From Pseudoxanthomonas sp. Root65 (GTDB lineage Bacteria; Pseudomonadota; Gammaproteobacteria; Xanthomonadales; Xanthomonadaceae), in the NCBI RefSeq assembly GCF_001427635.1, contig NZ_LMHA01000001.1, forward strand, positions 2,083,133 through 2,147,132: DNA of 64,000 nucleotides, given 5' to 3'. Of this stretch, positions 1 to 64,000 are shown one piece after another. The stretch's first letter is position 1; every line of letters starts with the position of its first letter. The notes below the pieces were generated by a model. It was given only the letters and a program-made list of their open reading frames with translations. It was not told the DNA's origin and did not search any database. The translations under genes and the position numbers were made by a program.

Positions 1-546
1 CGCGACGTGATGCGCTGGCGGGCCCGTGCGGGCGCCATCCTCACCGGCGCCGGGACGGTGCTGGCCGACGATCCGTCGCTGACGGTGCGCTTCGGCGACG
101 ACACGGCCTTCGAGCCGCCGCTTCGGGTGGTGCTCGATCCCGGGCTGGCCACCGTGGCGCGCGGCAACGTGCGCCAGGGCGACGCGCCCACGCTCTACGT
201 GCACACCGCCGAGGCGAAGCCGCCGCGCGAGGTCGAGGTGCAGCGGGCGGTGGCGCCGGCCACCGGCAGCAACTTCGACCTGAAGGCGGTACTGGAACTG
301 CTGGCGGCGCGCGGCATCAACGAAGTACACGCCGAAGCAGGCGCCACGCTGGCGGGCGCGTTCCTGGCCGCGGGCCTGGCCGACGAGGTGCTGCTGTACG
401 TGGCGCCGGTGCTGCTGGGCGACCAGGCTCGGCCGCTGTTCGGCGGCCTGGGCATCCAGGCGATGGCAGACCGGCTGCGGCTGGAGATTGTCGACAGCCG
501 CGCGATTGGCGAAGATCACCGCCTCCTGCTGCAACCCGCCCGCTGA
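1..546 (+). CDS. ribD: RibD, reductase (C-terminal) part, 5' end outside window
   Basis: This is the NADPH-dependent reductase domain of the bifunctional riboflavin enzyme RibD, which reduces the ribosyl group of the deaminated pyrimidine intermediate in the cytosol. The frame is open from the first base and ends with a stop at 544-546, so about 181 residues are visible. The segment GAILTGAGTVLADDPSLTVR is the conserved start of the RibD_C fold, and VHAEAGATLAGAFLAAGLADE near residue 105 is the usual glycine-rich segment of the reductase. The N-terminal zinc deaminase domain must lie upstream of the window. It heads the riboflavin gene run that continues at 1705. Confidence 0.93.
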   Translation, partial: RDVMRWRARAGAILTGAGTVLADDPSLTVRFGDDTAFEPPLRVVLDPGLATVARGNVRQGDAPTLYVHTAEAKPPREVEVQRAVAPATGSNFDLKAVLELLAARGINEVHAEAGATLAGAFLAAGLADEVLLYVAPVLLGDQARPLFGGLGIQAMADRLRLEIVDSRAIGEDHRLLLQPAR

Positions 547-558
547 CCGCCCGCCAGA

Positions 559-1320
559 ATGGCTTTCAAGGATCATTTTTCCGGCGTCGCCGACGTCTAC
601 CTCGCCTCCCGCCCCACCTACCCGGAGGCGCTTTACGACGCGATCGCCGCGGCCGTCCCGGCCAGCGCGCACGTCTGGGAGCCGGGCGCCGGCAGCGGCC
701 AGGCCACGCGTGGGCTGGCGGCGCGCTTCGCCCATGTGCATGCCACCGATCCCAGCGCCGCGCAGATCGAGCGACACTGGGCCAAGGGTGAGCCGGATGA
801 CAACGTCAGTCTGGCCATCGAGGCCGCGGAAACCACCGCGCTGGCCGATGCCAGTGTGGATCTGGTGGCGGTGGCGCAGGCGCTGCACTGGTTCGACCGC
901 TACCGCTTCTTCGCCACCTGCGAGCGCGTGCTGCGGCCGGGCGGCGTGCTGGCGGCATGGACGTACCAGGACATCATCTTCGAGGACGACCTGGCCGAGG
1001 TGGCCGAGAAGGTCCGCGACGACATCGACCCGTACTGGCCGCCCGAGCGCGCCGACGTGGACATGGGCTACGGCGACTACGTGTGGCCGTTCGAGTTCGT
1101 ACCTACGCCGCGCCTGTGGCTGACCGCCGAATGGAACCTGCCCACGCTGCTGGGCTATTTCGGCAGCCTGTCCGCCACCGGCAGTTATCGCGCGGCCACC
1201 GGCGAAGACCCGGTCTACGCCCACACGCCGGCGCTGGCCGAGGTCTGGGGCGATCCGCAGCGGGTGCGCACCATGCGCTGGCCGTTGATCCTGCACCTGC
1301 GCCGGAAGCCGGCAGCCTGA
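559..1320 (+). CDS. class I SAM-dependent methyltransferase
   Basis: A 253-residue methyltransferase starting 12 bases after the ribD stop. SAM-binding motif I is VWEPGAGSGQATRGLA (about residues 38-53), followed by an acidic HATDPS strand and a VLRPGGVLAAW motif near residue 126. It resembles the UbiE/TMT1-like branch of small-molecule methyltransferases; the substrate cannot be read from the sequence. It sits between ribD and the FMN riboswitch, so it may be co-transcribed with ribD rather than with ribE. No link to flavin chemistry is shown beyond position. Confidence 0.85.
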   Translation: MAFKDHFSGVADVYLASRPTYPEALYDAIAAAVPASAHVWEPGAGSGQATRGLAARFAHVHATDPSAAQIERHWAKGEPDDNVSLAIEAAETTALADASVDLVAVAQALHWFDRYRFFATCERVLRPGGVLAAWTYQDIIFEDDLAEVAEKVRDDIDPYWPPERADVDMGYGDYVWPFEFVPTPRLWLTAEWNLPTLLGYFGSLSATGSYRAATGEDPVYAHTPALAEVWGDPQRVRTMRWPLILHLRRKPAA

Positions 1321-1402
1321 GCCGACGGAACGCTCCGTTCAGAGCCCCCGCCGGAACGGGCGTGTAAACTGCGCCAGCCGGTCCGCCGGCACACCACCAA
1401 CG

Positions 1403-1568
1403 ACGTCTTCAGGGCGGGGTGCGATTCCCCACCGGCGGTAGGTCGCCCAGCGACGAGCCCGCGAGCGCCTTGGGCAGCCTGCGAGTTCCTCGCGCAGGTT
1501 GCCGAAGGGTCAGCAGATCCGGTCCGATGCCGGAGCCGACGGTCATAGTCCGGATGAAAGAAGACGGC
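1403..1568 (+). ncRNA. FMN riboswitch (RFN element)
   Basis: The conserved RFN blocks are all present in order: AGGGCGGGGTGCGATTCCCC at 1411-1430, ACCGGCGGTA at 1431-1440, GAGCCCGCGAGCGCC near 1455-1469, AGCAGATCCGGTCCGATGCC around 1512-1531 and the closing CGGATGAAAGAAGACG ending about 1565. FMN binding to this aptamer normally lowers expression of the downstream riboflavin genes, here ribE and probably ribB-ribH. The edges are judged from the outer P1 stem and may be off by a few bases. Confidence 0.95.
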
Positions 1569-1683
1569 ATCGCCGACCTGCGCGCACGCGCGGCGTCGTG
1601 CGCTTGCCTTCGCGCCCCGGAGGCGTCTCCGCGTTGATCGAGAGACGTCCCATGCCTTCCATGCTCCCCCATGCTTTCCCCGT

Positions 1684-1697
1684 CCTCCTTGCGGAGG
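1684..1697 (+). promoter_or_regulatory. hairpin sequestering the ribE ribosome binding site
   Basis: CCTCC (1684-1688) can pair with GGAGG (1693-1697) across a TTGC loop. GGAGG is the Shine-Dalgarno sequence for the ribE ATG at 1705, so the stem would hide it. A second stem (GCGTCTC near 1623 with GAGACGT near 1642) lies between aptamer and this hairpin. Together they suggest that the FMN riboswitch acts on translation initiation; no U-tract terminator is seen before ribE. The pairing is visible; the mechanism is inferred. Confidence 0.65.
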
Positions 1698-1704
1698 CCT
1701 GCTG

Positions 1705-2298
1705 ATGTTCACCGGCATCATCGAAGGCGTTGGTCGCATCGCCGCGCTGGAGCCTGTGGGCGGCGACGTCCGCCTGACGGTGTCGGTCGGCTCGCTGCCG
1801 TTCGACGCCGTGCAGCTCGGCGAGAGCATCGCGGTGAACGGCGTGTGCCTGACCGTGATCGCGTTCGACGCATCCACCTTCCAGGCCGATGCGTCCACCG
1901 AGACGCTGTCGCTGACCACTCTGGGTGGGCTGAAGGAAGGCGCCCTGGTGAACCTGGAGCGCGCCATGCGCCCGACCGACCGCCTGGGCGGTCATCTGGT
2001 CAGCGGCCATGTCGACGGCGTCGGCCGCGTGCTGTCCGTGCACGACGACGCGCGCGCGCAGCGCTGGCGCTTCGCCGTCCCGGCGCCGCTGCTGAAGTAC
2101 ATCGCGAAGAAGGGCTCGATCTGCGTGGACGGCGTCAGCCTGACCGTCAACGAAGTGGACGGCGAGGGTTTCGAGGTCGCGCTGATTCCACATACCGTCT
2201 CGCACACCGCGTTTTCGCAGACCGTCGTCGGCGATGCGGTGAACCTGGAGATCGACCTGGTGGCGCGCTACGTGGAGCGTTTGCTCGGCGCGCGCTGA
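1705..2298 (+). CDS. ribE: riboflavin synthase alpha subunit
   Basis: Riboflavin synthase converts two molecules of 6,7-dimethyl-8-ribityllumazine into riboflavin plus a pyrimidine that is recycled. The 197-residue protein begins MFTGIIEGVG, the invariant N-terminus of the family, and contains the two duplicated lumazine-binding barrels: one with VNGVCLTV (about residues 48-55) and HLVSGHVDGVG, the second with VDGVSLTV (about 144-151) and a HTVSHTAF segment. The length is usual for proteobacterial enzymes. It lies directly after the FMN riboswitch and before ribB and ribH. Confidence 0.97.
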   Translation: MFTGIIEGVGRIAALEPVGGDVRLTVSVGSLPFDAVQLGESIAVNGVCLTVIAFDASTFQADASTETLSLTTLGGLKEGALVNLERAMRPTDRLGGHLVSGHVDGVGRVLSVHDDARAQRWRFAVPAPLLKYIAKKGSICVDGVSLTVNEVDGEGFEVALIPHTVSHTAFSQTVVGDAVNLEIDLVARYVERLLGAR

Positions 2299-2330
2299 GC
2301 GGCATCCACGACCCGCACGCCACGCCTCAC

Positions 2331-2437
2331 CGTCATCCCAGCGAACGCTGGGATCCATCTTGATCCTGATTCTTTGATCTGCCCTGACAGCGAAGGCACA
2401 ACCTCAACGTGGCTCCCGGCGTTCGCCGGGATGACGA
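2331..2437. repeat. paired inverted intergenic repeat (GTCATCCC type)
   Basis: Between ribE and ribB two palindromic units face each other: CGTCATCCCAGCGAACGCTG from 2331 and, near 2411-2436, its inverted counterpart ending CGCCGGGATGACG. Each unit can form a hairpin (CCCAGCG-AA-CGCTGGG; CCCGGCG-TT-CGCCGGG) and the two can pair with each other. The same family occurs at 61979-62082. It lies inside the presumed rib operon and falls in an in-frame upstream extension of ribB that is not believed to be coding. Confidence 0.8.
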
Positions 2438-2487
2438 CGTTTTCTTCCGTCAGACGATCCCTCTTCCGTTATCCGAGTACCGAACCC

Positions 2488-3582
2488 ATGTCTTTTTCGC
2501 CCATCCCCGAGCTGCTGGAAGAGATCCGCAACGGCCGCATGGTCGTCATCGTCGACGACGAGGACCGCGAGAACGAGGGCGACCTGATCATGGCCGCCGA
2601 GCTGGTCAAGCCCTCGGACATCAACTTCATGGTCACGCATGCGCGTGGCCTGGTCTGCCTGTCGCTGACACGCGAGCGCTGCGCGCAGCTGGGCCTGGCG
2701 CCGATGGTGCAGACCAATACCGCGCAGTTCCACACCAACTTCACCGTCAGCATCGAAGCGGCCGAAGGCGTCACCACCGGCATCTCCGCCTACGACCGCG
2801 CTCATACCGTGCGCACGGCGGTGCGTCCGGACGCGAAGCCGAGCGATCTGAGCCAGCCGGGCCATATCTTCCCGCTGATCGCCCAGCCCGGCGGCGTGTT
2901 GACCCGCGCCGGCCACACCGAAGCCGCCAGCGACCTGCCGTTGCTGGCCGGGCTGGAGCCGGCCGGCGTGCTGGTGGAAGTGCTGAATCCCGACGGCAGC
3001 ATGGCGCGGCGCCCGCAGCTGGAGGTGTTCGCGCGCGAGCATGGGCTGAAGATGGGTTCGATCGCCGACCTGATCGCCTACCGTCTGGCCACCGAACACA
3101 CGGTGGAGCGCATCGACGAACGCGCCATCGAGACCGAGTTCGGTCCGTTCCGGCTGGTCACCTACCGCGACCGCATCGCCCACGACCTGCACTTCGCCCT
3201 GGTCCGCGGCACGCCGGACAAGGCCACGCCCACGCTGGTACGCGTGCAGGTGGAGAACCCGCTGAGCGACCTGCTGCATTGGCGGCGCGACGACTTCGGC
3301 GTGCACGCCACCGATGCGCTGCGTGCGATCGCCGCCGAAGGGCAGGGCGTGATGGTGGTGCTGTCCGAACCGCGCAACGCCGACGCCCTGCTGGCGCGAT
3401 TGCGCAAGCAGCCCGAGGTGGCGGCCAACGCCAAGGACGTGGGCCAGTGGCGTCGCAACGGCGCCGGTGCACAGATCCTGGCCGACCTCGGCCTGGGGCG
3501 GTTGCGCGTGCTGGGCACGCCGCGCCGGCAGGTCGGCCTGGCCGGCTTCGGCCTGGACGTGGTTGAGTACGTCCAGCCCTGA
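2488..3582 (+). CDS. ribB: 3,4-dihydroxy-2-butanone-4-phosphate synthase with degenerate GTP cyclohydrolase II domain (RibBX type)
   Basis: The N-terminal half makes 3,4-dihydroxy-2-butanone 4-phosphate from ribulose 5-phosphate for lumazine synthesis. It shows the acidic loop DDEDRENEGDL (about residues 26-36), HARGLVCLSL and HTEAASDLPLLAG. The C-terminal half (about 205-364) is homologous to GTP cyclohydrolase II but contains no cysteine at all, so the three zinc-ligand cysteines of that enzyme are missing and GTP cyclohydrolase activity is not expected. This hybrid is known in many Proteobacteria as RibBX. The frame is open further upstream, but ATG 2488 gives the standard MSFSPIPELLEEIRNGRM start; the extension reads through a repeat. 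Confidence 0.93.
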   Translation: MSFSPIPELLEEIRNGRMVVIVDDEDRENEGDLIMAAELVKPSDINFMVTHARGLVCLSLTRERCAQLGLAPMVQTNTAQFHTNFTVSIEAAEGVTTGISAYDRAHTVRTAVRPDAKPSDLSQPGHIFPLIAQPGGVLTRAGHTEAASDLPLLAGLEPAGVLVEVLNPDGSMARRPQLEVFAREHGLKMGSIADLIAYRLATEHTVERIDERAIETEFGPFRLVTYRDRIAHDLHFALVRGTPDKATPTLVRVQVENPLSDLLHWRRDDFGVHATDALRAIAAEGQGVMVVLSEPRNADALLARLRKQPEVAANAKDVGQWRRNGAGAQILADLGLGRLRVLGTPRRQVGLAGFGLDVVEYVQP

Positions 3583-3645
3583 CCTGCCGGAACGGACCCG
3601 CCACCGCCCCGGCTGGTAGACTCTCCACCCCCCAAGGAACCCGCC

Positions 3646-4113
3646 ATGTCCCACTACGAAGGCGATCTGAGCGCGCCCGCAGGCGCCCGCTTCGCGATCA
3701 TCGCCAGCCGCTGGAACCCGCGCATCACCGATGTGCTGGTCGCCGGCGCGCGCCAGAGCCTGGCCGGCAACGGCGTCGGCGAGGAGGCGATCGACGTGGT
3801 GCGCGTGCCCGGTGCCTGGGAAATCCCGCTGGCCGCCGCACGGCTGGCCGCGGCGGGCGACCATGCCGCCATCATCGCGCTGGGCTGCGTCATCCGTGGC
3901 GACACGCGCCACTACGAGCATGTCGCCGACGGTTGCGCCGACGGCCTGATGCGGGTGCAGCTGGACACCGGCGTGCCGGTGCTCAACGGCGTGCTGGCGG
4001 TGGAACGCATCGAGGATGCTGAAGCGCGCGCCGGCGGCAGCCATGGCAACAAGGGCGAAGAAGCCGCGCTCGCCGCCATCGAGATGGCGCACCTGCTCGG
4101 CCAGCTGGCCTGA
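3646..4113 (+). CDS. ribH: 6,7-dimethyl-8-ribityllumazine synthase
   Basis: Condenses the ribB product with the ribitylamino-pyrimidine to give lumazine, the substrate of RibE. The 155-residue protein has the family landmarks [16 protein letters not shown] (phosphate and pyrimidine site, about residues 25-40), [11 protein letters not shown] (about 56-66) and [19 protein letters not shown] with the catalytic His-Tyr-Glu-His stretch near residue 88. A purine-rich CAAGGAAC lies just before ATG 3646. It follows ribB by 63 bases and precedes nusB, the usual order in gammaproteobacteria. Confidence 0.97.
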
Positions 4114-4156
4114 TGTTCCGCCAACCCCCCGTACACCCCGCAGTCCAGGAGCCGAC

Positions 4157-4624
4157 GTGAGCCGACATCAACATCCCCACCGCAAGGACGGCGTCGATCC
4201 GGTCACGCGTGCGCGTGCGCGCCGCCGTGCGCTGCAGGCCGTGTATGCGTGGCAGATGTCGGGTGGCGAAGTCGGCCAGGTCATCGCGCAGTTCGCGCAC
4301 GAGCAGGCGCACGAGATCGCCGACCTCGAGTACTTCGAGGACTTGGTGCGCGGCGTCGTCCGCCATCGCGCGTCGCTGGACGAGGCCCTGCTGCCGTTCC
4401 TCGACCGCACGGTGGAGGAAGTCGATCCCATCGAACGCGCGGTGCTCCGCATCGCCGCCTACGAACTGATCCATCGCATCGACGTGCCGTACCGCGTAGT
4501 GCTGAACGAGGCCATCGAGACCGCCAAGCGTTTCGGTTCCGAGCATGGGCATACCTACGTCAACGGCGTGCTCGACCACGCCGCCGTCGCATGGCGCCCT
4601 GCCGAGGCGCAGGCACGGCGCTGA
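4157..4624 (+). CDS. nusB: transcription antitermination factor NusB
   Basis: NusB binds boxA RNA with NusE (S10) and supports antitermination in rRNA operons. The 155-residue product from GTG 4157 reads VSRHQHPHRKDGVDPVTRAR and then the classic ARRRALQAVYAWQMSGG helix. Later conserved stretches are LDRTVEEVDPIERAVLRIAAYEL and RVVLNEAIETAKRFG. An open extension upstream overlaps ribH and is not used; the GTG follows CAGGAGCC. The rib-nusB-thiL neighbourhood is conserved in gammaproteobacteria. Confidence 0.95.
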   Translation: MSRHQHPHRKDGVDPVTRARARRRALQAVYAWQMSGGEVGQVIAQFAHEQAHEIADLEYFEDLVRGVVRHRASLDEALLPFLDRTVEEVDPIERAVLRIAAYELIHRIDVPYRVVLNEAIETAKRFGSEHGHTYVNGVLDHAAVAWRPAEAQARR

Positions 4625-4625
4625 C

Positions 4626-4877
4626 GTGTCGGGCGGCGACGCGCGTTTTCCCGCCGACGAACGCGAGGCGCTGCTGGCGCTGAAGGGCGTCGGCCCGACC
4701 GTCGTGCAACGGCTGGAGCAGATGGGCATCGCCTCGCTGCGGCAACTGGCCGCCGCCGAGGCTTCCGGGATCGTCGCCAGTGCGGCCGGTCTGACCGGCG
4801 CTTCGTGCTGGAAGAACAGCCCGCAGGCGCGTGCGGCGATCCAGGTCGCCATCGACCTGGCGCGTTCGCGCGGCTGA
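4626..4877 (+). CDS. small helix-hairpin-helix domain protein
   Basis: An 83-residue protein starting at GTG 4626, one base after the nusB stop, with no room for its own promoter. Its core, ALLALKGVGPTVVQRLEQMG (about residues 16-35), is a helix-hairpin-helix motif as used for sequence-independent DNA binding. It resembles the small Cdd1/pathogenicity-locus HhH family; I do not know a proven function. The end is 7 bases before thiL, so it is likely translated from the same message as nusB and thiL. Confidence 0.75.
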   Translation: MSGGDARFPADEREALLALKGVGPTVVQRLEQMGIASLRQLAAAEASGIVASAAGLTGASCWKNSPQARAAIQVAIDLARSRG

Positions 4878-4884
4878 CCACGTG

Positions 4885-5838
4885 ATGGCGACCGGCGAAT
4901 TCGACCTGATCGCCCGCATCCGTGCCCGCGCGGGGACGCGCGACGACGTGGTGCTCGGCATCGGTGACGACGCGGCCCTGTTGGCGCCACCGCTGGGCCT
5001 GCAACTCGTGGTCACCGCCGACACCTTGAATGCCGGTATCCATTTTCCCCACGACAGCGTACCGGCTGACATCGGCTGGAAATCGCTGGCCGTGAACCTG
5101 TCCGATCTCGCCGCGATGGGCGCCGCGCCCGCCTGGTGCACGCTCTCGCTGTCGTTGCCGCACTCGGATGCGGCGTGGATCGACGGCTTCCTCGATGGGT
5201 TCCTTGATCTGGCGGAGCGTCATGGCATCGCGCTGGTCGGCGGCGATACCACGCGCGGTCCGCTGTCGATCTCGGTGACGGCGATGGGGCTGGTCGAGCC
5301 CGGTCGCGCCCTGCGTCGCGATGGCGCGCGCGTGGGTGATGACGTGTGGGTGACCGGCACGCTCGGCGATGCGGCGGGTGGTCTGGCGCGATGGTCTGGC
5401 GAGACGGTCCCTGCGCTGCGTGCGCGGCTGGACCGTCCATCGCCACGCGTGGACGCAGGTCGCGCGTTGCGAGGCATCGCCACCGCCTGCGTCGATGTCT
5501 CCGACGGCCTGCTGGCCGATCTTGGCCACATCGCATCGCGCAGCGGCGTGGGTGCGCAGGTCGCTGTCGATGCCTTGCCGATGTCGGAGGCCTTGCGCGC
5601 GGCGTTCGATGAAGCGACCCGCACCGCATTGCAGGCCAGCGGTGGCGACGACTACGAGCTGTGCTTCAGCGCGCCGGCGGATGCGCGCGACCGCGTGGAA
5701 GCGCTCTCATCGCAGCTCGGCCTGCAGATCACCCGTATCGGCCGCATGGCGGCGGGGGAAGGTGTGCAGGCGGTGCATGCCGATGGCCGGCCATGGTCGT
5801 CGGAGCGCCGCGGTTACGACCACTTCGCAGCACCGTGA
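4885..5838 (+). CDS. thiL: thiamine-monophosphate kinase
   Basis: ThiL phosphorylates thiamine monophosphate to the active cofactor thiamine diphosphate. The 317-residue protein starts MATGEFDLIARIRARAG and contains GIGDDAALLAPP (about residues 28-39), the metal-binding VTADTLNAGIHF segment, SDLAAMGAAPAW, LVGGDTTRGPLSISVTAMG and, in the C-terminal PurM-like domain, VDVSDGLLADLGHIA and GGDDYELCF. GTG 4882 directly upstream is an alternative start. Placement after nusB is the common arrangement. Confidence 0.95.
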   Translation: MATGEFDLIARIRARAGTRDDVVLGIGDDAALLAPPLGLQLVVTADTLNAGIHFPHDSVPADIGWKSLAVNLSDLAAMGAAPAWCTLSLSLPHSDAAWIDGFLDGFLDLAERHGIALVGGDTTRGPLSISVTAMGLVEPGRALRRDGARVGDDVWVTGTLGDAAGGLARWSGETVPALRARLDRPSPRVDAGRALRGIATACVDVSDGLLADLGHIASRSGVGAQVAVDALPMSEALRAAFDEATRTALQASGGDDYELCFSAPADARDRVEALSSQLGLQITRIGRMAAGEGVQAVHADGRPWSSERRGYDHFAAP

Positions 5839-5851
5839 ACATGCCTGTGGA

Positions 5852-5996
5852 TGTGGGAGCGACGTAAGTCGCGATCGCTCCACGCTGGCAATACCGCCTG
5901 CAGCAACGAAAACGCGCCGCAGCGCACGCGCAACGGGAATGACCGGGTCTTCGCGCAGAGGTTGGGCCCACGATCGCGACTTACGTCGCTCCCACA
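5852..5996. repeat. inverted pair of TGTGGGAGCGACGTAAGTCG repeats
   Basis: A 26-base unit beginning TGTGGGAGCGACGTAAGTCG at 5852-5877 is repeated as its exact reverse complement at 5971-5996, about 93 bases apart. Each unit holds the self-complementary core GCGACGTAAGTCGC. It fills the gap between the convergent genes thiL and the FAD oxidoreductase. A third copy lies at 11853. Such units are abundant in Xanthomonadaceae chromosomes. Confidence 0.85.
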
Positions 5997-6000
5997 GTAT

Positions 6001-7386
6001 TCATCCCGCGCGCGGCGGCAGCACCTTGCCGGGGTTGAGGATGCCATCGGGATCCAGCGCAGCCTTTACTGCGCGCATGGCGTCGAGCGTGGCGGCGTTG
6101 AATGCATCGGCCATGAAGTCGCGCTTGCTCAGGCCGATGCCGTGTTCGCCTGACAGCGTGCCACCCAGCGCCAGTACCTGCGCGAAGACCTTCGGCAGCG
6201 CGGCATGCGCGCGTGCGGTTTCGGCGGCGTCGCCATCGTCGTACATGATGTTGACGTGCAGGTTCCCGTTGCCGGCATGGCCGAACACGACGATGGGCAG
6301 CGTCGCATCGCGCGACAGCGCTTCCATTGCCCCCACCAGGTCCGGAATGCGCGAGACCGGCACCACCACGTCTTCGTTGATCTTGCCGGGCCGGATGGTG
6401 CGCAGCGCCGGCGACAGCGCGCGCCGCGCCGCCCACAGGCGGTCGCGCGCGGCACCGTCCTGCGCCACATCCAGCGCGAGCATGCCATCGCCTTCGGCGG
6501 CATCGGCGAGCGCCTGCAGCGCGTAGGGCAGGGTGTCGTCGTCGCCGTCGGCTTCGACCAGCAGCATGGCGCCCGCCTCGGGGACGTCGCTGCCGTTGCG
6601 GCGGATCAGCGCGATGGCGCTGCGGTCCATGAACTCCAGCATCGTCGGCGTCGCCGGTCGCGCCATGATCCGCGAGACCGCGGCCGCCGCCGTGGCGGCG
6701 TCGCGGTAGAGCACGCGCAGTCCTGCCTGCGCCCGTGGCCTGGGTGCGAGCTTGAGCGTGGCTTCGACGATCAGCGCCAGTGTGCCCTCGCTGCCGACGA
6801 GCAGGTGGGTGAGGTCGTAGCCGGTGGCGTCCTTGGTGTAGGCGCCGCCGCAGCGGATCAGCTCGCCCGCACCGGTCACGGCGACGATGCCGAGCACGTT
6901 GTCGCGCGCGGTGCCGTACTTCACCGCGCGCGGGCCGCCGGCATTGGTGGCGAGATTGCCGCCGACGCTGCAGAGCTCGGCGCTGGAAGGGTCGGGTGGC
7001 CAGAACAGGCCGTGCGGCGCCAGCGCCTGCTGCAGTTCGCCATTCAGTACGCCCGGCTGCACCACCACGCAGCGGTCGGCGGCGCGGATGTCGACGATGC
7101 GGTCCATGCGCGCGAACGACACCACCACGCCGCCCTGCGTCGGCACGGCCGCCCCGGTCGTGCCGGTGCCCGCGCCACGCGCGACGATCGGTACGCAGTG
7201 CGCGCGGCACAGGCGGACCAGCGCGACGACGTCGTCCTGCGTGCGCGGCAACGCCACGGCCGCCGGCATCGTCCAGCGCCGTGAATCGTCGCCGCCGAAC
7301 GGGCGGCAGGCTTCGCCGGTCAGCCAGCCATCGCCGAGCCGGGTCGACATCGCATCGTGCAGGGCGGGAGGAAGGCGTTCGTCCAT
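6001..7386 (-). CDS. FAD-binding oxidoreductase, GlcD / D-lactate dehydrogenase family
   Basis: A 461-residue flavoprotein predicted to oxidise a D-2-hydroxy acid (glycolate, D-lactate or D-2-hydroxyglutarate). The N-terminal PCMH-type FAD domain shows PIVARGAGTGTTGAAVPTQG (about residues 60-79) and CSVGGNLATNAGGPRAVKYG. The C-terminal FAD-oxidase_C domain has the metal-site histidines in VFGHAGNGNLHVN and the ending motif SGEHGIGLSKRDFM. ATG 7386 is chosen because it gives MDERLPPALHDAMSTRLGDG; the open frame upstream has no family similarity. No iron-sulfur partner subunit is adjacent, so it may work alone. The substrate cannot be assigned. Confidence 0.85.
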   Translation of the reverse strand: MDERLPPALHDAMSTRLGDGWLTGEACRPFGGDDSRRWTMPAAVALPRTQDDVVALVRLCRAHCVPIVARGAGTGTTGAAVPTQGGVVVSFARMDRIVDIRAADRCVVVQPGVLNGELQQALAPHGLFWPPDPSSAELCSVGGNLATNAGGPRAVKYGTARDNVLGIVAVTGAGELIRCGGAYTKDATGYDLTHLLVGSEGTLALIVEATLKLAPRPRAQAGLRVLYRDAATAAAAVSRIMARPATPTMLEFMDRSAIALIRRNGSDVPEAGAMLLVEADGDDDTLPYALQALADAAEGDGMLALDVAQDGAARDRLWAARRALSPALRTIRPGKINEDVVVPVSRIPDLVGAMEALSRDATLPIVVFGHAGNGNLHVNIMYDDGDAAETARAHAALPKVFAQVLALGGTLSGEHGIGLSKRDFMADAFNAATLDAMRAVKAALDPDGILNPGKVLPPRAG

Positions 7387-7409
7387 CGCGCCATTGTAGG
7401 TGCCGTCGA

Positions 7410-7799
7410 TCAGATCTCGTCGGCCCTGAAGGCATCGCGGATCCACTCGAGACGCGGCGATGCCGGATCGCCCTGCGCATCGATCACGTCGAACCGGCAC
7501 GGTGCGTCGGCGAGTGCCGGATGGTCCTGCAGGAAGCGCTGCGCCGCGTGTACCAGCCGCCGGCGCTTGCCGATGTCGATGGACGCCATGCCGCCGCCGA
7601 AGGCCTGCGACTGGCGGTAGCGCACTTCGACGAACACCACCGCAGGCGTGCCCCGCTGCGTCGCGTCCAGCATCACCAGGTCCAGCTCGCCGCCGCGATA
7701 GTTCGCGTTGGCCGCAATGCCCGTCAGTCCGGCGCGCCGCAACAGCTCGCGCGCGGCGATTTCGACGGCGTGCCCGCGTGCGCGGCGATCAACCGCCAT
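7410..7799 (-). CDS. yraN: YraN family (UPF0102) nuclease-like protein
   Basis: A 129-residue member of the UPF0102 family, which has a restriction-endonuclease-like fold. It shows [14 protein letters not shown], the acidic [10 protein letters not shown] (about residues 43-52) and [16 protein letters not shown], matching the usual GEIDLI...VFVEVK core. ATG 7799 lies inside the end of the LpoA-like gene (11-base overlap), which argues for co-translation. The lpoA-yraN-rsmI neighbourhood is conserved in gammaproteobacteria. The physiological role of YraN is unknown. Confidence 0.88.
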
Positions 7800-9207
7800 C
7801 CGCGATCGGTGCGGGGCGGCCACCGGCGAACGTCGACCACGAGGGCGTACGCACCACGTTGCCGAAGCCATCCAGTTGCAGGCGTCCGGTGGCGCCGCGA
7901 AGGTCGGCATTGACCCCCGTGGCGAGCTTTTCCAGATAGGCGGTCAGCAGCCAGGCGTCGTAGCCGAAGGCGAACAGGCGGGCAGCGGCGCCGCGCGCGG
8001 TCGGCACGCGTTCGCCGGTCATGCCAGCGGCGGGCAGGGCCGGCACGCCGCGCGAGGTCCAGGTGTCGGTCGGGAAGGCGATGCCGTCCAGCGCCATGTC
8101 TTCTTCCGGCTTGCCGGTGCCCGAGGTCAGCTGCGAAGTGCCCACGCGCGTCTTGCCGCCCAGGCCGGCCAGCGCCAGCTGCGGCGTCAGCGCGCGCGCG
8201 GTGCCGCCACGCACCGCGAGGAACACCGCATCGGCGCCTTCCTGCGCGGCGGTGGCGAGCGCGGCGGACAGGTCGCCCGGTGTGTCCTGCACGCGGATCA
8301 CCCGCGTCACCTTGCCGCCGCGTTCGGCGAAGCGTTCGGCGAACGCCTGCGAGGCGCGCCGGCCGTTGTCGTCGCCGCCTTCGATGACCAGCGCCGCGCG
8401 GCGCTCGCGCGCGTACAGGTATTCGGCGGCCGCCAGGCCATCGTCTTCCGGCGCCAGCGAGAAGCCGGCGTTGCCTTCCGGCACGCGGACCGTGCCACGG
8501 TTGAGCACCAGCATCGGCGTGCTGAGCTGCGGTTGCTGGAACAGCGCGCTGACTTCGTCGCGGCCGAGCGGACCGACCACGAAATCGGCGCCTTCGGCGG
8601 TGGCGCGCGCATACGCCGCGGTGGCGCCGGCGGCCGTGCCGGTGGTGTCGTAGAACTGGATGTCGGGGCGCCGGCGGCGCTCGCCGTAGTAGCCCGCCAG
8701 CAGGCCGTCGCGCACCGGCGCGGCGGCGGTGGCCAGGTTGCCGGACAGCGGCAGCAGTACCGCCAGCTTCACCGGCGGACGGTAGCCATCGGCCTCGGCG
8801 GGCGGGCGGTTGCCGGCGTCGAACCGCCATTGCGCGCCGCGATCGAACGGGCGCGGCAGCGGCAGGCCGCGGCGCTGCAGGGCGCGGCCGGCGAAGGTGT
8901 ACAGCGGGTCGCCGGTCGGCAGGGCGGCGGCATCGCGGGCCAGGGTGGCGTCGTCGAGCGTGGCCAGCAGGCGGTCGATCTCGTTCCCGTTATCGGCACG
9001 CGCCTGTCCGCTGAGGGCGGCGTCCTGGCGGGCCAGCGTGGCGGCTGCTTCGAAAGCGGGGGCAAAGCGCGTCGCCGACGTGGCAGGGCCTGCGCCCGGC
9101 GTGGTCGCGCAGCTGGCCAGTACGGCGACCAGCAGCAGCGCCATCAACGTCCGGACAGGACGGATGCGGGAAGAAAGCGTGCGTGCGACAGGCAGGTCCA
9201 AGGGCAT
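7789..9207 (-). CDS. lpoA: LppC/LpoA-type lipoprotein, penicillin-binding protein activator
   Basis: Outer-membrane lipoprotein of the LpoA family, which activates the peptidoglycan polymerase PBP1A from the outside. Signal peptide and lipobox lie near residues 20-33 ([13 protein letters not shown], lipidated Cys33). The C-terminal two thirds is a periplasmic-binding-protein-like fold ([43 protein letters not shown]-like [10 protein letters not shown] near residue 400). At 472 residues it is much shorter than E. coli LpoA, mainly in the N-terminal TPR part, as is common in this family. It is divergent from rsmI (62-base gap). Confidence 0.85.
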
Positions 9208-9269
9208 CGTCGGTGTTCAGGCAGGGGAACCGGCTACGATTCTACCCCCAGCCATCGAGCCCCACTGGA

Positions 9270-10100
9270 ATGCCTGCCGGAACCCTGTTCATCGTCGCCA
9301 CCCCGATCGGCAACCTGGGCGACCTGACGCCCCGCGCGCTGGAGACCCTGAAGGGCGTGGCGGCGATCTGCGCCGAGGACACGCGCCGCAGTGGCCAGCT
9401 GATGTCGCACTTCGGCATCTCCACCCCGCTGCTGGCCCTGCATGAGCACAACGAGGAAGCGCTGTCGCAGCGCGTGGTCGAACGCCTGTTGTCTGGCGAC
9501 TCGCTGGCCCTGGTCAGCGATGCGGGCACGCCGCTGGTCAGCGACCCCGGTTTCCGGCTGGTCCGCGCCGCGCGCGCGGCCGGCGTCAAGGTCAGCCCGT
9601 TGCCGGGGGCCTGCGCGGCCATCGCGGCGCTCAGCGTGGCCGGATTGCCGAGCGACCGCTTCAGCTTCGAGGGCTTCCTGCCGGCAAAGGCGTCCGCGCG
9701 GCGTGAGCAGTTGCAGGCCCTGGCCGGCGAGACGCGCACGCTGGTGTTCTACGAGTCCTCGCACCGCATCGCCGAGTCGCTGGCCGACATGCGCGCGGCC
9801 TTCGGCGACGACCGCCCGGCGGTGCTGGCGCGCGAACTGACCAAGCTGTTCGAGACCGTCCTGGACGGCACCCTGGCAGACCTGCATGCGCGCGTGCAGT
9901 CCGACGAGAACCAGCGCAAGGGGGAATTCGTGGTGATGGTGCAGGGGGCGGGCGACGACCTGGAGGCGCGCCTGGTCGAGGGTCGCCGGGTCTACGCGCT
10001 GCTCAGCCAGCACCTGCCGCCCTCGGCGGCGGCCAAGCTGGCGGCGGAGATCACCGGCGCGCCGCGCAAGGCGTTGTACGGAATGAAGCCGGACGCGTGA
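9270..10100 (+). CDS. rsmI: 16S rRNA (cytidine-1402 2'-O) methyltransferase
   Basis: RsmI methylates the ribose of C1402 in the 16S rRNA decoding centre. The 276-residue protein shows the tetrapyrrole-methylase fold: TLFIVATPIGNLGDLTPRAL (about residues 5-24), CAEDTRRSGQLM, LVSDAGTPLVSDPGFRLV (about 84-101), LPGACAAIAALSVAGLPSDR and FYESSHRIAESL. ATG 9270 is used because it begins the standard MPAGTLFIVAT terminus; an in-frame extension to 9183 overlaps the divergent lpoA start. Confidence 0.95.
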   Translation: MPAGTLFIVATPIGNLGDLTPRALETLKGVAAICAEDTRRSGQLMSHFGISTPLLALHEHNEEALSQRVVERLLSGDSLALVSDAGTPLVSDPGFRLVRAARAAGVKVSPLPGACAAIAALSVAGLPSDRFSFEGFLPAKASARREQLQALAGETRTLVFYESSHRIAESLADMRAAFGDDRPAVLARELTKLFETVLDGTLADLHARVQSDENQRKGEFVVMVQGAGDDLEARLVEGRRVYALLSQHLPPSAAAKLAAEITGAPRKALYGMKPDA

Positions 10101-10127
10101 GCGCGTGCCGCCGGCGCGGATGACGTG

Positions 10128-11303
10128 ATGGAGGCCTTGCGCGTCTTCCTCGTATTCCTGCGGCTGGGGCTGACCTCGTTCGGCGGTCCGATCGCGCACC
10201 TGGGCTACTTCCGCGAGGCGTTCGTCGTCAGGCGCCAGTGGCTGGCCGAAGCCGAGTACGCCGATATCGTCGCGCTGTGCCAGGTGCTGCCGGGACCGGC
10301 CAGCAGTCAGGTGGGCATGGTGCTGGGGCTGGGCCGCGCCGGTCTGCCCGGTGCGCTGGCCGCGTGGTGCGGCTTCACGCTTCCCTCCGCGCTGCTGATG
10401 GTGGCGCTGGGCGCCAGCCTGACGCAGTGGCGCGATGCGGTGTCCGAAGGCCTCGTCCATGGATTCAAGCTGCTCGCGGTCGTTGTCGTGGCACAGGCGG
10501 TGTGGGGCATGGCGCGCGTGTTCTGCCGCGATGCCGTCACCTGGCTGCTGATGCTGGCGTGCGCGGTGGCGCTGTTCGCCTGGCCGATGGCCGGCATGCA
10601 GGTTGGCGTGATCGTCGCCGGCGCGCTGGTGGGACTGGGCCTGCAGGTCCGCGGAACCGCTTCGCCGCCGACGCGGATGCCAGGGCTGCCGTCGCGACGG
10701 GTGGGCGGGCTGGCGCTGTCGGCGTTCGCCCTGTTGCTGGTGGCGTCGTGGGGGTGGTCGGGCACGGCGTCGTCGGTGGCGGTGTTCGGTGCGTTCTATC
10801 GCGCCGGCGCGCTGGTGTTCGGCGGCGGACACGTGGTGATGCCACTGCTGCAATCGGGCGTGGTAGCGCCGGGCTGGCTGCATCAGGACGCGTTCCTTGC
10901 CGGGTACGGCGCAGCGCAGGCTGTCCCGGGCCCGATGTTCACCTTCGCCGGTTACCTGGGTGCCGCCATGCAGGCTGGCCCTGGCGGATGGGTGGGCGGT
11001 GCGCTGGCGATCATCGCGATCTTCCTGCCGGCATGGCTGCTGGTGATGGGCGTGTTGCCGTTCTGGCAGCGGATGGTCGCAGTACCGCGTATGCGGAGTG
11101 CGTTGGCGGGCATCAATGCGGCCGTGGTCGGGCTGCTGCTGGCGGCCGTGTGCGATCCGCTGTGGTCCAGCGCGGTCTCGGGCATCGCCGACGCGATGGT
11201 GGTGGTGGCGGGGTTCGTGGCGCTGGTGTGGGCGCGCCTGCCGGTGGGCTGGATGATCGTGGCGATGCCGCTCGCCGGCATGGCACTGCACGCACTGGCC
11301 TGA
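10128..11303 (+). CDS. chrA: chromate transporter, ChrA family
   Basis: A membrane protein of about 391 residues with the two-halved ChrA layout. Each half carries the family signature: LGLTSFGGPIAHLGYFREAF (about residues 11-30) in the first and GALVFGGGHVVMPLLQSGVV (about 225-244) in the second, each followed by a CQVLPGPASSQ- or QAVPGPMFTF-type loop. ChrA proteins export chromate by coupling to proton flow. GTG 10125 and ATG 10128 are adjacent starts. No chrB or other resistance gene is next to it, so a role in chromate resistance is only a family prediction. Confidence 0.88.
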   Translation: MEALRVFLVFLRLGLTSFGGPIAHLGYFREAFVVRRQWLAEAEYADIVALCQVLPGPASSQVGMVLGLGRAGLPGALAAWCGFTLPSALLMVALGASLTQWRDAVSEGLVHGFKLLAVVVVAQAVWGMARVFCRDAVTWLLMLACAVALFAWPMAGMQVGVIVAGALVGLGLQVRGTASPPTRMPGLPSRRVGGLALSAFALLLVASWGWSGTASSVAVFGAFYRAGALVFGGGHVVMPLLQSGVVAPGWLHQDAFLAGYGAAQAVPGPMFTFAGYLGAAMQAGPGGWVGGALAIIAIFLPAWLLVMGVLPFWQRMVAVPRMRSALAGINAAVVGLLLAAVCDPLWSSAVSGIADAMVVVAGFVALVWARLPVGWMIVAMPLAGMALHALA

Positions 11304-11346
11304 CGACGCTGCCGACCGGGCAGGGAGGCTGTGCGACAATGCGCGC

Positions 11347-11698
11347 GGCGGAGCCGGCCAGACAGTCGCGTCATTGGAAACAATGCCGAGGAAAGTCCGG
11401 GCTCCACAGGGCACGGTGCCAGGTAACGCCTGGGCGGCGCGAGCCGACGGAAAGTGCAACAGAAAGATACCGCCTAAGACTGTTTCGGCAGGACGGCAAG
11501 GGTGAAATGGTGCGGTAAGAGCGCACCGCGAGTCCGGCAACGGACCGGCACGGCAAACCCCACCGGGAGCAAGACCAAATAGGGAGGCTATGCTGCGGCC
11601 CGCAGTGTCTCCGGGTAGGTTGCTTGAGCGTAACGGTGACGTTGCGCCTAGAGGAATGACTGTCCACGACAGAACCCGGCTTACCGGCCGGCTCCGCC
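11347..11698 (+). ncRNA. rnpB: RNase P RNA (class A)
   Basis: The catalytic RNA of RNase P, which trims tRNA 5' ends. The ends pair as the P1 helix: GGCGGAGCCGGCC (11347-11359) with GGCCGGCTCCGCC (11686-11698). Inside are the universal blocks GAGGAAAGTCCGGGCTCC (about 11388-11405), AGGGTGAAATGGTGCGGTAA, ACCGGCACGGCAAACCCCAC and the 3' AGAGGAATGACTGTCC with ACAGAACCCGGCTTAC. Length of about 352 nt is normal for class A. No CDS lies in this interval. Confidence 0.97.
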
Positions 11699-11824
11699 GC
11701 TTTTCAAGCGCCGCCGGCGCTTTGAAAAGCCCCAAGGTTTGCGGCGCAAACCTTGGGCCCCAGGCCCTCGCGGCCATACCCCCACCCGCACCTGCGGTGC
11801 GGATCGCCCCCTGACTCAGGGGGC
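11699..11824. terminator. four tandem hairpins between rnpB and the convergent NRDE gene
   Basis: Directly after rnpB come four stem-loops in a row: 11699-11730 (GCTTTTCAAGCGCC paired with GGCGCTTTGAAAAGC, one bulged T), 11731-11757 (perfect 12-bp stem CCCAAGGTTTGC / GCAAACCTTGGG, loop GGC), 11787-11801 (CGCACC / GGTGCG, loop TGC) and 11806-11824 (GCCCCCTGA / TCAGGGGGC). None is followed by a clear U-run on the plus strand. They probably stop or process the rnpB transcript and the opposing mRNA; the function is inferred from position. Confidence 0.6.
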
Positions 11825-11852
11825 TGATGAGGCGCGCCTCGGACACTTCTCT

Positions 11853-11878
11853 TGTGGGAGCGACGTAAGTCGCGATCG
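11853..11878. repeat. single TGTGGGAGCGACGTAAGTCG repeat
   Basis: Same 26-base unit as the inverted pair at 5852-5996, here as a lone copy just downstream of the NRDE gene stop. It contains the self-complementary core GCGACGTAAGTCGC. Confidence 0.8.
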
Positions 11879-11904
11879 CGGACTTTCAGCTGCGGTAGAG
11901 CTAG

Positions 11905-12675
11905 CTACGCACCGGTCCCGACCCGCAACGTCGTCTCGCCCTCGAACACCCCCTCCGGCCCGAACCTGCGCTCGCTGATCCAACCGTGCCCGCCGTGGTC
12001 GATGGCGATCAGGGTGCTGGCGCGGGTGCCGTAGCGCTCGCTGCGGATGAAGGCGGGCGACAGCATGCGTTCCAGCTCCAGGCCGACGCCCGTTTCCGGG
12101 AGTCGGTCATCGGGCGCGGGCGTTTCATCCGCCAGTGCGGCCCACAACGGGGCGACATCGTCACTGCCGGAACCCACCCAGTCGGCCAGCCGCGCCTTCA
12201 GCGCCATCGTCTTCGGCCACGGCTCGTCGAGGTCGCCGTTGGACAGGCCGTGCAGGCCGGGCGCGAGGGTGATGCGGCGCGGCGTGGGGTAGTTGCTGAC
12301 GTACTGGCAATCCGTCGCGTCGGCCAGCAACAGGTTGAAGGGGGCGAACGCTTCGGCGGCAGCCAGCAGGCCGATGGCGCGCTGGTCGGCGCTGTCCGGC
12401 GATTGTAGGAAGCCCGCTGCCAGTTGGCCACGCGACGGCGCGCCCGGGATCTGGATGGCGGGGTCACGCACGTTGGTCACCACCGCCATCCGGCCACTGG
12501 CGTCCACGCCGGCCCACGTGCCGCCGGACTGCAGGTCCTGCCCCGCCATCATGGCCCGCGATTCCGCCCACCGGGCCAAGGGCGCGGTAGGGCGGCCATG
12601 GAATTCATCCCGGTTGCCGGCCAGCACCAGGCGCCAGCGCGGGTGGACCTTCCAGGCGAGGGCGACGAGGCACAT
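11905..12675 (-). CDS. NRDE/TANGO2 family protein
   Basis: A 256-residue protein of the family named for its NRDE motif, visible as LVLAGNRDEFHGRPTAPLARW (motif at about residues 21-24). The conserved second-position cysteine (MCLVALAWKVHP) is present, as in Ntn-hydrolase-like proteins, and the motif GGTWAGVDASGRMAVVTNVR follows. The human relative TANGO2 affects membrane and haem/lipid handling, but the biochemical activity of bacterial members is not established. It is transcribed alone and divergently from the mraZ region. Confidence 0.85.
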   Translation of the reverse strand: MCLVALAWKVHPRWRLVLAGNRDEFHGRPTAPLARWAESRAMMAGQDLQSGGTWAGVDASGRMAVVTNVRDPAIQIPGAPSRGQLAAGFLQSPDSADQRAIGLLAAAEAFAPFNLLLADATDCQYVSNYPTPRRITLAPGLHGLSNGDLDEPWPKTMALKARLADWVGSGSDDVAPLWAALADETPAPDDRLPETGVGLELERMLSPAFIRSERYGTRASTLIAIDHGGHGWISERRFGPEGVFEGETTLRVGTGA

Positions 12676-12778
12676 GGGGCCGATTCTGGGCCCCCGATTC
12701 GCGCAGTTCCAGCCCGGCAGGCGACGACGCTACGGCCTTGATGTGAAACGACGGTCACCTCACTGAATCGTTCCTCAA

Positions 12779-12793
12779 TCTCAAAATTTGAGA
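12779..12793. promoter_or_regulatory. 15-base palindrome upstream of the dcw promoter
   Basis: TCTCAAA-A-TTTGAGA is a perfect inverted repeat with 7-base arms, about 95 bases before the mraZ promoter, in the only AT-rich stretch of this gap. It has the size of a dimeric regulator site. The binding protein is unknown, and it could serve the divergent NRDE gene instead. Confidence 0.45.
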
Positions 12794-12805
12794 CGAAACA
12801 GCAAC

Positions 12806-12815
12806 TTGTGGATAA
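12806..12815 (-). promoter_or_regulatory. DnaA box
   Basis: TTGTGGATAA reads TTATCCACAA on the minus strand, a perfect match to the strong DnaA box consensus TTATCCACA. It lies about 70 bases upstream of the -35 element of the mraZ promoter. A single box is not an origin; it could let DnaA influence the cell division cluster. Confidence 0.55.
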
Positions 12816-12885
12816 GGTTTGAACAAGTCTCTGAAGTTCGCTGCAAGCCATTGATCCGCCAAGCGATTTCCGCCCCGCATTCCTG

Positions 12886-12913
12886 TTGACAACCCTGTGC
12901 GCGGTGCTAAGGT
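12886..12913 (+). promoter_or_regulatory. sigma-70 promoter of the division cluster
   Basis: TTGACA (12886-12891) and TAAGGT (12908-12913) are separated by 16 bases, and TGC just before the -10 makes it an extended -10 element. Transcription would start near 12920, about 77 bases before the mraZ start codon, within the MraZ repeat array. Confidence 0.7.
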
Positions 12914-12956
12914 GGGCAACAGAGGGAAAACCGGGTTTTCAGTGGTTTTTCGTGGT
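12913..12956 (+). promoter_or_regulatory. MraZ operator, five repeats with 10-bp period
   Basis: TGGG at 12913, AGGG at 12923, GGGT at 12933, TGGT at 12943 and TGGT at 12953 recur at exactly 10-base steps. MraZ is known to bind direct TGGGN repeats separated by 5 bases upstream of its own gene and to regulate the cluster. The array overlaps the -10 region and expected start site, which fits repression by MraZ. Confidence 0.7.
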
Positions 12957-12996
12957 TCAATTGATCGCTCATTCGCGCGTCGGGAAGGCAAGGCCT

Positions 12997-13443
12997 GTGT
13001 TTCAGGGTGAGACCGCCATCACAGTGGACGACAAGGGACGGCTCGCGGTGCCCACCGCGTACCGCGACCTTGTCGCGCGCGAGTGCGGCAACCGTCTGGT
13101 CATCACCTACAACCCCTTCGAGGCCGGCAGCCTGTACCTGTACCCCGAAAAGGTCTGGCAGCGGGTCCGCGACGAGGTCAGCAAGCTCCCCAGCACCCAG
13201 AAGGCGCACCGCAGCCTGCAGCTGAAGCTGATCGGCGCCGCGTCGCCGGTCGAACTGGACGGCAATGGACGCATCAGCGTGCCGGCCAGCCATCGCAGCG
13301 CGGTGGGCATCGAGAAGAAGGCCGTGCTGCTGGGCATGGGCGAGAAGTTCGAACTCTGGAGCGAACAGGCGCATCACGCGCAGATCCGTCAGACCCTCAC
13401 TGACGACGATCTGAGCGCACACATGCTCGAGCTGCGCTTGTGA
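12997..13443 (+). CDS. mraZ: transcriptional regulator MraZ
   Basis: DNA-binding regulator and first gene of the division and cell-wall cluster. From GTG 12997 the 148-residue protein reads [20 protein letters not shown], the standard N-terminus, and has two AbrB-like repeats: the first around residues 5-50 with [20 protein letters not shown], the second around 85-125 with [32 protein letters not shown] precedes the start. A longer in-frame extension upstream runs through the promoter and is rejected. It overlaps rsmH by four bases. Confidence 0.95.
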
Positions 13444-14531
13444 ACCCGGGTGACGGCAAGCGGCAGTCCGCGCCGGCCGGTCACCTTCCAGCGCTGCACT
13501 TGCCGGTGTTGTACACGCAGGTCATGGAAGGGCTGCAGGTGAAAGAGGACGGGACATATCTGGACGGCACCTTCGGGCGCGGAGGCCATGCGCGCGGCGT
13601 GCTGCAACAACTCGGCCCGGGAGGCCGGCTGCTGTTGATGGACAAGGATCCCGACGCGATCGCCCATGCCGAACAGACGTTCGCGGGCGATGCGCGCGTG
13701 TCGATCTTCCGCGGTAGTTTCGCCTCGCTGGCGGAATGGAACGAAACCGCCGCCGGCCTGGATGGCGTGCTGCTCGATCTGGGCGTGTCGTCGCCGCAGC
13801 TGGATGTCGCCGAGCGCGGCTTCAGCTTCGGCAAGGACGGCCCGCTGGACATGCGCATGGACCCGGAGTCCGGCGAGAGCGCGGCCGAGTGGATCGCCCG
13901 CGCCGACGAGCGCGACATCGCCGATGTGCTGTGGACCTACGGCGAAGAGAAACAGAGCCGCCGCATCGCCCGCGCCATCGTCGCCCGTCGCGCGACACAG
14001 CCGTTCACCCGCACCGCCGACCTGGCGGCGGCGATCGCGTCGGTCATGCCGCGCGGCGAAAAGATCCATCCGGCCACGCGCAGCTTCCAGGCCATCCGCA
14101 TCCATATCAACCGCGAGCTGGCGGACCTGGAAGCCGGACTGGATGCGGCGCTGGCGCGGCTCAAGGTCGGTGGGCGTTTGGCGGTGATCAGCTTCCATTC
14201 GCTGGAAGACCGCATCGTCAAGCAGTTCATCAACAGGCATGCCAAGGCGCCGCCGGCCAATCGCCGCTTTCCGGTGGCGGTGGACTTCGTGCCCACGCTG
14301 CGCGCGATCGGCAGCGGGCAGAAGGGCGAGGCCGACGAAGTGGCCTCCAACCCGCGCGCCCGCAGCGCGGTGCTGCGGGTGGCTGAGAAGCTGGGCATCG
14401 GGAATGGGGAGTCGGGATTCGCAATAGCGGACAGCGGCATGGGTGCCGGTTCCGGCCCTGCTGTGGCTTCCGCTTCCCGAATCCCCAATCCCGAATCCCC
14501 AATCCCGGCCTCCACAGGAGGCACCGCATGA
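13440..14531 (+). CDS. rsmH: 16S rRNA (cytosine-1402 N4) methyltransferase, with repeat-encoded C-terminal tail
   Basis: RsmH (MraW) methylates N4 of C1402 of 16S rRNA, the same base RsmI modifies. Motifs: [29 protein letters not shown] (SAM motif, about residues 40-55), [37 protein letters not shown] and [12 protein letters not shown]. The normal family end is [15 protein letters not shown] near residue 319. The frame then runs on for about 44 residues through an intergenic repeat (14399-14508), giving low-complexity [11 protein letters not shown] and a total of 363 residues. GTG 13440 overlaps the mraZ stop and the end overlaps the ftsL ATG. Confidence 0.95.
14399..14508. repeat. GGGATTCGGGATT-type inverted repeat inside the 3' end of rsmH
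   Basis: A unit near 14399-14420 (GGGAATGGGGAGTCGGGATT, continuing TC) faces an inverted, partly duplicated unit at 14476-14508 (CCCGAATCCCCAATCCCGAA, continuing TCCCC). The same family occurs between murG and murC at 22953-23060. Here it lies in frame and is translated as the tail of RsmH. It ends 20 bases before the ftsL start, just before its AGGAGG ribosome site. Confidence 0.8.
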
Positions 14532-14791
14532 GCCGCTTCCTGATCATCGTGCTGGTGCTGGCCAACATCGCCTCGGCGATCGGCGTGGTCTATGCGCGTC
14601 ACCGCCATCGCGTGCTGTTCGATGAAGTGACGCGGCTGGAGCGCGCGCGCGACGAGCTGAACGTCGAGTTCGGCCGCCTGCAACTGGAGCAGGCCACGGT
14701 CGCCGAGGCCACGCGCATCGACCAGGTCGCGCGCGTGCGTCTGGGCATGAAGTTCCCGGAAGCGGCCGACGTGGTGGTGATCCGCCCATGA
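14528..14791 (+). CDS. ftsL: cell division protein FtsL
   Basis: An 87-residue single-pass inner-membrane protein of the FtsQLB divisome complex. An N-terminal transmembrane helix (about residues 4-22, [20 protein letters not shown]) is followed by a periplasmic coiled coil with leucine heptads ([20 protein letters not shown]) and ends at a [11 protein letters not shown] motif typical of FtsL. ATG 14528 overlaps the rsmH stop as ATGA and is preceded by AGGAGGCACC; its own stop overlaps the ftsI start. Confidence 0.93.
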
Positions 14792-16635
14792 CCGCCGCGC
14801 CCGCCAAGAACCGCAACCGCGCGCGTTTCAACCTGCGCGGCCGCCTCGCGCTGGTGCTCGGCGCGATGGGCTTGTGCTCGGTCAGTCTGGTCGGGCGCGC
14901 GGCCTATGTGCAGCTGATCAACCACGATTTCTACCAGCGCCAGGGCGATGCGCGCTTCCTGCGCGAGATTCCCATCCCCACCTCGCGCGGCATGATCACC
15001 GACCGCAACGGCGAGCCGGTGGCGGTGTCCTCGCCGGTGGAATCGGTGTGGGGCAACCCGCAGGAGCTGCTGAAGGCGCCGGATCGCCTGCCCGAACTGG
15101 CGCAGGTGCTGGGCGTGCCGCTCGACCATCTGACCCATCGCCTGTCGCAGAAGGCCGACAAGGAATTCCTGTACCTCAAGCGCCGGATCAACCCGGATGA
15201 GGCGCAGAAGATCCTCGCGCACCGGATTCCCGGCGTGTTCTCGCAGCGCGAGTTCCGTCGCTTCTATCCGCAGGGGCCGGCGATGGCCCATGTGCTGGGC
15301 TTCACCAACATCGACGACCGCGGCCAGGAAGGCCTGGAACTGGCGTTCGACGAATGGCTCAGCGGCACGCCGGGCGCGCAGAAGGTGATCCGCGACAACC
15401 GCGGCCGCATCGTCGAGAACGTCGACCTGATCCGCTCCGCGCAGCCGGGCAAGGACCTGACGCTCAGCATCGACCGCCGCATCCAGTACCTGGCGCACCG
15501 CGAGTTGCGCAATGCGCTGCTCGAGCACCAGGCCAGCAGCGGTTCCATCGTCATCATGGACGTGGCCACCGGCGAAGTGCTGGCGATGGTCAACCTGCCG
15601 ACCTACAACCCCAATGCGATCGAGCGGGTGAAGCCGGATGCGCGCCGCAACCGCGCGCTGACCGACATGATCGAGCCGGGTTCGACGATGAAGCCGCTGA
15701 CCGTCTCGACGGCGCTGAAAGCCGGCGTGGTGACGCCATCGACGCTGGTCAACACCAATCCGGGTTACATGGCGTTGAACAGCCGCTACACCATCCGCGA
15801 TGTGCCGCGGAACAACGGTGTGCTGACCGTCACCGGCGTGATCACCAAGAGCTCGAACATCGGGTCGATCAAGATCGCCGAGAAGCTGCCGAACGCGTAT
15901 TTCTACGAGAGCATCCACAGCTTCGGCTACGGCCAGAAGCCCGGCAGCGGGTTCCCGGGCGAGTCCGCCGGCATGCTGGCGCCGCCGGATCGCTGGAACG
16001 GCCTGCAGAAGGCCACCATGTCCTACGGCTATGGCCTGGCGGTGACGCCGCTGCAGATCGCGCGTGCTTACTCGGCACTGGGCAACGGCGGCAGACTGGT
16101 GACGCCGACGTTCGTGAAGGGCCAGCGCAGCGAAGCGCCGCAGGTGCTGGATCCGGCCATCGCGAGTGAAGTCGTCGGCATGATGGAAACCGTGGTGACG
16201 CAGGGTGGCGCCAAGCGTGCCGGCGTGCTCGGCTACCGCGTGGCGGGCAAGACCGGAACCGCCCGCATCGCGTCCGGCGGCGGCTACGCGAAGGGCCGCT
16301 ACGCCTCGTTCTTCGCTGGTCTGGTGCCGGCCAGCAATCCCCGCTTCGCCGCGGTGGTGGTGATCAACGATTCGCAGGAAGGCGGCTACTACGGTGGCCT
16401 GGTGGCCGCGCCCGTGTTCCACGACGTGATGGACGGGACGCTGCGCCTGATGGACGTGCCGCCGGACGACATCGAAGCATGGCTGGCCGCGCAGGCGAAG
16501 AACGCGAACGCGCCTGGCGGCAGCGCGCCGGCTCCCGCGCCGACGCCGCTTGCCGACGACGCGGTCGACACGATGGATCCGTCCGCGTTCGATGCGCCGC
16601 AGGCCGCCCTGCCGGCGACGGGTGCGACGCGATGA
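14788..16635 (+). CDS. ftsI: peptidoglycan transpeptidase FtsI (PBP3)
   Basis: Class B penicillin-binding protein that cross-links septal peptidoglycan with FtsW. The 615-residue protein has a short basic cytoplasmic tail, one transmembrane helix (about residues 19-38), a dimerisation domain with the RGMITDRNG motif (about 67-75) and a transpeptidase domain with the three active-site motifs: STMK (Ser299-Lys302), SSN (355-357) and KTG (488-490). The C-terminal 50 residues after the catalytic domain are Ala/Pro-rich. It overlaps ftsL and murE by four bases each. Confidence 0.97.
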
Positions 16636-18116
16636 GGCGGATGATGGCGCTCGCCGAACTGCTGCCCGACGTGGACGTGCCGCGCGACATCGTCGTGCGC
16701 GGCCTGACGCTGGACAGCCGCAGCGTGCAGCCCGGCGATGCCTTCGTCGCGATCGCCGGCTTCGGTGCGCATGGCCTGAACTTCACCGCGCAGGCGAAGG
16801 AGAATGGCGCCAGCGCGATCCTGTTCGAGCCGCCGGTGCCGGAAGGGCTGGAAGCGCCACGCGACGCGATCGCGGTGCCCGGCCTGCGCGCACGCATGGG
16901 CGTGATGGCGGACCGTTTCCACGCCGCACCGTCGCACGACATGAAGATGGTCGGCGTCACCGGCACCAACGGCAAGACATCCACCGTGCAGTTGCTGGCG
17001 CAGGCCTGGCACCTGCGCGGCGTGCGCTGCGCGACCGTCGGTACGCTCGGCGCCGGCATGTATGGCGAAGTGGTGCCCACCGGCTTCACCACACCGCTGG
17101 TGTTGCAGATGCACGCGTTGCTGGCGCAGTTCCGCGATGCCGGGGCCAAGGCTGTCGCGATGGAAGTCAGTTCGCACGCGCTGGACCAGGGCCGCGTGGA
17201 CGCCGTGCATTTCGATGTCGGCGTGTTCACCAACCTCACCCGCGACCATCTGGACTACCACGGCGACATGGAGCGTTATGGCGCCGCCAAGTCGCTGCTG
17301 TTCTTCCGCACCGGCCTGAAGGCGGGCGTGATCAACCTCGACGATGCCTACGGCCGCGAGCTGTTCGCACGGCTCCCGCATGGCCTGCAGCGCATCGGCG
17401 TGAGCTCGCGCGGGCAGGCCGACGCCAGCGTGCGTGCGGACGCGCTGCGCCTGGACGGCAACGGCATCGCGTTCGACCTGGCACTCGGCGACGACGTCCA
17501 GCCGGTGCAGTCGCGCCTGCTGGGTCGCTTCAACGTGGACAACCTGCTGGCGGTGGCCGGCGCGCTGCATGCGCTGGGCGATACGCCGGCCGACATCGCG
17601 CGCACGCTGTCGCGGCTGGCGCCGATCCACGGCCGCATGAACCGGCTCGGCGGCGACAGCGATGCGGCCGGCAACCGCCGCCCGCTGGTCGTCATCGACT
17701 ACGCGCACACGCCGGATGCGCTGGAACAGGCATTGGCCAGCCTGCGCGACCACGTGCAGGGCAGGCTGTTCTGCGTGTTCGGCTGCGGCGGCGACCGCGA
17801 CACCGGCAAGCGGCCGCAGATGGCGGCCATCGCCGAGCGCCTGGCGGACGTGGTGCTGGTCACCGACGACAACCCGCGCACCGAGGACGGCGACCGCATC
17901 GTGGCCGACATCATGGCCGGCTTCGCGAAGCCGGACGCGATCCTCGTGCAGCGCGACCGTGCGCAGGCGATCGCCCAGGCGGTCGCGCAGGCCGGACCCG
18001 ACGACATCGTGCTGGTGGCTGGCAAGGGCCACGAGCCCTACCAGGAAATCCACGGCGTGAAGCATCCGTTCGACGACACCGCCGTGGCCCGCCAGGCGCT
18101 GGAGGACCGTCGATGA
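16632..18116 (+). CDS. murE: UDP-MurNAc-tripeptide synthetase MurE
   Basis: Adds the third stem-peptide residue in the cytosol. The 494-residue ligase shows [11 protein letters not shown] (ATP loop, about residues 108-118), [26 protein letters not shown] and the C-terminal [10 protein letters not shown]; the DNPR motif is the known marker for meso-diaminopimelate rather than lysine. ATG 16632 overlaps the ftsI stop (ATGA); ATG 16641 is an alternative. The stop overlaps the murF start. Confidence 0.96.
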
Positions 18117-19492
18117 AGCGGCTTCCCCTTTCCCTGCTGGCGCATTGGGCGGGCGGCGAACTGATCGGCGATGACCTGGTGATCGGCTCGCTGACCCACG
18201 ACACCCGCGCGCTGGTGCCCGGCAGCTTGTATCTGGCTTTGCGTGGCGAGCGCTTCGATGGCCATGACTTCGCCTACGACGCCGCCATGCGCGGTGCCGC
18301 CGCCGTACTGGTGGATCATGAAGTGAAGGTCGAGGTGCCGCAGGTGGTGGTGCCGGACACGCTGCTGGCGCTGGCGCGCATCGCCGCCGGCCTGCAGCGC
18401 GATCGCGTGGAGAAGACGGTCGCGATCACCGGCAGCAACGGCAAGACCACGGTGAAGACGCTGGTGGTCGCCATCCTGCAGCGCGCCGGCGTCACCTACT
18501 TCAATCCCGGCAACCGCAACAACGAAATCGGCCTGCCGATGGCCGTGATCGAGGCGCCGGACGATGCCGATTTCGCGGTCTACGAGATGGGCGCGGGCAA
18601 GCCGGGCGACATCGCCTACCTGACCGACATCGTCACGCCGGAAGTCGCGCTGGTGAACAACATCGCCGCCGCGCATCTGGAACGGCTGGGCTCGCTGATG
18701 GGCGTGGCCGAGACCAAGGGCGCCATCTACGAGGCGTTGCCCGCCGACGGCACGGCGGTGATCAATGCGGACGACGCCTTCGCCGAGTATTTCGCCAGCC
18801 GCGTGGCCGACCGCCGCATCCTCCGCTTCGGCCTGGAGGCGACCGCCGACCTGACCGCGCGCGACATCCGCACGACGGCCGACGGTTCGGACTTCGTGCT
18901 GGTGGCGCCGCATGGCGAGATCGCGGTGCAGTTGCACCTGCCGGGCCGACACAACGTCCTCAATGCGCTGGCCGCTGCCGGCATCGCGATGGCCTGCGGT
19001 GTGTCGCTGGCGATCATCGCCGACGGTCTGTCGGCCGCGCAGCCGGTCGCCGGTCGCCAGGTCGCGCACACGCTGCCGAACGGCGCGGTGGTGATCGACG
19101 ACAGTTACAACGCCAATCCGGGCTCGCTGATCGCGGCCATCGACACGCTGGCGGCTGCCAGCGCGCAGGCGGGCGGCGAGGGCTGGCTGGTGCTGGGCGA
19201 CATGCGCGAACTGGGCGACGACGCCGAGGCGCTGCATGCCGACGCCGGTCGTCGCGCGAAGGCCGCCGGACTGCGCCGTCTGTACACGCTGGGCCCGCTC
19301 AGTGCCGCCGCCGCCGCCGCCTTCGGCGAGGGCGCGCACGCCTTCGACGACCACGCCTCGCTGGCCGACACGCTGCGCGGCGGACTGCGCGACGGCGTGC
19401 GCTGCCTGGTCAAGGGTTCGCGCGGCAGCGCGATGGACCGGATCGTCGCCGCCTTGCTGTCCACCGGGGAGGACACACCGCATGTTGCTTGA
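18113..19492 (+). CDS. murF: UDP-MurNAc-pentapeptide synthetase MurF
   Basis: Joins D-Ala-D-Ala to the UDP-MurNAc tripeptide. The 459-residue protein contains the N-terminal [27 protein letters not shown] segment, ATP loop [11 protein letters not shown] (about residues 104-114), [27 protein letters not shown] and [15 protein letters not shown] 18113 overlaps the murE stop. It overlaps the start of mraY by 11 bases. Confidence 0.97.
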
Positions 19493-20567
19493 ACTGGCTC
19501 GCTGGCTGCAGAGCCTGGAAAACTTCTTCGGCCTGTTCGGCTATCTGACGTTCCGCGGCATCCTGGCCGCGCTGACGTCGCTGGCGCTCTCGCTGTGGCT
19601 GGGCCCGGCGGTGATCCGCAAGCTCGGCCAGCTCAAGGGTGGCCAGCCGATCCGCAAGGACGGTCCGCAGTCGCACTTCTCCAAGGCCGGCACGCCGACC
19701 ATGGGCGGCGCACTGATCCTGATGACGGTGCTGCTGTCTGTGCTGCTGTGGGGCGACCTGCGCAACAAGTACGTGTGGGTGGTGCTGCTGGTGATGCTGA
19801 CGTTCGGCGCCATCGGCTGGTACGACGACTGGATCAAGATCGTCAAGCGCGATCCCAATGGCCTGAAGTCGCGCTGGAAGTACCTGCTGCAGTCGATCTT
19901 CGGCCTGGCCGCCGGCCTGTACCTGTACCTGTACGCCGACGTGCCGGCGGCCACGACGTTCTACGTGCCGTTCTTCAAGTCGATCGCGCTGCCCCTGGCG
20001 GGCATCGGCTTCGTCGCCATCGCGTACTTCTGGATCGTGGGCTTTTCCAACGCGGTCAACCTGACCGACGGCCTGGACGGGCTGGCGATCATGCCGACGG
20101 TGCTGGTGGCCTGTGCGCTGGGCGTGTTCGCCTATGCCTCGGGCAATGCGGTGTTCTCCAGCTACCTGCAAATCCCGCCCGTGCCGGGGGCGGGCGAGCT
20201 GACCATCATCTGCGCGGCGATCGCCGGCGCGGGCCTGGGCTTCCTCTGGTTCAACACCTATCCGGCGATGGTGTTCATGGGCGACATCGGCGCGCTGGCG
20301 CTGGGCGCCGTACTGGGCACCATCGCGGTGATCGTGCGCCAGGAACTGGTGCTGGTGATCATGGGCGGCATCTTCGTCATCGAAACGCTGTCGGTGATGA
20401 TCCAGGTGGCGTCGTTCAAGCTGACCGGCAAGCGCGTGTTCCGCATGGCGCCGATCCACCACCACTTCGAACTGAAGGGCTGGCCGGAGCCGCGGGTGAT
20501 CGTGCGCTTCTGGATCATCTCCGTCGTGCTGGTCCTCGTCGGCCTGGCCACGTTGAAGGTGCGCTGA
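19482..20567 (+). CDS. mraY: phospho-MurNAc-pentapeptide transferase MraY
   Basis: Transfers the MurNAc pentapeptide to undecaprenyl phosphate to make lipid I, in the inner membrane. The 361-residue, roughly ten-helix protein has the family motifs [20 protein letters not shown] (about residues 48-67), the catalytic-aspartate stretch [22 protein letters not shown] (about 191-203) and [10 protein letters not shown], with [12 protein letters not shown] near the end. The next gene is ftsW, one base overlapping; murD, which sits here in most proteobacteria, is absent. Confidence 0.97.
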
Positions 20568-21880
20568 TGAACGACACGCCGCGCCAGGCCACGCGACTGG
20601 ACGCCATCGGGGGCCGTTTCGACCCCTGGCTGCTCGGCGCCATGCTGGCGCTGGCGTCGCTGGGCGTGGTGATGGTGGCGTCGGCGTCGATCTACCAGCA
20701 CGGCAACCCGTTCTACTACCTGGTCCGCCACGGCATGTTCCTGGTGGCCGGCGCCGGACTGGCGTGGTGGGTGACGCGCACCGAACTGAAGAGCATCGAG
20801 GCGCGCAACCACCTGCTGCTGCTTGGCTGCGTGGTGTTGCTGCTGATGGTGTTCGTGCCCGGACTGGGCGTGAGCGTGAAGGGTGCGCACCGCTGGATCA
20901 ACGTGGGCGTGTCGAACTTCCAGGTGGTCGAGGTGGTGAAGGTGTTCTTCATCGTCTGGCTCGCCAGCTACCTGGTGCGCTTCCGCGACGAGGTCAATGC
21001 GACCTGGGCCGCGATGCTGAAGCCGCTGGGCGTGGTGGTGGTGCTGGTCGTGCTGCTGCTGCTGCAGCCGGACTTCGGTTCGTCCTCGCTGCTGCTGGCG
21101 ATTACCGCCGGCATGCTGGTGCTGGGCGGCGTCAACATGCCGCGCATGTTCGGGCCGGTGCTGGTCGGGTTGCCGCTGCTCGCCATCGTCGCCATCGCCG
21201 AGCCGTACCGCATGCGGCGCCTGACGTCGTTTTCGGACCCGTGGGCCGATCCGTTCGGCAGCGGCTACCAGCTGACCAACGCGCTGATGGCGATCGGTCG
21301 CGGCGAGTGGGCTGGCATCGGTCTGGGCGGCTCGGTGCTGAAGCTCAACTACCTGCCGGAAGTGCATACCGACTTCATCTTCTCGGTGATCGGCGAGGAA
21401 CTCGGCTTTGTCGGCATCTGCCTGGTGGTGGCGCTGTATGCGCTGCTGGTCGGTCGCGCCTTCGTCATCGGCCTGCGCTGCGTGGAGATGCGCCGCCACT
21501 TCGCCGGCTATGTCGCCTTCGGCGTGGCGCTGTGGATCGGCATGCAGAGCTTCGTGTCGATGGGCGTGAACCTGGGCCTGCTGCCGACCAAGGGCCTGAC
21601 CCTGCCGCTGATCTCCTCCGGCGGTTCGAGCATCCTGATGACCTGCGTGGCGATGGGCCTGCTGCTGCGCGTGTCGTACGAACTGGAGCGCACCCAGCGC
21701 CAGGTCGCATTGCGGGGCGAGGCCGTGCAGGGCGGCAACGAGGCGCCGCGTGCGCCGGTCGATCCGCGCCCGACGACGCCTGCGCCCGCATCGGTCGCGG
21801 CGTCATCGCTCTCGCAGACGCTGCGCGGCACCCGCCGCCCGCAGCCGCGCGTCGAGCCGACGTTCGAGAGGCTGGCATGA
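20567..21880 (+). CDS. ftsW: septal peptidoglycan polymerase FtsW
   Basis: SEDS-family glycosyltransferase that polymerises lipid II at the division site with FtsI. The 437-residue, about ten-helix protein starts [20 protein letters not shown]. Conserved stretches are [36 protein letters not shown], the loop [21 protein letters not shown] (catalytic Asp region) and [19 protein letters not shown] cytoplasmic tail of about 60 residues, rich in Pro, Ala and Arg, follows. ATG 20567 overlaps the mraY stop (TGATG). Confidence 0.96.
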
Positions 21881-22956
21881 GCGCGGTGATGTCGGCTCCC
21901 GTCATGATCATGGCCGGCGGCACCGGCGGCCACATCTTCCCCGCGCTGGCCGTGGCCAAGGTGCTGCGCGCGCGTGGCGTGCCGGTAGTGTGGCTGGGTG
22001 CCGACGGGGCGATGGAAACGCGACTGGTACCGCCGCACGACATCCCGCTGGACACGCTTGCCATCACCGGCCTGCGCGGCAAGGGCTCGCTGGCCCTGCT
22101 CGGTGCGCCGGTGCGCGTGCTGCGCGCGATCCGCGCCGCTGGCTTCGTGCTCCGTCGCCGTGCGCCGCGCGCGGTGGTGAGCTTCGGCGGGTTCGCCGCC
22201 GGTCCGGGTGGTGTCGCCGCGCGGCTGCTGGGCCTGCCGCTGCTAGTGCACGAGCAGAACCGCGCGGCCGGCTTCACCAACCGCATGCTGGTGAAGGTCG
22301 CTCGCCGCGTGATGACGGGCTTCCCCGGCGCCTTCCCGAAGCGCGAGGAAGTGGTCGGCAATCCGGTGCGCGAGGAGATCGCGACGTTGCCCGCACCGGC
22401 CATCCGCTTCGCCGCTCGCACCGGCCCGATGCGCGTGCTCGTGCTTGGTGGCAGCCAGGGCGCGCGTGCCTTGAACCTGGCGGTTCCGCAGGCGATCGCG
22501 GCCCTGCCGGCGGGCAGCGTCGACGTGCGCCACCAGTGCGGCGAGAAGCTGCGCGACGAAGCGGCCAAGGCCTATGCGGACGCCGGCGTGGCGGTGCGCG
22601 TGGAGGCCTTCATCACCGACATGGCCGAAGCCTACGCCTGGGCCGATCTGGTCGTCTGCCGTTCCGGCGCCTCCACGCTCGCCGAGCTCTGCGCCGTCGG
22701 CGTAGGCAGCGTGCTGGTGCCATTCGCGCAGGCCGTGGACGACCACCAGACCCGCAACGCCGAATACCTGGTCGAGCGCGATGCCGCCGTGCTGCTCAAG
22801 CAGGACGAGGCACTGGCCACGACGCTGGCCGCGACGCTGCGCGACCTCGCCGGCGACCCCGCCCGCCGCCTGGCGATGGCACAGGCCGCGCGCACGCTGG
22901 CGAAAACCGATGCGGCCGACCGCATCGCCGACATCATTCTTGAGGTGCAGCCGTGA
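21877..22956 (+). CDS. murG: lipid II synthase MurG
   Basis: GT28 glycosyltransferase that adds GlcNAc to lipid I on the inner face of the membrane. The 359-residue protein shows the glycine-rich [18 protein letters not shown] loop (about residues 10-27), [40 protein letters not shown] and the UDP-GlcNAc-site region [20 protein letters not shown] 21877 overlaps the ftsW stop. The murG-murC junction is the longest gap in the murE-ftsA run and holds a repeat. Confidence 0.97.
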
Positions 22957-23060
22957 TTCGTGATGGGGGATTCGTGATTCGTGAGGGCAACAGCAAGCGA
23001 GGCGTCTTGACGCTGCGCGGGAGCACTTGTGCGAATCCCGAATCCCGAATCACCAATCCC
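22953..23060. repeat. GGGATTCGTGATTC-type inverted repeat between murG and murC
   Basis: GTGATTCGTGATGGGGGATT and following bases at 22953-22983 face CGAATCCCGAATCCCGAATC at 23032-23060, the inverted unit with about 48 bases between. It is the same family as the element at the end of rsmH. It overlaps the murG stop and ends shortly before the GGAGGTG ribosome site of murC. Confidence 0.8.
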
Positions 23061-23080
23061 GCGGCCACCGGAGGTGCCCC

Positions 23081-24532
23081 ATGATCGCCGCCGCACGCGA
23101 GCGCCGCCTGCAGCACACCGGCAACCTGGCGCAGGCGTTCCGGCGGGTGCATTTCGTCGGTATCGGCGGCTCGGGCATGAGCGGCATCGCCGAGGTGCTG
23201 TGCACGCTGGGCTACGAAGTCTCCGGCTCGGACAACGCCGACAACGCCGCGACCCGCCGCCTGGCCTCGCTGGGTGCGCGCGTGATGCGTGGCCACAATG
23301 CGTCGAATGTGCTGGGCACCGACTGTGTCGTCGTCTCCAGCGCGATCAAGCACGACAACCCGGAACTGATGGAAGCGCGCAGCCAGCGCATCCCCATCGT
23401 GCCGCGCGCGGCGATGCTGGCCGAACTGATGCGCTTCCGTCGCGGCATCGCCGTGGCCGGCACGCATGGCAAGACCACCACCACCAGCCTGGCTGCGGCC
23501 GTGCTGAGCGAGGGCGGGCTGGACCCGACCTTCGTCATCGGCGGGCAACTGCTCGCCGCCGGTGCCAACGCCAAGCTCGGCGACGGCCAGTGGCTGGTCG
23601 CCGAGGCCGACGAGAGCGACGGCAGCTTCCTGCGCCTGAATCCACTGATCTCCATCGTCACCAACATCGATGCCGATCATCTGGAAAACTACGGCAACGA
23701 CTTCGAGCGCGTGAAGGCGGCCTTCGCCGAGTTCCTGCAACGCCTGCCGTTCTACGGCCTGGCGGTGCTGTGCATCGACGATCCGGAAGTCGCCGCGATC
23801 GCCGCGGACACCCCGCGCCACGTGATGAGCTACGGCTTCGCCGAGAACGCCGACGTGCGCGCCGAAGAGGTGACGCAGGAAGGCGGTCGCATGCACTTCA
23901 CCCTGCGCCTGCCGGAAGACGCCAGCATCCGCGTCAGCCTCGCGCTGCCGGGCCGCCACAACGTGCAGAACGCGCTGGCCGCTGCCGCGGTGGGCTGGCA
24001 GTTGGGCGTGTCGCCGGAGAATATTGCGGCCGCGCTGGAAAAGTTCGCCGGCATCGGCCGCCGCTTCAATGACCTCGGCGAGATCGCCACGCCGCAGGGC
24101 GCCCGCGTGCAACTGGTCGACGACTATGGCCATCACCCGAGGGAGCTGGCCGCGGTGTTCGCCGCCGCGCGCGGCGGCTGGCCGCACAAGCGCCTAGTGG
24201 TCGCGTTCCAGCCGCACCGTTACAGCCGCACGCGAGACCAGTTCGATGCCTTCGCCGCCGTGTTGTCGGAAGCCGATGCGCTGGTGCTGAGCGAGGTGTA
24301 TCCGGCCGGCGAGCAGCCGATCGCCGGCGCGGATTCCAAATCGCTGGCGCGTGCCATCCGTGCGCGCGGCCGCAACGAGCCGGTGGTCGTCAGCCAGGTC
24401 AGCGACCTGGTCGACGTGCTGCCCGCCGTCCTGCAGGACGGCGATCTGCTGCTGCTGATGGGCGCCGGCGACATCGGCCACATGTCGCAGCACATCGCAG
24501 CGCACGGCTTCGCCGCGAAGGATCCCGCATGA
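23081..24532 (+). CDS. murC: UDP-MurNAc-L-alanine ligase MurC
   Basis: Attaches L-alanine to UDP-MurNAc, the first step of stem-peptide assembly. The 483-residue protein has [18 protein letters not shown] (about residues 22-39), [19 protein letters not shown] (ATP loop), [24 protein letters not shown] and [13 protein letters not shown] 23081, 5 bases after GGAGGTG, gives [20 protein letters not shown]; an in-frame extension upstream is repeat-derived and rejected. Confidence 0.96.
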
Positions 24533-25488
24533 GCGCGCTGACCGTGCCGCCGCTGCGCATCGCCGACGCATCACGTTTCGGCCGCGTCGCCGTGCTGCTG
24601 GGCGGGGTGTCCAGCGAGCGCGAGGTGTCGCTGAACTCCGGGCAGAACGTGCTCGACGCGCTGCTCGCGCGCGGCGTGCAGGCGTTCGCCGTGGACGGCG
24701 TGCCGGCGCTGGTCGAGGCGATCCGCGCCGGCAAGGTCGACCGCGTGTTCAACATCATGCACGGCGGCGATGGCGAGAATGGCGTGCTGCAGGGCCTGCT
24801 GCAGTCGCTGGGCGTGCCTTATACCGGCCCGGGTGTGCTCGGTTCGGCGTTGACCATGGACAAGATCCGCACCAAGCAGGTGTGGCAGGCCGCGGGTTTG
24901 CCGACGGCGAGCTTCGTGCGCATTGCCACCGGTGGCGATCTGGTCGCGGCGGTGCGCACGCTGGGCTTCCCGGTGTTCGTCAAACCGTCGGCCGAAGGCT
25001 CCAGCGTCGGTGTGTTCCAGATCCAGGGCGAGGACGACCTCGCGCCCGCGGTCGCGTTCGCCTCGACGTATCCCGGCGAGCTGCTGGCCGAGCAGATGCT
25101 CACCGGCGGCGAGTTCACTGTCGCCATCCTCGGTGACCTCGCGCTGCCGTCGGTGCGCATCGTGCCGGCGCAGGGCTGGTACGACTACCACGCCAAGTAC
25201 ATCGCCGAGGACACGCAGTACCTGTGCCCCGGCCTGGACGATGCCGGCGATGAAGCGCAGATCCGCGCGCTGGCGCTGGACGGATTCCGTGCGGCTGGCT
25301 GCAGCGGGTGGGGCCGCGTCGACGTGATGCGCCATGCCGATGGCCGCTTCCTGCTGATGGAAGTCAACACCGCGCCGGGCATGACCAGCCACTCGCTGGT
25401 GCCGAAGGAAGCGGCGCAGGTCGGCATCGGCTTCGAGGAGCTGTGCTGGCGCATCCTTGAGCAGACGCTACCGGAGGTGGCGGGCTGA
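24529..25488 (+). CDS. ddl: D-alanine--D-alanine ligase
   Basis: ATP-grasp enzyme that makes the D-Ala-D-Ala dipeptide used by MurF. The 319-residue protein shows [19 protein letters not shown] (about residues 21-39), [49 protein letters not shown] and the C-terminal metal site [20 protein letters not shown]. It is the DdlB-type gene normally found in this cluster. ATG 24529 overlaps the murC stop; the stop overlaps ftsQ. Confidence 0.96.
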
Positions 25489-26273
25489 TGAACGCCGCCC
25501 TGCGCATCCTGACCTGGCTGATCGCGCTGGCGCTGGTGGCGCTGCCGGTCGTGGCCGTGGTCAACGGCTGGATCGGCGCCGATCGCTGGCCGCTGACCCG
25601 CCTGCGTGTGCAAGGCGAATTGAGCCGCGTGGATCCGGCGCAGCTGCAGGCCACCGTGCTGCCCTACGCGCGACGGGGCTTTTTCGCGGTGCGGCTGGAA
25701 GACGCCAAGCATGCGGTCGAGCAACTGCCGTGGGTGGAGCGCGCCGACGTGCGCAAGCGCTGGCCGGACGTGCTGGAAGTACGCATCACCGAGCACAAGC
25801 CGTTCGCGCGCTGGGGCAACGACAAGCTGCTGTCCGAACACGGTCGCCTGTTCCCGATGCCGAAGGAGCTGACCGGGCTGGAGCTGCCGCAGCTCGGTGG
25901 CCCGGATTCGCAGGTGCAGGAAGTGACCGCGCTGTACAACGAGTCGCGCCAGCTGTTCGCGCCGATGGGCCTGGACGTGACCACGCTGGTGATGGACGCG
26001 CGCGGCAGCTGGTCGCTGCTGCTGGGCAACGGCACGCAGGTCGTCGTCGGCCGCACCGACGCGCGTCCGCGGCTGGGCCGTTTCGCGCGGATGCTGCCGC
26101 AGCTGCTGACGGCCGCCCAGGCACAGCCGCTGGTGCGCGCCGACCTGCGCTACACCAACGGCTTCGCGCTCAGCTGGGGCGACGCACCCAAGGCGCCGCC
26201 GCCGGCTGCCACACCGACTCCATTGCCTGCGCCGATCGCGGTCGCAGGTCGTCTTCTGCAGGGCACTACATGA
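25488..26273 (+). CDS. ftsQ: cell division protein FtsQ
   Basis: Bitopic inner-membrane divisome protein. The 261 residues comprise a transmembrane helix near 4-24 (ALRILTWLIALALVALPVVAV), a POTRA domain (RLRVQGELSRVDPAQLQATV; about 42-110) and the FtsQ domain with VLEVRITEHKPFARWG. It ends in a Pro/Ala-rich tail (APKAPPPAATPTPLPAP). ATG 25488 overlaps the ddl stop as TGATG, and its own stop overlaps the ftsA start. Confidence 0.95.
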   Translation: MNAALRILTWLIALALVALPVVAVVNGWIGADRWPLTRLRVQGELSRVDPAQLQATVLPYARRGFFAVRLEDAKHAVEQLPWVERADVRKRWPDVLEVRITEHKPFARWGNDKLLSEHGRLFPMPKELTGLELPQLGGPDSQVQEVTALYNESRQLFAPMGLDVTTLVMDARGSWSLLLGNGTQVVVGRTDARPRLGRFARMLPQLLTAAQAQPLVRADLRYTNGFALSWGDAPKAPPPAATPTPLPAPIAVAGRLLQGTT

Positions 26274-27505
26274 ATCGCAAGGGTGACAAATCGCTGATCG
26301 TCGGGCTGGACATCGGCACCTCCAAGGTGACGGCGCTGGTCGGCGAGTACGCACCGGGCAATCCGATCGAGGTGATCGGCATCGGCTCGCACGAATCGCG
26401 CGGCCTCAAGCGCGGCGTCGTGGTGGACATCGAGTCCACCGTGCAGTCGATCCAGCGCGCGATCGAGGAAGCCGAGCTGATGGCCGGCTGCGAGATCCGC
26501 TCGGTCTACGCCTCGATCTCCGGCAACCACGTGCAGTGCCGCAACTCGCCGGGCATCGTGCCGATCCGCGACGGCGAAGTGACCTGGGGCGACCTGGACC
26601 GCGTGCTGGAAGCGGCCAAGGCCGTCGCCATCCCGGCCGACCAGAAGATCCTCCACGCCATCCCGCGCGAGTACAAGCTGGACAACTCGCAGGAAGGCAT
26701 CCGCAACCCGGTCGGCATGACCGGCGTGCGCCTGGAAGTGGATGCGCACCTGGTGTTCTGCGCGCAGTCCGCCGCCGCCAACATCAGCAAGTGCGTGCAG
26801 CGCTGCGGCCTGCAGATCGACGACCTGATCTTCTCCTCGCTGGCCTCCAGCGTCGCCGTGCTGACCAGCGACGAGCGCGAGCTCGGCGTGGTGCTGGTCG
26901 ACATGGGTGCGGGCACCACCGACCTGGCGGTGTTCGTGCAGGGCGCGATCTGCCACACCGCGTCGCTGCCGATCGCCGGCGACCAGGTGACCAACGACAT
27001 CGCGCACATGCTGCGCACGCCTACGCCGGAAGCCGAGCAGATCAAAGTGCGCTACGCCTGCGCGCTGGCCCAGCTGGCCACGGCGGAAGAAAGCATCCAG
27101 GTGCCCAGCGTCGGCGACCGCCCACCGCGCCGCCTGCCGCGCCACGCGCTGGCGCAGGCCGTGCAGCAGCGCTACGAGGAGATCTTCGAGATGGTGCAGG
27201 CCGAACTGCGCCGCTCAGGTTTCGAAGAGCGCGTGCGCGCCGGCATGGTGCTGACCGGCGGCGCCGCGAAGATGGAAGGCGTGGTCGAACTGGCCGAAGA
27301 GATGCTGCAGATGCCCGTGCGCGTCGGTATCCCGCAGCACGTCACCGGCCTGGGCGAAGTGGTCGGCAACCCGGTGCACGCCACCGGCGTCGGCCTGCTG
27401 CTGATGGGCAGCCAGATCGAACATCCCCGGCGTCCGTCGCTGCCCACGGGCAAGGCGGGCAGCTGGTTCAAGAAACTGCAGAACTGGTACAGGGGCGAGT
27501 TCTGA
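26270..27505 (+). CDS. ftsA: cell division protein FtsA
   Basis: Actin-like ATPase that tethers FtsZ filaments to the membrane. The 411-residue protein begins MNRKGDKSLIVGLDIGTSKV (phosphate 1 motif), has the SHI 1C-domain segment SRGLKRGVVVDIESTVQSI, phosphate 2 LVDMGAGTTDLAVF (about residues 208-221) and adenosine motif LTGGAAKMEGV. The C-terminal amphipathic anchor is KAGSWFKKLQNWYRGEF. A 183-base gap with a repeat separates it from ftsZ. Confidence 0.96.
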   Translation: MNRKGDKSLIVGLDIGTSKVTALVGEYAPGNPIEVIGIGSHESRGLKRGVVVDIESTVQSIQRAIEEAELMAGCEIRSVYASISGNHVQCRNSPGIVPIRDGEVTWGDLDRVLEAAKAVAIPADQKILHAIPREYKLDNSQEGIRNPVGMTGVRLEVDAHLVFCAQSAAANISKCVQRCGLQIDDLIFSSLASSVAVLTSDERELGVVLVDMGAGTTDLAVFVQGAICHTASLPIAGDQVTNDIAHMLRTPTPEAEQIKVRYACALAQLATAEESIQVPSVGDRPPRRLPRHALAQAVQQRYEEIFEMVQAELRRSGFEERVRAGMVLTGGAAKMEGVVELAEEMLQMPVRVGIPQHVTGLGEVVGNPVHATGVGLLLMGSQIEHPRRPSLPTGKAGSWFKKLQNWYRGEF

Positions 27506-27608
27506 GTGAAGAGGAGCGAGGAGTGAGAGGAGGCGTGAGATGCGAGGCGGGAATGGCGAGGAGCGGCGTGCTCTGCTCACTCCTCACTTCTCTCCGCTCA
27601 CTCCTCAA
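27504..27608. repeat. GAGGAGTGAG-type inverted repeat between ftsA and ftsZ
   Basis: GAGTGAAGAGGAGCGAGGAG and following bases (27504-27532) face CTCACTCCTCACTTCTCTCC and following bases (27576-27608), an inverted, slightly diverged pair about 43 bases apart. It starts at the ftsA stop. It could form a long hairpin in the ftsA-ftsZ mRNA. Confidence 0.75.
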
Positions 27609-27688
27609 CTAAAGAGGCGAAGCAGTTCCGCGATACCGAAACACCGTTCCACCCAGCAACACATAACTAAATAAACGAGGACAAGGAC

Positions 27689-28915
27689 ATGGCACATTTC
27701 GAACTGGTTGAAAAGATGGCCCCGAATGCGGTGATCAAGGTCGTGGGCGTGGGCGGTGGCGGCGGCAACGCCGTGGCGCACATGGTCAACGGCAGCGTGG
27801 ATGGCGTGGAGTTCATCACCGCCAACACCGATTCGCAGGCGATCAAGAACTGCGGCGCCAAGCTGCAGCTGCAGTTGGGCAGCAACGTCACCAAGGGCCT
27901 GGGCGCGGGCGCGAATCCGGAAGTCGGTCGCCAGGCCGCGCTGGAAGACCGCGAGCGCATCATCGACGCGCTGGACGGCGCCGACATGGTGTTCATCACC
28001 GCCGGCATGGGCGGCGGCACCGGCACCGGCGCTGCTCCGGTGGTGGCGCAGCTGGCCAAGGAGATGGGCATCCTGACCGTCGCCGTGGTCACCAAGCCGT
28101 TTCCGTTCGAAGGTCGCCGCCGCATGCAGGTCGCGCTGAAGGGAATCGAGGAACTGAGCCACCACTGCGACTCGCTGATCACCATTCCGAACGAGAAGTT
28201 GATCACCGTGCTGGGCCGCAACGCCACCATGATCCAGGCGTTCCGCGCCGCCAACGACGTGCTGCTCGGCGCCGTGCAGGGCATCGCCGACCTGATCGTC
28301 CGTCCGGGCCTGATCAACGTCGACTTCGCCGACGTGCGCACCGTGATGAGCGAGATGGGCCTGGCCATGATGGGCACCGGTTCGGCGCGTGGCGACGACC
28401 GTGCGCAGGCCGCCGCCGAGGCCGCCATCCAGAACCCGCTGCTGGACGACGTCAACCTCAACGGTGCCAACGGCATCCTGGTCAACATCACCGCCGGTCC
28501 GGACTTCACCATGGCCGAGTTCGACGAAGTGGGCCGCACCATCGAAGGCTTCGCCTCGGAAGACGCGACCGTGGTCGTGGGCACCGTGCTGGACCCGGAC
28601 ATGCAGGACGAAGTGCGCGTGACCGTGGTGGCCACCGGCCTGAACCGCAACGCCGCCCGCCAGCCGGTCGGCCGTGGCGGCGACCTGCGCGAGCCGATGC
28701 GCGCGCCGATCAAGCTGGTCCGCGACGCCACCACCGGGATGCCGATCGACGACGGCTTCTCGATGGACCCGATCAGCGCCGCCACCAGCGGCCTGGGCCT
28801 GCGTCGCGGCTCGGCCTCGCCGGCACCGTCGGCGCCGGCCTCCGCGCCGGTGGCGGCGGACCTGCCGTCGGACTACCTGGACATCCCCGCGTTCCTGCGC
28901 CGCCAGGCGGACTGA
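27689..28915 (+). CDS. ftsZ: cell division protein FtsZ
   Basis: Tubulin-like GTPase that forms the division ring. The 408-residue protein has [18 protein letters not shown] (about residues 16-33), the tubulin signature [13 protein letters not shown] (108-120), [11 protein letters not shown] and NADF-equivalent [11 protein letters not shown]. The conserved C-terminal peptide for FtsA/ZipA binding is [14 protein letters not shown]. The start follows ACGAGGACAAGGAC. The 183-base leader after ftsA may carry an extra promoter, but I could not identify one with confidence. Confidence 0.97.
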
Positions 28916-28923
28916 TGTGATGT

Positions 28924-29066
28924 GCCCCTTCCCCCGCTTGCGGGGGAAGGCTGGGATGGGGGGGGCGAGCGGAGCCGACGATCTTCGGCAACGCATCGAA
29001 GGGCCGACTTTCAGGTCTTCGGTTTGCCCCCACCCCCAACCCTCCTCCGTGAACGGGGGGAGGGAG
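28924..29066. repeat. inverted pair of CTTCCCCCGC palindromic elements between ftsZ and lpxC
   Basis: A 40-base element (GCCCCTTCCCCCGCTTGCGG, then GGGAAGGCTGGGATGGGGG) at 28924-28963 is followed in inverse orientation by a diverged copy at 29026-29066. Each has a palindromic core. The pair fills the first half of the 339-base ftsZ-lpxC gap. Closely similar 40-base elements bracket the DUF559 gene at 55147 and 55562. Confidence 0.8.
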
Positions 29067-29100
29067 CAGATGTAGTGGTCGCACTGCCATGTCCCTTCGC

Positions 29101-29124
29101 TGCCGGACCTTCGCCGGTCCGGCA
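29101..29124 (+). terminator. strong hairpin between ftsZ and lpxC
   Basis: TGCCGGACC (29101-29109) pairs perfectly with GGTCCGGCA (29116-29124) across a TTCGCC loop, followed by GCCCTTTCCC rather than a true U-run. It may reduce readthrough from ftsZ or shape the lpxC leader. The remaining 130 bases before lpxC hold only AT-rich promoter-like pieces (for example TAAGAT at 29187) without a convincing -35. Confidence 0.45.
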
Positions 29125-29254
29125 GCCCTTTCCCGGCGCGCTTACCAGCGCGTTGTTGCAAGGGTGGGACAGACCGGTTCTTCCGTTAAGATTCAGTGGT
29201 CTGCGTGATATTCTCGCTGCCCGCTCAGGTTCCCCCCACCGGCGAATTCCTTTG

Positions 29255-30169
29255 ATGGCCCAGCAACGCACCCTCAAGAATGTGATCCGCGCGACGGGCG
29301 TGGGACTGCACAGTGGCGAAAAGGTCTACATGACCCTGCGCCCGGCTCCGGTCGATACCGGCATCGTGTTCCGGCGCGTCGACCTGTCGCCGGTGGTGGA
29401 GATTCCCGCCAGCGCCGAGCTCGTCACCGAGACCACGCTGTGCACCGGGCTGACCTGCGAGGGCGCGAAGGTGCAGACCGTCGAGCACCTGATGTCGGCG
29501 ATGGCCGGCCTCGGCGTCGACAACGCCTATGTGGAACTGTCCTCGGCCGAGCTGCCGATCATGGATGGCTCCGCCGGTCCGTTCGTGTTCCTGATCCAGT
29601 CCGCCGGCATCGCCGAGCAGGACGCCCCCAAGCGCTTCATCCGCATCCTCCGCCCGGTGGAAGTCACCGAGGGCGACAAGGTGGCGCGGTTCGAGCCGTA
29701 CGACGGCTTCAAGCTGGGCTTCACCGTCAAGTTCGACCATCCGATGATTCCGGCCTCGCAGTCGCGGGCGGAAGTGGATTTCTCCACCGGCGCCTACGTC
29801 AACGAAGTCGCGCGTGCGCGTACGTTCGGCTTCATGCGCGACCTAGAATACATGCGCGAGCGCAACCTCGGCCTCGGCGGCTCGATGGACAACGCCATCG
29901 TGCTGGACGAGTTCCGCGTGTTGAACGAAGACGGCCTGCGCTACACGGACGAGTTCGTCCGCCACAAGATCCTGGACGCCATCGGCGACCTGTACCTCGC
30001 CGGTCGGCCGATCCTGGGCGCCTACGAGGGCTTCAAGTCGGGCCACGCGCTGAACAACAAGCTGGTCCGCGCCCTGCTGGCTGAGACCTCGGCCTGGGAA
30101 GAAGTGACGTTCGAGGACCGCGCCATGCCGTCCCCCGTCGCCTATGCGGCGCCGGCCCTGGCCGTCTGA
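29255..30169 (+). CDS. lpxC: UDP-3-O-acyl-N-acetylglucosamine deacetylase
   Basis: Zinc deacetylase that commits UDP-GlcNAc to lipid A synthesis. From ATG 29255 the 304-residue protein reads [20 protein letters not shown]. Zinc ligands are visible in [20 protein letters not shown] (His near 79) and in [19 protein letters not shown] (His and Asp near 238 and 242); the catalytic His follows in [10 protein letters not shown] long in-frame extension upstream reads through repeats and is rejected. It closes the division cluster, as in most gammaproteobacteria. Confidence 0.97.
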
Positions 30170-30174
30170 GACCC

Positions 30175-30191
30175 CCGTCCCGTCGGGACGG
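30175..30191. terminator. hairpin after lpxC
   Basis: CCGTCCC (30175-30181) and GGGACGG (30185-30191) form a 7-bp stem with a GTC loop, six bases after the lpxC stop. No U-run follows. The rest of the gap to the convergent dciA (to 30370) shows nothing else recognisable. Confidence 0.4.
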
Positions 30192-30370
30192 TGAATCCGT
30201 TGTCGCCCGGTTTCCCACCCCCGTCACGCGGAGGTGAGGGAATGGTTACGCCTTGGCGAAACTGTGAACCCGATCAGAGATTGGGTCCTGGAATAACGCC
30301 GTTTTAACTTCTGGCTAACGCCCCGACGGGCGGTGGCCGCTACCATGCCCCGTCCCTCGTGATGGCCGAG

Positions 30371-30838
30371 TCAAATTTTCCGGCCCCTGCGATGACCGCC
30401 CCCAGGGGTGGATGTACCGGCGGAGTCCGGTTCGGACAGGAGGTCGAGGGCCGCTTGCAGCCCTCTGCGGGAGGCCTCCGATACGGGTACGACCGGGTCC
30501 TGCGCAGGCTTCGAGAGCGGCGCGGGGCTGGTTTTGGCGGTGACTTCGGTGACCGCCAGTCCGATGGATTGGGCCACGTTGATCAATTCGGGTGCCGCCA
30601 GGCGTAGCCGGGCGTTCCACACGGGGGAGTCGACGATAAAAACGAGCCGCTTGCCCGCCACGTTCGCCAACCGGCAATGCGGCGCGAGGGCAGGAGGCAG
30701 GCAGGGGCGAAGCTGCTGTTCCAAGGCGTCGAGCCAGAGGGCGCGACGCACCGGGTCGGTGGCGGCATCCGTCAGCGCGGCCTGCAGGGCAGGTTGTGCG
30801 ATGCCGGCGCGGCGCGGCTTGGACTTCGAATCAGACAT
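30371..30838 (-). CDS. dciA: DciA family protein (DUF721), replicative helicase operator
   Basis: A 155-residue DUF721 protein. DciA is the ancestral bacterial partner that helps load the DnaB helicase in lineages without DnaC, including Xanthomonadaceae. The conserved core is WLDALEQQLRPCLPPALAPHCRLANVAGKRLVFIVDSPVWNARL-like; visible landmarks are LPPALAPHCRLANVAGKRL (about residues 48-66) and VDSPVWNARLRLAAPELI. The N-terminus is basic (MSDSKSKPRRAG) and the C-terminal third is low-complexity. Its start codon is 8 bases from that of the divergent M23 peptidase gene. Confidence 0.82.
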   Translation of the reverse strand: MSDSKSKPRRAGIAQPALQAALTDAATDPVRRALWLDALEQQLRPCLPPALAPHCRLANVAGKRLVFIVDSPVWNARLRLAAPELINVAQSIGLAVTEVTAKTSPAPLSKPAQDPVVPVSEASRRGLQAALDLLSEPDSAGTSTPGGGHRRGRKI

Positions 30839-30846
30839 CGGTATCT

Positions 30847-31797
30847 ATGAGCTTTAAGACGATCGTAAACAATACGCGTACCTGGTGGGCCCATGCGTCC
30901 GCCCATGGTGCCTACCGCATCCGCCTCGCGTTCCACGCGCGTCCGCTGGCCAGTGCCGCGGTGCTGGTCGCGGCCGGACTACTGGTCGGCGTGGCCGGGC
31001 GCAGTGCCGCCGGCATGGCGCAGGTCTCGCTGCTGCAGGCGGGCGCCGAGCAGCGAAATGCCGAACTGGACCAGGTCCGCCGCGGCGCCCAGCAGGAAAT
31101 CAACGCCATGGCCGCGCGCCTGGGCGAACTGCAGGCACAGGCCAACCGCCTGAATGCGCTCGGCGAGCGCCTGACCCGCGTGGGCCAGCTGCAGGACGGC
31201 GAATTCGACTTCAACGAGCCGGTGGGCGTGGGCGGCAACGACGTGTCCTACGACATGAAGCCGGCCGACCTGAAGGACGGCGTCGACAAGGTGGAACAGC
31301 AGTTCGCCGCCTCCGGCCGTCAGCTGTCGGTCCTGGAAGCGCTGCTGTTCAACCGCGAGCTGGACCGCAATGCGACCCCCGGCCGCATGCCGATCGCCAA
31401 CAGCTACATCACCTCCGGTTTCGGCGGTCGCGCCGATCCGTTCGGCGGCGGCGGCCAGAACCACAAGGGCATCGACTTCAAGGCGCGCGTGGGCGATCCC
31501 GTGCTGTCGGTGGCTGATGGTGTGGTGAGCTTCGCCGGCGTGAAGGGCGGCTACGGCAACGTCATCGACGTCGATCACGGCAACGGCTACGTCACCCGCT
31601 ATGCGCACAACTCGCGTCTCAGCGTGCGGGCCGGCGACTTGGTCCGCGTGGGCCAGGAAGTCGCCAAGGCGGGTTCGACCGGCCGCTCGACCGGTGCGCA
31701 CGTGCATTTCGAAGTGTGGGAGAACGGGCGCGTGGTCAATCCGCGCAAGTTCCTGGGCGAAGGCCCCACGCCGGTGGGCCAGGTCAAGCGCGGCTGA
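30847..31797 (+). CDS. M23 family metallopeptidase, membrane anchored
   Basis: A predicted periplasmic endopeptidase or divisome-type activator that acts on peptidoglycan. The 316 residues comprise an N-terminal transmembrane segment (about 34-50, LASAAVLVAAGLLVGVAG), a coiled coil (about 60-112) and a LytM/M23 domain from about 180. All zinc-site residues are present: NHKGID with His206 and Asp210, and AHVHFE with His285 and His287. ATG 30847 was chosen over an upstream in-frame ATG inside dciA. The lpxC-M23-secA order is common in gammaproteobacteria. Confidence 0.9.
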   Translation: MSFKTIVNNTRTWWAHASAHGAYRIRLAFHARPLASAAVLVAAGLLVGVAGRSAAGMAQVSLLQAGAEQRNAELDQVRRGAQQEINAMAARLGELQAQANRLNALGERLTRVGQLQDGEFDFNEPVGVGGNDVSYDMKPADLKDGVDKVEQQFAASGRQLSVLEALLFNRELDRNATPGRMPIANSYITSGFGGRADPFGGGGQNHKGIDFKARVGDPVLSVADGVVSFAGVKGGYGNVIDVDHGNGYVTRYAHNSRLSVRAGDLVRVGQEVAKAGSTGRSTGAHVHFEVWENGRVVNPRKFLGEGPTPVGQVKRG

Positions 31798-31866
31798 TCG
31801 CGCGGAACCAATCGGGGACCGGGTGGTCTGACGGCCCGCCTTGATTCCCCGGGCGGCGCCCCAAGC

Positions 31867-31907
31867 TACAATACGGTGTTGCCAGACAGGGCGCCTTGCG
31901 CCCTGTT
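31867..31907 (+). promoter_or_regulatory. secA leader: -10-like box and GC hairpin
   Basis: TACAAT (31867-31872) resembles a -10 element but lacks a well-spaced -35. About 14 bases further, ACAGGGCG (31886-31893) pairs with CGCCCTGT (31899-31906) and is followed by TTCGTTTT, an intrinsic-terminator shape. It can be the terminator of the M23 gene or an attenuator in a short secA leader that ends at ATG 31968. No secM-like peptide gene was seen. Confidence 0.45.
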
Positions 31908-31967
31908 TCGTTTTGGGGCCGCACACGCTGCGCCGCCCCGGCGTTCCCTTCCTTTCCGGTTCCCTAC

Positions 31968-34718
<2,751 letters not shown>

Positions 34719-34741
34719 GCGACGCCGTCACCTGTAACCGG

Positions 34742-34767
34742 AAAAGCCGCGCACTGCGCGGCTTTTT
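34742..34767 (+). terminator. intrinsic terminator of secA
   Basis: AAAAGCCGCGC and GCGCGGCTTTTT form a GC-rich stem with a short ACT loop, ending in five T. It lies 24 bases after the secA stop. Confidence 0.88.
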
Positions 34768-34833
34768 CGTTGCGGCCACCGAAGACACCCGGACTATTTG
34801 CGTCTACCTGCCGGTTCCCGGCAAGCTTCCGCC

Positions 34834-35793
34834 ATGTCCACTCCGTTGCGCTCCATCCACGTCATGGCGGCCGTCATCACCGACGCGCGCGGCCGCATCC
34901 TGCTCGCCCGCCGCACCGAGGGGCGCGACCTGGCCGGGCGCTGGGAGTTTCCCGGCGGCAAGCAGGAGCCCGGCGAAACTGCCGAAGACGCGCTGGTGCG
35001 CGAGCTGCGCGAGGAACTCGGCATCGAGGCCCGCGTGGGCGAGCACCTCATCAGCGTCCCGCAACAGTACCCCGACAAGCGGCTGTGCCTGGAAGTGCGG
35101 CACCTGACCGGATGGGAGGGGACGCCGCGCGGGCACGAAGGCCAGGCGCTCGCCTGGGTCGCGCCGGACAAGCTGACGCGCTACGACATGCCGCCGGCGG
35201 ATCGCCCGGTGGTGGCGGCGCTGCTGCAGCCGGACCGCTATCTGGTCACGCCGGAACCGGAGGACCCGGCGCGCTGGCTGGCATCGCTGGAGCAGGCGCT
35301 GGCCCAGGGCATCCGCCGGGTACAGGTGCGCGTCCGCAGCCTGTCCGGGGACGCGTGGCGCGCACTCGCGATGGAGGCGGTCGCGCGCTGCCGCGCGGCC
35401 GATGCCGAGGTGCTGCTCAACGGCGACATCGATCTCGCCCGCGACCTGCAGGTGGGCGTGCACCTGCGCGCAGCACAGTTGGTCGAACTGGGCGCGCGGC
35501 CGCTGCCGGACGGACTGCCGGTCGCCGCGTCCTGCCACACGGCAGCCGACCTGCAGCAGGCGGAGGTGCTGGGTTGTGACTTTGCGCTGCTGGGCAGCGT
35601 CCACCCGACCTCCAGCCATCCGGACGGCGAACCGCTGGGATGGCCGGGCTTCGCCCGCCTGCGCGAGGGCGTATCGCTGCCGATCTACGCGATCGGCGGC
35701 ATGACGACCGACCACATCGCCGATGCGCGCCGGCACGGTGCGCAGGGGATCGCCGCGATCCGGGGGCTGTGGCAGGAGAACCGGGCGGTCTGA
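34834..35793 (+). CDS. mutT: Nudix hydrolase (MutT-type) fused to a thiamine-phosphate-synthase-like domain
   Basis: The N-terminal 130 residues are a MutT-type Nudix domain predicted to sanitise 8-oxo-dGTP, with Nudix box GGKQEPGETAEDALVRELRE and ELGI (about residues 37-60). The C-terminal part (about 150-319) is a ThiE/TenI-like TIM barrel with VGVHLRAAQL, VAASCHTAADLQQAEVLGCD, LLGSVHPTSSHP and YAIGGMTTDHIADARRHGAQ. This fusion is common in gammaproteobacteria; true thiamine phosphate synthase activity is doubtful and unproven. ATG 34834 is chosen over an upstream in-frame ATG near the secA terminator. Confidence 0.88.
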   Translation: MSTPLRSIHVMAAVITDARGRILLARRTEGRDLAGRWEFPGGKQEPGETAEDALVRELREELGIEARVGEHLISVPQQYPDKRLCLEVRHLTGWEGTPRGHEGQALAWVAPDKLTRYDMPPADRPVVAALLQPDRYLVTPEPEDPARWLASLEQALAQGIRRVQVRVRSLSGDAWRALAMEAVARCRAADAEVLLNGDIDLARDLQVGVHLRAAQLVELGARPLPDGLPVAASCHTAADLQQAEVLGCDFALLGSVHPTSSHPDGEPLGWPGFARLREGVSLPIYAIGGMTTDHIADARRHGAQGIAAIRGLWQENRAV

Positions 35794-35839
35794 GCAGCCG
35801 GCGGTCGCCTCGACGTCTGTTCTCAGTCTTCCACTGGGT

Positions 35840-36463
35840 TCAGACCGACAACATTGAAGCCGCCAGCGCCAGATAGCGCCGGTGCAGGTCGTCCGCCGCG
35901 CGTTGCAGGTGGGCGATTTCGCCGTCGTTGACGACGATGTCGTCCGCCAGCGCCAGCCGCTCTACGCGCGAGGCCTGCGCGGCCATCATCTTTTCGGCCA
36001 GCGCGGCATCGATGCCGTCACGCTGCATCAGCCGCTGCTTCTGCACGTCGGTGGGTGTGTCGACCACCAGGATCCGGTGCAGCCACGGGTAGGCCGCGCG
36101 TCCACCGCCTTCGGTAAGCAGCGGGATCGTCGCGATGGCGTAGGGGCTGGTGGCCTGACGGCAGATCGCTTCCAGCCGCTGACGGATGGCGGGGTGCACG
36201 ATCGCTTCCAGTGCGCGACGTTCCGTGTCATGGCCAAATACGCGCACGCGCAGGGCCACGCGGTCGAGCTGGCCGTCGGCCTGCAGCAACTCATTGCCGA
36301 AGCGTTCCACCACGGCGGCCAGTGCGGGCGTGCCCGGCTGGACCACTTCGCGCGCCAGCAGGTCGGCGTCGGCCACGACGATGCCGTGCGCGGCGAATGC
36401 TTTTTCCAACGCGCTCTTGCCCGAGGCGATGCCGCCGGTCAGTCCGATGAAGTACTCGCTCAT
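35840..36463 (-). CDS. coaE: dephospho-CoA kinase
   Basis: Last step of coenzyme A synthesis: phosphorylation of dephospho-CoA at the ribose 3'-hydroxyl. The 207-residue P-loop kinase begins MSEYFIGLTGGIASGKSALE (P-loop about residues 8-17), with VVADADLLAREVVQPG and VHPAIRQRLEAI. It is last in the minus-strand pilC-pilD-coaE run, 48 bases after pilD, the usual arrangement in this group. Confidence 0.96.
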   Translation of the reverse strand: MSEYFIGLTGGIASGKSALEKAFAAHGIVVADADLLAREVVQPGTPALAAVVERFGNELLQADGQLDRVALRVRVFGHDTERRALEAIVHPAIRQRLEAICRQATSPYAIATIPLLTEGGGRAAYPWLHRILVVDTPTDVQKQRLMQRDGIDAALAEKMMAAQASRVERLALADDIVVNDGEIAHLQRAADDLHRRYLALAASMLSV

Positions 36464-36511
36464 GGGACGATTATGGGGCAGGGCATGCGGGGCCGAGGTC
36501 CCAGAAACGGC

Positions 36512-37375
36512 TTACTTGAGCCCGGCGAACCGCAGGTAGGCGTCGACGATCTGCTGGCCCCAGAAGAAGACGATCCAGCCGGCGATGGCCAGATAGGGAC
36601 CGAACGGGATCGGTGTGGCGCGATCGCGGCCCTTGATGCCCAGCCACACCGAGCCGACCACGGCGCCGACCAGCGAGGAAATCAGGATGATCGGCAGCAC
36701 GCCGCTCAGTCCGACCCAGGCGCCCAGTGCGGCCAGCAGCTTGAAATCGCCGCGCCCCATGCCTTCCTTGCCGGTCACCTGCTTGAACAGCCACCACACC
36801 AGCCACAGCGATACGTATCCGGCTATCGCGCCCAGCAGCGCGGGCTTGGCCGGCATGTAGAGATTGTCCAGGCTGCCGATCAGACCCAGCCACATCAACG
36901 GCAGCGTCAACTGGTCGGGCAGCAGCCGCGTGCGCAGGTCGATGCCGCTCAGCGCCACCAGGTAGCAGCTCAGCAGCGCCGCGCCGAAGCCCTGCCAGCC
37001 GAAGCCGAACCGCCACACCGACGCCACCGCCAGCAGGGCGGTCAGCAGTTCGACGATCGGGTACTGCGGCGAGATGGGCGCCTTGCAGTGCCGGCACTTG
37101 CCGCGCAGGGCCAGCCAGCTGAACAGCGGGATGTTCTCGTACCAGGAGAGCGCGGTCTTGCAGTGCGGGCAGTGCGAGCGCTCCACCACGATCCCGGGCG
37201 GCGGCGGATCGTACAGCTCCGGCTCCTCCAGCACCTCGCGCGCGTCGCGCTTCCACTCCCACTCCAGCCGCCGCGGCAGCCGCAGGATGACCACATTGAG
37301 GAAGCTGCCCACCAGCAGGCCAAGGCCTGCCACCACCGGATACCCGAGTTCGGGGTGCTGATCGAGGAATGCCAC
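36512..37375 (-). CDS. pilD: type IV prepilin peptidase PilD
   Basis: Inner-membrane aspartic protease and N-methyltransferase that cleaves the leader of type IV pilins and type II secretion pseudopilins. The 287-residue protein has the zinc-type cysteine pairs CPHC and CRHC (about residues 71-74 and 97-100) and the two catalytic aspartate regions ALSGIDLRTRLLPDQLTLPL (about 147-166) and GKEGMGRGDFKLLAALGAW (about 207-225). Three bases separate it from pilC. Its substrates include the three pilins at 40838-49026. Confidence 0.96.
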   Translation of the reverse strand: MAFLDQHPELGYPVVAGLGLLVGSFLNVVILRLPRRLEWEWKRDAREVLEEPELYDPPPPGIVVERSHCPHCKTALSWYENIPLFSWLALRGKCRHCKAPISPQYPIVELLTALLAVASVWRFGFGWQGFGAALLSCYLVALSGIDLRTRLLPDQLTLPLMWLGLIGSLDNLYMPAKPALLGAIAGYVSLWLVWWLFKQVTGKEGMGRGDFKLLAALGAWVGLSGVLPIILISSLVGAVVGSVWLGIKGRDRATPIPFGPYLAIAGWIVFFWGQQIVDAYLRFAGLK

Positions 37376-37378
37376 TAC

Positions 37379-38644
37379 TTAGCCGACGACCGTTGCCGCG
37401 ATCTTGAAGATCGGCAGGTACATGCCGATGACCAGGCCACCGACCAGCACGCCGATGATGACCATGATGAAGGGTTCCATGAGGCTCGACAATGCGTCCA
37501 CGGCATTGTTGACCTCTTGTTCGAAGTACTCCGCCACCTTGAACAGCATGGTGTCGAGTGCACCGGCCTCTTCGCCGATAGCCGTCATCTGTACCACCAT
37601 GTGGGGGAACAGCTGGGTCTGTTTCATGGCCATGTTAAGTGGATAGCCCACGGACACGTCATCGCGCATGCGGTGCACTGCTTTCTCGTATACGGTGTTG
37701 CCAGTCGCGCCAGCGACCGTTTCCAGGGCCTCCACCAGAGGTACGCCAGCCTTGAAGGTCACCGCCGTGGTGCGTGCGAAACGCGCGACGGACGAGTTGT
37801 GCATGATCTGTCCGATCACCGGTATCTTCAGGATGGCCTTGTCGACGGCATGCTGGAATGCCGGAGACCTCTTGAAGAAAAACGACGTCAGGAACGAGGC
37901 GCCGCCGATAATGATAAGCAGCAACCACCAGTAGCTGACCATGAAGCGAGAGGCGGCCATGATCATCTGGGTGAACGCCGGCAATTCGGTACCAAAGCTT
38001 GCGAAGGTCTTCTCGAACTCGGGAATCACGAACATCAGGATGACGGCGCTGACAAGGATGGCCACTGCAATCGTCATCGCAGGGTAGAACATCGCCTTCT
38101 TGATCTTGCCCTTCAGCGCCTCGATGTTCTCCTTGTAGTTGGCGACAGTCTCCAGCACCGTCTCCAGTACGCCCGCTGCCTCGCCCGCACGTACCAAGTT
38201 GCGGTACAGCTCGTCGAACTGGACCGGGTGCTTGCTGATGGCTTCGTACAGAGAGGAGCCGCCCTCGATGTCGAAGCGGATCTGCTCGACCATCTTCTGC
38301 ATGCGGATGTTCTTCTGTCCGCTCTCGATGATCTCAAGCGACGATACCATCGGCACACCGGACTTCATCATCGTCGCCATCTGGCGGCTGAAAAACGCAA
38401 TGTCCTTCGCCGAGACCGGCTTGCCGGCCGCACCGAACAGGGGCTTGCCCTTCACCTTCACCACGCTCGGCGTGATGCCCTGCTTGCGCAGTTCGGCACG
38501 CAGGAAGTTGGCGTTCTTCGACTGCTGTTCGCCCTTCATCTTGACACCGCGCTTGTCGGTGCCCTCCCAGACGAACAGGTTCAGCGGGTTCTCGCGCACG
38601 GGCGCGGTCACGGTCTTCTTCGCAGCGGAGCGGGTCACGGCCAT
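37379..38644 (-). CDS. pilC: type IV pilus inner-membrane platform protein PilC
   Basis: A 421-residue T2SF-family protein that forms the membrane platform on which PilB drives pilin assembly. The two T2SF repeats are visible: FFSRQMATMMKSGVPMVSSL (about residues 83-102) with GSSLYEAISKHPVQFDELYR, and RFARTTAVTFKAGVPLVEAL (about 287-306) with FPHMVVQMTAIGEEAGALD. The last gene-end helix is VIIGVLVGGLVIGMYLPIF. It is separated from pilB by 347 bases that hold repeats, so pilC-pilD-coaE may have its own promoter. Confidence 0.96.
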   Translation of the reverse strand: MAVTRSAAKKTVTAPVRENPLNLFVWEGTDKRGVKMKGEQQSKNANFLRAELRKQGITPSVVKVKGKPLFGAAGKPVSAKDIAFFSRQMATMMKSGVPMVSSLEIIESGQKNIRMQKMVEQIRFDIEGGSSLYEAISKHPVQFDELYRNLVRAGEAAGVLETVLETVANYKENIEALKGKIKKAMFYPAMTIAVAILVSAVILMFVIPEFEKTFASFGTELPAFTQMIMAASRFMVSYWWLLLIIIGGASFLTSFFFKRSPAFQHAVDKAILKIPVIGQIMHNSSVARFARTTAVTFKAGVPLVEALETVAGATGNTVYEKAVHRMRDDVSVGYPLNMAMKQTQLFPHMVVQMTAIGEEAGALDTMLFKVAEYFEQEVNNAVDALSSLMEPFIMVIIGVLVGGLVIGMYLPIFKIAATVVG

Positions 38645-38855
38645 CGGTAGTCCCCTGTCCGGATTTCCCCACCCGGACTGTCAATGCCGCATGGTAGCCG
38701 GTAATCGGCCCAATGGAAGCGTCCTGCCTGTGACGGGGGCCGGGTTTCGGTGATATGGGCCGCCGGGGCGGGCGATGTCGTAGCAGGGCCTCGTCAGCAG
38801 TACCTCGTCTATGCCCCTCGGCACACGGGCGGACGCTTCACCCAATCAGCACATC

Positions 38856-38970
38856 TGTAGGAGCGCCCTGGGGCGCGATGCTCTCCCTTCCGTGATCGAA
38901 AAGCATCGCGGGCATGGCCCGCTCCTACAGGGCTTCCGGGAGCATGGCGGGCATGGCTTGTTCCTACGGG
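38856..38970. repeat. TGTAGGAGCG inverted repeat in the pilC-pilB gap
   Basis: TGTAGGAGCGCCCTGGGGCG at 38856 faces GGCATGGCCCGCTCCTACA ending at 38929, with complementary GCATCGCG/CGCGATGC segments between; a decayed third unit (GGCATGGCTTGTTCCTACGG) ends near 38970. This covers about a third of the 347-base gap 38645-38991. The remainder, nearer pilC, shows no recognisable gene; a promoter for pilC should lie there but I cannot place it. Confidence 0.75.
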
Positions 38971-38991
38971 GCTTCGGGGAGGGACGCGGTA

Positions 38992-40725
38992 TCAGTCCTT
39001 GGTGACGCGGTTGATCTCGGCCAGGCTGGTGACGCCGTTGCGCACCTTCAGCAGGGCCGACTGGCGCAGGTCCTTGATGCCTACCTTCTGCGCAGCCTCG
39101 GCGATCTGCAGCGCGTTGCCCCCTTCCAGCACGATCTCCTGGATGGCCTCGTTCATCGGCATCACCTGATAGATACCGGTACGGCCTTTGTAGCCGCTGG
39201 TGCATTCGTCGCAGCCGACGGCCTCGTAGACGGTGAAGCCGGTGGCGATCTCCGCGTCGCTGAAGCCCTCGGCCAGCAACGCCTGCGGCGGCAACTGCAC
39301 CGGTCGCTTGCACTTGGAACACAGTCGGCGCGCCAGGCGCTGGGCGATGATCAGCGTCACCGAGCTGGTGATGTTGTAAGGCGCGATGCCCATGTTCATC
39401 AGGCGGGCGATGGTCTGCGGGGCGTCGTTGGTGTGAAGAGTGGACAGCACCATGTGGCCGGTCTGCGCGGCCTTGATGGCGATCTCGGCAGTTTCCAGGT
39501 CGCGGATCTCGCCGACCATGATGATGTCCGGATCCTGGCGCAGGAAGCTGCGCAGGGCGGCCGCGAAGGTCATGCCGCGCTTGACGTTCTGCTGCACCTG
39601 GTTGACGCCGGGCAGGCGGATTTCCACCGGGTCTTCCGCCGTGGAGATATTGCGGGTCTCGTCGTTAAGAATGCCCAACGCGGTGTACAGGCTGACCGTC
39701 TTGCCAGAGCCGGTGGGGCCGGTGACCAGCACCATGCCGTAGGGCTTCTGGATGGCGTCCTCGAACAGCTTCTGCTGGTCCGCCTCGTAGCCCAGCTTGT
39801 CGATGCCCAGCTTGGCGGCGCTGCCATCCAGGATACGCAGCACCACCTTCTCGCCGAACAGTGTTGGCAGGGTGCTGACGCGGAAGTCCATCTGCTTGCT
39901 CTTGGACAGGTTCAGCTTGATGCGGCCGTCCTGCGGCACGCGCTTTTCCGCGATGTCGAGCTGTGCCATCACCTTGATGCGCGCGGAAATGCGGTCCTTG
40001 AGTTTGGTCGGGGCCTTGGCCACCTGCTTTAATATGCCGTCCACGCGCAAGCGCACGCGGTAATCGTTCTCGTAGGGCTCGAAATGGATGTCCGAGGCGC
40101 CGCGCTTGATTGCGTCCACCAGGACTTTGTTGACGAACTTGACCACGGGGGTGTCATCGCCCTTGGCGTCGACGGCTCCCTCGCTCGCGCCGTCCTCGTC
40201 CCCTGCTTCCACGTCGAGGCTTTCCAGCCCGTCGTCATCGTCGCCGAAGTTGCTCGAAAGGGCATTGGCGGCGTTCTGCCACTGGTCCAGCGTGCGTCGG
40301 AGCTGGTCCTCGTCCACCAGCACGGGTTCGATGATCAGATTGGTATGGAACTTGATCTCGTCCAAGGCTCCATGGCTGCGGGTCGGGTCGGCCACACCCA
40401 CGAACAGCTTGTTGCCGCGCTTGAACAGCGGCAGCACTTGGTGCTTCTGCAGCAGTTCCTCGCTGACAAGCTTGATGGCGCTGTGGCTGGAGTCGAACGC
40501 CTGCGCATCCAACAATGGCATGCCGAACTCCATGGCATTGGCCGCCGCCAGCTGGGGTGCCGTCACCAAGCGCTTTTCGGCAATCCATTGGGGCAGCGGC
40601 ACCTTCGCCTCGGTGGCACTTGCCATGGCGGCCCGGGCAGAGGCTTCCTCCAGGGCACCGTCCTGGACGAGCCTGCGGGCGAGCCCTGTGATGCCGACGA
40701 GATTAGGTGCAATGGCTGCGTTCAT
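38992..40725 (-). CDS. pilB: type IV pilus extension ATPase PilB
   Basis: Hexameric cytoplasmic ATPase that powers pilus assembly. The 577-residue protein has an N-terminal MshEN/T2SSE_N domain (GITGLARRLVQDGALEEASA; KHQVLPLFKRGNKLFVGVAD), an acidic linker near residues 160-190, Walker A TGPTGSGKTVSLYT (about 327-340), the Asp box around VGEIRDLETAEIAIKAAQTG and a tetracysteine zinc site (CSKCKRP and CDECTSGYKG). No pilT is next to it. It is separated from pilin gene 1 by 112 bases. Confidence 0.97.
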   Translation of the reverse strand: MNAAIAPNLVGITGLARRLVQDGALEEASARAAMASATEAKVPLPQWIAEKRLVTAPQLAAANAMEFGMPLLDAQAFDSSHSAIKLVSEELLQKHQVLPLFKRGNKLFVGVADPTRSHGALDEIKFHTNLIIEPVLVDEDQLRRTLDQWQNAANALSSNFGDDDDGLESLDVEAGDEDGASEGAVDAKGDDTPVVKFVNKVLVDAIKRGASDIHFEPYENDYRVRLRVDGILKQVAKAPTKLKDRISARIKVMAQLDIAEKRVPQDGRIKLNLSKSKQMDFRVSTLPTLFGEKVVLRILDGSAAKLGIDKLGYEADQQKLFEDAIQKPYGMVLVTGPTGSGKTVSLYTALGILNDETRNISTAEDPVEIRLPGVNQVQQNVKRGMTFAAALRSFLRQDPDIIMVGEIRDLETAEIAIKAAQTGHMVLSTLHTNDAPQTIARLMNMGIAPYNITSSVTLIIAQRLARRLCSKCKRPVQLPPQALLAEGFSDAEIATGFTVYEAVGCDECTSGYKGRTGIYQVMPMNEAIQEIVLEGGNALQIAEAAQKVGIKDLRQSALLKVRNGVTSLAEINRVTKD

Positions 40726-40837
40726 GGCATTTCAGTTCCTGCAAAAAGCGGTGAAATCGCGCGCATCGCTGCGCTAGGTCGATTGTTCGAGGGGGGCGAT
40801 GGATATCGGGGACACCGTCCTTACGTTTCCGGCGGGG

Positions 40838-41167
40838 TCACTGGAGCTGGCAGTCGCCGGTCGTCATATTGCACTGGGTTTGCCGGTTGCCCGGTTGCTG
40901 CGGGGTCCCGGTAATGTTCGCCCCCACAGCGGTGGCGTCGTCTGCGTTCGCGCAGGCCTGTTGTGGCGCAGCCTCGGGCGTGTCGCCATTACGGATTACC
41001 GCCAATGAGACGCCGGCGTAGTTTCTCATTTCCGCCAGACACGCACTCTCGGCACTGCGCGTCCGGTACCCGTTGTAGGCCGGCAGGGCGATCGCGGACA
41101 GGATGGCGATGATCGCCACGACGATCAGGATTTCGATCAATGTGAAGCCTCTTGCATCGCGGTGCAT
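40838..41167 (-). CDS. pilA: type IV pilin 1, short form
   Basis: A 109-residue pilin. The leader MHRDARG is followed by the PilD cleavage site and F(+1), Glu+5 ([20 protein letters not shown]). There are four cysteines: Cys43 at the end of the N-terminal helix (ESACLAE), 71, 98 and 105, the last two forming a likely C-terminal disulfide loop. At about 102 mature residues it is much shorter than a typical 140-160 residue type IVa pilin. ATG 41167 is preferred over an upstream ATG because it gives a normal leader. A sigma-54 promoter lies 42 bases upstream. Confidence 0.9.
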   Translation of the reverse strand: MHRDARGFTLIEILIVVAIIAILSAIALPAYNGYRTRSAESACLAEMRNYAGVSLAVIRNGDTPEAAPQQACANADDATAVGANITGTPQQPGNRQTQCNMTTGDCQLQ

Positions 41168-41208
41168 GCTGACCACCTGTCGTTGGGGTTCCCCGAGAAT
41201 GGAGAACA

Positions 41209-41224
41209 AGCAAGTAACGCGCCA
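41209..41224 (-). promoter_or_regulatory. sigma-54 promoter of pilin 1
   Basis: On the minus strand the sequence reads TGGCGCGTTACTTGCT, matching the -24 GG / -12 GC consensus TGGCRCG-N4-TTGCW at every key position. Predicted start is near 41198, giving a leader of about 30 bases. PilR-activated RpoN promoters are the known mode for pilA genes. Confidence 0.82.
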
Positions 41225-41441
41225 ACTTTAAGCGCAAACAACGTCAACACGGCGGCTCGGGGAGGCAAAAGTGTGACCGACATGCCCTGGCACGGGTGGC
41301 AGCTCAAACCTCTGGGGGGGCGATGAGAGTGGGAGCGGCGGTGTTGGACGGCTCAAGGTACCGCTCCGGGGTCCATTTGCGCTACTTGACGGGTTCCCCG
41401 GCGCGCAAGCTTCCGGCTACCCTATCGAAAAGGGGAAATTA

Positions 41442-42290
41442 ATGACCATATCCGTCATCCTTCCGGCCAAGAACGAGGCCGAGGGCTTGCGCCGTACGTT
41501 GCCCTCGCTGCGGGCACTCATGCCTGATGCGGAACTGATCGTGGTGGACGACGGTTCGACCGATGACACCGCTGGCGTTGCTGCGAACTTGGGGGCCAAG
41601 GTGTTGTCCTCTCCCTACTCAATGGGCAACGGCGCAGCAATCAAGCGCGGCGCCAGGGCCGCCAGCGGTGAAGTATTGGTATTCATGGATGCGGACGGCC
41701 AGCACGACCCTTCCTCAATCGATGGCCTGTTGGCGAAGTTGGACGAGGGCTTCGACATGGTCGTCGGCGCACGCGACTGGTCGGGGCAGGCGGGCGTGCA
41801 CCGGGGCGCGGCGAACGCCTTCTACAACTGGCTGGCCAGCCGCATGACGGGCTTCGACGTGAAGGACCTGACCTCAGGCTTCCGCGTGGTGCGGGCCGAG
41901 AAGTTCCGGGAGTTCATCCACCTGCTGCCCAATGGCTTCAGCTATCCGACCACCAGCACCATGGCGTTCTTCCGCAGCGCCTACGCGGTGGCCTATCTGC
42001 CGATTCCCGTGGCCAAGCGCCTGGGCAAGAGCCATATCCGGCCGCTCCGCGATGGCGTCCGCTTCCTGCTGATCATCTTCAAGATCGCCACGCTGTATTC
42101 GCCTTTGAAGCTGTTCGCGCCGACAAGTGCGACCTTCTTTCTCATCGGGCTTGCGTACTATGCGTATACGTTTGCGACCGATGGACGGTTCACCAATATG
42201 AGCGTGCTTCTGTTCAGCGCTGCCGTCATCGTGTTCCTGATCGGATTGATTTCGGAGCAGATCACCGCGCTGACGTATCGGAAAGACTGA
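41442..42290 (+). CDS. family 2 glycosyltransferase, polyprenyl-phosphate sugar synthase type
   Basis: A 282-residue GT2 enzyme of the DPM1/GtrB-like class. The N-terminal catalytic domain shows ISVILPAKNEAEGLRRTLPS, nucleotide-site VVDDGSTDDT (Asp36-Asp37) and the metal/acceptor motif FMDADGQHDPSSI (about residues 81-93), with DLTSGFRVVRAEKF later. Two predicted transmembrane helices near the C-terminus (about 225-245 and 253-273) match enzymes that load a single sugar onto undecaprenyl phosphate. AAAGGGGAAATTA precedes the start. It opens a five-gene plus-strand run inserted in the pil locus. The sugar is unknown. Confidence 0.85.
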   Translation: MTISVILPAKNEAEGLRRTLPSLRALMPDAELIVVDDGSTDDTAGVAANLGAKVLSSPYSMGNGAAIKRGARAASGEVLVFMDADGQHDPSSIDGLLAKLDEGFDMVVGARDWSGQAGVHRGAANAFYNWLASRMTGFDVKDLTSGFRVVRAEKFREFIHLLPNGFSYPTTSTMAFFRSAYAVAYLPIPVAKRLGKSHIRPLRDGVRFLLIIFKIATLYSPLKLFAPTSATFFLIGLAYYAYTFATDGRFTNMSVLLFSAAVIVFLIGLISEQITALTYRKD

Positions 42291-42330
42291 GCATGCCTGC
42301 TGGACAAAGACACGAGGCGGAGCGGCGCGC

Positions 42331-43122
42331 ATGAAGACCAGTCCGTTGCTTGGGGTGGTTGCTCCTGAGCTTGGTTGGGTGCCGACCCCGAGATTCCTGT
42401 TGCGCCGAGACCGCATCATGCGCTTGTTGGCCGAATCATCCCTGGGAAGGCTTGTAGAAGTGGGGTGTGGCGGGGGCTCGCTGTTGCACGAACTCGCGCA
42501 GCGCAGTGACGAGGCCACGGGGATCGAGACCTCCGCGCGCGCGCGCGCGCTGGCATCTGCCATAGCTAAGTCAGGGGATGGAAAGCAGGTGATCATTGCC
42601 GCGCCGGATCCCGTCTGGCACCAGGACCGCGAGATCGTGTGCGCCTTCGATGTGCTTGAGCACATTGAACACGATGGTGCGGCCATCGAAGAATGGGCAG
42701 GATGGCTGGTGCAAGGTGGAAGGCTCTGCCTATCCGTGCCCGCCCACCAGAGCCGATGGGGCGCGGGGGATGAGTGGGCGGGTCATTGGCGCAGATACGG
42801 ACGGCAGGACCTCAAGAACCTGCTGGTCTCGAAGGGCTTCGTCATCGAGCACATCGAATGCTATGGATTTCCACTGGGAAATCTTACCGAGTGGTATGGC
42901 GAGCAATTCTACAAGCGCGCATTGCGCGAACGGCAGGGTAGCGTCAGCAAGTCGGAGGCGACCGGCGAAAGCGGTGTCGAGAGGGACTACTACATCAGGA
43001 AGTTCAAGTGGCTGGATTCCCCGTTGGGTCACGCGCTGCTACGCCTTTCGAGCGTAGTCCAGAGCTTGGCTTCCCGCACGGACTGGGGAACGGGCTACCT
43101 CGTGCTGGCAAGGAAAGAATGA
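42331..43122 (+). CDS. class I SAM-dependent methyltransferase
   Basis: A 263-residue methyltransferase with SAM motif LVEVGCGGGSLLHELAQ (about residues 42-58), GIETSARARALASAIAKSGD, the post-motif FDVLEHIEHDGAAIEEWAGW and LVQGGRLCLSVPAHQSRWGA. The VPAHQ..WG.GDE...HWRRYG pattern is seen in methyltransferases beside glycosyltransferase genes that modify polyprenyl-linked sugars or lipids; the substrate here is not known. Its stop overlaps the next start by four bases, so it is translationally coupled to the flippase-like gene. Confidence 0.8.
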   Translation: MKTSPLLGVVAPELGWVPTPRFLLRRDRIMRLLAESSLGRLVEVGCGGGSLLHELAQRSDEATGIETSARARALASAIAKSGDGKQVIIAAPDPVWHQDREIVCAFDVLEHIEHDGAAIEEWAGWLVQGGRLCLSVPAHQSRWGAGDEWAGHWRRYGRQDLKNLLVSKGFVIEHIECYGFPLGNLTEWYGEQFYKRALRERQGSVSKSEATGESGVERDYYIRKFKWLDSPLGHALLRLSSVVQSLASRTDWGTGYLVLARKE

Positions 43123-44072
43123 GGCGGTTCTGGCGCTTTGCGGCAGGCATCCTGGCGCTGGCACTGACGGTCTATTTTTTGATCGTTGCTTCAAAGGCGC
43201 TCGATCCGGCCATGCTGCGGCAGGCCTTCGCATCCGGAAGTGTGTGGCTGGCGGTGTCCATAGCCGCAGTCCTGTACGCCTTCATCATTCCCGTCACGGG
43301 CTGGGCATGGTCCTTACTTCTGTCTGCGCGTTCCGAGTCATGGTCGCCTGCGGTGCTGTCGATGACCCTTGGCCTGTCACAGCTCGCAAAGTACATCCCA
43401 GGCAACATCGCACAGCATGCGGCGCGCGCGACCCTGGCCATGCGAGAGGGCATGGCTCCCACTTCGCTGGTTGCCACGGTGACCCAAGAGACGGTACTGG
43501 CCATAGCAGCCAGCGTGGTCGTCGGTCTCCTCGCGCTGGTGGCAAGCGGGCGCGGTTTGTCATCGCTTGGGTCCGACCATGTCAACCTACTCATGGTTTC
43601 AGCGGGGTTCCTCTGCGCTGCTGTACTACTGCTTTCGGTTTTCCGACTATCAGGACGCTATCGTCCAGGCGGCAAGGTTGCCGGCACACTTGCTGCACTC
43701 GTCGCTATGCCCGGATGGAGGGCAACGAGTGCGGCACTGTCGGCGTACGCTTTCAACTATCTTCTGATCGGTGCCGGGCTATGGTGCGTAGCGATCGCTC
43801 TGGGGGAATCCACGAGCCTGAGCTATCCCGTGGTGACCTCGGCGTTTGCGTTGTCGTGGTTGCTGGGATTCATGACGCCAGGCTCGCCAGCCGGCTTGGG
43901 CGCACGCGAGGGCATCATGCTCATGCTGCTGCAGGGCGCTGCCAGCTCCGAAAAGCTTGTGGTCTTCGTGCTGCTGGCACGCGTCGTCACCATGGTCGGT
44001 GATGTCATCAGTTTTCTCGGGGCTGCAGTCTTGCGAGCCCGAATCAAGCAGGTGGGGGCGGACAATGACTGA
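43119..44072 (+). CDS. flippase-like membrane protein (lysylphosphatidylglycerol synthase TM / UPF0104 family)
   Basis: A 317-residue membrane protein with about eight predicted helices, starting MRRFWRFAAGILALALTVYF. It has the family segment LGLSQLAKYIPGNIAQHAAR (about residues 86-105) and the C-terminal GFMTPGSPAGLGAREGIMLM. Members (AglD/YbhN-type) lack the soluble lysyl-transfer domain and are often found with GT2 genes, where a role in moving lipid-linked sugars is proposed but not proven. ATG 43119 overlaps the upstream stop; a longer frame upstream lies inside the previous gene. Confidence 0.78.
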   Translation: MRRFWRFAAGILALALTVYFLIVASKALDPAMLRQAFASGSVWLAVSIAAVLYAFIIPVTGWAWSLLLSARSESWSPAVLSMTLGLSQLAKYIPGNIAQHAARATLAMREGMAPTSLVATVTQETVLAIAASVVVGLLALVASGRGLSSLGSDHVNLLMVSAGFLCAAVLLLSVFRLSGRYRPGGKVAGTLAALVAMPGWRATSAALSAYAFNYLLIGAGLWCVAIALGESTSLSYPVVTSAFALSWLLGFMTPGSPAGLGAREGIMLMLLQGAASSEKLVVFVLLARVVTMVGDVISFLGAAVLRARIKQVGADND

Positions 44073-44901
44073 TCTTGAAGTTTCCGGAGAACGGATGATC
44101 GAAGATGCGTACGTGCGCTCCGTGGATGCCTACGTCATCTACATAATGCATACCGCCTCGTATGCTTTCGCCAAGCAGTTCTGTGCGGGAAAAGTCGTTC
44201 TGGATCTTGGCTGTGGAAGCGGCTATGGCGCGGCGCGCATAGCCGAACACGCGGAGAAGGTTCACGGCGTGGATGTCGATGGGGCAGCGGTTGCGTTTGC
44301 GCAGCAGCGCTACTCGCGCGATAACGTTTCATTTTCTCGGATTGAAGGCGGAAGGGTACTTCCGTTCGCGGACGCATCGTTTGATGTGGTGTTGTCGTTT
44401 CAGGTGATCGAACACGTCTGGGATGACGGTGGTTACTTGAGGGAAGCGCAAAGAGTGCTGAAGCCGGGAGGAGTTGTCGTCGTGGTGACGCCCGACCGCA
44501 AGCATCGGCTGCTGCCAGGCCAGCGCCCGTGGAATCGCTGGCATGTCCGCGAGTACTCCCGTGCGCAACTCGAGCACAAGGTGGGCCAGTATTTCGCTAT
44601 CGCAGCGTCGCTGAAGATGGGGGCGGCATGGGATGTGGCTGGTGTGGAGATCCGACGGTACCGGAAAACCAAATGGCTGACACTGCCCTTCACTCTGCCA
44701 ATCTTGCCTGAGATGTTGCGTCGGCGTGGACTAGATTTTCTTCATTCGCTACGCACTAGGCCAGGAAAAGTGGGTGCCGACAAGAGAATTCCCGTGGCGC
44801 AGTTCGGCTTTGACGAGAGCGCAATGTTGATCGGAGAAGAACCGCCAAACCCATTGAATCTGGTGATTGTTGGCCGAAAAGTAGATGGTGCTGAAGCGTG
44901 A
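44065..44901 (+). CDS. class I SAM-dependent methyltransferase
   Basis: A 278-residue protein with SAM motif VVLDLGCGSGYGAARIAEHA (about residues 40-59), VHGVDVDGAAVAFAQQRYSR, SFDVVLSFQVIEHVWDDGGY and VLKPGGVVVVVTPDRKHRLL. The phrase FQVIEH..DD..YL.E..RVL.PGG is typical of methyltransferases in surface-polysaccharide clusters. Its start overlaps the flippase-like gene by eight bases and its stop overlaps the GT4 gene by four. Codon use is more AT-rich than in the flanking core genes. Confidence 0.8.
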   Translation: MTDLEVSGERMIEDAYVRSVDAYVIYIMHTASYAFAKQFCAGKVVLDLGCGSGYGAARIAEHAEKVHGVDVDGAAVAFAQQRYSRDNVSFSRIEGGRVLPFADASFDVVLSFQVIEHVWDDGGYLREAQRVLKPGGVVVVVTPDRKHRLLPGQRPWNRWHVREYSRAQLEHKVGQYFAIAASLKMGAAWDVAGVEIRRYRKTKWLTLPFTLPILPEMLRRRGLDFLHSLRTRPGKVGADKRIPVAQFGFDESAMLIGEEPPNPLNLVIVGRKVDGAEA

Positions 44902-46052
44902 AGCGCCTGCTGGTCGCCGGCGTTGCCATGCGCGGAGATGGCTATCCGAACGCAGTGAACACTGTGAGACTTCTGCGGCGCAACGGGCAATGGGATGTGC
45001 GGGACCACGCCGACTGGTTGCCGGACGAGACCCGGCTGTGGCAACTGGTCCGGGGTCGTCTGCTGCCACGACTTAGTCTGATGTTGCGGCTCGGGGCGGG
45101 CGGATTCGTTCAGGCTGTTGGCCTTTGTGCGACTTTCAAGCGTGGTGATGTCGCCTACTTGCCGTATCCCGCGCCCCTTACGCTGTGGTGGTTATCCATG
45201 ATTCCAGCACGGTGGCGACCGTATTGCATGGCGGATGCCTATGTTTCGTTGTGGGATTCTATGTTCAGGGATCGTGGCAATGGAAATTCAAAGGGAGTTC
45301 TTTCGCGCGTCGTACGCTTTTTCGAGGGTAGAGCATTGCGTGCGGCTGACTTGGTGCTGGTCGATACCGAAGCGAATAAGCGTCAGATGATCTCGGATTT
45401 TTCGCTGTCGCCAGGCCAGGTGAGATCATTGCCGCTCGCGATTGATGAGCAGCTATTTCTTGGGCCACCAGTTGCTGCCCGAACTGGCGCTTTGCGGGTA
45501 CTTTTTGTCGGAACCCTGGTGCCTCTTCATGGAGTAGAGGTGGTGCTCGCCGCTTCAGATAAGCTGGCAAGCATCGAGGGCATAGAGATCCTGCTCGTTG
45601 GTGATGGCCAGCAGGGGGGATTGGTCGAAGATTTCATCAGCAAGGGCGCGCCGGCCAACTTTCGTTGGGTGCGCGAGTGGCGATCCATGAGTAGCATCGC
45701 GCGCGAGATCGAGGCTGCCGACATCTGTCTAGGCGTGTTCGGTGGAGCTGGAAAAGCGTCGCGCGTACTGCCATTCAAGCTCTACTACGCGTTGGCGGCA
45801 GGCAAGGCAGTAGTGACACAGGCTGACTATGCGTTGCCGGCTGACCGGCCACCGCTTCCGGCAATCTTTCTGACCTCGGCGGGCAATGATGATGCGGCAG
45901 AAGAGCTCGTGAGGGTGATTATGGCTCTTGCCGCTGATGCCGATGCACGGTCGACTCTAGGAGCAGAAGCGCGCATCTACTTCGAGCGACAATTATCGGC
46001 TGAGGTGATCGAGCGCGAATGGCGTGACATCCTTGATCGCGTGGGCGAGTAG
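44898..46052 (+). CDS. family 4 glycosyltransferase (GT-B fold)
   Basis: A 384-residue glycosyltransferase. The N-terminal half has LLVAGVAMRGDGYPNAVNTV; the C-terminal GT-B domain has LRVLFVGTLVPLHGVEVVLA (about residues 194-213), GIEILLVGDGQQGGLVEDF and the nucleotide-sugar-site stretch ADICLGVFGGAGKASRVLPF with LYYALAAGKAVVTQADYALP. Donor and acceptor are unknown. G+C is low for this genome (26 of 60 bases at 45241-45300). It is the last plus-strand gene of the run and converges on the GT-C gene. Confidence 0.82.
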   Translation: MKRLLVAGVAMRGDGYPNAVNTVRLLRRNGQWDVRDHADWLPDETRLWQLVRGRLLPRLSLMLRLGAGGFVQAVGLCATFKRGDVAYLPYPAPLTLWWLSMIPARWRPYCMADAYVSLWDSMFRDRGNGNSKGVLSRVVRFFEGRALRAADLVLVDTEANKRQMISDFSLSPGQVRSLPLAIDEQLFLGPPVAARTGALRVLFVGTLVPLHGVEVVLAASDKLASIEGIEILLVGDGQQGGLVEDFISKGAPANFRWVREWRSMSSIAREIEAADICLGVFGGAGKASRVLPFKLYYALAAGKAVVTQADYALPADRPPLPAIFLTSAGNDDAAEELVRVIMALAADADARSTLGAEARIYFERQLSAEVIEREWRDILDRVGE

Positions 46053-46080
46053 CTTCCGTTTTGGGAGCGGGCGATCTAGT

Positions 46081-48003
46081 TCAGTTGTTGGGTGTCTGGA
46101 CGGGGGTTGCAGGGGCAGCAAGCCTGCTAGCCACGAGTTTGTCGATTGTCCTTGCTAGATCTGGCCTGCCTTTCTCTCTCAGTTCAGCAGCAAGCTCCTG
46201 AGAATAGACATCGTAGGGTGGTGCGGCGCTTATCGCTTTGATGAAGTAAGGCATTGCCTGATCCGGCTCGGAAAGATCGTTCATGACGAAGTTTCCGATT
46301 GAGGCAACCTCAGCAGGATTCAAAGGTGCCCTCTGAACCAAGGTTGAAAGTGCTTTGAGCAACCCTTGCTTGTCCAGCTCGACGCCATTGAGCGCATGAT
46401 GAGTGAGGATTTGAGGTGCCCTGCGGTTGTCGAAACTCATGCTTACCGTCTCCAGTCTTTGCTGGAATCGGTCCCAATCCTGCTGAGTTACATCGCCGCG
46501 GAGAGTCTTCAGAACGACCAGAAGCGCGGTGCTGTTGAGCGCATACGGAGCGTTGTTTGCTCCTTGGGCGCATGCGTCGATCGCTTGGCTTAGATAGGGG
46601 TTTTCCTTCTTTGCGCCACCGCCTTCCTGGAAGTAGCTTGAACACAGCGCAATCCATGCTCGAGCTGAGTGTGGTGCGAGTTCGGTGCTCGTGTGCGCGA
46701 GCTTCAATTTTCCACTCCAGCTATGCGCACGCCATGCGGTGGCCCCGCCGAGCGCTATCAGCAGCGTAATGCAGGTGAAGGTCGCTGCGCCGCTCGGCAT
46801 CCTTATGCGCTGGCTGACATATACGAGAATACTGCCGATGGCCAGAACGGCACCTACTAACGCGAAATGATTGCGATGCTCGAAAGCGAGTTCAAGTCCC
46901 ACCACGTTGCTGGCGACGAAGTGTGCACTGAAGAACAGGAAGACACCCAAGGAAAACAAGGGCCAGCGCATGCGAAAGCGCCAAGCAGCGCCCAGCAAGC
47001 ACAGCAGCGCGACAATGGCCGGAAGCGTGGTCCATGGCTGCAGTAGGCTGCGCGACGGCTGTATCCAGTCATAGTAGAACGGCATATGTTGCGGCGCGGG
47101 CAACATGATTTGTGACAGATACAAACAGAGTACGCGGGCCTGGGTCAGCAGTCGCTCCAACGTAGAGAAATTCCGGCCTGGATACGCATCCCAGTGCCAG
47201 AAATGAGGCACCACCAGAAACAGGTAGGCCGCAGCGCCAGCGATTGCTGCGATCGTGTACCAACGGCGAAGGTTCTTGGCCAAACGCATGTCGGCTGCGC
47301 CGAAGCGCAGTACCGTCAACTCCAGAGCTAGAGTATATGCAGGTAGAAGAACGGAGTCCTCTTTGCAGCCCAAAGCTGCGAACCAGAGCATCACGGTAAG
47401 CAGCATACCCGTCCGACCAGAGCGGCCTTCAATCTGTGCCTTGCGGGCAACGAGGTAGGTCCAAAGAGCCAGAATCAGGAACAGCGTACCCATGGTCTGG
47501 ATGCGCTGTACGACATACAGTACCGATGACGCATGCAGCGGATGAGCGGCCCATGCCAGCGCGAGGACCGGGGCAGCCCAACGCACTCTTTCGGCCGCGA
47601 GTCCTGAGGCCAGCAGCAAGCTACGGAAGAACCACGCCAACATAAAAGCGGTTAGCGCATGGATGACGATGTTCGTAATTCGAAAGGTTGCCGCATCTGC
47701 GCCTTCGCCGCGCCAGTAATCTAGTGCAAAACTGAGTGTGGGCAGCACCCGCATTGAGCCAGACAACTGCGGACTGAATGCCACCTCATGCAGTGCCTCC
47801 GCATCTAGGCGGGTCAAATGCACCGCTTTGTTGTTGACGATGTTTGGGATGTCATCGAAAACAAAGGCGCCGGGCAGCCCGGGGACAAACACGATGCCCG
47901 CAAACAGTGCGACGAGACAGCTTAGGAGAAGGAAACGACCGCGGGTATGGGGCATTCGCATTCGAGTGGTTAGACGCCTTGGCCGGAATGCAGATGTTCG
48001 CAT
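46081..48003 (-). CDS. TMTC-like GT-C membrane glycosyltransferase with TPR-like tail
   Basis: A 640-residue protein with about ten or more transmembrane helices to residue 420 and a soluble helical tail (about 430-640) that looks like degenerate tetratricopeptide repeats. The first periplasmic loop, GAFVFDDIPNIVNNKAV (Asp50-Asp51), closely matches the FVxDDxxAIxxNxDV loop of TMTC O-mannosyltransferases, where the acidic pair sits in the GT-C active site; WAAHPLHASSVLYVVQRIQT also fits that family. Such enzymes use polyprenyl-phosphate sugars. It lies directly downstream of pilin 2 on the same strand. Start may instead be ATG 47961 or 47955. Confidence 0.7.
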   Translation of the reverse strand: MRTSAFRPRRLTTRMRMPHTRGRFLLLSCLVALFAGIVFVPGLPGAFVFDDIPNIVNNKAVHLTRLDAEALHEVAFSPQLSGSMRVLPTLSFALDYWRGEGADAATFRITNIVIHALTAFMLAWFFRSLLLASGLAAERVRWAAPVLALAWAAHPLHASSVLYVVQRIQTMGTLFLILALWTYLVARKAQIEGRSGRTGMLLTVMLWFAALGCKEDSVLLPAYTLALELTVLRFGAADMRLAKNLRRWYTIAAIAGAAAYLFLVVPHFWHWDAYPGRNFSTLERLLTQARVLCLYLSQIMLPAPQHMPFYYDWIQPSRSLLQPWTTLPAIVALLCLLGAAWRFRMRWPLFSLGVFLFFSAHFVASNVVGLELAFEHRNHFALVGAVLAIGSILVYVSQRIRMPSGAATFTCITLLIALGGATAWRAHSWSGKLKLAHTSTELAPHSARAWIALCSSYFQEGGGAKKENPYLSQAIDACAQGANNAPYALNSTALLVVLKTLRGDVTQQDWDRFQQRLETVSMSFDNRRAPQILTHHALNGVELDKQGLLKALSTLVQRAPLNPAEVASIGNFVMNDLSEPDQAMPYFIKAISAAPPYDVYSQELAAELREKGRPDLARTIDKLVASRLAAPATPVQTPNN

Positions 48004-48158
48004 GCCGGAGATCCTATGAGGCTAGTTTCCAGGCGCCTGACCAAAAGCAAGAGGTGCGGTATGCTTTTTGCGCTACTAATGTTATCGACGGCTTCTTTCG
48101 CAAGCACGGGAGAACGTTTAGCTATGCTTCAATCGCGGTGCGTTCGCAGGCGTCGAGC

Positions 48159-48488
48159 TTAGTTCAACGAGCAGCTTCCGGTATTCATGTCGCAGGTCGT
48201 TGCTCGGTTGCCGGGCGACTGGGGCGTCCCGCTTATATCGGTATTGATGTCTGTGAACACATCGATGCTTGTGCAGGCACCGAGAATCGGTGCGGATTGG
48301 GAAGTGTCGTTGTAAAGCGCAGCCAAGGCGAAGCTGGCGTAATTCTTAGTTTCTGCTAGGCACGCGTTCTCTGCAGATCGGATGCGATAGTTGTTGTAGG
48401 CGGGCAGCGCGATGGCCGCCAAGATGGCGATAATCGCAACCACGATCATCAATTCGATCAGCGTGAAGCCGCGTGCAGTACCGCGCAT
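48159..48488 (-). CDS. pilA: type IV pilin 2, short form
   Basis: A 109-residue pilin with leader MRGTARG, then [20 protein letters not shown] with Glu+5. Cysteines at 43, 71, 98 and 105 match pilin 1 position for position, and the C-terminal [20 protein letters not shown] resembles GTPQQPGNRQTQCNMTTGDC of pilin 1, so the two are duplicates that diverged mostly in the middle. ATG 48488 gives a normal leader. A sigma-54 promoter sits at the same distance as in pilin 1. The GT-C gene follows 155 bases downstream. Confidence 0.9.
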
Positions 48489-48529
48489 GTTGAAGTCCCC
48501 AGGCAACGATTGCCTCTGGGCGAATCAAG

Positions 48530-48545
48530 AGCAAGTAGTGGGCCA
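48530..48545 (-). promoter_or_regulatory. sigma-54 promoter of pilin 2
   Basis: The minus strand reads TGGCCCACTACTTGCT: GG at -24, TTGCT at -12, correct N4 spacing. The distance to the start codon (42 bases) is the same as for pilin 1. It could also drive the GT-C gene through readthrough. Confidence 0.75.
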
Positions 48546-48644
48546 GAAAAACGTGCAGCAGGACGTTTCTTGTATGAATCGTGATGGACGTCTCTGTACG
48601 ATGACCTTCTAAACTATGTTGTTCGCTGGCGGGGGGGGGCAGGG

Positions 48645-48677
48645 CAGAAAAAAAGCCCCTCTTCCGAGGGGCTTTCC
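48645..48677 (-). terminator. intrinsic terminator of pilin 3
   Basis: On the minus strand GGAAAGCCCCTCGGAAGAGG, then GGCTTTTTTTC, forms a GCCCCTC/GAGGGGC stem with a GGAA loop and seven T. It lies 35 bases past the pilin 3 stop and would isolate pilin 3 from pilin 2. Confidence 0.92.
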
Positions 48678-48711
48678 AACTCATCATTTGACTGGGCTGA
48701 GCCCTTTCAAA

Positions 48712-49026
48712 TTAGTTGAGCGAGCAGGTGCCCGAATCCGGGTCGCAGGCCGGGTCACGCACGCCAGGATCGGCGCTGGTGAAGGTGCCGGTGGCGCCGG
48801 CGCCCGCCGTGCAAGCGCTGGCGGTGAAGGACGGCAGGGTCATGTCAGAAACCGAAGCCGAGATGTAGGCGTTCATGTAGGCCTTGGCTTCGCCGAGGCA
48901 CGCATTCTCGGCCGAACGGATGCGGTAGTTGTTGTACGCCGGCAGCGCGATGGCGGCCAGGATGGCGATGATGGCGACGACGATCATCAGTTCGATCAGG
49001 GTGAAGCCCTGGGCGTTCTTCTTCAT
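48712..49026 (-). CDS. pilA: type IV pilin 3, short form (probable major pilin)
   Basis: A 104-residue pilin with leader MKKNAQG, then [20 protein letters not shown] and Glu+5. The helix end [18 protein letters not shown] is nearly identical to pilin 2, but the globular part differs; cysteines fall in NACLG, SACTA, DPACDP and SGTCSLN. AAAGGGGAAATACC precedes the start. It has its own sigma-54 promoter with a long leader, a strong terminator and GC-rich codon use like core genes, which suggests the highly expressed, resident pilin. Confidence 0.9.
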
Positions 49027-49134
49027 GGTATTTCCCCTTTCAGGATTGGCTTGATGGTTGTGGGACACAAGCCCCGTGTCCCTACATGGACCGTGGGCGC
49101 CGCGTACAGCGATACGACGCGTGCAGGGATGTAG

Positions 49135-49150
49135 AGCAGGATGCGTGCCA
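49135..49150 (-). promoter_or_regulatory. sigma-54 promoter of pilin 3
   Basis: The minus strand reads TGGCACGCATCCTGCT, with the full TGGCACG -24 block and TGCT at -12. The start site would be near 49124, about 97 bases before the ATG. It is the best -24 match of the three pilin promoters. Confidence 0.85.
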
Positions 49151-49201
49151 ACTTCTGATACCCCCAGCGATTCCCCCACACTTCCCCGGGAGGAAACCCT
49201 G

Positions 49202-49331
49202 ACACCGAAGTCGGGCGGGACTATCGCATCATTCTTTTGCGTTGTGTATCGGGAACTGTGTCCATTCCCGGATCGTGTCACACATTTGAGAATGGCCATT
49301 CCGCAGCCGCGTGCGCCAATTCCCTGACACA
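49202..49331 (-). promoter_or_regulatory. cluster of GTGTC motifs, candidate PilR sites
   Basis: GTGTC occurs on the minus strand at 49202-49206 and 49327-49331 and on the plus strand at 49259-49263 and 49276-49280, all 50-180 bases upstream of the pilin 3 promoter. PilR of Pseudomonas is reported to bind repeated (C/G)TGTC motifs upstream of pilA. The position fits an enhancer; the assignment is by motif only. Confidence 0.4.
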
Positions 49332-49352
49332 CCTTTGGTTACATGACCCGTC

Positions 49353-49371
49353 ACGTCATAAAGTGACGTGA
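49353..49371. repeat. perfect inverted repeat between pilR and pilin 3
   Basis: CACGTCA-TAAAG-TGACGTG has 7-base perfect arms, nested within a larger imperfect repeat (TGACCC at 49345 with GGGTCA near 49396). It lies 85 bases past the pilR stop. It may be a pilR termination hairpin or a regulator site; no U-run follows. Confidence 0.5.
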
Positions 49372-49455
49372 TGCGTCACCCTCGGGTCACTGTGCGATGC
49401 GGCGCACGCTTGTGGCGAGACATATATATGCGTGGGGCGGAAGACTCTGCGCCGC

Positions 49456-50856
<1,401 letters not shown>

Positions 50857-50967
50857 GCATTCCCCCTACTGCCCCTGTGCCGGCAGTGTACCCAGTGAAT
50901 GTTAAACATGGTAGGCGACGGATGGACATGATGCCGGCACCGCGGTTGCCGCATTCCGGGTGTGCCA

Positions 50968-52590
50968 CTACGCCGGCAGCAGCGCATGCGGGCCGGGCAG
51001 GGTGACGCGGAAGCAGGCGCCGCCGCCGGGCACGGGGACGTATTCCAGCGTGGCCTGATTGGCGCGGCAGAGTTCGCGGGCGATATACAACCCCAGGCCC
51101 GTGCCGTGCTCGGAGGTGGTGAAGAACGGGCGGAACAGCTGGGCCGCCACGGCGTCCGGAATGCCGGGGCCCCGGTCCATCACGTCCAGGGTGGGGCGGC
51201 CTTCGGCATTGAACACGCGCACCCGGATGCGCGCGGATTCGCCGGGCAGGCGGCCGTAGTTCAGCGCGTTCTGCACCAGCACGGTCACCACCTGCTGCAG
51301 GTGGCGCGGGTCGACCAGCGCCGGCACCGCCTTGGCGCCGATGATGGTTTCCAGCGTGTCGGTCTCGATGGAGAGCGTCTGCTGGTAGTCGTCGACGAAG
51401 CGGCGGACGAAGGTGTTGAGGTCGACGTGCTCGGGCGTGGCGCGTTCGCGACGGGCCAGGCCCAGCACGCTCTCGACGATGCCGTTGGTGCGCTGGCACT
51501 GCTGGTGGATGATCTGCAGCAGGCGGCGGTCGCCGTCGTTGACGTGCGGGGATTCTTCCAGCAACTGCACCGCATAGTTGATCGCGGCCAGAGGATTGCG
51601 GATCTCGTGCGCCAGGCTGGCCGAGAAGCGGCCCAGCGCGGCCAGGGTCAGCGACTCGGCCCGGCGCGAGACCACCGTGGCGTCGTCCAGGAAGATCAGC
51701 GAGGTCTCGCTGTCGGCCAGCAGGCGGGCGAAGCGCGGTTGTACTTCCGGCTGGTCGGGGGTGAACTGCATGGGCGTTTCGTCGGTCTGCCAGCCGTTGC
51801 GCCAGCGCTGCAGGCGGCGGGCGAGCTCCGGCGCGGCATGCAGCAGCGAGACGCCCTGGCCGTCCGCACCCTGGCCGTCGCCGCCCTCGCCGAGCAGCAG
51901 GCTGGCGGCCTCGTTGGCCAGCTTGATGTGGTTGTCCGCGTCGACCACGAGCACCCCGGTGCGCATGCGGCGGATGATCAGTTCGTTGACCTCGAACAGG
52001 TTGGCGACTTCCTCGCCACGCTTCTCCGCCAGCGCCTGGCTGTGGCGCGCCTTCTGACCAGCCTGGTGCGCCAGGTAGGCCAGGGCCAGGTAACTGACCG
52101 CGAACATGATGACCTCGGCCAGCGAGCGGCTCTCGCTCTGGTCATGGAAGAGGGTGACCAAGTACTCGCCGAACAGGGCGGCGATCGCCATCAGCGCCAC
52201 GACCAGCGCCATCCGCGTGGACGGCAGCAGCAGCGCCGCCGCCGAGACGTTGAACAGCAGCATCATCGCCACGCCAGCGGTGGCATTGGGTAGGGCGTGG
52301 GTGATCAGGGCGGCGACGAGGATGTCGATGCAGACGCTGGCGAAGACGATCCAGACCAGCCATTGCACGCTGCGGCCAACGAAGAAAAGTATTAGCGCCA
52401 GCACCAGGTAGGCGATGGTGACCACCGTGCCTAGGTCCGGGTGGCGGGGCTCGCCCAGCACGCTGCCCAGCGGGCTGAACATCAGCGCCGCCAGGATGCC
52501 GGCTTCCAGCACTCGGTAGAGCGCGAAGAAATACAGTTCGCGGCGCGGGACCGATTCGATGCGGGACAGGAGCGACTGGGCCTGGCGCAA
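50968..52590 (-). CDS. pilS: sensor histidine kinase PilS
   Basis: Membrane sensor kinase partner of PilR. The 540-residue protein has about six N-terminal transmembrane helices (residues 18-180), a PAS-like region (NELIIRRMRTGVLVVDADNH), the phospho-histidine box SASLAHEIRNPLAAINYAVQ and ATPase motifs VLVQNALNYGR, DRGPGIPDAV and EHGTGLGLYIARELC. TTG 52590, preceded by GGGGAAGTACGCG, gives MRQAQSLLSRIESVPRRELY; the frame is open about 90 codons further upstream but has no transmembrane or family features. The 200-base gap to sucC holds divergent promoters I cannot place precisely. Confidence 0.9.
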   Translation of the reverse strand: MRQAQSLLSRIESVPRRELYFFALYRVLEAGILAALMFSPLGSVLGEPRHPDLGTVVTIAYLVLALILFFVGRSVQWLVWIVFASVCIDILVAALITHALPNATAGVAMMLLFNVSAAALLLPSTRMALVVALMAIAALFGEYLVTLFHDQSESRSLAEVIMFAVSYLALAYLAHQAGQKARHSQALAEKRGEEVANLFEVNELIIRRMRTGVLVVDADNHIKLANEAASLLLGEGGDGQGADGQGVSLLHAAPELARRLQRWRNGWQTDETPMQFTPDQPEVQPRFARLLADSETSLIFLDDATVVSRRAESLTLAALGRFSASLAHEIRNPLAAINYAVQLLEESPHVNDGDRRLLQIIHQQCQRTNGIVESVLGLARRERATPEHVDLNTFVRRFVDDYQQTLSIETDTLETIIGAKAVPALVDPRHLQQVVTVLVQNALNYGRLPGESARIRVRVFNAEGRPTLDVMDRGPGIPDAVAAQLFRPFFTTSEHGTGLGLYIARELCRANQATLEYVPVPGGGACFRVTLPGPHALLPA

Positions 52591-52790
52591 ACGCGTACTT
52601 CCCCGGTAGCGAGGGGCACAGTATAGGCATGCGGGCCGCCGTCGCGCCCGGCCGGCCCTTTGCCACCAAAGGCTTAGGTCCCGGGTTTTGCGCCCTCCGG
52701 CCGCGTCGGCGACAATAGGGGGCTCGCCCAGCCGCCGCCCCCGTGGCCCCGGCCCGGGCGATGTCTTCTGTTCCCTACCCACGGTGACGC

Positions 52791-53960
52791 ATGAATTTCC
52801 ACGAATATCAGGCCAAGCAGCTGCTGGCCGAGTACGGCATCCCGGTCCCGGCCGGCAAAGTCGCGGCAACGGCAGACGAAGCGGTCGCGGCCGCCCAGTC
52901 CCTCGGCAACGGCCCCTGGATGGTCAAAGCCCAGATCCACGCGGGCGGTCGCGGCAAGGCCGGCGGCGTCAAGTTCTGCAAGACCGTCGATGATGTGAAG
53001 GCGGCCGCCGGCAAGATGCTGGGCACCAAGATGGCCACCTACCAGACCGCCGGCGTCGAGCTGCCGGTCAACCTGGTGCTGGTGACCACCGCCGGCGAGA
53101 TCGTCAAGGAGCTGTACCTGTCGGTGCTGGTCGATCGCGGCACCCGCACCATCACCTACATCGCCTCGTCCGAGGGCGGCGTGGAGATCGAGCAGGTCGC
53201 GGCCGAGACGCCGGACAAGATCCACAGCCTCAACGTCGACTTCGTCGAAGGCGTGCAGCCGTACCAGGGCCGCGAGTTCGGCTTCAAGATGGGCCTGACC
53301 GCCAAGCAGGCGGGTCAGTTCGCCAGCATCATGGTGAACCTCTACCGCATCTTCAACGAGAAGGACCTGGCGCTGGTGGAGATCAACCCGCTGGCGATCC
53401 TGGACGACGGCAACCTGTACGCGCTGGACGGCAAGTTCAACAGCGACGACAACGCCGCCTTCCGCCACAAGGACCTGGTCGCCATGCGCGACAAGAGCCA
53501 GGAAGACGAGACCGAAGTGCTGGCCTCGGAGATGGACATCAACTACGTGACCATGGACGGCAACATCGGCTGCATGGTCAACGGCGCGGGCCTGGCCATG
53601 GCCACCATGGACGTCATCAAGCTCAACGGCGGCGAGCCGGCGAACTTCCTCGACGTGGGCGGCGGCGCCAACAAGCAGCGCGTGATCGAGGCGTTCAAGC
53701 TGATCCTGTCCTCGGACAAGGTCGAAGGTATCTTCGTCAACATCTTCGGCGGCATCGTCCGCTGCGACATGATCGCCGAGGGCATCATCGCCGCGGTGAA
53801 GGAAGTGGGCGTCAAGGTGCCGGTGGTCGTGCGCCTGGAAGGCACCAACGTGGAAGAAGGCAAGCAACTGCTGCGCGACAGCGGCATGGCCATCATCCCG
53901 GCCGACAACATCAACGACGGTGCCAAGAAGGTCGTCGCTGCCGTCAAAGCTGCCGCCTGA
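52791..53960 (+). CDS. sucC: succinyl-CoA synthetase beta subunit
   Basis: Citric acid cycle enzyme that converts succinyl-CoA to succinate with nucleotide triphosphate formation. The 389-residue ATP-grasp subunit begins [20 protein letters not shown] and has [19 protein letters not shown] (about residues 45-63), [20 protein letters not shown] and the CoA-ligase domain [31 protein letters not shown] and [16 protein letters not shown]. sucD follows by 24 bases. Confidence 0.98.
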
Positions 53961-53984
53961 TCCACGACACCGAAGGAACTATCC

Positions 53985-54863
53985 ATGAGCGTTTTGATCA
54001 ACAAGAACACCAAGGTGATCGTGCAGGGCTTCACTGGCCAGCAGGGCACCTTCCACGCCACCCAGATGATCGAGTACGGCACCCAGGTCGTCGGCGGCGT
54101 CACGCCCGGCAAGGGCGGCACCACGCACATCGACCTGCCGGTGTTCGACACCGTGGCCGATGCGGTCAAGAGCACCGGCGCCGACGCGTCCGTCATCTAC
54201 GTCCCGCCGCCGTTCGCGGCCGACGCCATCCTTGAAGCGGCCGCGGCCGGCATCAAGGTCATCGTCTGCATCACCGAAGGCATCCCGGTGCTGGACATGC
54301 TGCGCGTCAAGAACGTGCTGACCCGCGCCCATCCGGACACCGTGCTGGTCGGCCCGAACTGCCCCGGCGTGATCACCCCGGGCGAGTGCAAGATCGGCAT
54401 CATGCCGGGCCACATCCACATGCCGGGCAAGATCGGCATCGTGTCGCGCTCGGGCACGCTGACCTATGAAGCGGTCAAGCAGACCACCGAAGTGGGCCTG
54501 GGCCAGTCGACCTGCATCGGCATCGGCGGCGACCCGATCAACGGTCTGAACTTCGTCGACTGCCTGAAGCTGTTCAACGAAGACCCGCAGACCGAAGGCA
54601 TCATCATGGTCGGCGAGATCGGCGGCGACGCCGAGGAAGCCGGCGCCGAGTACATCAAGGCGCACGTGAAGAAGCCGGTCGTCGGCTTCATCGCCGGTGC
54701 GTCGGCCCCGGCCGGTAAGCGCATGGGTCACGCCGGCGCCATCGCCAGCGGCGGCAAGGGCACGGCGGAGGGCAAGTTCGCGGCGATGGAAGCCGCGGGC
54801 GTCACCACGGTCCGCTCGCCGGGCGACCTGGGTGCGGCGATTGCGGCGCGCCTGAAGAAGTAA
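53985..54863 (+). CDS. sucD: succinyl-CoA synthetase alpha subunit
   Basis: Catalytic alpha subunit of succinyl-CoA synthetase. The 292-residue protein starts [20 protein letters not shown] with the CoA-binding [13 protein letters not shown] segment, [43 protein letters not shown] and the phosphohistidine loop [18 protein letters not shown] (His near residue 247). GAAGGAACTATCC precedes the start. A strong terminator follows. Confidence 0.98.
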
Positions 54864-54886
54864 ATCGGGCCTTAGGACGTAGTACG

Positions 54887-54917
54887 GGAAGCCGCCTTCG
54901 GGCGGCTTTCTGTTTTT
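54887..54917 (+). terminator. intrinsic terminator of sucCD
   Basis: AAGCCGCC-TTC-GGGCGGCTT is followed by TCTGTTTTT. It ends the sucCD message 25 bases after the sucD stop. It is the first element of the 358-base gap that otherwise holds only repeats. Confidence 0.88.
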
Positions 54918-54966
54918 CGGGGGCGCTCGGATTTTTTCTGGGCAAGTGTGGAGGCATGGGCTTCGT

Positions 54967-55006
54967 CGCCCCCACTCCAACCCTCCCCCGCAAGCGGAGG
55001 AGGGGG
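54967..55006. repeat. CCCTCCCCCGC palindromic element (reverse orientation)
   Basis: CGCCCCCACTCCAACCCTCC, then CCCGCAAGCGGAGGAGGGGG. It is an inverse, diverged relative of the 40-base elements at 28924, 55147 and 55562. Confidence 0.7.
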
Positions 55007-55048
55007 CCGTGTCCGAGATCGGCGGAGTCGCCCGGTCGCGGTCCCAGT

Positions 55049-55135
55049 TCCCGACCCCGACCCCGATCCCGACCTCGATCCCGATCCCGACCCCGATCCC
55101 GATCCCGATCCCGATCCCGATCCCGATCCCGATCC
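55049..55135. repeat. hexanucleotide tandem repeat (CCCGAT/CCCGAC)n
   Basis: About 14 head-to-tail copies of a 6-base unit, beginning with mixed CCCGAC/CCCGAT copies and ending in an uninterrupted run of identical CCCGAT units (about 55096-55134). The identical run indicates recent expansion and possible length variation. It is not convincingly coding in any frame, though frames through it stay open as Ile-Pro or Asp-Pro repeats. No gene lies over it. Confidence 0.9.
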
Positions 55136-55146
55136 GTGCGCGGTCA

Positions 55147-55186
55147 GCCCCTTCCCCCGCTTGCGGGGGAAGGCTGGGATGGGGGC
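55147..55186 (+). repeat. 40-base palindromic element, left of DUF559 gene
   Basis: GCCCCTTCCCCCGCTTGCGG, then GGGAAGGCTGGGATGGGGGC. Its inverted copy, differing at the centre (CTTG versus CATG), is at 55562-55601; together they bracket the DUF559 gene. It matches the element at 28924 base for base over nearly its whole length. Confidence 0.85.
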
Positions 55187-55221
55187 AAACTGCACCGTCA
55201 GCCACCGCACAGGACGTGCCC

Positions 55222-55617
55222 ATGCGCCAAGGACAGAAACGCAACCGCGCGCGCGAGCTCCGCCGCGACATGACGTTCGCGGAACGCCGCCTGTGGAGCA
55301 TTCTCTGCCGGCGGCAACTGGAAGGCTTCCGCTTCCGTCGCCAGCATGCCGTCGGCCCCTACATCGCCGATTTCGCCTGTCTGGAAGCAGGACTGATCAT
55401 CGAGGTGGATGGCGGTCAGCACATGGACGCTGCTTCGGATCGCGACCGCGAGGTCTTCCTGCATCGCGAAGGGTTCCGTGTGCTGCGCTTCTGGAATAAT
55501 GAGGTCATGGCGAACCTCGAAGGTGTCCGGGCGCTGATCCTCCGCCGACTTTCGGACACTCGCCCCCATCCCAGCCTTCCCCCGCATGCGGGGGAAGGGG
55601 CAGACACCGAAGGCTGA
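55222..55617 (+). CDS. DUF559 endonuclease-like protein
   Basis: A 131-residue protein of the DUF559 family, related to Vsr and other PD-(D/E)XK-like nucleases. The family pattern is clear: LRRDMTFAERRLWSILCRRQ (about residues 12-31), FRFRRQHAVGPYIADFACLE with the acidic ADF, and LIIEVDGGQHMD with the catalytic-type Glu, then FRVLRFWNNEVMANLEGV. Activity is unproven. The last 22 residues (DTRPHPSLPPHAGEGADTEG region) are encoded by the right-hand 40-base repeat. ATG 55222 is used; the open frame upstream runs through the hexamer repeat. The stop is one base before nadE. Confidence 0.85.
   Translation: MRQGQKRNRARELRRDMTFAERRLWSILCRRQLEGFRFRRQHAVGPYIADFACLEAGLIIEVDGGQHMDAASDRDREVFLHREGFRVLRFWNNEVMANLEGVRALILRRLSDTRPHPSLPPHAGEGADTEG
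55562..55601 (-). repeat. 40-base palindromic element, right of DUF559 gene (inside its 3' end)
   Basis: GCCCCCATCCCAGCCTTCCC, then CCGCATGCGGGGGAAGGGGC, the reverse complement of the element at 55147-55186 except at the palindrome centre. It supplies the last codons of the DUF559 gene and lies 18 bases before the nadE start. Confidence 0.85.
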
Positions 55618-55618
55618 C

Positions 55619-57256
55619 ATGACCCACACCCTCCGCATCGCCATGGCGCAGTTCGACTTCCCCGTCGGCGGCGTCGCGCAGAACAGCGCGAGCATCCAGC
55701 GCATGATCGCCGAGGCGCGCGACGAGTACGGAGCCGACGTGGTGCTGTTCCCCGAGCTGGCGGTCAGCGGCTACCCGCCGGAGGACCTGCTGCTGCGCCC
55801 GCGTTTTCTGGCCGACTGCGAGACGGCGCTGACGCAGATCGCCGCCACCACGCACGGCATCGTCGCCGTGGTGGGCTGGCCGCAGAGCGCGGGCAGCGTG
55901 GTTTACAACGCGGCCAGCGTGTTGCGCGACGGTGCGGTCGAGGCGACCTACCGCAAGCGCGAACTGCCCAATTACGCGGTGTTCGATGAGCGCCGCTATT
56001 TCGACGTGGACCCGGACGGCGGCGCCTGCACCTTCGAGGTCAAGGGTGTGCCGCTGGGGCTGGTGATCTGCGAGGACCTGTGGTTTCCCGAGCCGCTGGC
56101 CGACACCGCCAGGGCCGGCGCGGTGCTGACGCTGGTGCCGAACGCCTCGCCGTTCGACCGCGACAAGCATGCCCAGCGCGATGCGCTGATCGCCGAACGC
56201 ACGCGCGAGACCGGCATGGCGCTGGCCTACCTCAACGTGGTGGGCGGGCAGGACGCGGTGGTGTTCGACGGTGCGTCGGTGGTGGCCGACGGCGACGGCG
56301 CCGTGCATCCGGCCGCGGCGGCGTTCACCGACCAGTGGCTGGTGGTCGATTTCGACGTGGCGGCGCGGACTTTCAGCCCCGTCGTCTGGGTCGACGACGG
56401 CGACGAGAGCCGCGATGCGCTGGCATGGCGCGCGATCGTGCGCGGCATCCGCGACTACTGCGGGAAGAACGGCTTCACGAAAGTGTGGCTGGGCCTGTCC
56501 GGCGGCATCGACTCGGCGCTGGTGCTGGCGCTGGCCGTGGACGCGCTGGGGGCCGAGAACGCCACCGCCGTGCGGATGCCGTCGCGCTACACCGCCGACC
56601 TGTCCAACGACCTGGCGGCGGAACAATGCGCGGCGATGGGCGTGAAGCTGGAAGCGGTGTCGATCGAGGCGCCGTTCAAGGGCTTCCTCGAGGCGCTCGG
56701 TCCGGTGTTCGGCGACAAGCCCGCCGACACCACCGAGGAGAACCTGCAGTCGCGCAGCCGCGGCGTGATCCTGATGGCGCTGAGCAACAAGTTCGGCGGG
56801 CTGCTGCTGACCACCGGCAACAAGAGCGAATACGCGGTGGGTTACGCCACCATCTACGGCGACATGTGCGGCGGCTACGCGCCGATCAAGGACCTGTACA
56901 AGACCGAGGTGTTCGCGCTGGCACGCTGGCGCAATACGGTCGGCGGCGCGCCGGTGATCCCGCCGGCCGTGATCGACCGTCCGCCGTCCGCGGAGCTGCG
57001 CGAGAACCAGAAGGACCAGGATTCGCTGCCCCCGTACGACGTGCTGGACGCCATCCTGTTCCGTTACGTGGACCAGGAACAGTCGCGCGACGAGATCGTC
57101 GCCGCCGGCTTCGATGCCGCCACGGTCGACCGCATGCTGCGTCTGGTGCGCATCAACGAGTGGAAGCGCCACCAAGCCGCGCCCGGGCCGAAGGTGTCGC
57201 GCCGCGCCTTCGGCCGCGAGCGCCGTTACCCGATCACCAACAAGTACGCGCTGTGA
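55619..57256 (+). CDS. nadE: glutamine-dependent NAD+ synthase
   Basis: Amidates nicotinic acid adenine dinucleotide to NAD+ with ammonia from glutamine. The 545-residue protein has an N-terminal nitrilase-type glutaminase domain (VVLFPELAVSGYPPEDLLLR with Glu; YRKRELPNYAVFDERRYF with Lys; LVICEDLWFP with Cys) and a C-terminal synthetase domain with P-loop LGLSGGIDSALVLALAVDAL (about residues 295-314), SRYTADLSNDLA and TTGNKSEYAVGYATIYGDMC. ATG 55619 gives MTHTLRIAMAQFDFPVGGVA. The ribosome site AAGGCTG lies beside the 40-base repeat. Confidence 0.96.
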   Translation: MTHTLRIAMAQFDFPVGGVAQNSASIQRMIAEARDEYGADVVLFPELAVSGYPPEDLLLRPRFLADCETALTQIAATTHGIVAVVGWPQSAGSVVYNAASVLRDGAVEATYRKRELPNYAVFDERRYFDVDPDGGACTFEVKGVPLGLVICEDLWFPEPLADTARAGAVLTLVPNASPFDRDKHAQRDALIAERTRETGMALAYLNVVGGQDAVVFDGASVVADGDGAVHPAAAAFTDQWLVVDFDVAARTFSPVVWVDDGDESRDALAWRAIVRGIRDYCGKNGFTKVWLGLSGGIDSALVLALAVDALGAENATAVRMPSRYTADLSNDLAAEQCAAMGVKLEAVSIEAPFKGFLEALGPVFGDKPADTTEENLQSRSRGVILMALSNKFGGLLLTTGNKSEYAVGYATIYGDMCGGYAPIKDLYKTEVFALARWRNTVGGAPVIPPAVIDRPPSAELRENQKDQDSLPPYDVLDAILFRYVDQEQSRDEIVAAGFDAATVDRMLRLVRINEWKRHQAAPGPKVSRRAFGRERRYPITNKYAL

Positions 57257-57284
57257 GTAGCGCGTCGCCTCGCCGGAGTAACGC

Positions 57285-58172
57285 ATGACCCGAAAGAAGA
57301 AGCGCGCGGTGCACCGCGACCGTCCCACCGTCGCTGCGCCACGACCGGTCACGCCTCCGGACCGCGTGATGCTGGCACTGGCGGTGCTGGGCCTGCTGAT
57401 CACCGGTTATCTGGTGTGGACGGCCGGCAGCGGATCGGCGTCGGCGTTCTGCACCGCCGATGGGGGCTGCGATGCGATCCAGCGCAGCGGTTGGTCGACG
57501 CTGCTCGGCGTGCCGATGGCACTGTGGGGCTTCGGCCTGTACGCGCTGGTCGCGCTGGTATCGCTGTCGCGCAAGGCGTCGCCGCTGCTGCGCTGGCAGC
57601 GCCAGTGGCGGCTGGTGCTGCTGGGCCTGGCAATCAGCGTGTATCTGACGGGGGTGGGCAAGCTGGTGCTGGACGCGTTCTGCGCGGGCTGCCTGGCCTC
57701 GCTGGCGGTGCTGGTGGCGATGTTCGCGTGGCTGCAGCTGCGGCGTCCGGCCGCCGCGCCGGGCCAGGCCTGGGGCCGTTGGTGGGCCGTGCAGGCGGTG
57801 CCGGTGCTGCTGGTGGTGGCGATCCTGCACGTGCACCAGAGCGGCCTGCTGCACCAGCGGCCGGAAAGCCGTCGTGCGGAGGCGCTGGCGCAGCACCTGT
57901 CCGCGTACGGCGCGACGTTCTATGGGGCGTCGTGGTGCGTGGAATGCAGTCGGCAGAAGCGCGTGTTCGGCCATGCCGCGGACCGGCTGCCTTATGTGGA
58001 ATGCGCACCCGGCGGCCGCAATGCCCCGATGACCTCCGCCTGCGTGGCGGCCGGCGTCACCGTCTTCCCTACCTGGGTGATCGACGGGATCGAGCACAAC
58101 GGCGTGATGGAACCGCGTCAGCTGGCGGTGCTGACCCGTTTCGACTGGGACAGGGGTGGCGCCGCGGAGTGA
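57285..58172 (+). CDS. vitamin K epoxide reductase family protein fused to a thioredoxin-like domain
   Basis: A 295-residue membrane oxidoreductase for disulfide bond formation. The VKOR domain (about residues 27-150) has four helices, the loop cysteines Cys56 and Cys62 (FCTADGGCDAIQRSGWSTL) and the quinone-side pair Cys133-Cys136 (FCAGC). After a further helix (about 168-184) a thioredoxin-like domain carries WCVEC (Cys218, Cys221). In known bacterial fusions VKOR reoxidises the linked thioredoxin domain, which replaces DsbB/DsbA. The N-terminus is basic and cytoplasmic. Confidence 0.88.
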   Translation: MTRKKKRAVHRDRPTVAAPRPVTPPDRVMLALAVLGLLITGYLVWTAGSGSASAFCTADGGCDAIQRSGWSTLLGVPMALWGFGLYALVALVSLSRKASPLLRWQRQWRLVLLGLAISVYLTGVGKLVLDAFCAGCLASLAVLVAMFAWLQLRRPAAAPGQAWGRWWAVQAVPVLLVVAILHVHQSGLLHQRPESRRAEALAQHLSAYGATFYGASWCVECSRQKRVFGHAADRLPYVECAPGGRNAPMTSACVAAGVTVFPTWVIDGIEHNGVMEPRQLAVLTRFDWDRGGAAE

Positions 58173-58197
58173 GGACCCGGCACCGGGAAGCGGAAAC

Positions 58198-58224
58198 GAA
58201 AAAGGGCCTTGCGGCCCTTTTTCC
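58198..58224. terminator. bidirectional terminator between the VKOR gene and bamD
   Basis: AAAAAGGGCC-TTGC-GGCCCTTTTT has A/T runs on both sides, so it can end transcription from both converging genes. Confidence 0.88.
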
Positions 58225-58245
58225 TTGCAGCGACCGACCGGCGGG

Positions 58246-59133
58246 TCAGTCGTCCTTGCGCTGGTCCACCGTGTTGCTGGACTTCTCGCCGGCGAACGGG
58301 TTGAGGCGGCGCACCATCCACGGGTAGTCCGGGAACTTGCCGGCCAGCCACGGGTGCTGCGGGTCGTTGAGTTCCAGCACGCGCCTGGCGTCGGCGGCCA
58401 GGGTCTGGTTGCCCAGGTGGGTGTAGGCCTCGGCCAGCACGGCCACGGCGTCGTACTGGTAGCTGCTCTGCGGGTAGGTTTCCAGCAGGTAGCGGGCGCG
58501 GCTGGCGGCCGACACCCAGGCGTCGCGGCGCAGGTAGTAGATGGCGGTGTCCAGCTCGTGCAGGGCGAACTGGTCGCGCAGCGCGATCATGCGCTGGCGC
58601 GCATCGGCGGCGTAGCGGCTGTTGGGATAGTTCTCGGCGACGCGGGCGAAGTCGTTGTAGCCCTGCATCGGCGTGGCCAGGTCGCGGCGGCTGGCGTCCA
58701 GGCGCCACACCTTCTGCAGGAACACCGTGTCGCGGTTGGAATTGGCCAGCCCGCGCAGGTAGTACATGTACGGGATGTTGCGGTGGGTCGGGTAGGTGCG
58801 GATGAAGCGGTCGATCGTGGTGACGGCTTCGTCCAGCTTGCCGGCCTTGTACTCGGCGTAGGCGGTTTCCATCAGCGCCTGCTCGGTGTACGGGCCATAC
58901 GGGTACTGGGCGATCAGGCGGCGGAAGTTCAGCAGGCCGCGGTCCCAGTTGTTGTTGACCATCGAGCGGTGGCCTTCCTCGTACAGCACCTCGACGGGCT
59001 GGTTCTCGGCCGCGTCCTTCTTCTTGAAGATCTTGCCGCAGCCGGTGCCGGCGAAGGCGACGACCAAGGCCAGCAGCACGAGGCGGGAGGTCGCGGAAGA
59101 GCGGGAGAAGCGGGGGAAGGCACGCTGGGTCAT
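58246..59133 (-). CDS. bamD: outer membrane assembly lipoprotein BamD
   Basis: Essential lipoprotein of the BAM complex that inserts beta-barrel proteins. From ATG 59133 the 295-residue precursor has a signal peptide ending at the lipobox AFAGTGC (Cys32), then a TPR domain with [58 protein letters not shown] and [20 protein letters not shown]. The C-terminal tail is short and charged. It is divergent from rluD, the classic bamD-rluD-pgeF arrangement. A longer open frame upstream is antisense to rluD and rejected. Confidence 0.95.
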
Positions 59134-59251
59134 GGGCTGGCGGCAGGCCGCGGCAGGGAAACAGGCCGTCGATGATAGCCTAGGCGCCGCCTTCGCCATG
59201 AACATTCGGCCAATACGGACCGGGACATGGCCTGCCTGGACGTCCTTGAGC

Positions 59252-60226
59252 ATGACCGAACCCGATACCCCCGACACCCTCCGCACCGCGATCGTGCCCG
59301 ACAGCGCCGCCGGACGGCGCTTCGACGCCGCCCTGGCGGAACTGTTCCCCGAATTCTCCCGCTCGCGCCTGACCGAGTGGATCAAGTCCGGCAACGCCCT
59401 GCTGGACGGCCAGGTGGTGCGCCCGCGCGACCCCGTCCGCGGCGGCGAGACCGCCAGCTTGGACGTGGTGCTGGATACCCAGACCCATGCCGAGCCCGAG
59501 GACATCCCGCTGGACATCCTGTACGAGGACGAGCACGTCTTCGTGCTGGACAAGCCGGCCGGCCTGGTCGTGCACCCCGGCGCCGGCAATCCGACCGGCA
59601 CGCTGGTCAATGCGCTGCTGTTCCGCGATCCGTCGCTGTCGGCACTGCCGCGCGCGGGGATTGTGCACCGGCTGGACAAGGACACCTCCGGCGTCATGGT
59701 GGTGGCACGCACGGTGCCGGCGCACACCTCGCTGGTGGCGCAGCTGGCCTCGCGCGACGTGCACCGCCAGTACCTGGCCGTGGTGGTCGGGGCGATGGTG
59801 TCCGGTGGCACCGCCAATGCGCCGATCGACCGCCATCCGCGCGACCGCCTGAAGATGGCCGTGCGCGAAGACGGACGCGACGCCGTCACGCATTACCGGC
59901 TGCGCGAGCGTTTCCGCGCACACACGGCACTGGAATGCCGGCTGGAAACCGGCCGTACGCACCAGATCCGCGTGCACATGGCGCACATCAAGTACCCGAT
60001 CATCGGCGATCCGCTGTATGGCGGTCCGTTGCGGCTGCCGAAGGGGGCCAGCGAGGAGCTGATCGCCGTGCTGCGCAGCTTCCGGCGGCAGGCGTTGCAT
60101 GCCGAAACGCTGGAGTTCGCCCATCCCGTCAGCGGCGAGCCTGTCCGCGTCTCCGCACCGGTGCCGGCCGACATGGTCGCGCTGCTGGCGGCGTTGCGCG
60201 CCGACAGCAAGGCCCAGCGCGGATGA
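59252..60226 (+). CDS. rluD: 23S rRNA pseudouridine synthase RluD
   Basis: Makes pseudouridines 1911, 1915 and 1917 in helix 69 of 23S rRNA. The 324-residue protein has an S4 RNA-binding domain ([20 protein letters not shown], about residues 21-40) and a pseudouridylate synthase domain with [15 protein letters not shown], the catalytic Asp142 in [33 protein letters not shown] and IIGDPLYGG. Its stop overlaps the pgeF start by four bases. Confidence 0.95.
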
Positions 60227-60993
60227 ACCGCGCGCCGGCGGTGCTTGCCGACTGGCCGGCACCGGCCGGCGTGCACGCGTTCACCACGCTGCGGCATGGC
60301 GCCGGCGTGTCGGCCGCGCCGTTCGACACCTTCAATCTCGGCAACAAATACGCCGCCGACGGCGATGATCCGGCCACGGTGGCGCGCAACCGTGCGCAAC
60401 TGGTCGAACTCGCCGGCCTGCCGTCACCGCCGCACTGGCTGAAGCAGGTGCACGGCATCGATGTGCTGCGCGTTGAAACCCCCGCCGATCCGGATGCCAC
60501 GGAACCTGTGGCCGATGCGCTGGTGACCTCGACCCCCGGCGTGGTCCTGGCGATCCTGACCGCCGATTGCCTGCCGGTGGTGTTCGCGGCCAAGGACGGC
60601 CGCGAGATCGCCACTGCGCACGCTGGCTGGCCCGGGCTGTCGAAAGGGATGCTGGAGGTCACGCTGGCGGCGATGCGGACACCGCCGGCGGAGGTGATCG
60701 CCTGGATCGGCCCGGCGGCGGGACCAGCACGCTACGAAGTGGGCAGGGACGTCTTCGACGTGTTCGTCGCCCACGATGCGGACGCCGAAGGCTGCTTCGT
60801 GCCGACGCGCGTGGGCCATTGGCTGGCCGATCTGCCGGCACTCGCACGCCGACGGCTCGTCGCACGTGGCATGGCGCCCACCGACATCCACGGCGGCGAT
60901 CTCTGCACGATCAGCGAGCCTGCACGCTTCTTCTCGCACCGCCGCGACGGTCGCAGTGGCCGCATCGCCACGCTGGCATGGATGCAGCCGTAA
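60223..60993 (+). CDS. pgeF: peptidoglycan editing factor PgeF (YfiH/LACC1 family)
   Basis: Cytosolic enzyme that in E. coli hydrolyses mis-incorporated UDP-MurNAc-L-Ser; the same family has purine nucleoside phosphorylase and oxidase-type activities (LACC1), so reports of function differ. The 256-residue protein starts [20 protein letters not shown] and has [35 protein letters not shown], the metal-site [14 protein letters not shown] and the late [20 protein letters not shown]. It is coupled to rluD as in most gammaproteobacteria and overlaps the next gene by 16 bases. Confidence 0.92.
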
Positions 60994-61511
60994 GGTCGCT
61001 GTTCGCGCAGTTGCTGGGGCCAGCGTTCGATACGCTGCCGGCGCCGGTGCGTGCACTGCATCTGGCGCAGGGCATCCACCGGTATCGGGGTGATGTCGCC
61101 GTCGAGCGCGGCGGTGGCGCGCTGTCGCGGATCGTGGCGGCCGCCACGCACCTCCCGCCCGCCGGCGACGGCCCGCTCTGCGTGGAGATCGATGCGTCGC
61201 CGGACTCCGAGCGCTGGACCCGCTTCATCGGCGGCCGCGCGATGCCCTCGCGCCTGTGGCGCGACGGCGACGTGCTGTGCGAGCGCCTCGGGCTGGCGAC
61301 CTTCGGTTTCCGGCTGGAGGTCGTGGACGCGGCCATCGTCTGGCGCGTGGTGCGCGTCCGCGTGTTCGGCCTGTCGCTGCCCGCGCGCTGGTTCACCGGC
61401 GTGGGTGCGCGCGAATCCGCCGAGGGCGAACGCTACCGGTTCGATGTATGGGCGGCGTTGCCGCTAGCCGGTCGGCTGGTGCATTACCGGGGATGGCTGG
61501 ATGCCGGATGA
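60978..61511 (+). CDS. DUF4166 domain protein
   Basis: A 177-residue protein of the DUF4166 family, function unknown. It starts [20 protein letters not shown] and has the family-like LPAPVRALHLAQGIHRYRGD segment (about residues 19-38), RWTRFIGGRAMPSRLW and RRVRVFGLSLPARWF-type RVRVFGLSLPARWFTGVGAR near residue 130. In many genomes DUF4166 is part of larger proteins with sugar-nucleotide or NAD-binding domains; here it is alone. ATG 60978 lies inside pgeF (16-base overlap), so it is likely coupled to it, and its end overlaps the DCC gene. Confidence 0.7.
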   Translation: MDAAVRSLFAQLLGPAFDTLPAPVRALHLAQGIHRYRGDVAVERGGGALSRIVAAATHLPPAGDGPLCVEIDASPDSERWTRFIGGRAMPSRLWRDGDVLCERLGLATFGFRLEVVDAAIVWRVVRVRVFGLSLPARWFTGVGARESAEGERYRFDVWAALPLAGRLVHYRGWLDAG

Positions 61512-61914
61512 TCCCGCGCGCCGCGATGGCCCGATCATCGTCTTCGATGGCATCTGCGTGCTGTGCAACGGCTGGGTGCGGTTCCTGCTGAAGCACGACC
61601 GCGCCGGGCGCTACCGCTTCGCCGCGATGCAGTCGGCATCAGGGCGTGCGCTGCTGGCGACGCACGGACTGGACCCCGACGATCCGGCGTCGTTCCTGCT
61701 GGTGGACGGAACGCAGGCCTGGACGGACAGCGATGCGATCCAGCGCGTGCTGACCGGCCTGGGCGGCGCGTGGCGACTCGCCGGCATGATCGCCTGGGTG
61801 CCGCGCTTCGTGCGCGATCCGCTCTACCGTTGGATCGCACGGCATCGCTACCGCCTGTTCGGCACGACCGAATGCCGCGTGCCGACGGACGAGGAGCGGG
61901 CAAGGTTCCTGTAG
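61501..61914 (+). CDS. DCC family (DUF393) thiol oxidoreductase-like protein
   Basis: A 137-residue protein of the DCC family, named for the N-terminal motif D-x-x-C-x-x-C seen here as VFDGICVLCNGWVRFLLKHD (Cys19, Cys22). Further family features are FAAMQSASGRALLATHGLDP, a SFLLVDGTQAWTDSDAIQRV stretch and RDPLYRWIARHRYRLFG near the end. A thioredoxin-like redox role is proposed for the family but not proven. It overlaps the DUF4166 gene by 11 bases, so both probably depend on the rluD-pgeF transcript. Confidence 0.85.
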   Translation: MPDDPARRDGPIIVFDGICVLCNGWVRFLLKHDRAGRYRFAAMQSASGRALLATHGLDPDDPASFLLVDGTQAWTDSDAIQRVLTGLGGAWRLAGMIAWVPRFVRDPLYRWIARHRYRLFGTTECRVPTDEERARFL

Positions 61915-61978
61915 CGTCGCCATGGGCACGATGGGCGGTGGACGGATCCTGCGGTCGTGCGCACGGCGCACGCTACGC

Positions 61979-62082
61979 CGTCATCCCGGCGCAGGCCGGG
62001 ACCCAGCGACTTTTTCCCTTGCAGGACATTCGCTGCCCACGAGCGTCAACGACACTGGGTCCCGGCTTCCGCCGGGATGACG
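61979..62082. repeat. paired inverted GTCATCCCGGC repeat
   Basis: CGTCATCCCGGCGCAGGCCG, then GGACCCAG (61979-62006) faces CTGGGTCCCGGCTTCCGCCG, then GGATGACG (62055-62082). The two units are nearly perfect reverse complements with 48 bases between, and lie between the DCC gene and the convergent TonB-dependent receptor. Same family as 2331-2437. Confidence 0.85.
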
Positions 62083-62095
62083 GCGTTCCTTGAAC

Positions 62096-64000
62096 TCAGA
62101 ACGTGTAGCGCACCCGGGTGTAGTAGTACGCGCCGTTGCTGCCGATCGGCGACAGCACGTCGTAGGGCAGGTTGCCGAAATAGGAAATGTCCGCGCTCGA
62201 CAGGTCCGGGTATTCATCGGTCAGGTTCAGGCCGCCCAGCGCCACGCTCCACTTCGGCGAGACGCGGTACTCGACTTCCGCATCCAGCTGCCATTCCGCG
62301 CCATAGGTCTGCTCCGGCTCGAAGCCGCCGCCGAAGTTGAACACGCGCTTGGCGCTGCCATGGCGGGTGACGCGGCCCAGCAGCGACCAGGCCGTGCTGT
62401 CCCAACTGGCGGTGAAGATGCCGCGCGTGCGCGGCGCGGCATCGGTCAGCGTGTTGCTCTCCTCCACGCCGAACAGCACGTAGCCCGGATCGATCGCCAG
62501 CAGTTCGGCCGGCGTGGCGGCGATGTTCTTCAGCTCGGTCTTGGCATAGCTGTAGGCACCGGTCAGCAGCAGGTTGCCGTCGCCGAGTTGCTGGCGCCAG
62601 TTGGCGACCAGTTCGGCGCCTTCGGTCCGGGTGTCGGCGGCGTTGATGAAGAAGTTGGCGCTCTGCACGCCCGGCACACCGAAATTGTCCAGCACGAAAT
62701 CGGTCAGCGCGTCGCCGGTGATGCGTTCGGTGATCGCCACGCGGTCGTCGATGTCGATGCGGAACACGTCCAGCGACAGGTCGAAGTGCTCGCCGATGCG
62801 GCTGGTGAAGCCGAGGCTGAGGTTCAGCGCCTTTTCCGGGTCCAGATCCTGCGCGCCCAGCGCGCGGGCGATCGGATTGTTGACCGACAGCAGGCGGCCC
62901 TGGGTGAGCTGGCCGGAGGCATCGTAGCCGGTGGAGGTGGACTCGAAACCGATCTGGCTCAGCGACGGGGCGCGGAAGTTGTTCGATACCGAACCGCGCA
63001 GCGCGAACGCCGGTGCGAATTCGTAGCGCGCGGCCGCCTTGCCGGTCAGTTCGCCACCGAAGTCGTCGTAGTGCTCGTAGCGCGCGGCGAGGTCGGTGGT
63101 GAACTTCTCGCCCCACTGGCTGCTGAGGCTGGCGTAGAGGCTGGAGACGTCGCGGTCGAGGTCGGCGGTGTCCTGCGGCGTCAGTCCGCCACCGGCTTGC
63201 GAACCGGTGGGGCGGTCGGTGAAGGGACCGGCCGCGTAGGAGGCCGGATCGCCGGCGCCGGTCTCGAAGGTCTCGTGGCGGAATTCCACGCCGGTGGCGA
63301 AGGTGTGTGCGCCGAACACGCGGCTCAGGTCGAAGTTCGCCAGCGTCTGCGCCGACTCGTAGTCGCCGGTCTTGAAGCGCGTCGGGCTGGCCGGCCCGAG
63401 CGAGGCATTGAGCGAGTTGCGCAGGCGGTAGGTGAACTCGTTGCGGCCGTGGTTGAGGCTGGCGTCGTAATCCCACTCGCCCCACTGACCGCGCACGCCG
63501 GCCACGCCGGCCAGGTCCAGGTTCTCGCCTTCGGAAATCGGGCGATAGCCGTTCGGGTAGACCTCCTTCCAGTTCGCCACGCCGTCGGGGTAGCGGAAGT
63601 AGTTGGCGCCTTCGGTATCGCTCTGGTGGTAGGTGCCGAACGCGTAGAACTCGGCCGATTCGCCCAGCGGTACGGCGGCGTTGAGCCATGCGTTGATGTC
63701 GCGCGAACTGCCGTCGCCCAGTACGTAGTTGCGCTGGCCGGCCAGCGCGAGGTTGTCGGGTGTCTGTTCCTCGAAGAACGGAATCTGGTCGAAACCGGCG
63801 CGGTTGGTGCCCTCGCGCTGCTTGTATTCCAGGCCCACGCGGAAGAAGCCGCCGTCGCCGATCCGGTCGCCGACTTGCGCACTGAAGAACCCGGTCTGGC
63901 CGTCGGTGACGGTCTGGTCGATCGGTTCCACCTTGGTGTGGTGCGCGCCATAACTGGCCTCGAACGCACCGCCTTCCGGCGCGTCGTTGAGGATCACGTT
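62096..64000 (-). CDS. TonB-dependent outer membrane receptor, N-terminus outside window
   Basis: The C-terminal 634 residues of a TonB-dependent receptor. The visible part begins inside the plug/barrel junction (ILNDAPEGGAFEASYGAHHT) and runs through barrel strands to the typical terminal aromatic strand YYYTRVRYTF. Landmarks are FAPAFALRGSVSNNFRAPSL (the conserved NFRAPS-type segment), LNLSLGFTSRIGEHFDLSLD and GLNLTDEYPD. The plug domain, TonB box and signal peptide are not in the window. The ligand is unknown; no transport partner is visible next to it. Confidence 0.93.
   Translation of the reverse strand, partial: NVILNDAPEGGAFEASYGAHHTKVEPIDQTVTDGQTGFFSAQVGDRIGDGGFFRVGLEYKQREGTNRAGFDQIPFFEEQTPDNLALAGQRNYVLGDGSSRDINAWLNAAVPLGESAEFYAFGTYHQSDTEGANYFRYPDGVANWKEVYPNGYRPISEGENLDLAGVAGVRGQWGEWDYDASLNHGRNEFTYRLRNSLNASLGPASPTRFKTGDYESAQTLANFDLSRVFGAHTFATGVEFRHETFETGAGDPASYAAGPFTDRPTGSQAGGGLTPQDTADLDRDVSSLYASLSSQWGEKFTTDLAARYEHYDDFGGELTGKAAARYEFAPAFALRGSVSNNFRAPSLSQIGFESTSTGYDASGQLTQGRLLSVNNPIARALGAQDLDPEKALNLSLGFTSRIGEHFDLSLDVFRIDIDDRVAITERITGDALTDFVLDNFGVPGVQSANFFINAADTRTEGAELVANWRQQLGDGNLLLTGAYSYAKTELKNIAATPAELLAIDPGYVLFGVEESNTLTDAAPRTRGIFTASWDSTAWSLLGRVTRHGSAKRVFNFGGGFEPEQTYGAEWQLDAEVEYRVSPKWSVALGGLNLTDEYPDLSSADISYFGNLPYDVLSPIGSNGAYYYTRVRYTF

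Follow-up and report, generated by a model that had tools for sequence, protein, structure and literature searches.

In Pseudomonas aeruginosa, the glycosyltransferases TfpO and TfpW are encoded directly downstream of the pilin that they modify and contribute to phage defence (PMC11841053). TfpO, which is WaaL-like (PMC12645811), adds O-antigen units and TfpW adds D-arabinofuranose, and pilin glycans have been proposed to shield pili against phages and immune recognition (PMC11841053). Closer to the organism studied here, pilA alleles are exchanged horizontally in the pilB-pilA-pilC region of Xanthomonas (PMC4235730), and an EamA transporter gene and two glycosyltransferase genes adjoin a pilin gene in X. 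vesicatoria BNM 214/216 (PMC10333488). Outside bacteria, related systems include the animal TMTC O-mannosyltransferases, whose activity was still called undemonstrated in 2021 (PMC7801869).

Organization of the locus

Our study concerns a stretch of 64,000 nucleotides from Pseudoxanthomonas sp. Root65 (the window), in which six genes lie between pilin 1 and pilins 2 and 3, as the initial annotation had described. All six are open reading frames within 41442..48003, and the features of the locus are as follows.

38992..40725, minus strand: pilB, left anchor of the locus (PF00437, 2.1e-149)
40838..41167, minus strand: pilin 1 (PF07963, 3e-10), with its own sigma-54-type site at 41209-41224
41442..42290, plus strand: GT2, probable undecaprenyl-phosphate sugar synthase, conserved pilB-side end piece (PF00535, 1.6e-31)
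42331..43122, plus strand: methyltransferase 1, MT1 (PF13489, 6.7e-13)
43119..44072, plus strand: flippase candidate, LPG_synthase_TM / UPF0104 (PF03706, 60 bits, cut-off 33)
44065..44901, plus strand: methyltransferase 2, MT2, overlapping the flippase stop (PF08241, 5.7e-24)
44898..46052, plus strand: GT4 glycosyltransferase (PF13692, 1.2e-05; 26.0 bits, just under the cut-off of 27)
46081..48003, minus strand: open reading frame of a predicted TMTC-like GT-C-A transferase with a C-terminal TPR domain; translation probably starts at 47955, in line with its homologues
48159..48488, minus strand: pilin 2, best acceptor candidate, just upstream of GT-C on the same strand (PF07963, 3.2e-09)
48530..48545, minus strand: sigma-54-type site (-24/-12) ahead of pilin 2 and GT-C, one mismatch to TGGCACN5TTGCW
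48648..48677, minus strand: terminator-like hairpin between pilin 3 and pilin 2 (fold: 12-bp stem, then a T run)
48712..49026, minus strand: pilin 3 (PF07963, 9e-11), with its own sigma-54-type site at 49135-49150
49456..50856, minus strand: open reading frame that we take to be pilR from its sequence and its position beside pilS; right anchor in this genus

The five plus-strand genes form a single operon-like run, in which MT1 and the flippase gene, and likewise MT2 and the GT4 gene, overlap by 4 nt. It is these five that run antiparallel to the pil genes; the GT-C gene is co-directional with pilin 2, so that the block as first described, as an interruption of the minus-strand pil locus, had to be corrected on this point. 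The family calls held for GT2, both methyltransferases and the UPF0104 protein, all above their Pfam cut-offs, and fell just short for GT4, whose WcaI-like NCBIfam match (43.6 bits) is also under cut-off.

Exchange between strains and base composition

A comparison of the pilB-pilR interval across relatives, which the initial annotation had called for, found the block present in some genomes and absent or replaced in others. The eight closest same-genus regions have 89-100% identity in the flanking genes, yet the site is empty in three of them, holds a different cassette in four and the same type in one; MT1 has an 84% homologue in a same-genus locus (L058). One empty site (L051) has kept a relative of pilin 1, which is the best match of its pilB-side pilin. 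Over 14 same-genus loci, the median distances are 0.15 for pilB and 0.14 for pilR, against 0.74 for GT-C and 0.80 for the adjacent pilin; the varying unit is made up of the cassette, GT-C and pilin 2. Between GT2 and GT-C, 64 mapped loci hold 440 cargo proteins in 175 families according to our own ORF calls and clustering, and the scanned cargo consists largely of glycosyltransferases, methyltransferases and sugar-nucleotide enzymes. A recognisable flippase, in many cases of Wzx type, is present in 58 of these loci, and an unnamed multi-span protein in the other six. Two loci, L059 and L060, carry GT-C without any cassette. A grouping of the same genes far from pilins, which would have pointed to another product, did not appear in searches with the flippase and GT2 (for GT2, see below): the window-type flippase (at least 40% identity) lies in pil loci in five of five genomes, including that of the window.

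The lower G+C content had initially been taken to suggest acquisition. The two 60-base counts quoted for it (26 and 39) are exact, but the lower is an extreme pick, since only 0.28% of the 60-mers in the window are so low. The 6.6-kb block has a G+C of 0.591, compared with at least 0.652 (mean 0.687) in 443 overlapping windows of equal size outside it. Gene by gene, the contrast shows at the third codon position, with GC3 values of 0.61-0.72 for the genes between MT1 and pilin 2 inclusive, against 0.82 for GT2, 0.78 for pilin 1 and 0.88 for pilin 3; pilin 2 has the lowest G+C (0.553) of the genes measured. Overall G+C is less telling because the adjacent pilC is also low (0.592, but with a GC3 of 0.84). 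Among 76 relatives, GT-C has a lower G+C than pilB in only 51, and the means differ mildly (0.633 versus 0.652). Low G+C as proof of acquisition is thus weakened. Exchange of the block between strains is supported by the close relatives in which the site is empty or holds a different cassette.

The probable starter enzyme and the predicted transferase

PDB matches of GT2 include ArnC (9bhc), DPMS (5mlz) and sll0501 (5eke), and its domain is akin to those of ArnC, DPMS and GtrB, as in polyprenyl-phosphate sugar synthases. Its best NCBIfam match is AglJ; at 108.7 bits against a curated cut-off of 325, we rejected membership in that family. The gene is a conserved end piece of the locus: of 74 comparable genomes, 70 have it no more than 500 bp from pilB. 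A motif for phosphoglycosyl-transferase initiators, run without a positive control, matched none of the cargo in 2670 gene calls.

The GT-C protein of the window has no Pfam match, and no WaaL-like or O-antigen ligase Pfam match at E 0.01 was found in 33 homologues, so we set aside a classical O-OTase of the TfpO/TfpM/PglS/PglL kind. Its predicted structure (pLDDT 90) shows a GT-C-A transferase resembling PMT, STT3 and ArnT, followed by a periplasmic TPR tail. Foldseek alone returned mainly TPR proteins and no match with E < 0.001; the fold assignment rests on a VIA second look, whose list includes ArnT, PMT relatives and AglB, together with motifs. The M1 motif DD is present in predicted extracytoplasmic loop 1 (residues 38-103), and D50 and D51 are invariant in 33 diverse homologues; KE (M4, loop 3) and DW (M5, loop 4) are also present in the window protein. 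K214, E215 and D312 are invariant across 74 nearer homologues; in the 33 wider ones K214 remains invariant, D312 is kept in at least 90%, E215 is the majority residue only, and the W is not kept. The strings SHKSYRP (M2), RxD (M3) and ERxxY (M7) do not occur as written, with QRxQ in place of RxD and EHRN in place of ERxxY, despite which R85, R167, E375 and R377 are invariant in the 33 homologues. Because these three strings differ, we call the protein TMTC-like rather than filing it as a TMTC. D50, D51, K214, E215, D312, E375 and R377 map to the predicted periplasmic loops 1, 3, 4 and 5 or to their borders, a TMTC-like placement. PDB matches to TPR proteins cover profile positions of about 420-640, TPR_19 was detected in 8 of 33 homologues and not in the window protein, and an 11-span reading of the model, along with the charge pattern, places the C-terminal TPR domain on the predicted periplasmic side.

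ArnT and PMT relatives use monosaccharide-P-polyprenol donors. It is conceivable, though we regard it as unlikely, that pilin receives from GT-C just the one sugar that GT2 supplies, in a TfpW-like manner and possibly repeatedly, while the other cargo builds something else or acts after transfer. The kinship of GT2 with monosaccharide-P-polyprenol synthases, the appearance of ArnT and of relatives of PMT among the fold matches, and the two loci with GT-C and no cassette would all suit such an enzyme. The recognisable flippases of 58 of the 64 mapped loci, many of a Wzx type that suits oligosaccharides, and the cytoplasmic-type GT4s and GT2s among the cargo argue against it.

Linkage of GT-C to pilins

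All three pilins have N_methyl motifs; no diagnostic acceptor motif was seen by eye in pilin tails. Sigma-54-type sites (at most two mismatches) precede 159 of 201 pilins versus 35 of 1364 other genes, and also 27 of 141 pilB genes, where they perhaps stem from the pilins beside pilB. Window-wide, matches at two mismatches are at chance level (33 versus 34.8), and three of the five one-mismatch sites precede the three pilins; such matches are therefore informative by their placement only, not by their total. A simple terminator scan did not list the hairpin at 48648..48677, and terminator and sigma-70 scans of 40700-49500 gave no excess over shuffles. The gap from pilin 2 to GT-C shows no strong terminator, and its fold contains a weaker, A+T-rich hairpin at which attenuation may occur. 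Being co-directional with pilin 2 and directly downstream of it, with a sigma-54-type site before the pilin, GT-C appears to belong with pilin 2.

This arrangement, with the gene beside its pilin as in a pilin-dedicated transferase, recurs widely. Among the other Lysobacteraceae GT-C loci, the best 29 (L022-L050) include 26 with a pilin directly upstream on the same strand, and in the remaining three GT-C is behind a tandem GT-C copy. Of the best ten loci in the other families of the class (L193-L202), nine have a pilin in this position and the tenth a GT-C copy. Across 141 Lysobacteraceae pilB regions, with GT2 found by tblastn and with the named loci L002-L021 left out (several are duplicates of other regions), 70 hold both GT2 and GT-C, nine GT-C only, none GT2 only and 62 neither. 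Only genomes in which pilB matched strongly contributed regions: 34 of 34 other same-genus matches were used, and 106 of those left from a total of 145 family matches, 7 of which belong to this genus. The regions span at most 20 kb each, so that loci extending beyond may count as absent. The gene map of L098, which is counted among the nine with GT-C only, shows no GT-C. Over 76 loci, GT-C distance tracks that of the neighbouring pilin (partial r of 0.58 when pilB is controlled for; 0 of 999 permutations) and hardly that of pilB (r 0.20), the permutation and Fisher tests taking no account of relatedness. The next pilin upstream correlates with GT-C as well (partial r 0.77 versus 0.86, 32 loci), and the coupling may be physical hitch-hiking.

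It is important to consider whether GT-C could be a general periplasmic O-glycosyltransferase with many targets, of which pilin is merely the most closely linked, since PglL-type enzymes behave in this way (PMC12645811). The adjacency just given, the sigma-54 site on the pilin side and the tracking of GT-C with its adjacent pilin make this quite improbable, and tight linkage is described for TfpO, TfpM and PglS and not widely for PglL (PMC12645811).

Loci without this GT-C sometimes have another GT-C-like protein near the pilin; in eight such proteins scanned, one matched GT87 above cut-off, one weakly PMT_2 and one TPR only, and five had no Pfam match. We consider it very improbable that the cassette makes LPS or exopolysaccharide units, with GT-C as an ArnT-like modifier of lipid A or core and the pil locus as a mere recombination hotspot. 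The cargo families do match those of O-antigen loci, and ArnT stands in the fold list. These other GT-C-like proteins near pilins, and the homologues behind pilins in the class-wide loci examined, speak against it, as does the TPR tail, which ArnT is not known to have.

Proposed mechanism

We consider it likely that the locus is devoted to pilin glycosylation, that it recombines and that its transferase is TMTC-like; we found no description of such a locus in the literature searched. The initially proposed lipid-linked route aimed at pilin is supported by the kinship of GT2, the flippase-type protein and the GT-C-A protein behind pilin 2; pilin glycosylation itself is inferred from these. GT2 would put the first sugar onto undecaprenyl phosphate, GT4 and the two methyltransferases would extend and decorate the glycan on the cytoplasmic side, and the UPF0104-type flippase would bring it to the periplasm. 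GT-C, probably made from the pilin 2 sigma-54 transcript, would then move it onto Ser or Thr of pilin 2, and perhaps of pilins 1 and 3, its TPR tail gripping the pilin during transfer. Strains swap the genes that lie between GT2, which is fixed, and the GT-C/pilin pair, and their pilus glycans would therefore differ, with evasion of pilus phages as a possible benefit. The nine GT-C loci without this GT2, the six of 64 loci without a named flippase and the weak family match of GT4 stand against this reading.

More tentatively, whole oligosaccharides might be built on undecaprenyl monophosphate from the GT2 start, following the logic of the haloarchaeal AglJ route. Flippases of the UPF0104, Wzx or ABC type would serve interchangeably to bring them across the membrane, and a TMTC-like GT-C, holding its substrate with the TPR arm, would pass them to type IV pilin. 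If true, pilin transferases would gain one more kind, present across the class and encoded, in Lysobacteraceae, in a hypervariable locus. A fixed starter and transferase type with exchanged middle genes would let genomes reveal pilus-coat diversity; the locus would also make a TMTC-type enzyme accessible in bacteria, where work is easy and the acceptor is small and known, and would offer a new transferase for linking sugars to proteins.

Comparison with known systems

A TMTC-like GT-C, a conserved GT2 and a pilin-glycan cassette are not among the features that we found described for the Xanthomonas pilB-pilA-pilC region (PMC4235730, PMC10333488). The locus shares with TfpO/TfpW of Pseudomonas aeruginosa a transferase gene directly 3' of the pilin; here the predicted enzyme is TMTC-like and ends in a TPR tail, and between pilB and the pilin lies a glycan cassette of the locus's own, which includes a flippase. 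Neisseria pgl loci and O-antigen loci also have fixed ends, variable glycan genes and a flippase; they differ in their Und-PP glycans and their PglL or WaaL transferases, and are not known to be linked to a pilin operon. The haloarchaeal AglJ route yields a lipid-monophosphate glycan, and is echoed here by the best NCBIfam match of GT2 and by AglB in the fold list of GT-C, whereas the AglJ score (109 against 325), the lipid and the acceptor are different. Like animal TMTC1-4 O-mannosyltransferases, GT-C has a predicted GT-C-A fold, DD, KE, DW and E-R residues in the corresponding extracytoplasmic loops and an extracytoplasmic TPR tail (PMC7801869); unlike them, its transferase part has no Pfam match, its M2, M3 and M7 are altered, and it is bacterial and linked to pilin.

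Organization of the locus

The genes of the locus, most of them assigned to protein families with Pfam and NCBIfam, are as follows:
38992-40725, minus strand, pilB
40838-41167, minus strand, pilin 1
41442-42290, plus strand, glycosyltransferase GT2
42331-43122, plus strand, methyltransferase MT1
43119-44072, plus strand, candidate UPF0104-type flippase
44065-44901, plus strand, methyltransferase MT2
44898-46052, plus strand, glycosyltransferase GT4
46081-47955, minus strand, GT-C, a predicted TMTC-like transferase
48159-48488, minus strand, pilin 2
48712-49026, minus strand, pilin 3
49456-50856, minus strand, pilR

The minus strand carries pilS, pilR, pilin 3, pilin 2 and GT-C and, past a plus-strand run of five closely packed genes (4-8 nt overlaps at MT1/flippase, flippase/MT2 and MT2/GT4), pilin 1, pilB, pilC, pilD and coaE. 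The closest named loci belong to Pseudoxanthomonas (L003 and L006; sucC 99-100%, pilB 93-94%). The 60-base G+C counts of the initial annotation are correct as figures, and although those stretches were hand-picked, the whole cassette block is still lower in G+C than every same-size stretch of the window that does not overlap it.

Xanthomonas pili are under PilR/RpoN control. A sigma-54-type site with one mismatch precedes each of pilins 1, 2 and 3, 75-142 bp upstream of the processing motif, and a motif scan found none before the GT-C or GT2 of the window. Across the window and 140 regions (up to two mismatches, core kept), such sites precede 159 of 201 pilins, 27/141 pilB, 2/103 GT-Cs, 2/79 GT2-like genes and 35/1364 unlabelled genes. 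Fold prediction puts a G+C-rich hairpin ending in a T run 3' of pilin 3 and only a weaker A+T-rich hairpin in the pilin 2-GT-C gap. Since GT-C has no sigma-54-type site and the stronger hairpin follows pilin 3, GT-C is most likely on the transcript of pilin 2.

Distribution and linkage to pilins

The GT-C query matches 146 of 297 Lysobacteraceae genomes in 35 of 54 genera (E 0.001; the window's genome counted), and across the class its profile matches 110 of 369 genomes in 88 of 272 genera (E 1e-20), a sample containing at least four Lysobacteraceae, two of them with matches. A pilin lies directly upstream of GT-C on the same strand in 26 of the 29 best other Lysobacteraceae loci, and a tandem GT-C precedes it in the remaining three (L024, L032, L036). 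Among the 10 best-scoring loci from other families of the class, nine have the pilin directly upstream and the tenth, L198, a tandem GT-C copy.

We mapped the pilB-upstream stretches of 140 genomes together with the window (141 regions, with some genomes shared with the adjacency loci). By tblastn, with GT2 at 65% or more, 70 carry both GT2 and GT-C, nine GT-C only, none GT2 only and 62 neither; the 35 regions within the genus divide into 14, 4, 0 and 17, respectively. The Fisher test on the 141 regions takes no account of how closely the genomes are related. GT2 matches occur in 77 of 159 genomes; three of these are left out of the distance count, one (genome G049) having the genes on separate contigs, and of the 74 genomes with both on one contig, 70 have GT2 no more than 500 bp from pilB and the other four have it within 3 kb.

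Over 43 loci, correlations are 0.79 for GT-C and its adjacent pilin, 0.59 for GT2 and pilB and only 0.31 for GT-C and pilB; given pilB, the partial r of GT-C and adjacent pilin is 0.58 (76 loci). Linkage may explain part of this coupling, because in the 32 loci with a second upstream pilin the partial r for that pilin is nearly as high (0.77 vs 0.86 for the adjacent one).

Variable cargo and exchange between strains

Without GT2, the pilB-GT-C interval holds 2-15 called genes (median 7, any pilins counted); without pilins as well, the cargo of 64 loci comprises 440 proteins in 175 families. Among the matches listed for the scanned representatives, which for one set cover 25 of its 85 families, are GT4s, GT2s, methyltransferases, a DegT aminotransferase, GDP-mannose dehydratase, dTDP-sugar enzymes, Asn_synthase, acetyl- and acyltransferases, LicD and Glyphos_transf. 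The L057 cassette has nucleotidyltransferase, HAD and Glyphos_transf genes and that of L097 has LicD, gene content which suggests that some pilus glycans may bear phospho-substituents.

Family models name a flippase of UPF0104 type in 23 of the 64 loci, Wzx in 22 and ABC in four. Each of the remaining 15 carries a single other protein of at least five predicted spans: Pfam names Wzx in five (families f214, f224, f582) and UPF0104-type in four (f553, f565, f70; the last two below cut-off) and gave no match for f195, f322, f325, f599 and f617 (six loci), so that 58 loci are named and six unnamed. Exactly one cargo protein with at least four predicted spans or a flippase-model match is present in 61 of 64 loci; the others (L111, L126, L156) carry a second, f212 or f129, both acyltransferases.

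The close set comprises eight same-genus regions with pilB at 89% or more. In three (L051, L054, L055; pilB 92-95%, pilR 96-97%, sucC 97-99% to the window) the site is empty and holds just two pilins in 1.6-1.8 kb, vs 8.7 kb in the window; four (L052, L053, L056, L057) have different cassettes; and L058 has the window's five-gene cassette (MT1 84, flippase 78, MT2 80, GT4 59), the only other of this type in the genus set. Genes of such a cassette might have been found far from pilins; tested for the flippase, homologues at 40% or more lie in pil loci in 5/5 genomes, including the window's, and weaker ones (33% or less) both in pil loci and elsewhere.

Other genes at the pilin site

A multi-span protein of ~1009 aa that carries a spermine-synthase domain (family f19; found at L014:16270-19299 and as 16 further interval members) recurs next to pilins or in the pilin-pilR gap. 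At five GT-C-negative loci (L077, L079, L103, L120, L157) a different trio of genes stands by the pilin, encoding a ~641-aa membrane protein that matches no Pfam family, an amine-oxidase-like protein and a GtrA protein. Some loci without a window-type GT-C have other GT-C-like proteins near the pilin, including a GT87 (L136:12934-15027) and a protein encoded two genes downstream of the pilin with a weak, below-cut-off PMT_2 match (L061:1807-3516). Arenimonas daejeonensis (NZ_CP042453.1, L021:8155-16525) has the cassette type of the window; its GT-C, MT2 and GT4 matches are fragmented, which may reflect tandem copies, frameshift or sequencing error.

Interpretation and comparison with known systems

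The genes present, the private flippase of nearly all mapped loci, the predicted extracytoplasmic fold of the transferase and the pilin linkage are together consistent with a system dedicated to glycosylating pilin, with exchange of the glycan between strains, much as proposed in the initial annotation, which took the pilins as the best acceptor candidates. From the constant GT2 one would predict that the first sugar is constant and the outer sugars variable.

Titles and abstract openings searched contain neither a TMTC-like transferase beside a pilin nor the present locus, and an earlier description is possible. A 2025 review gives the O-OTase classes TfpO, TfpM, PglS and PglL; by word count, TMTC is absent from its text. 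For Xanthomonas, published work describes exchange of pilA and, for X. vesicatoria, a transporter with two glycosyltransferases adjoining a pilin. By likeness to P. aeruginosa, as described in PMC11841053, it is plausible that phage pressure drives the glycan exchange.
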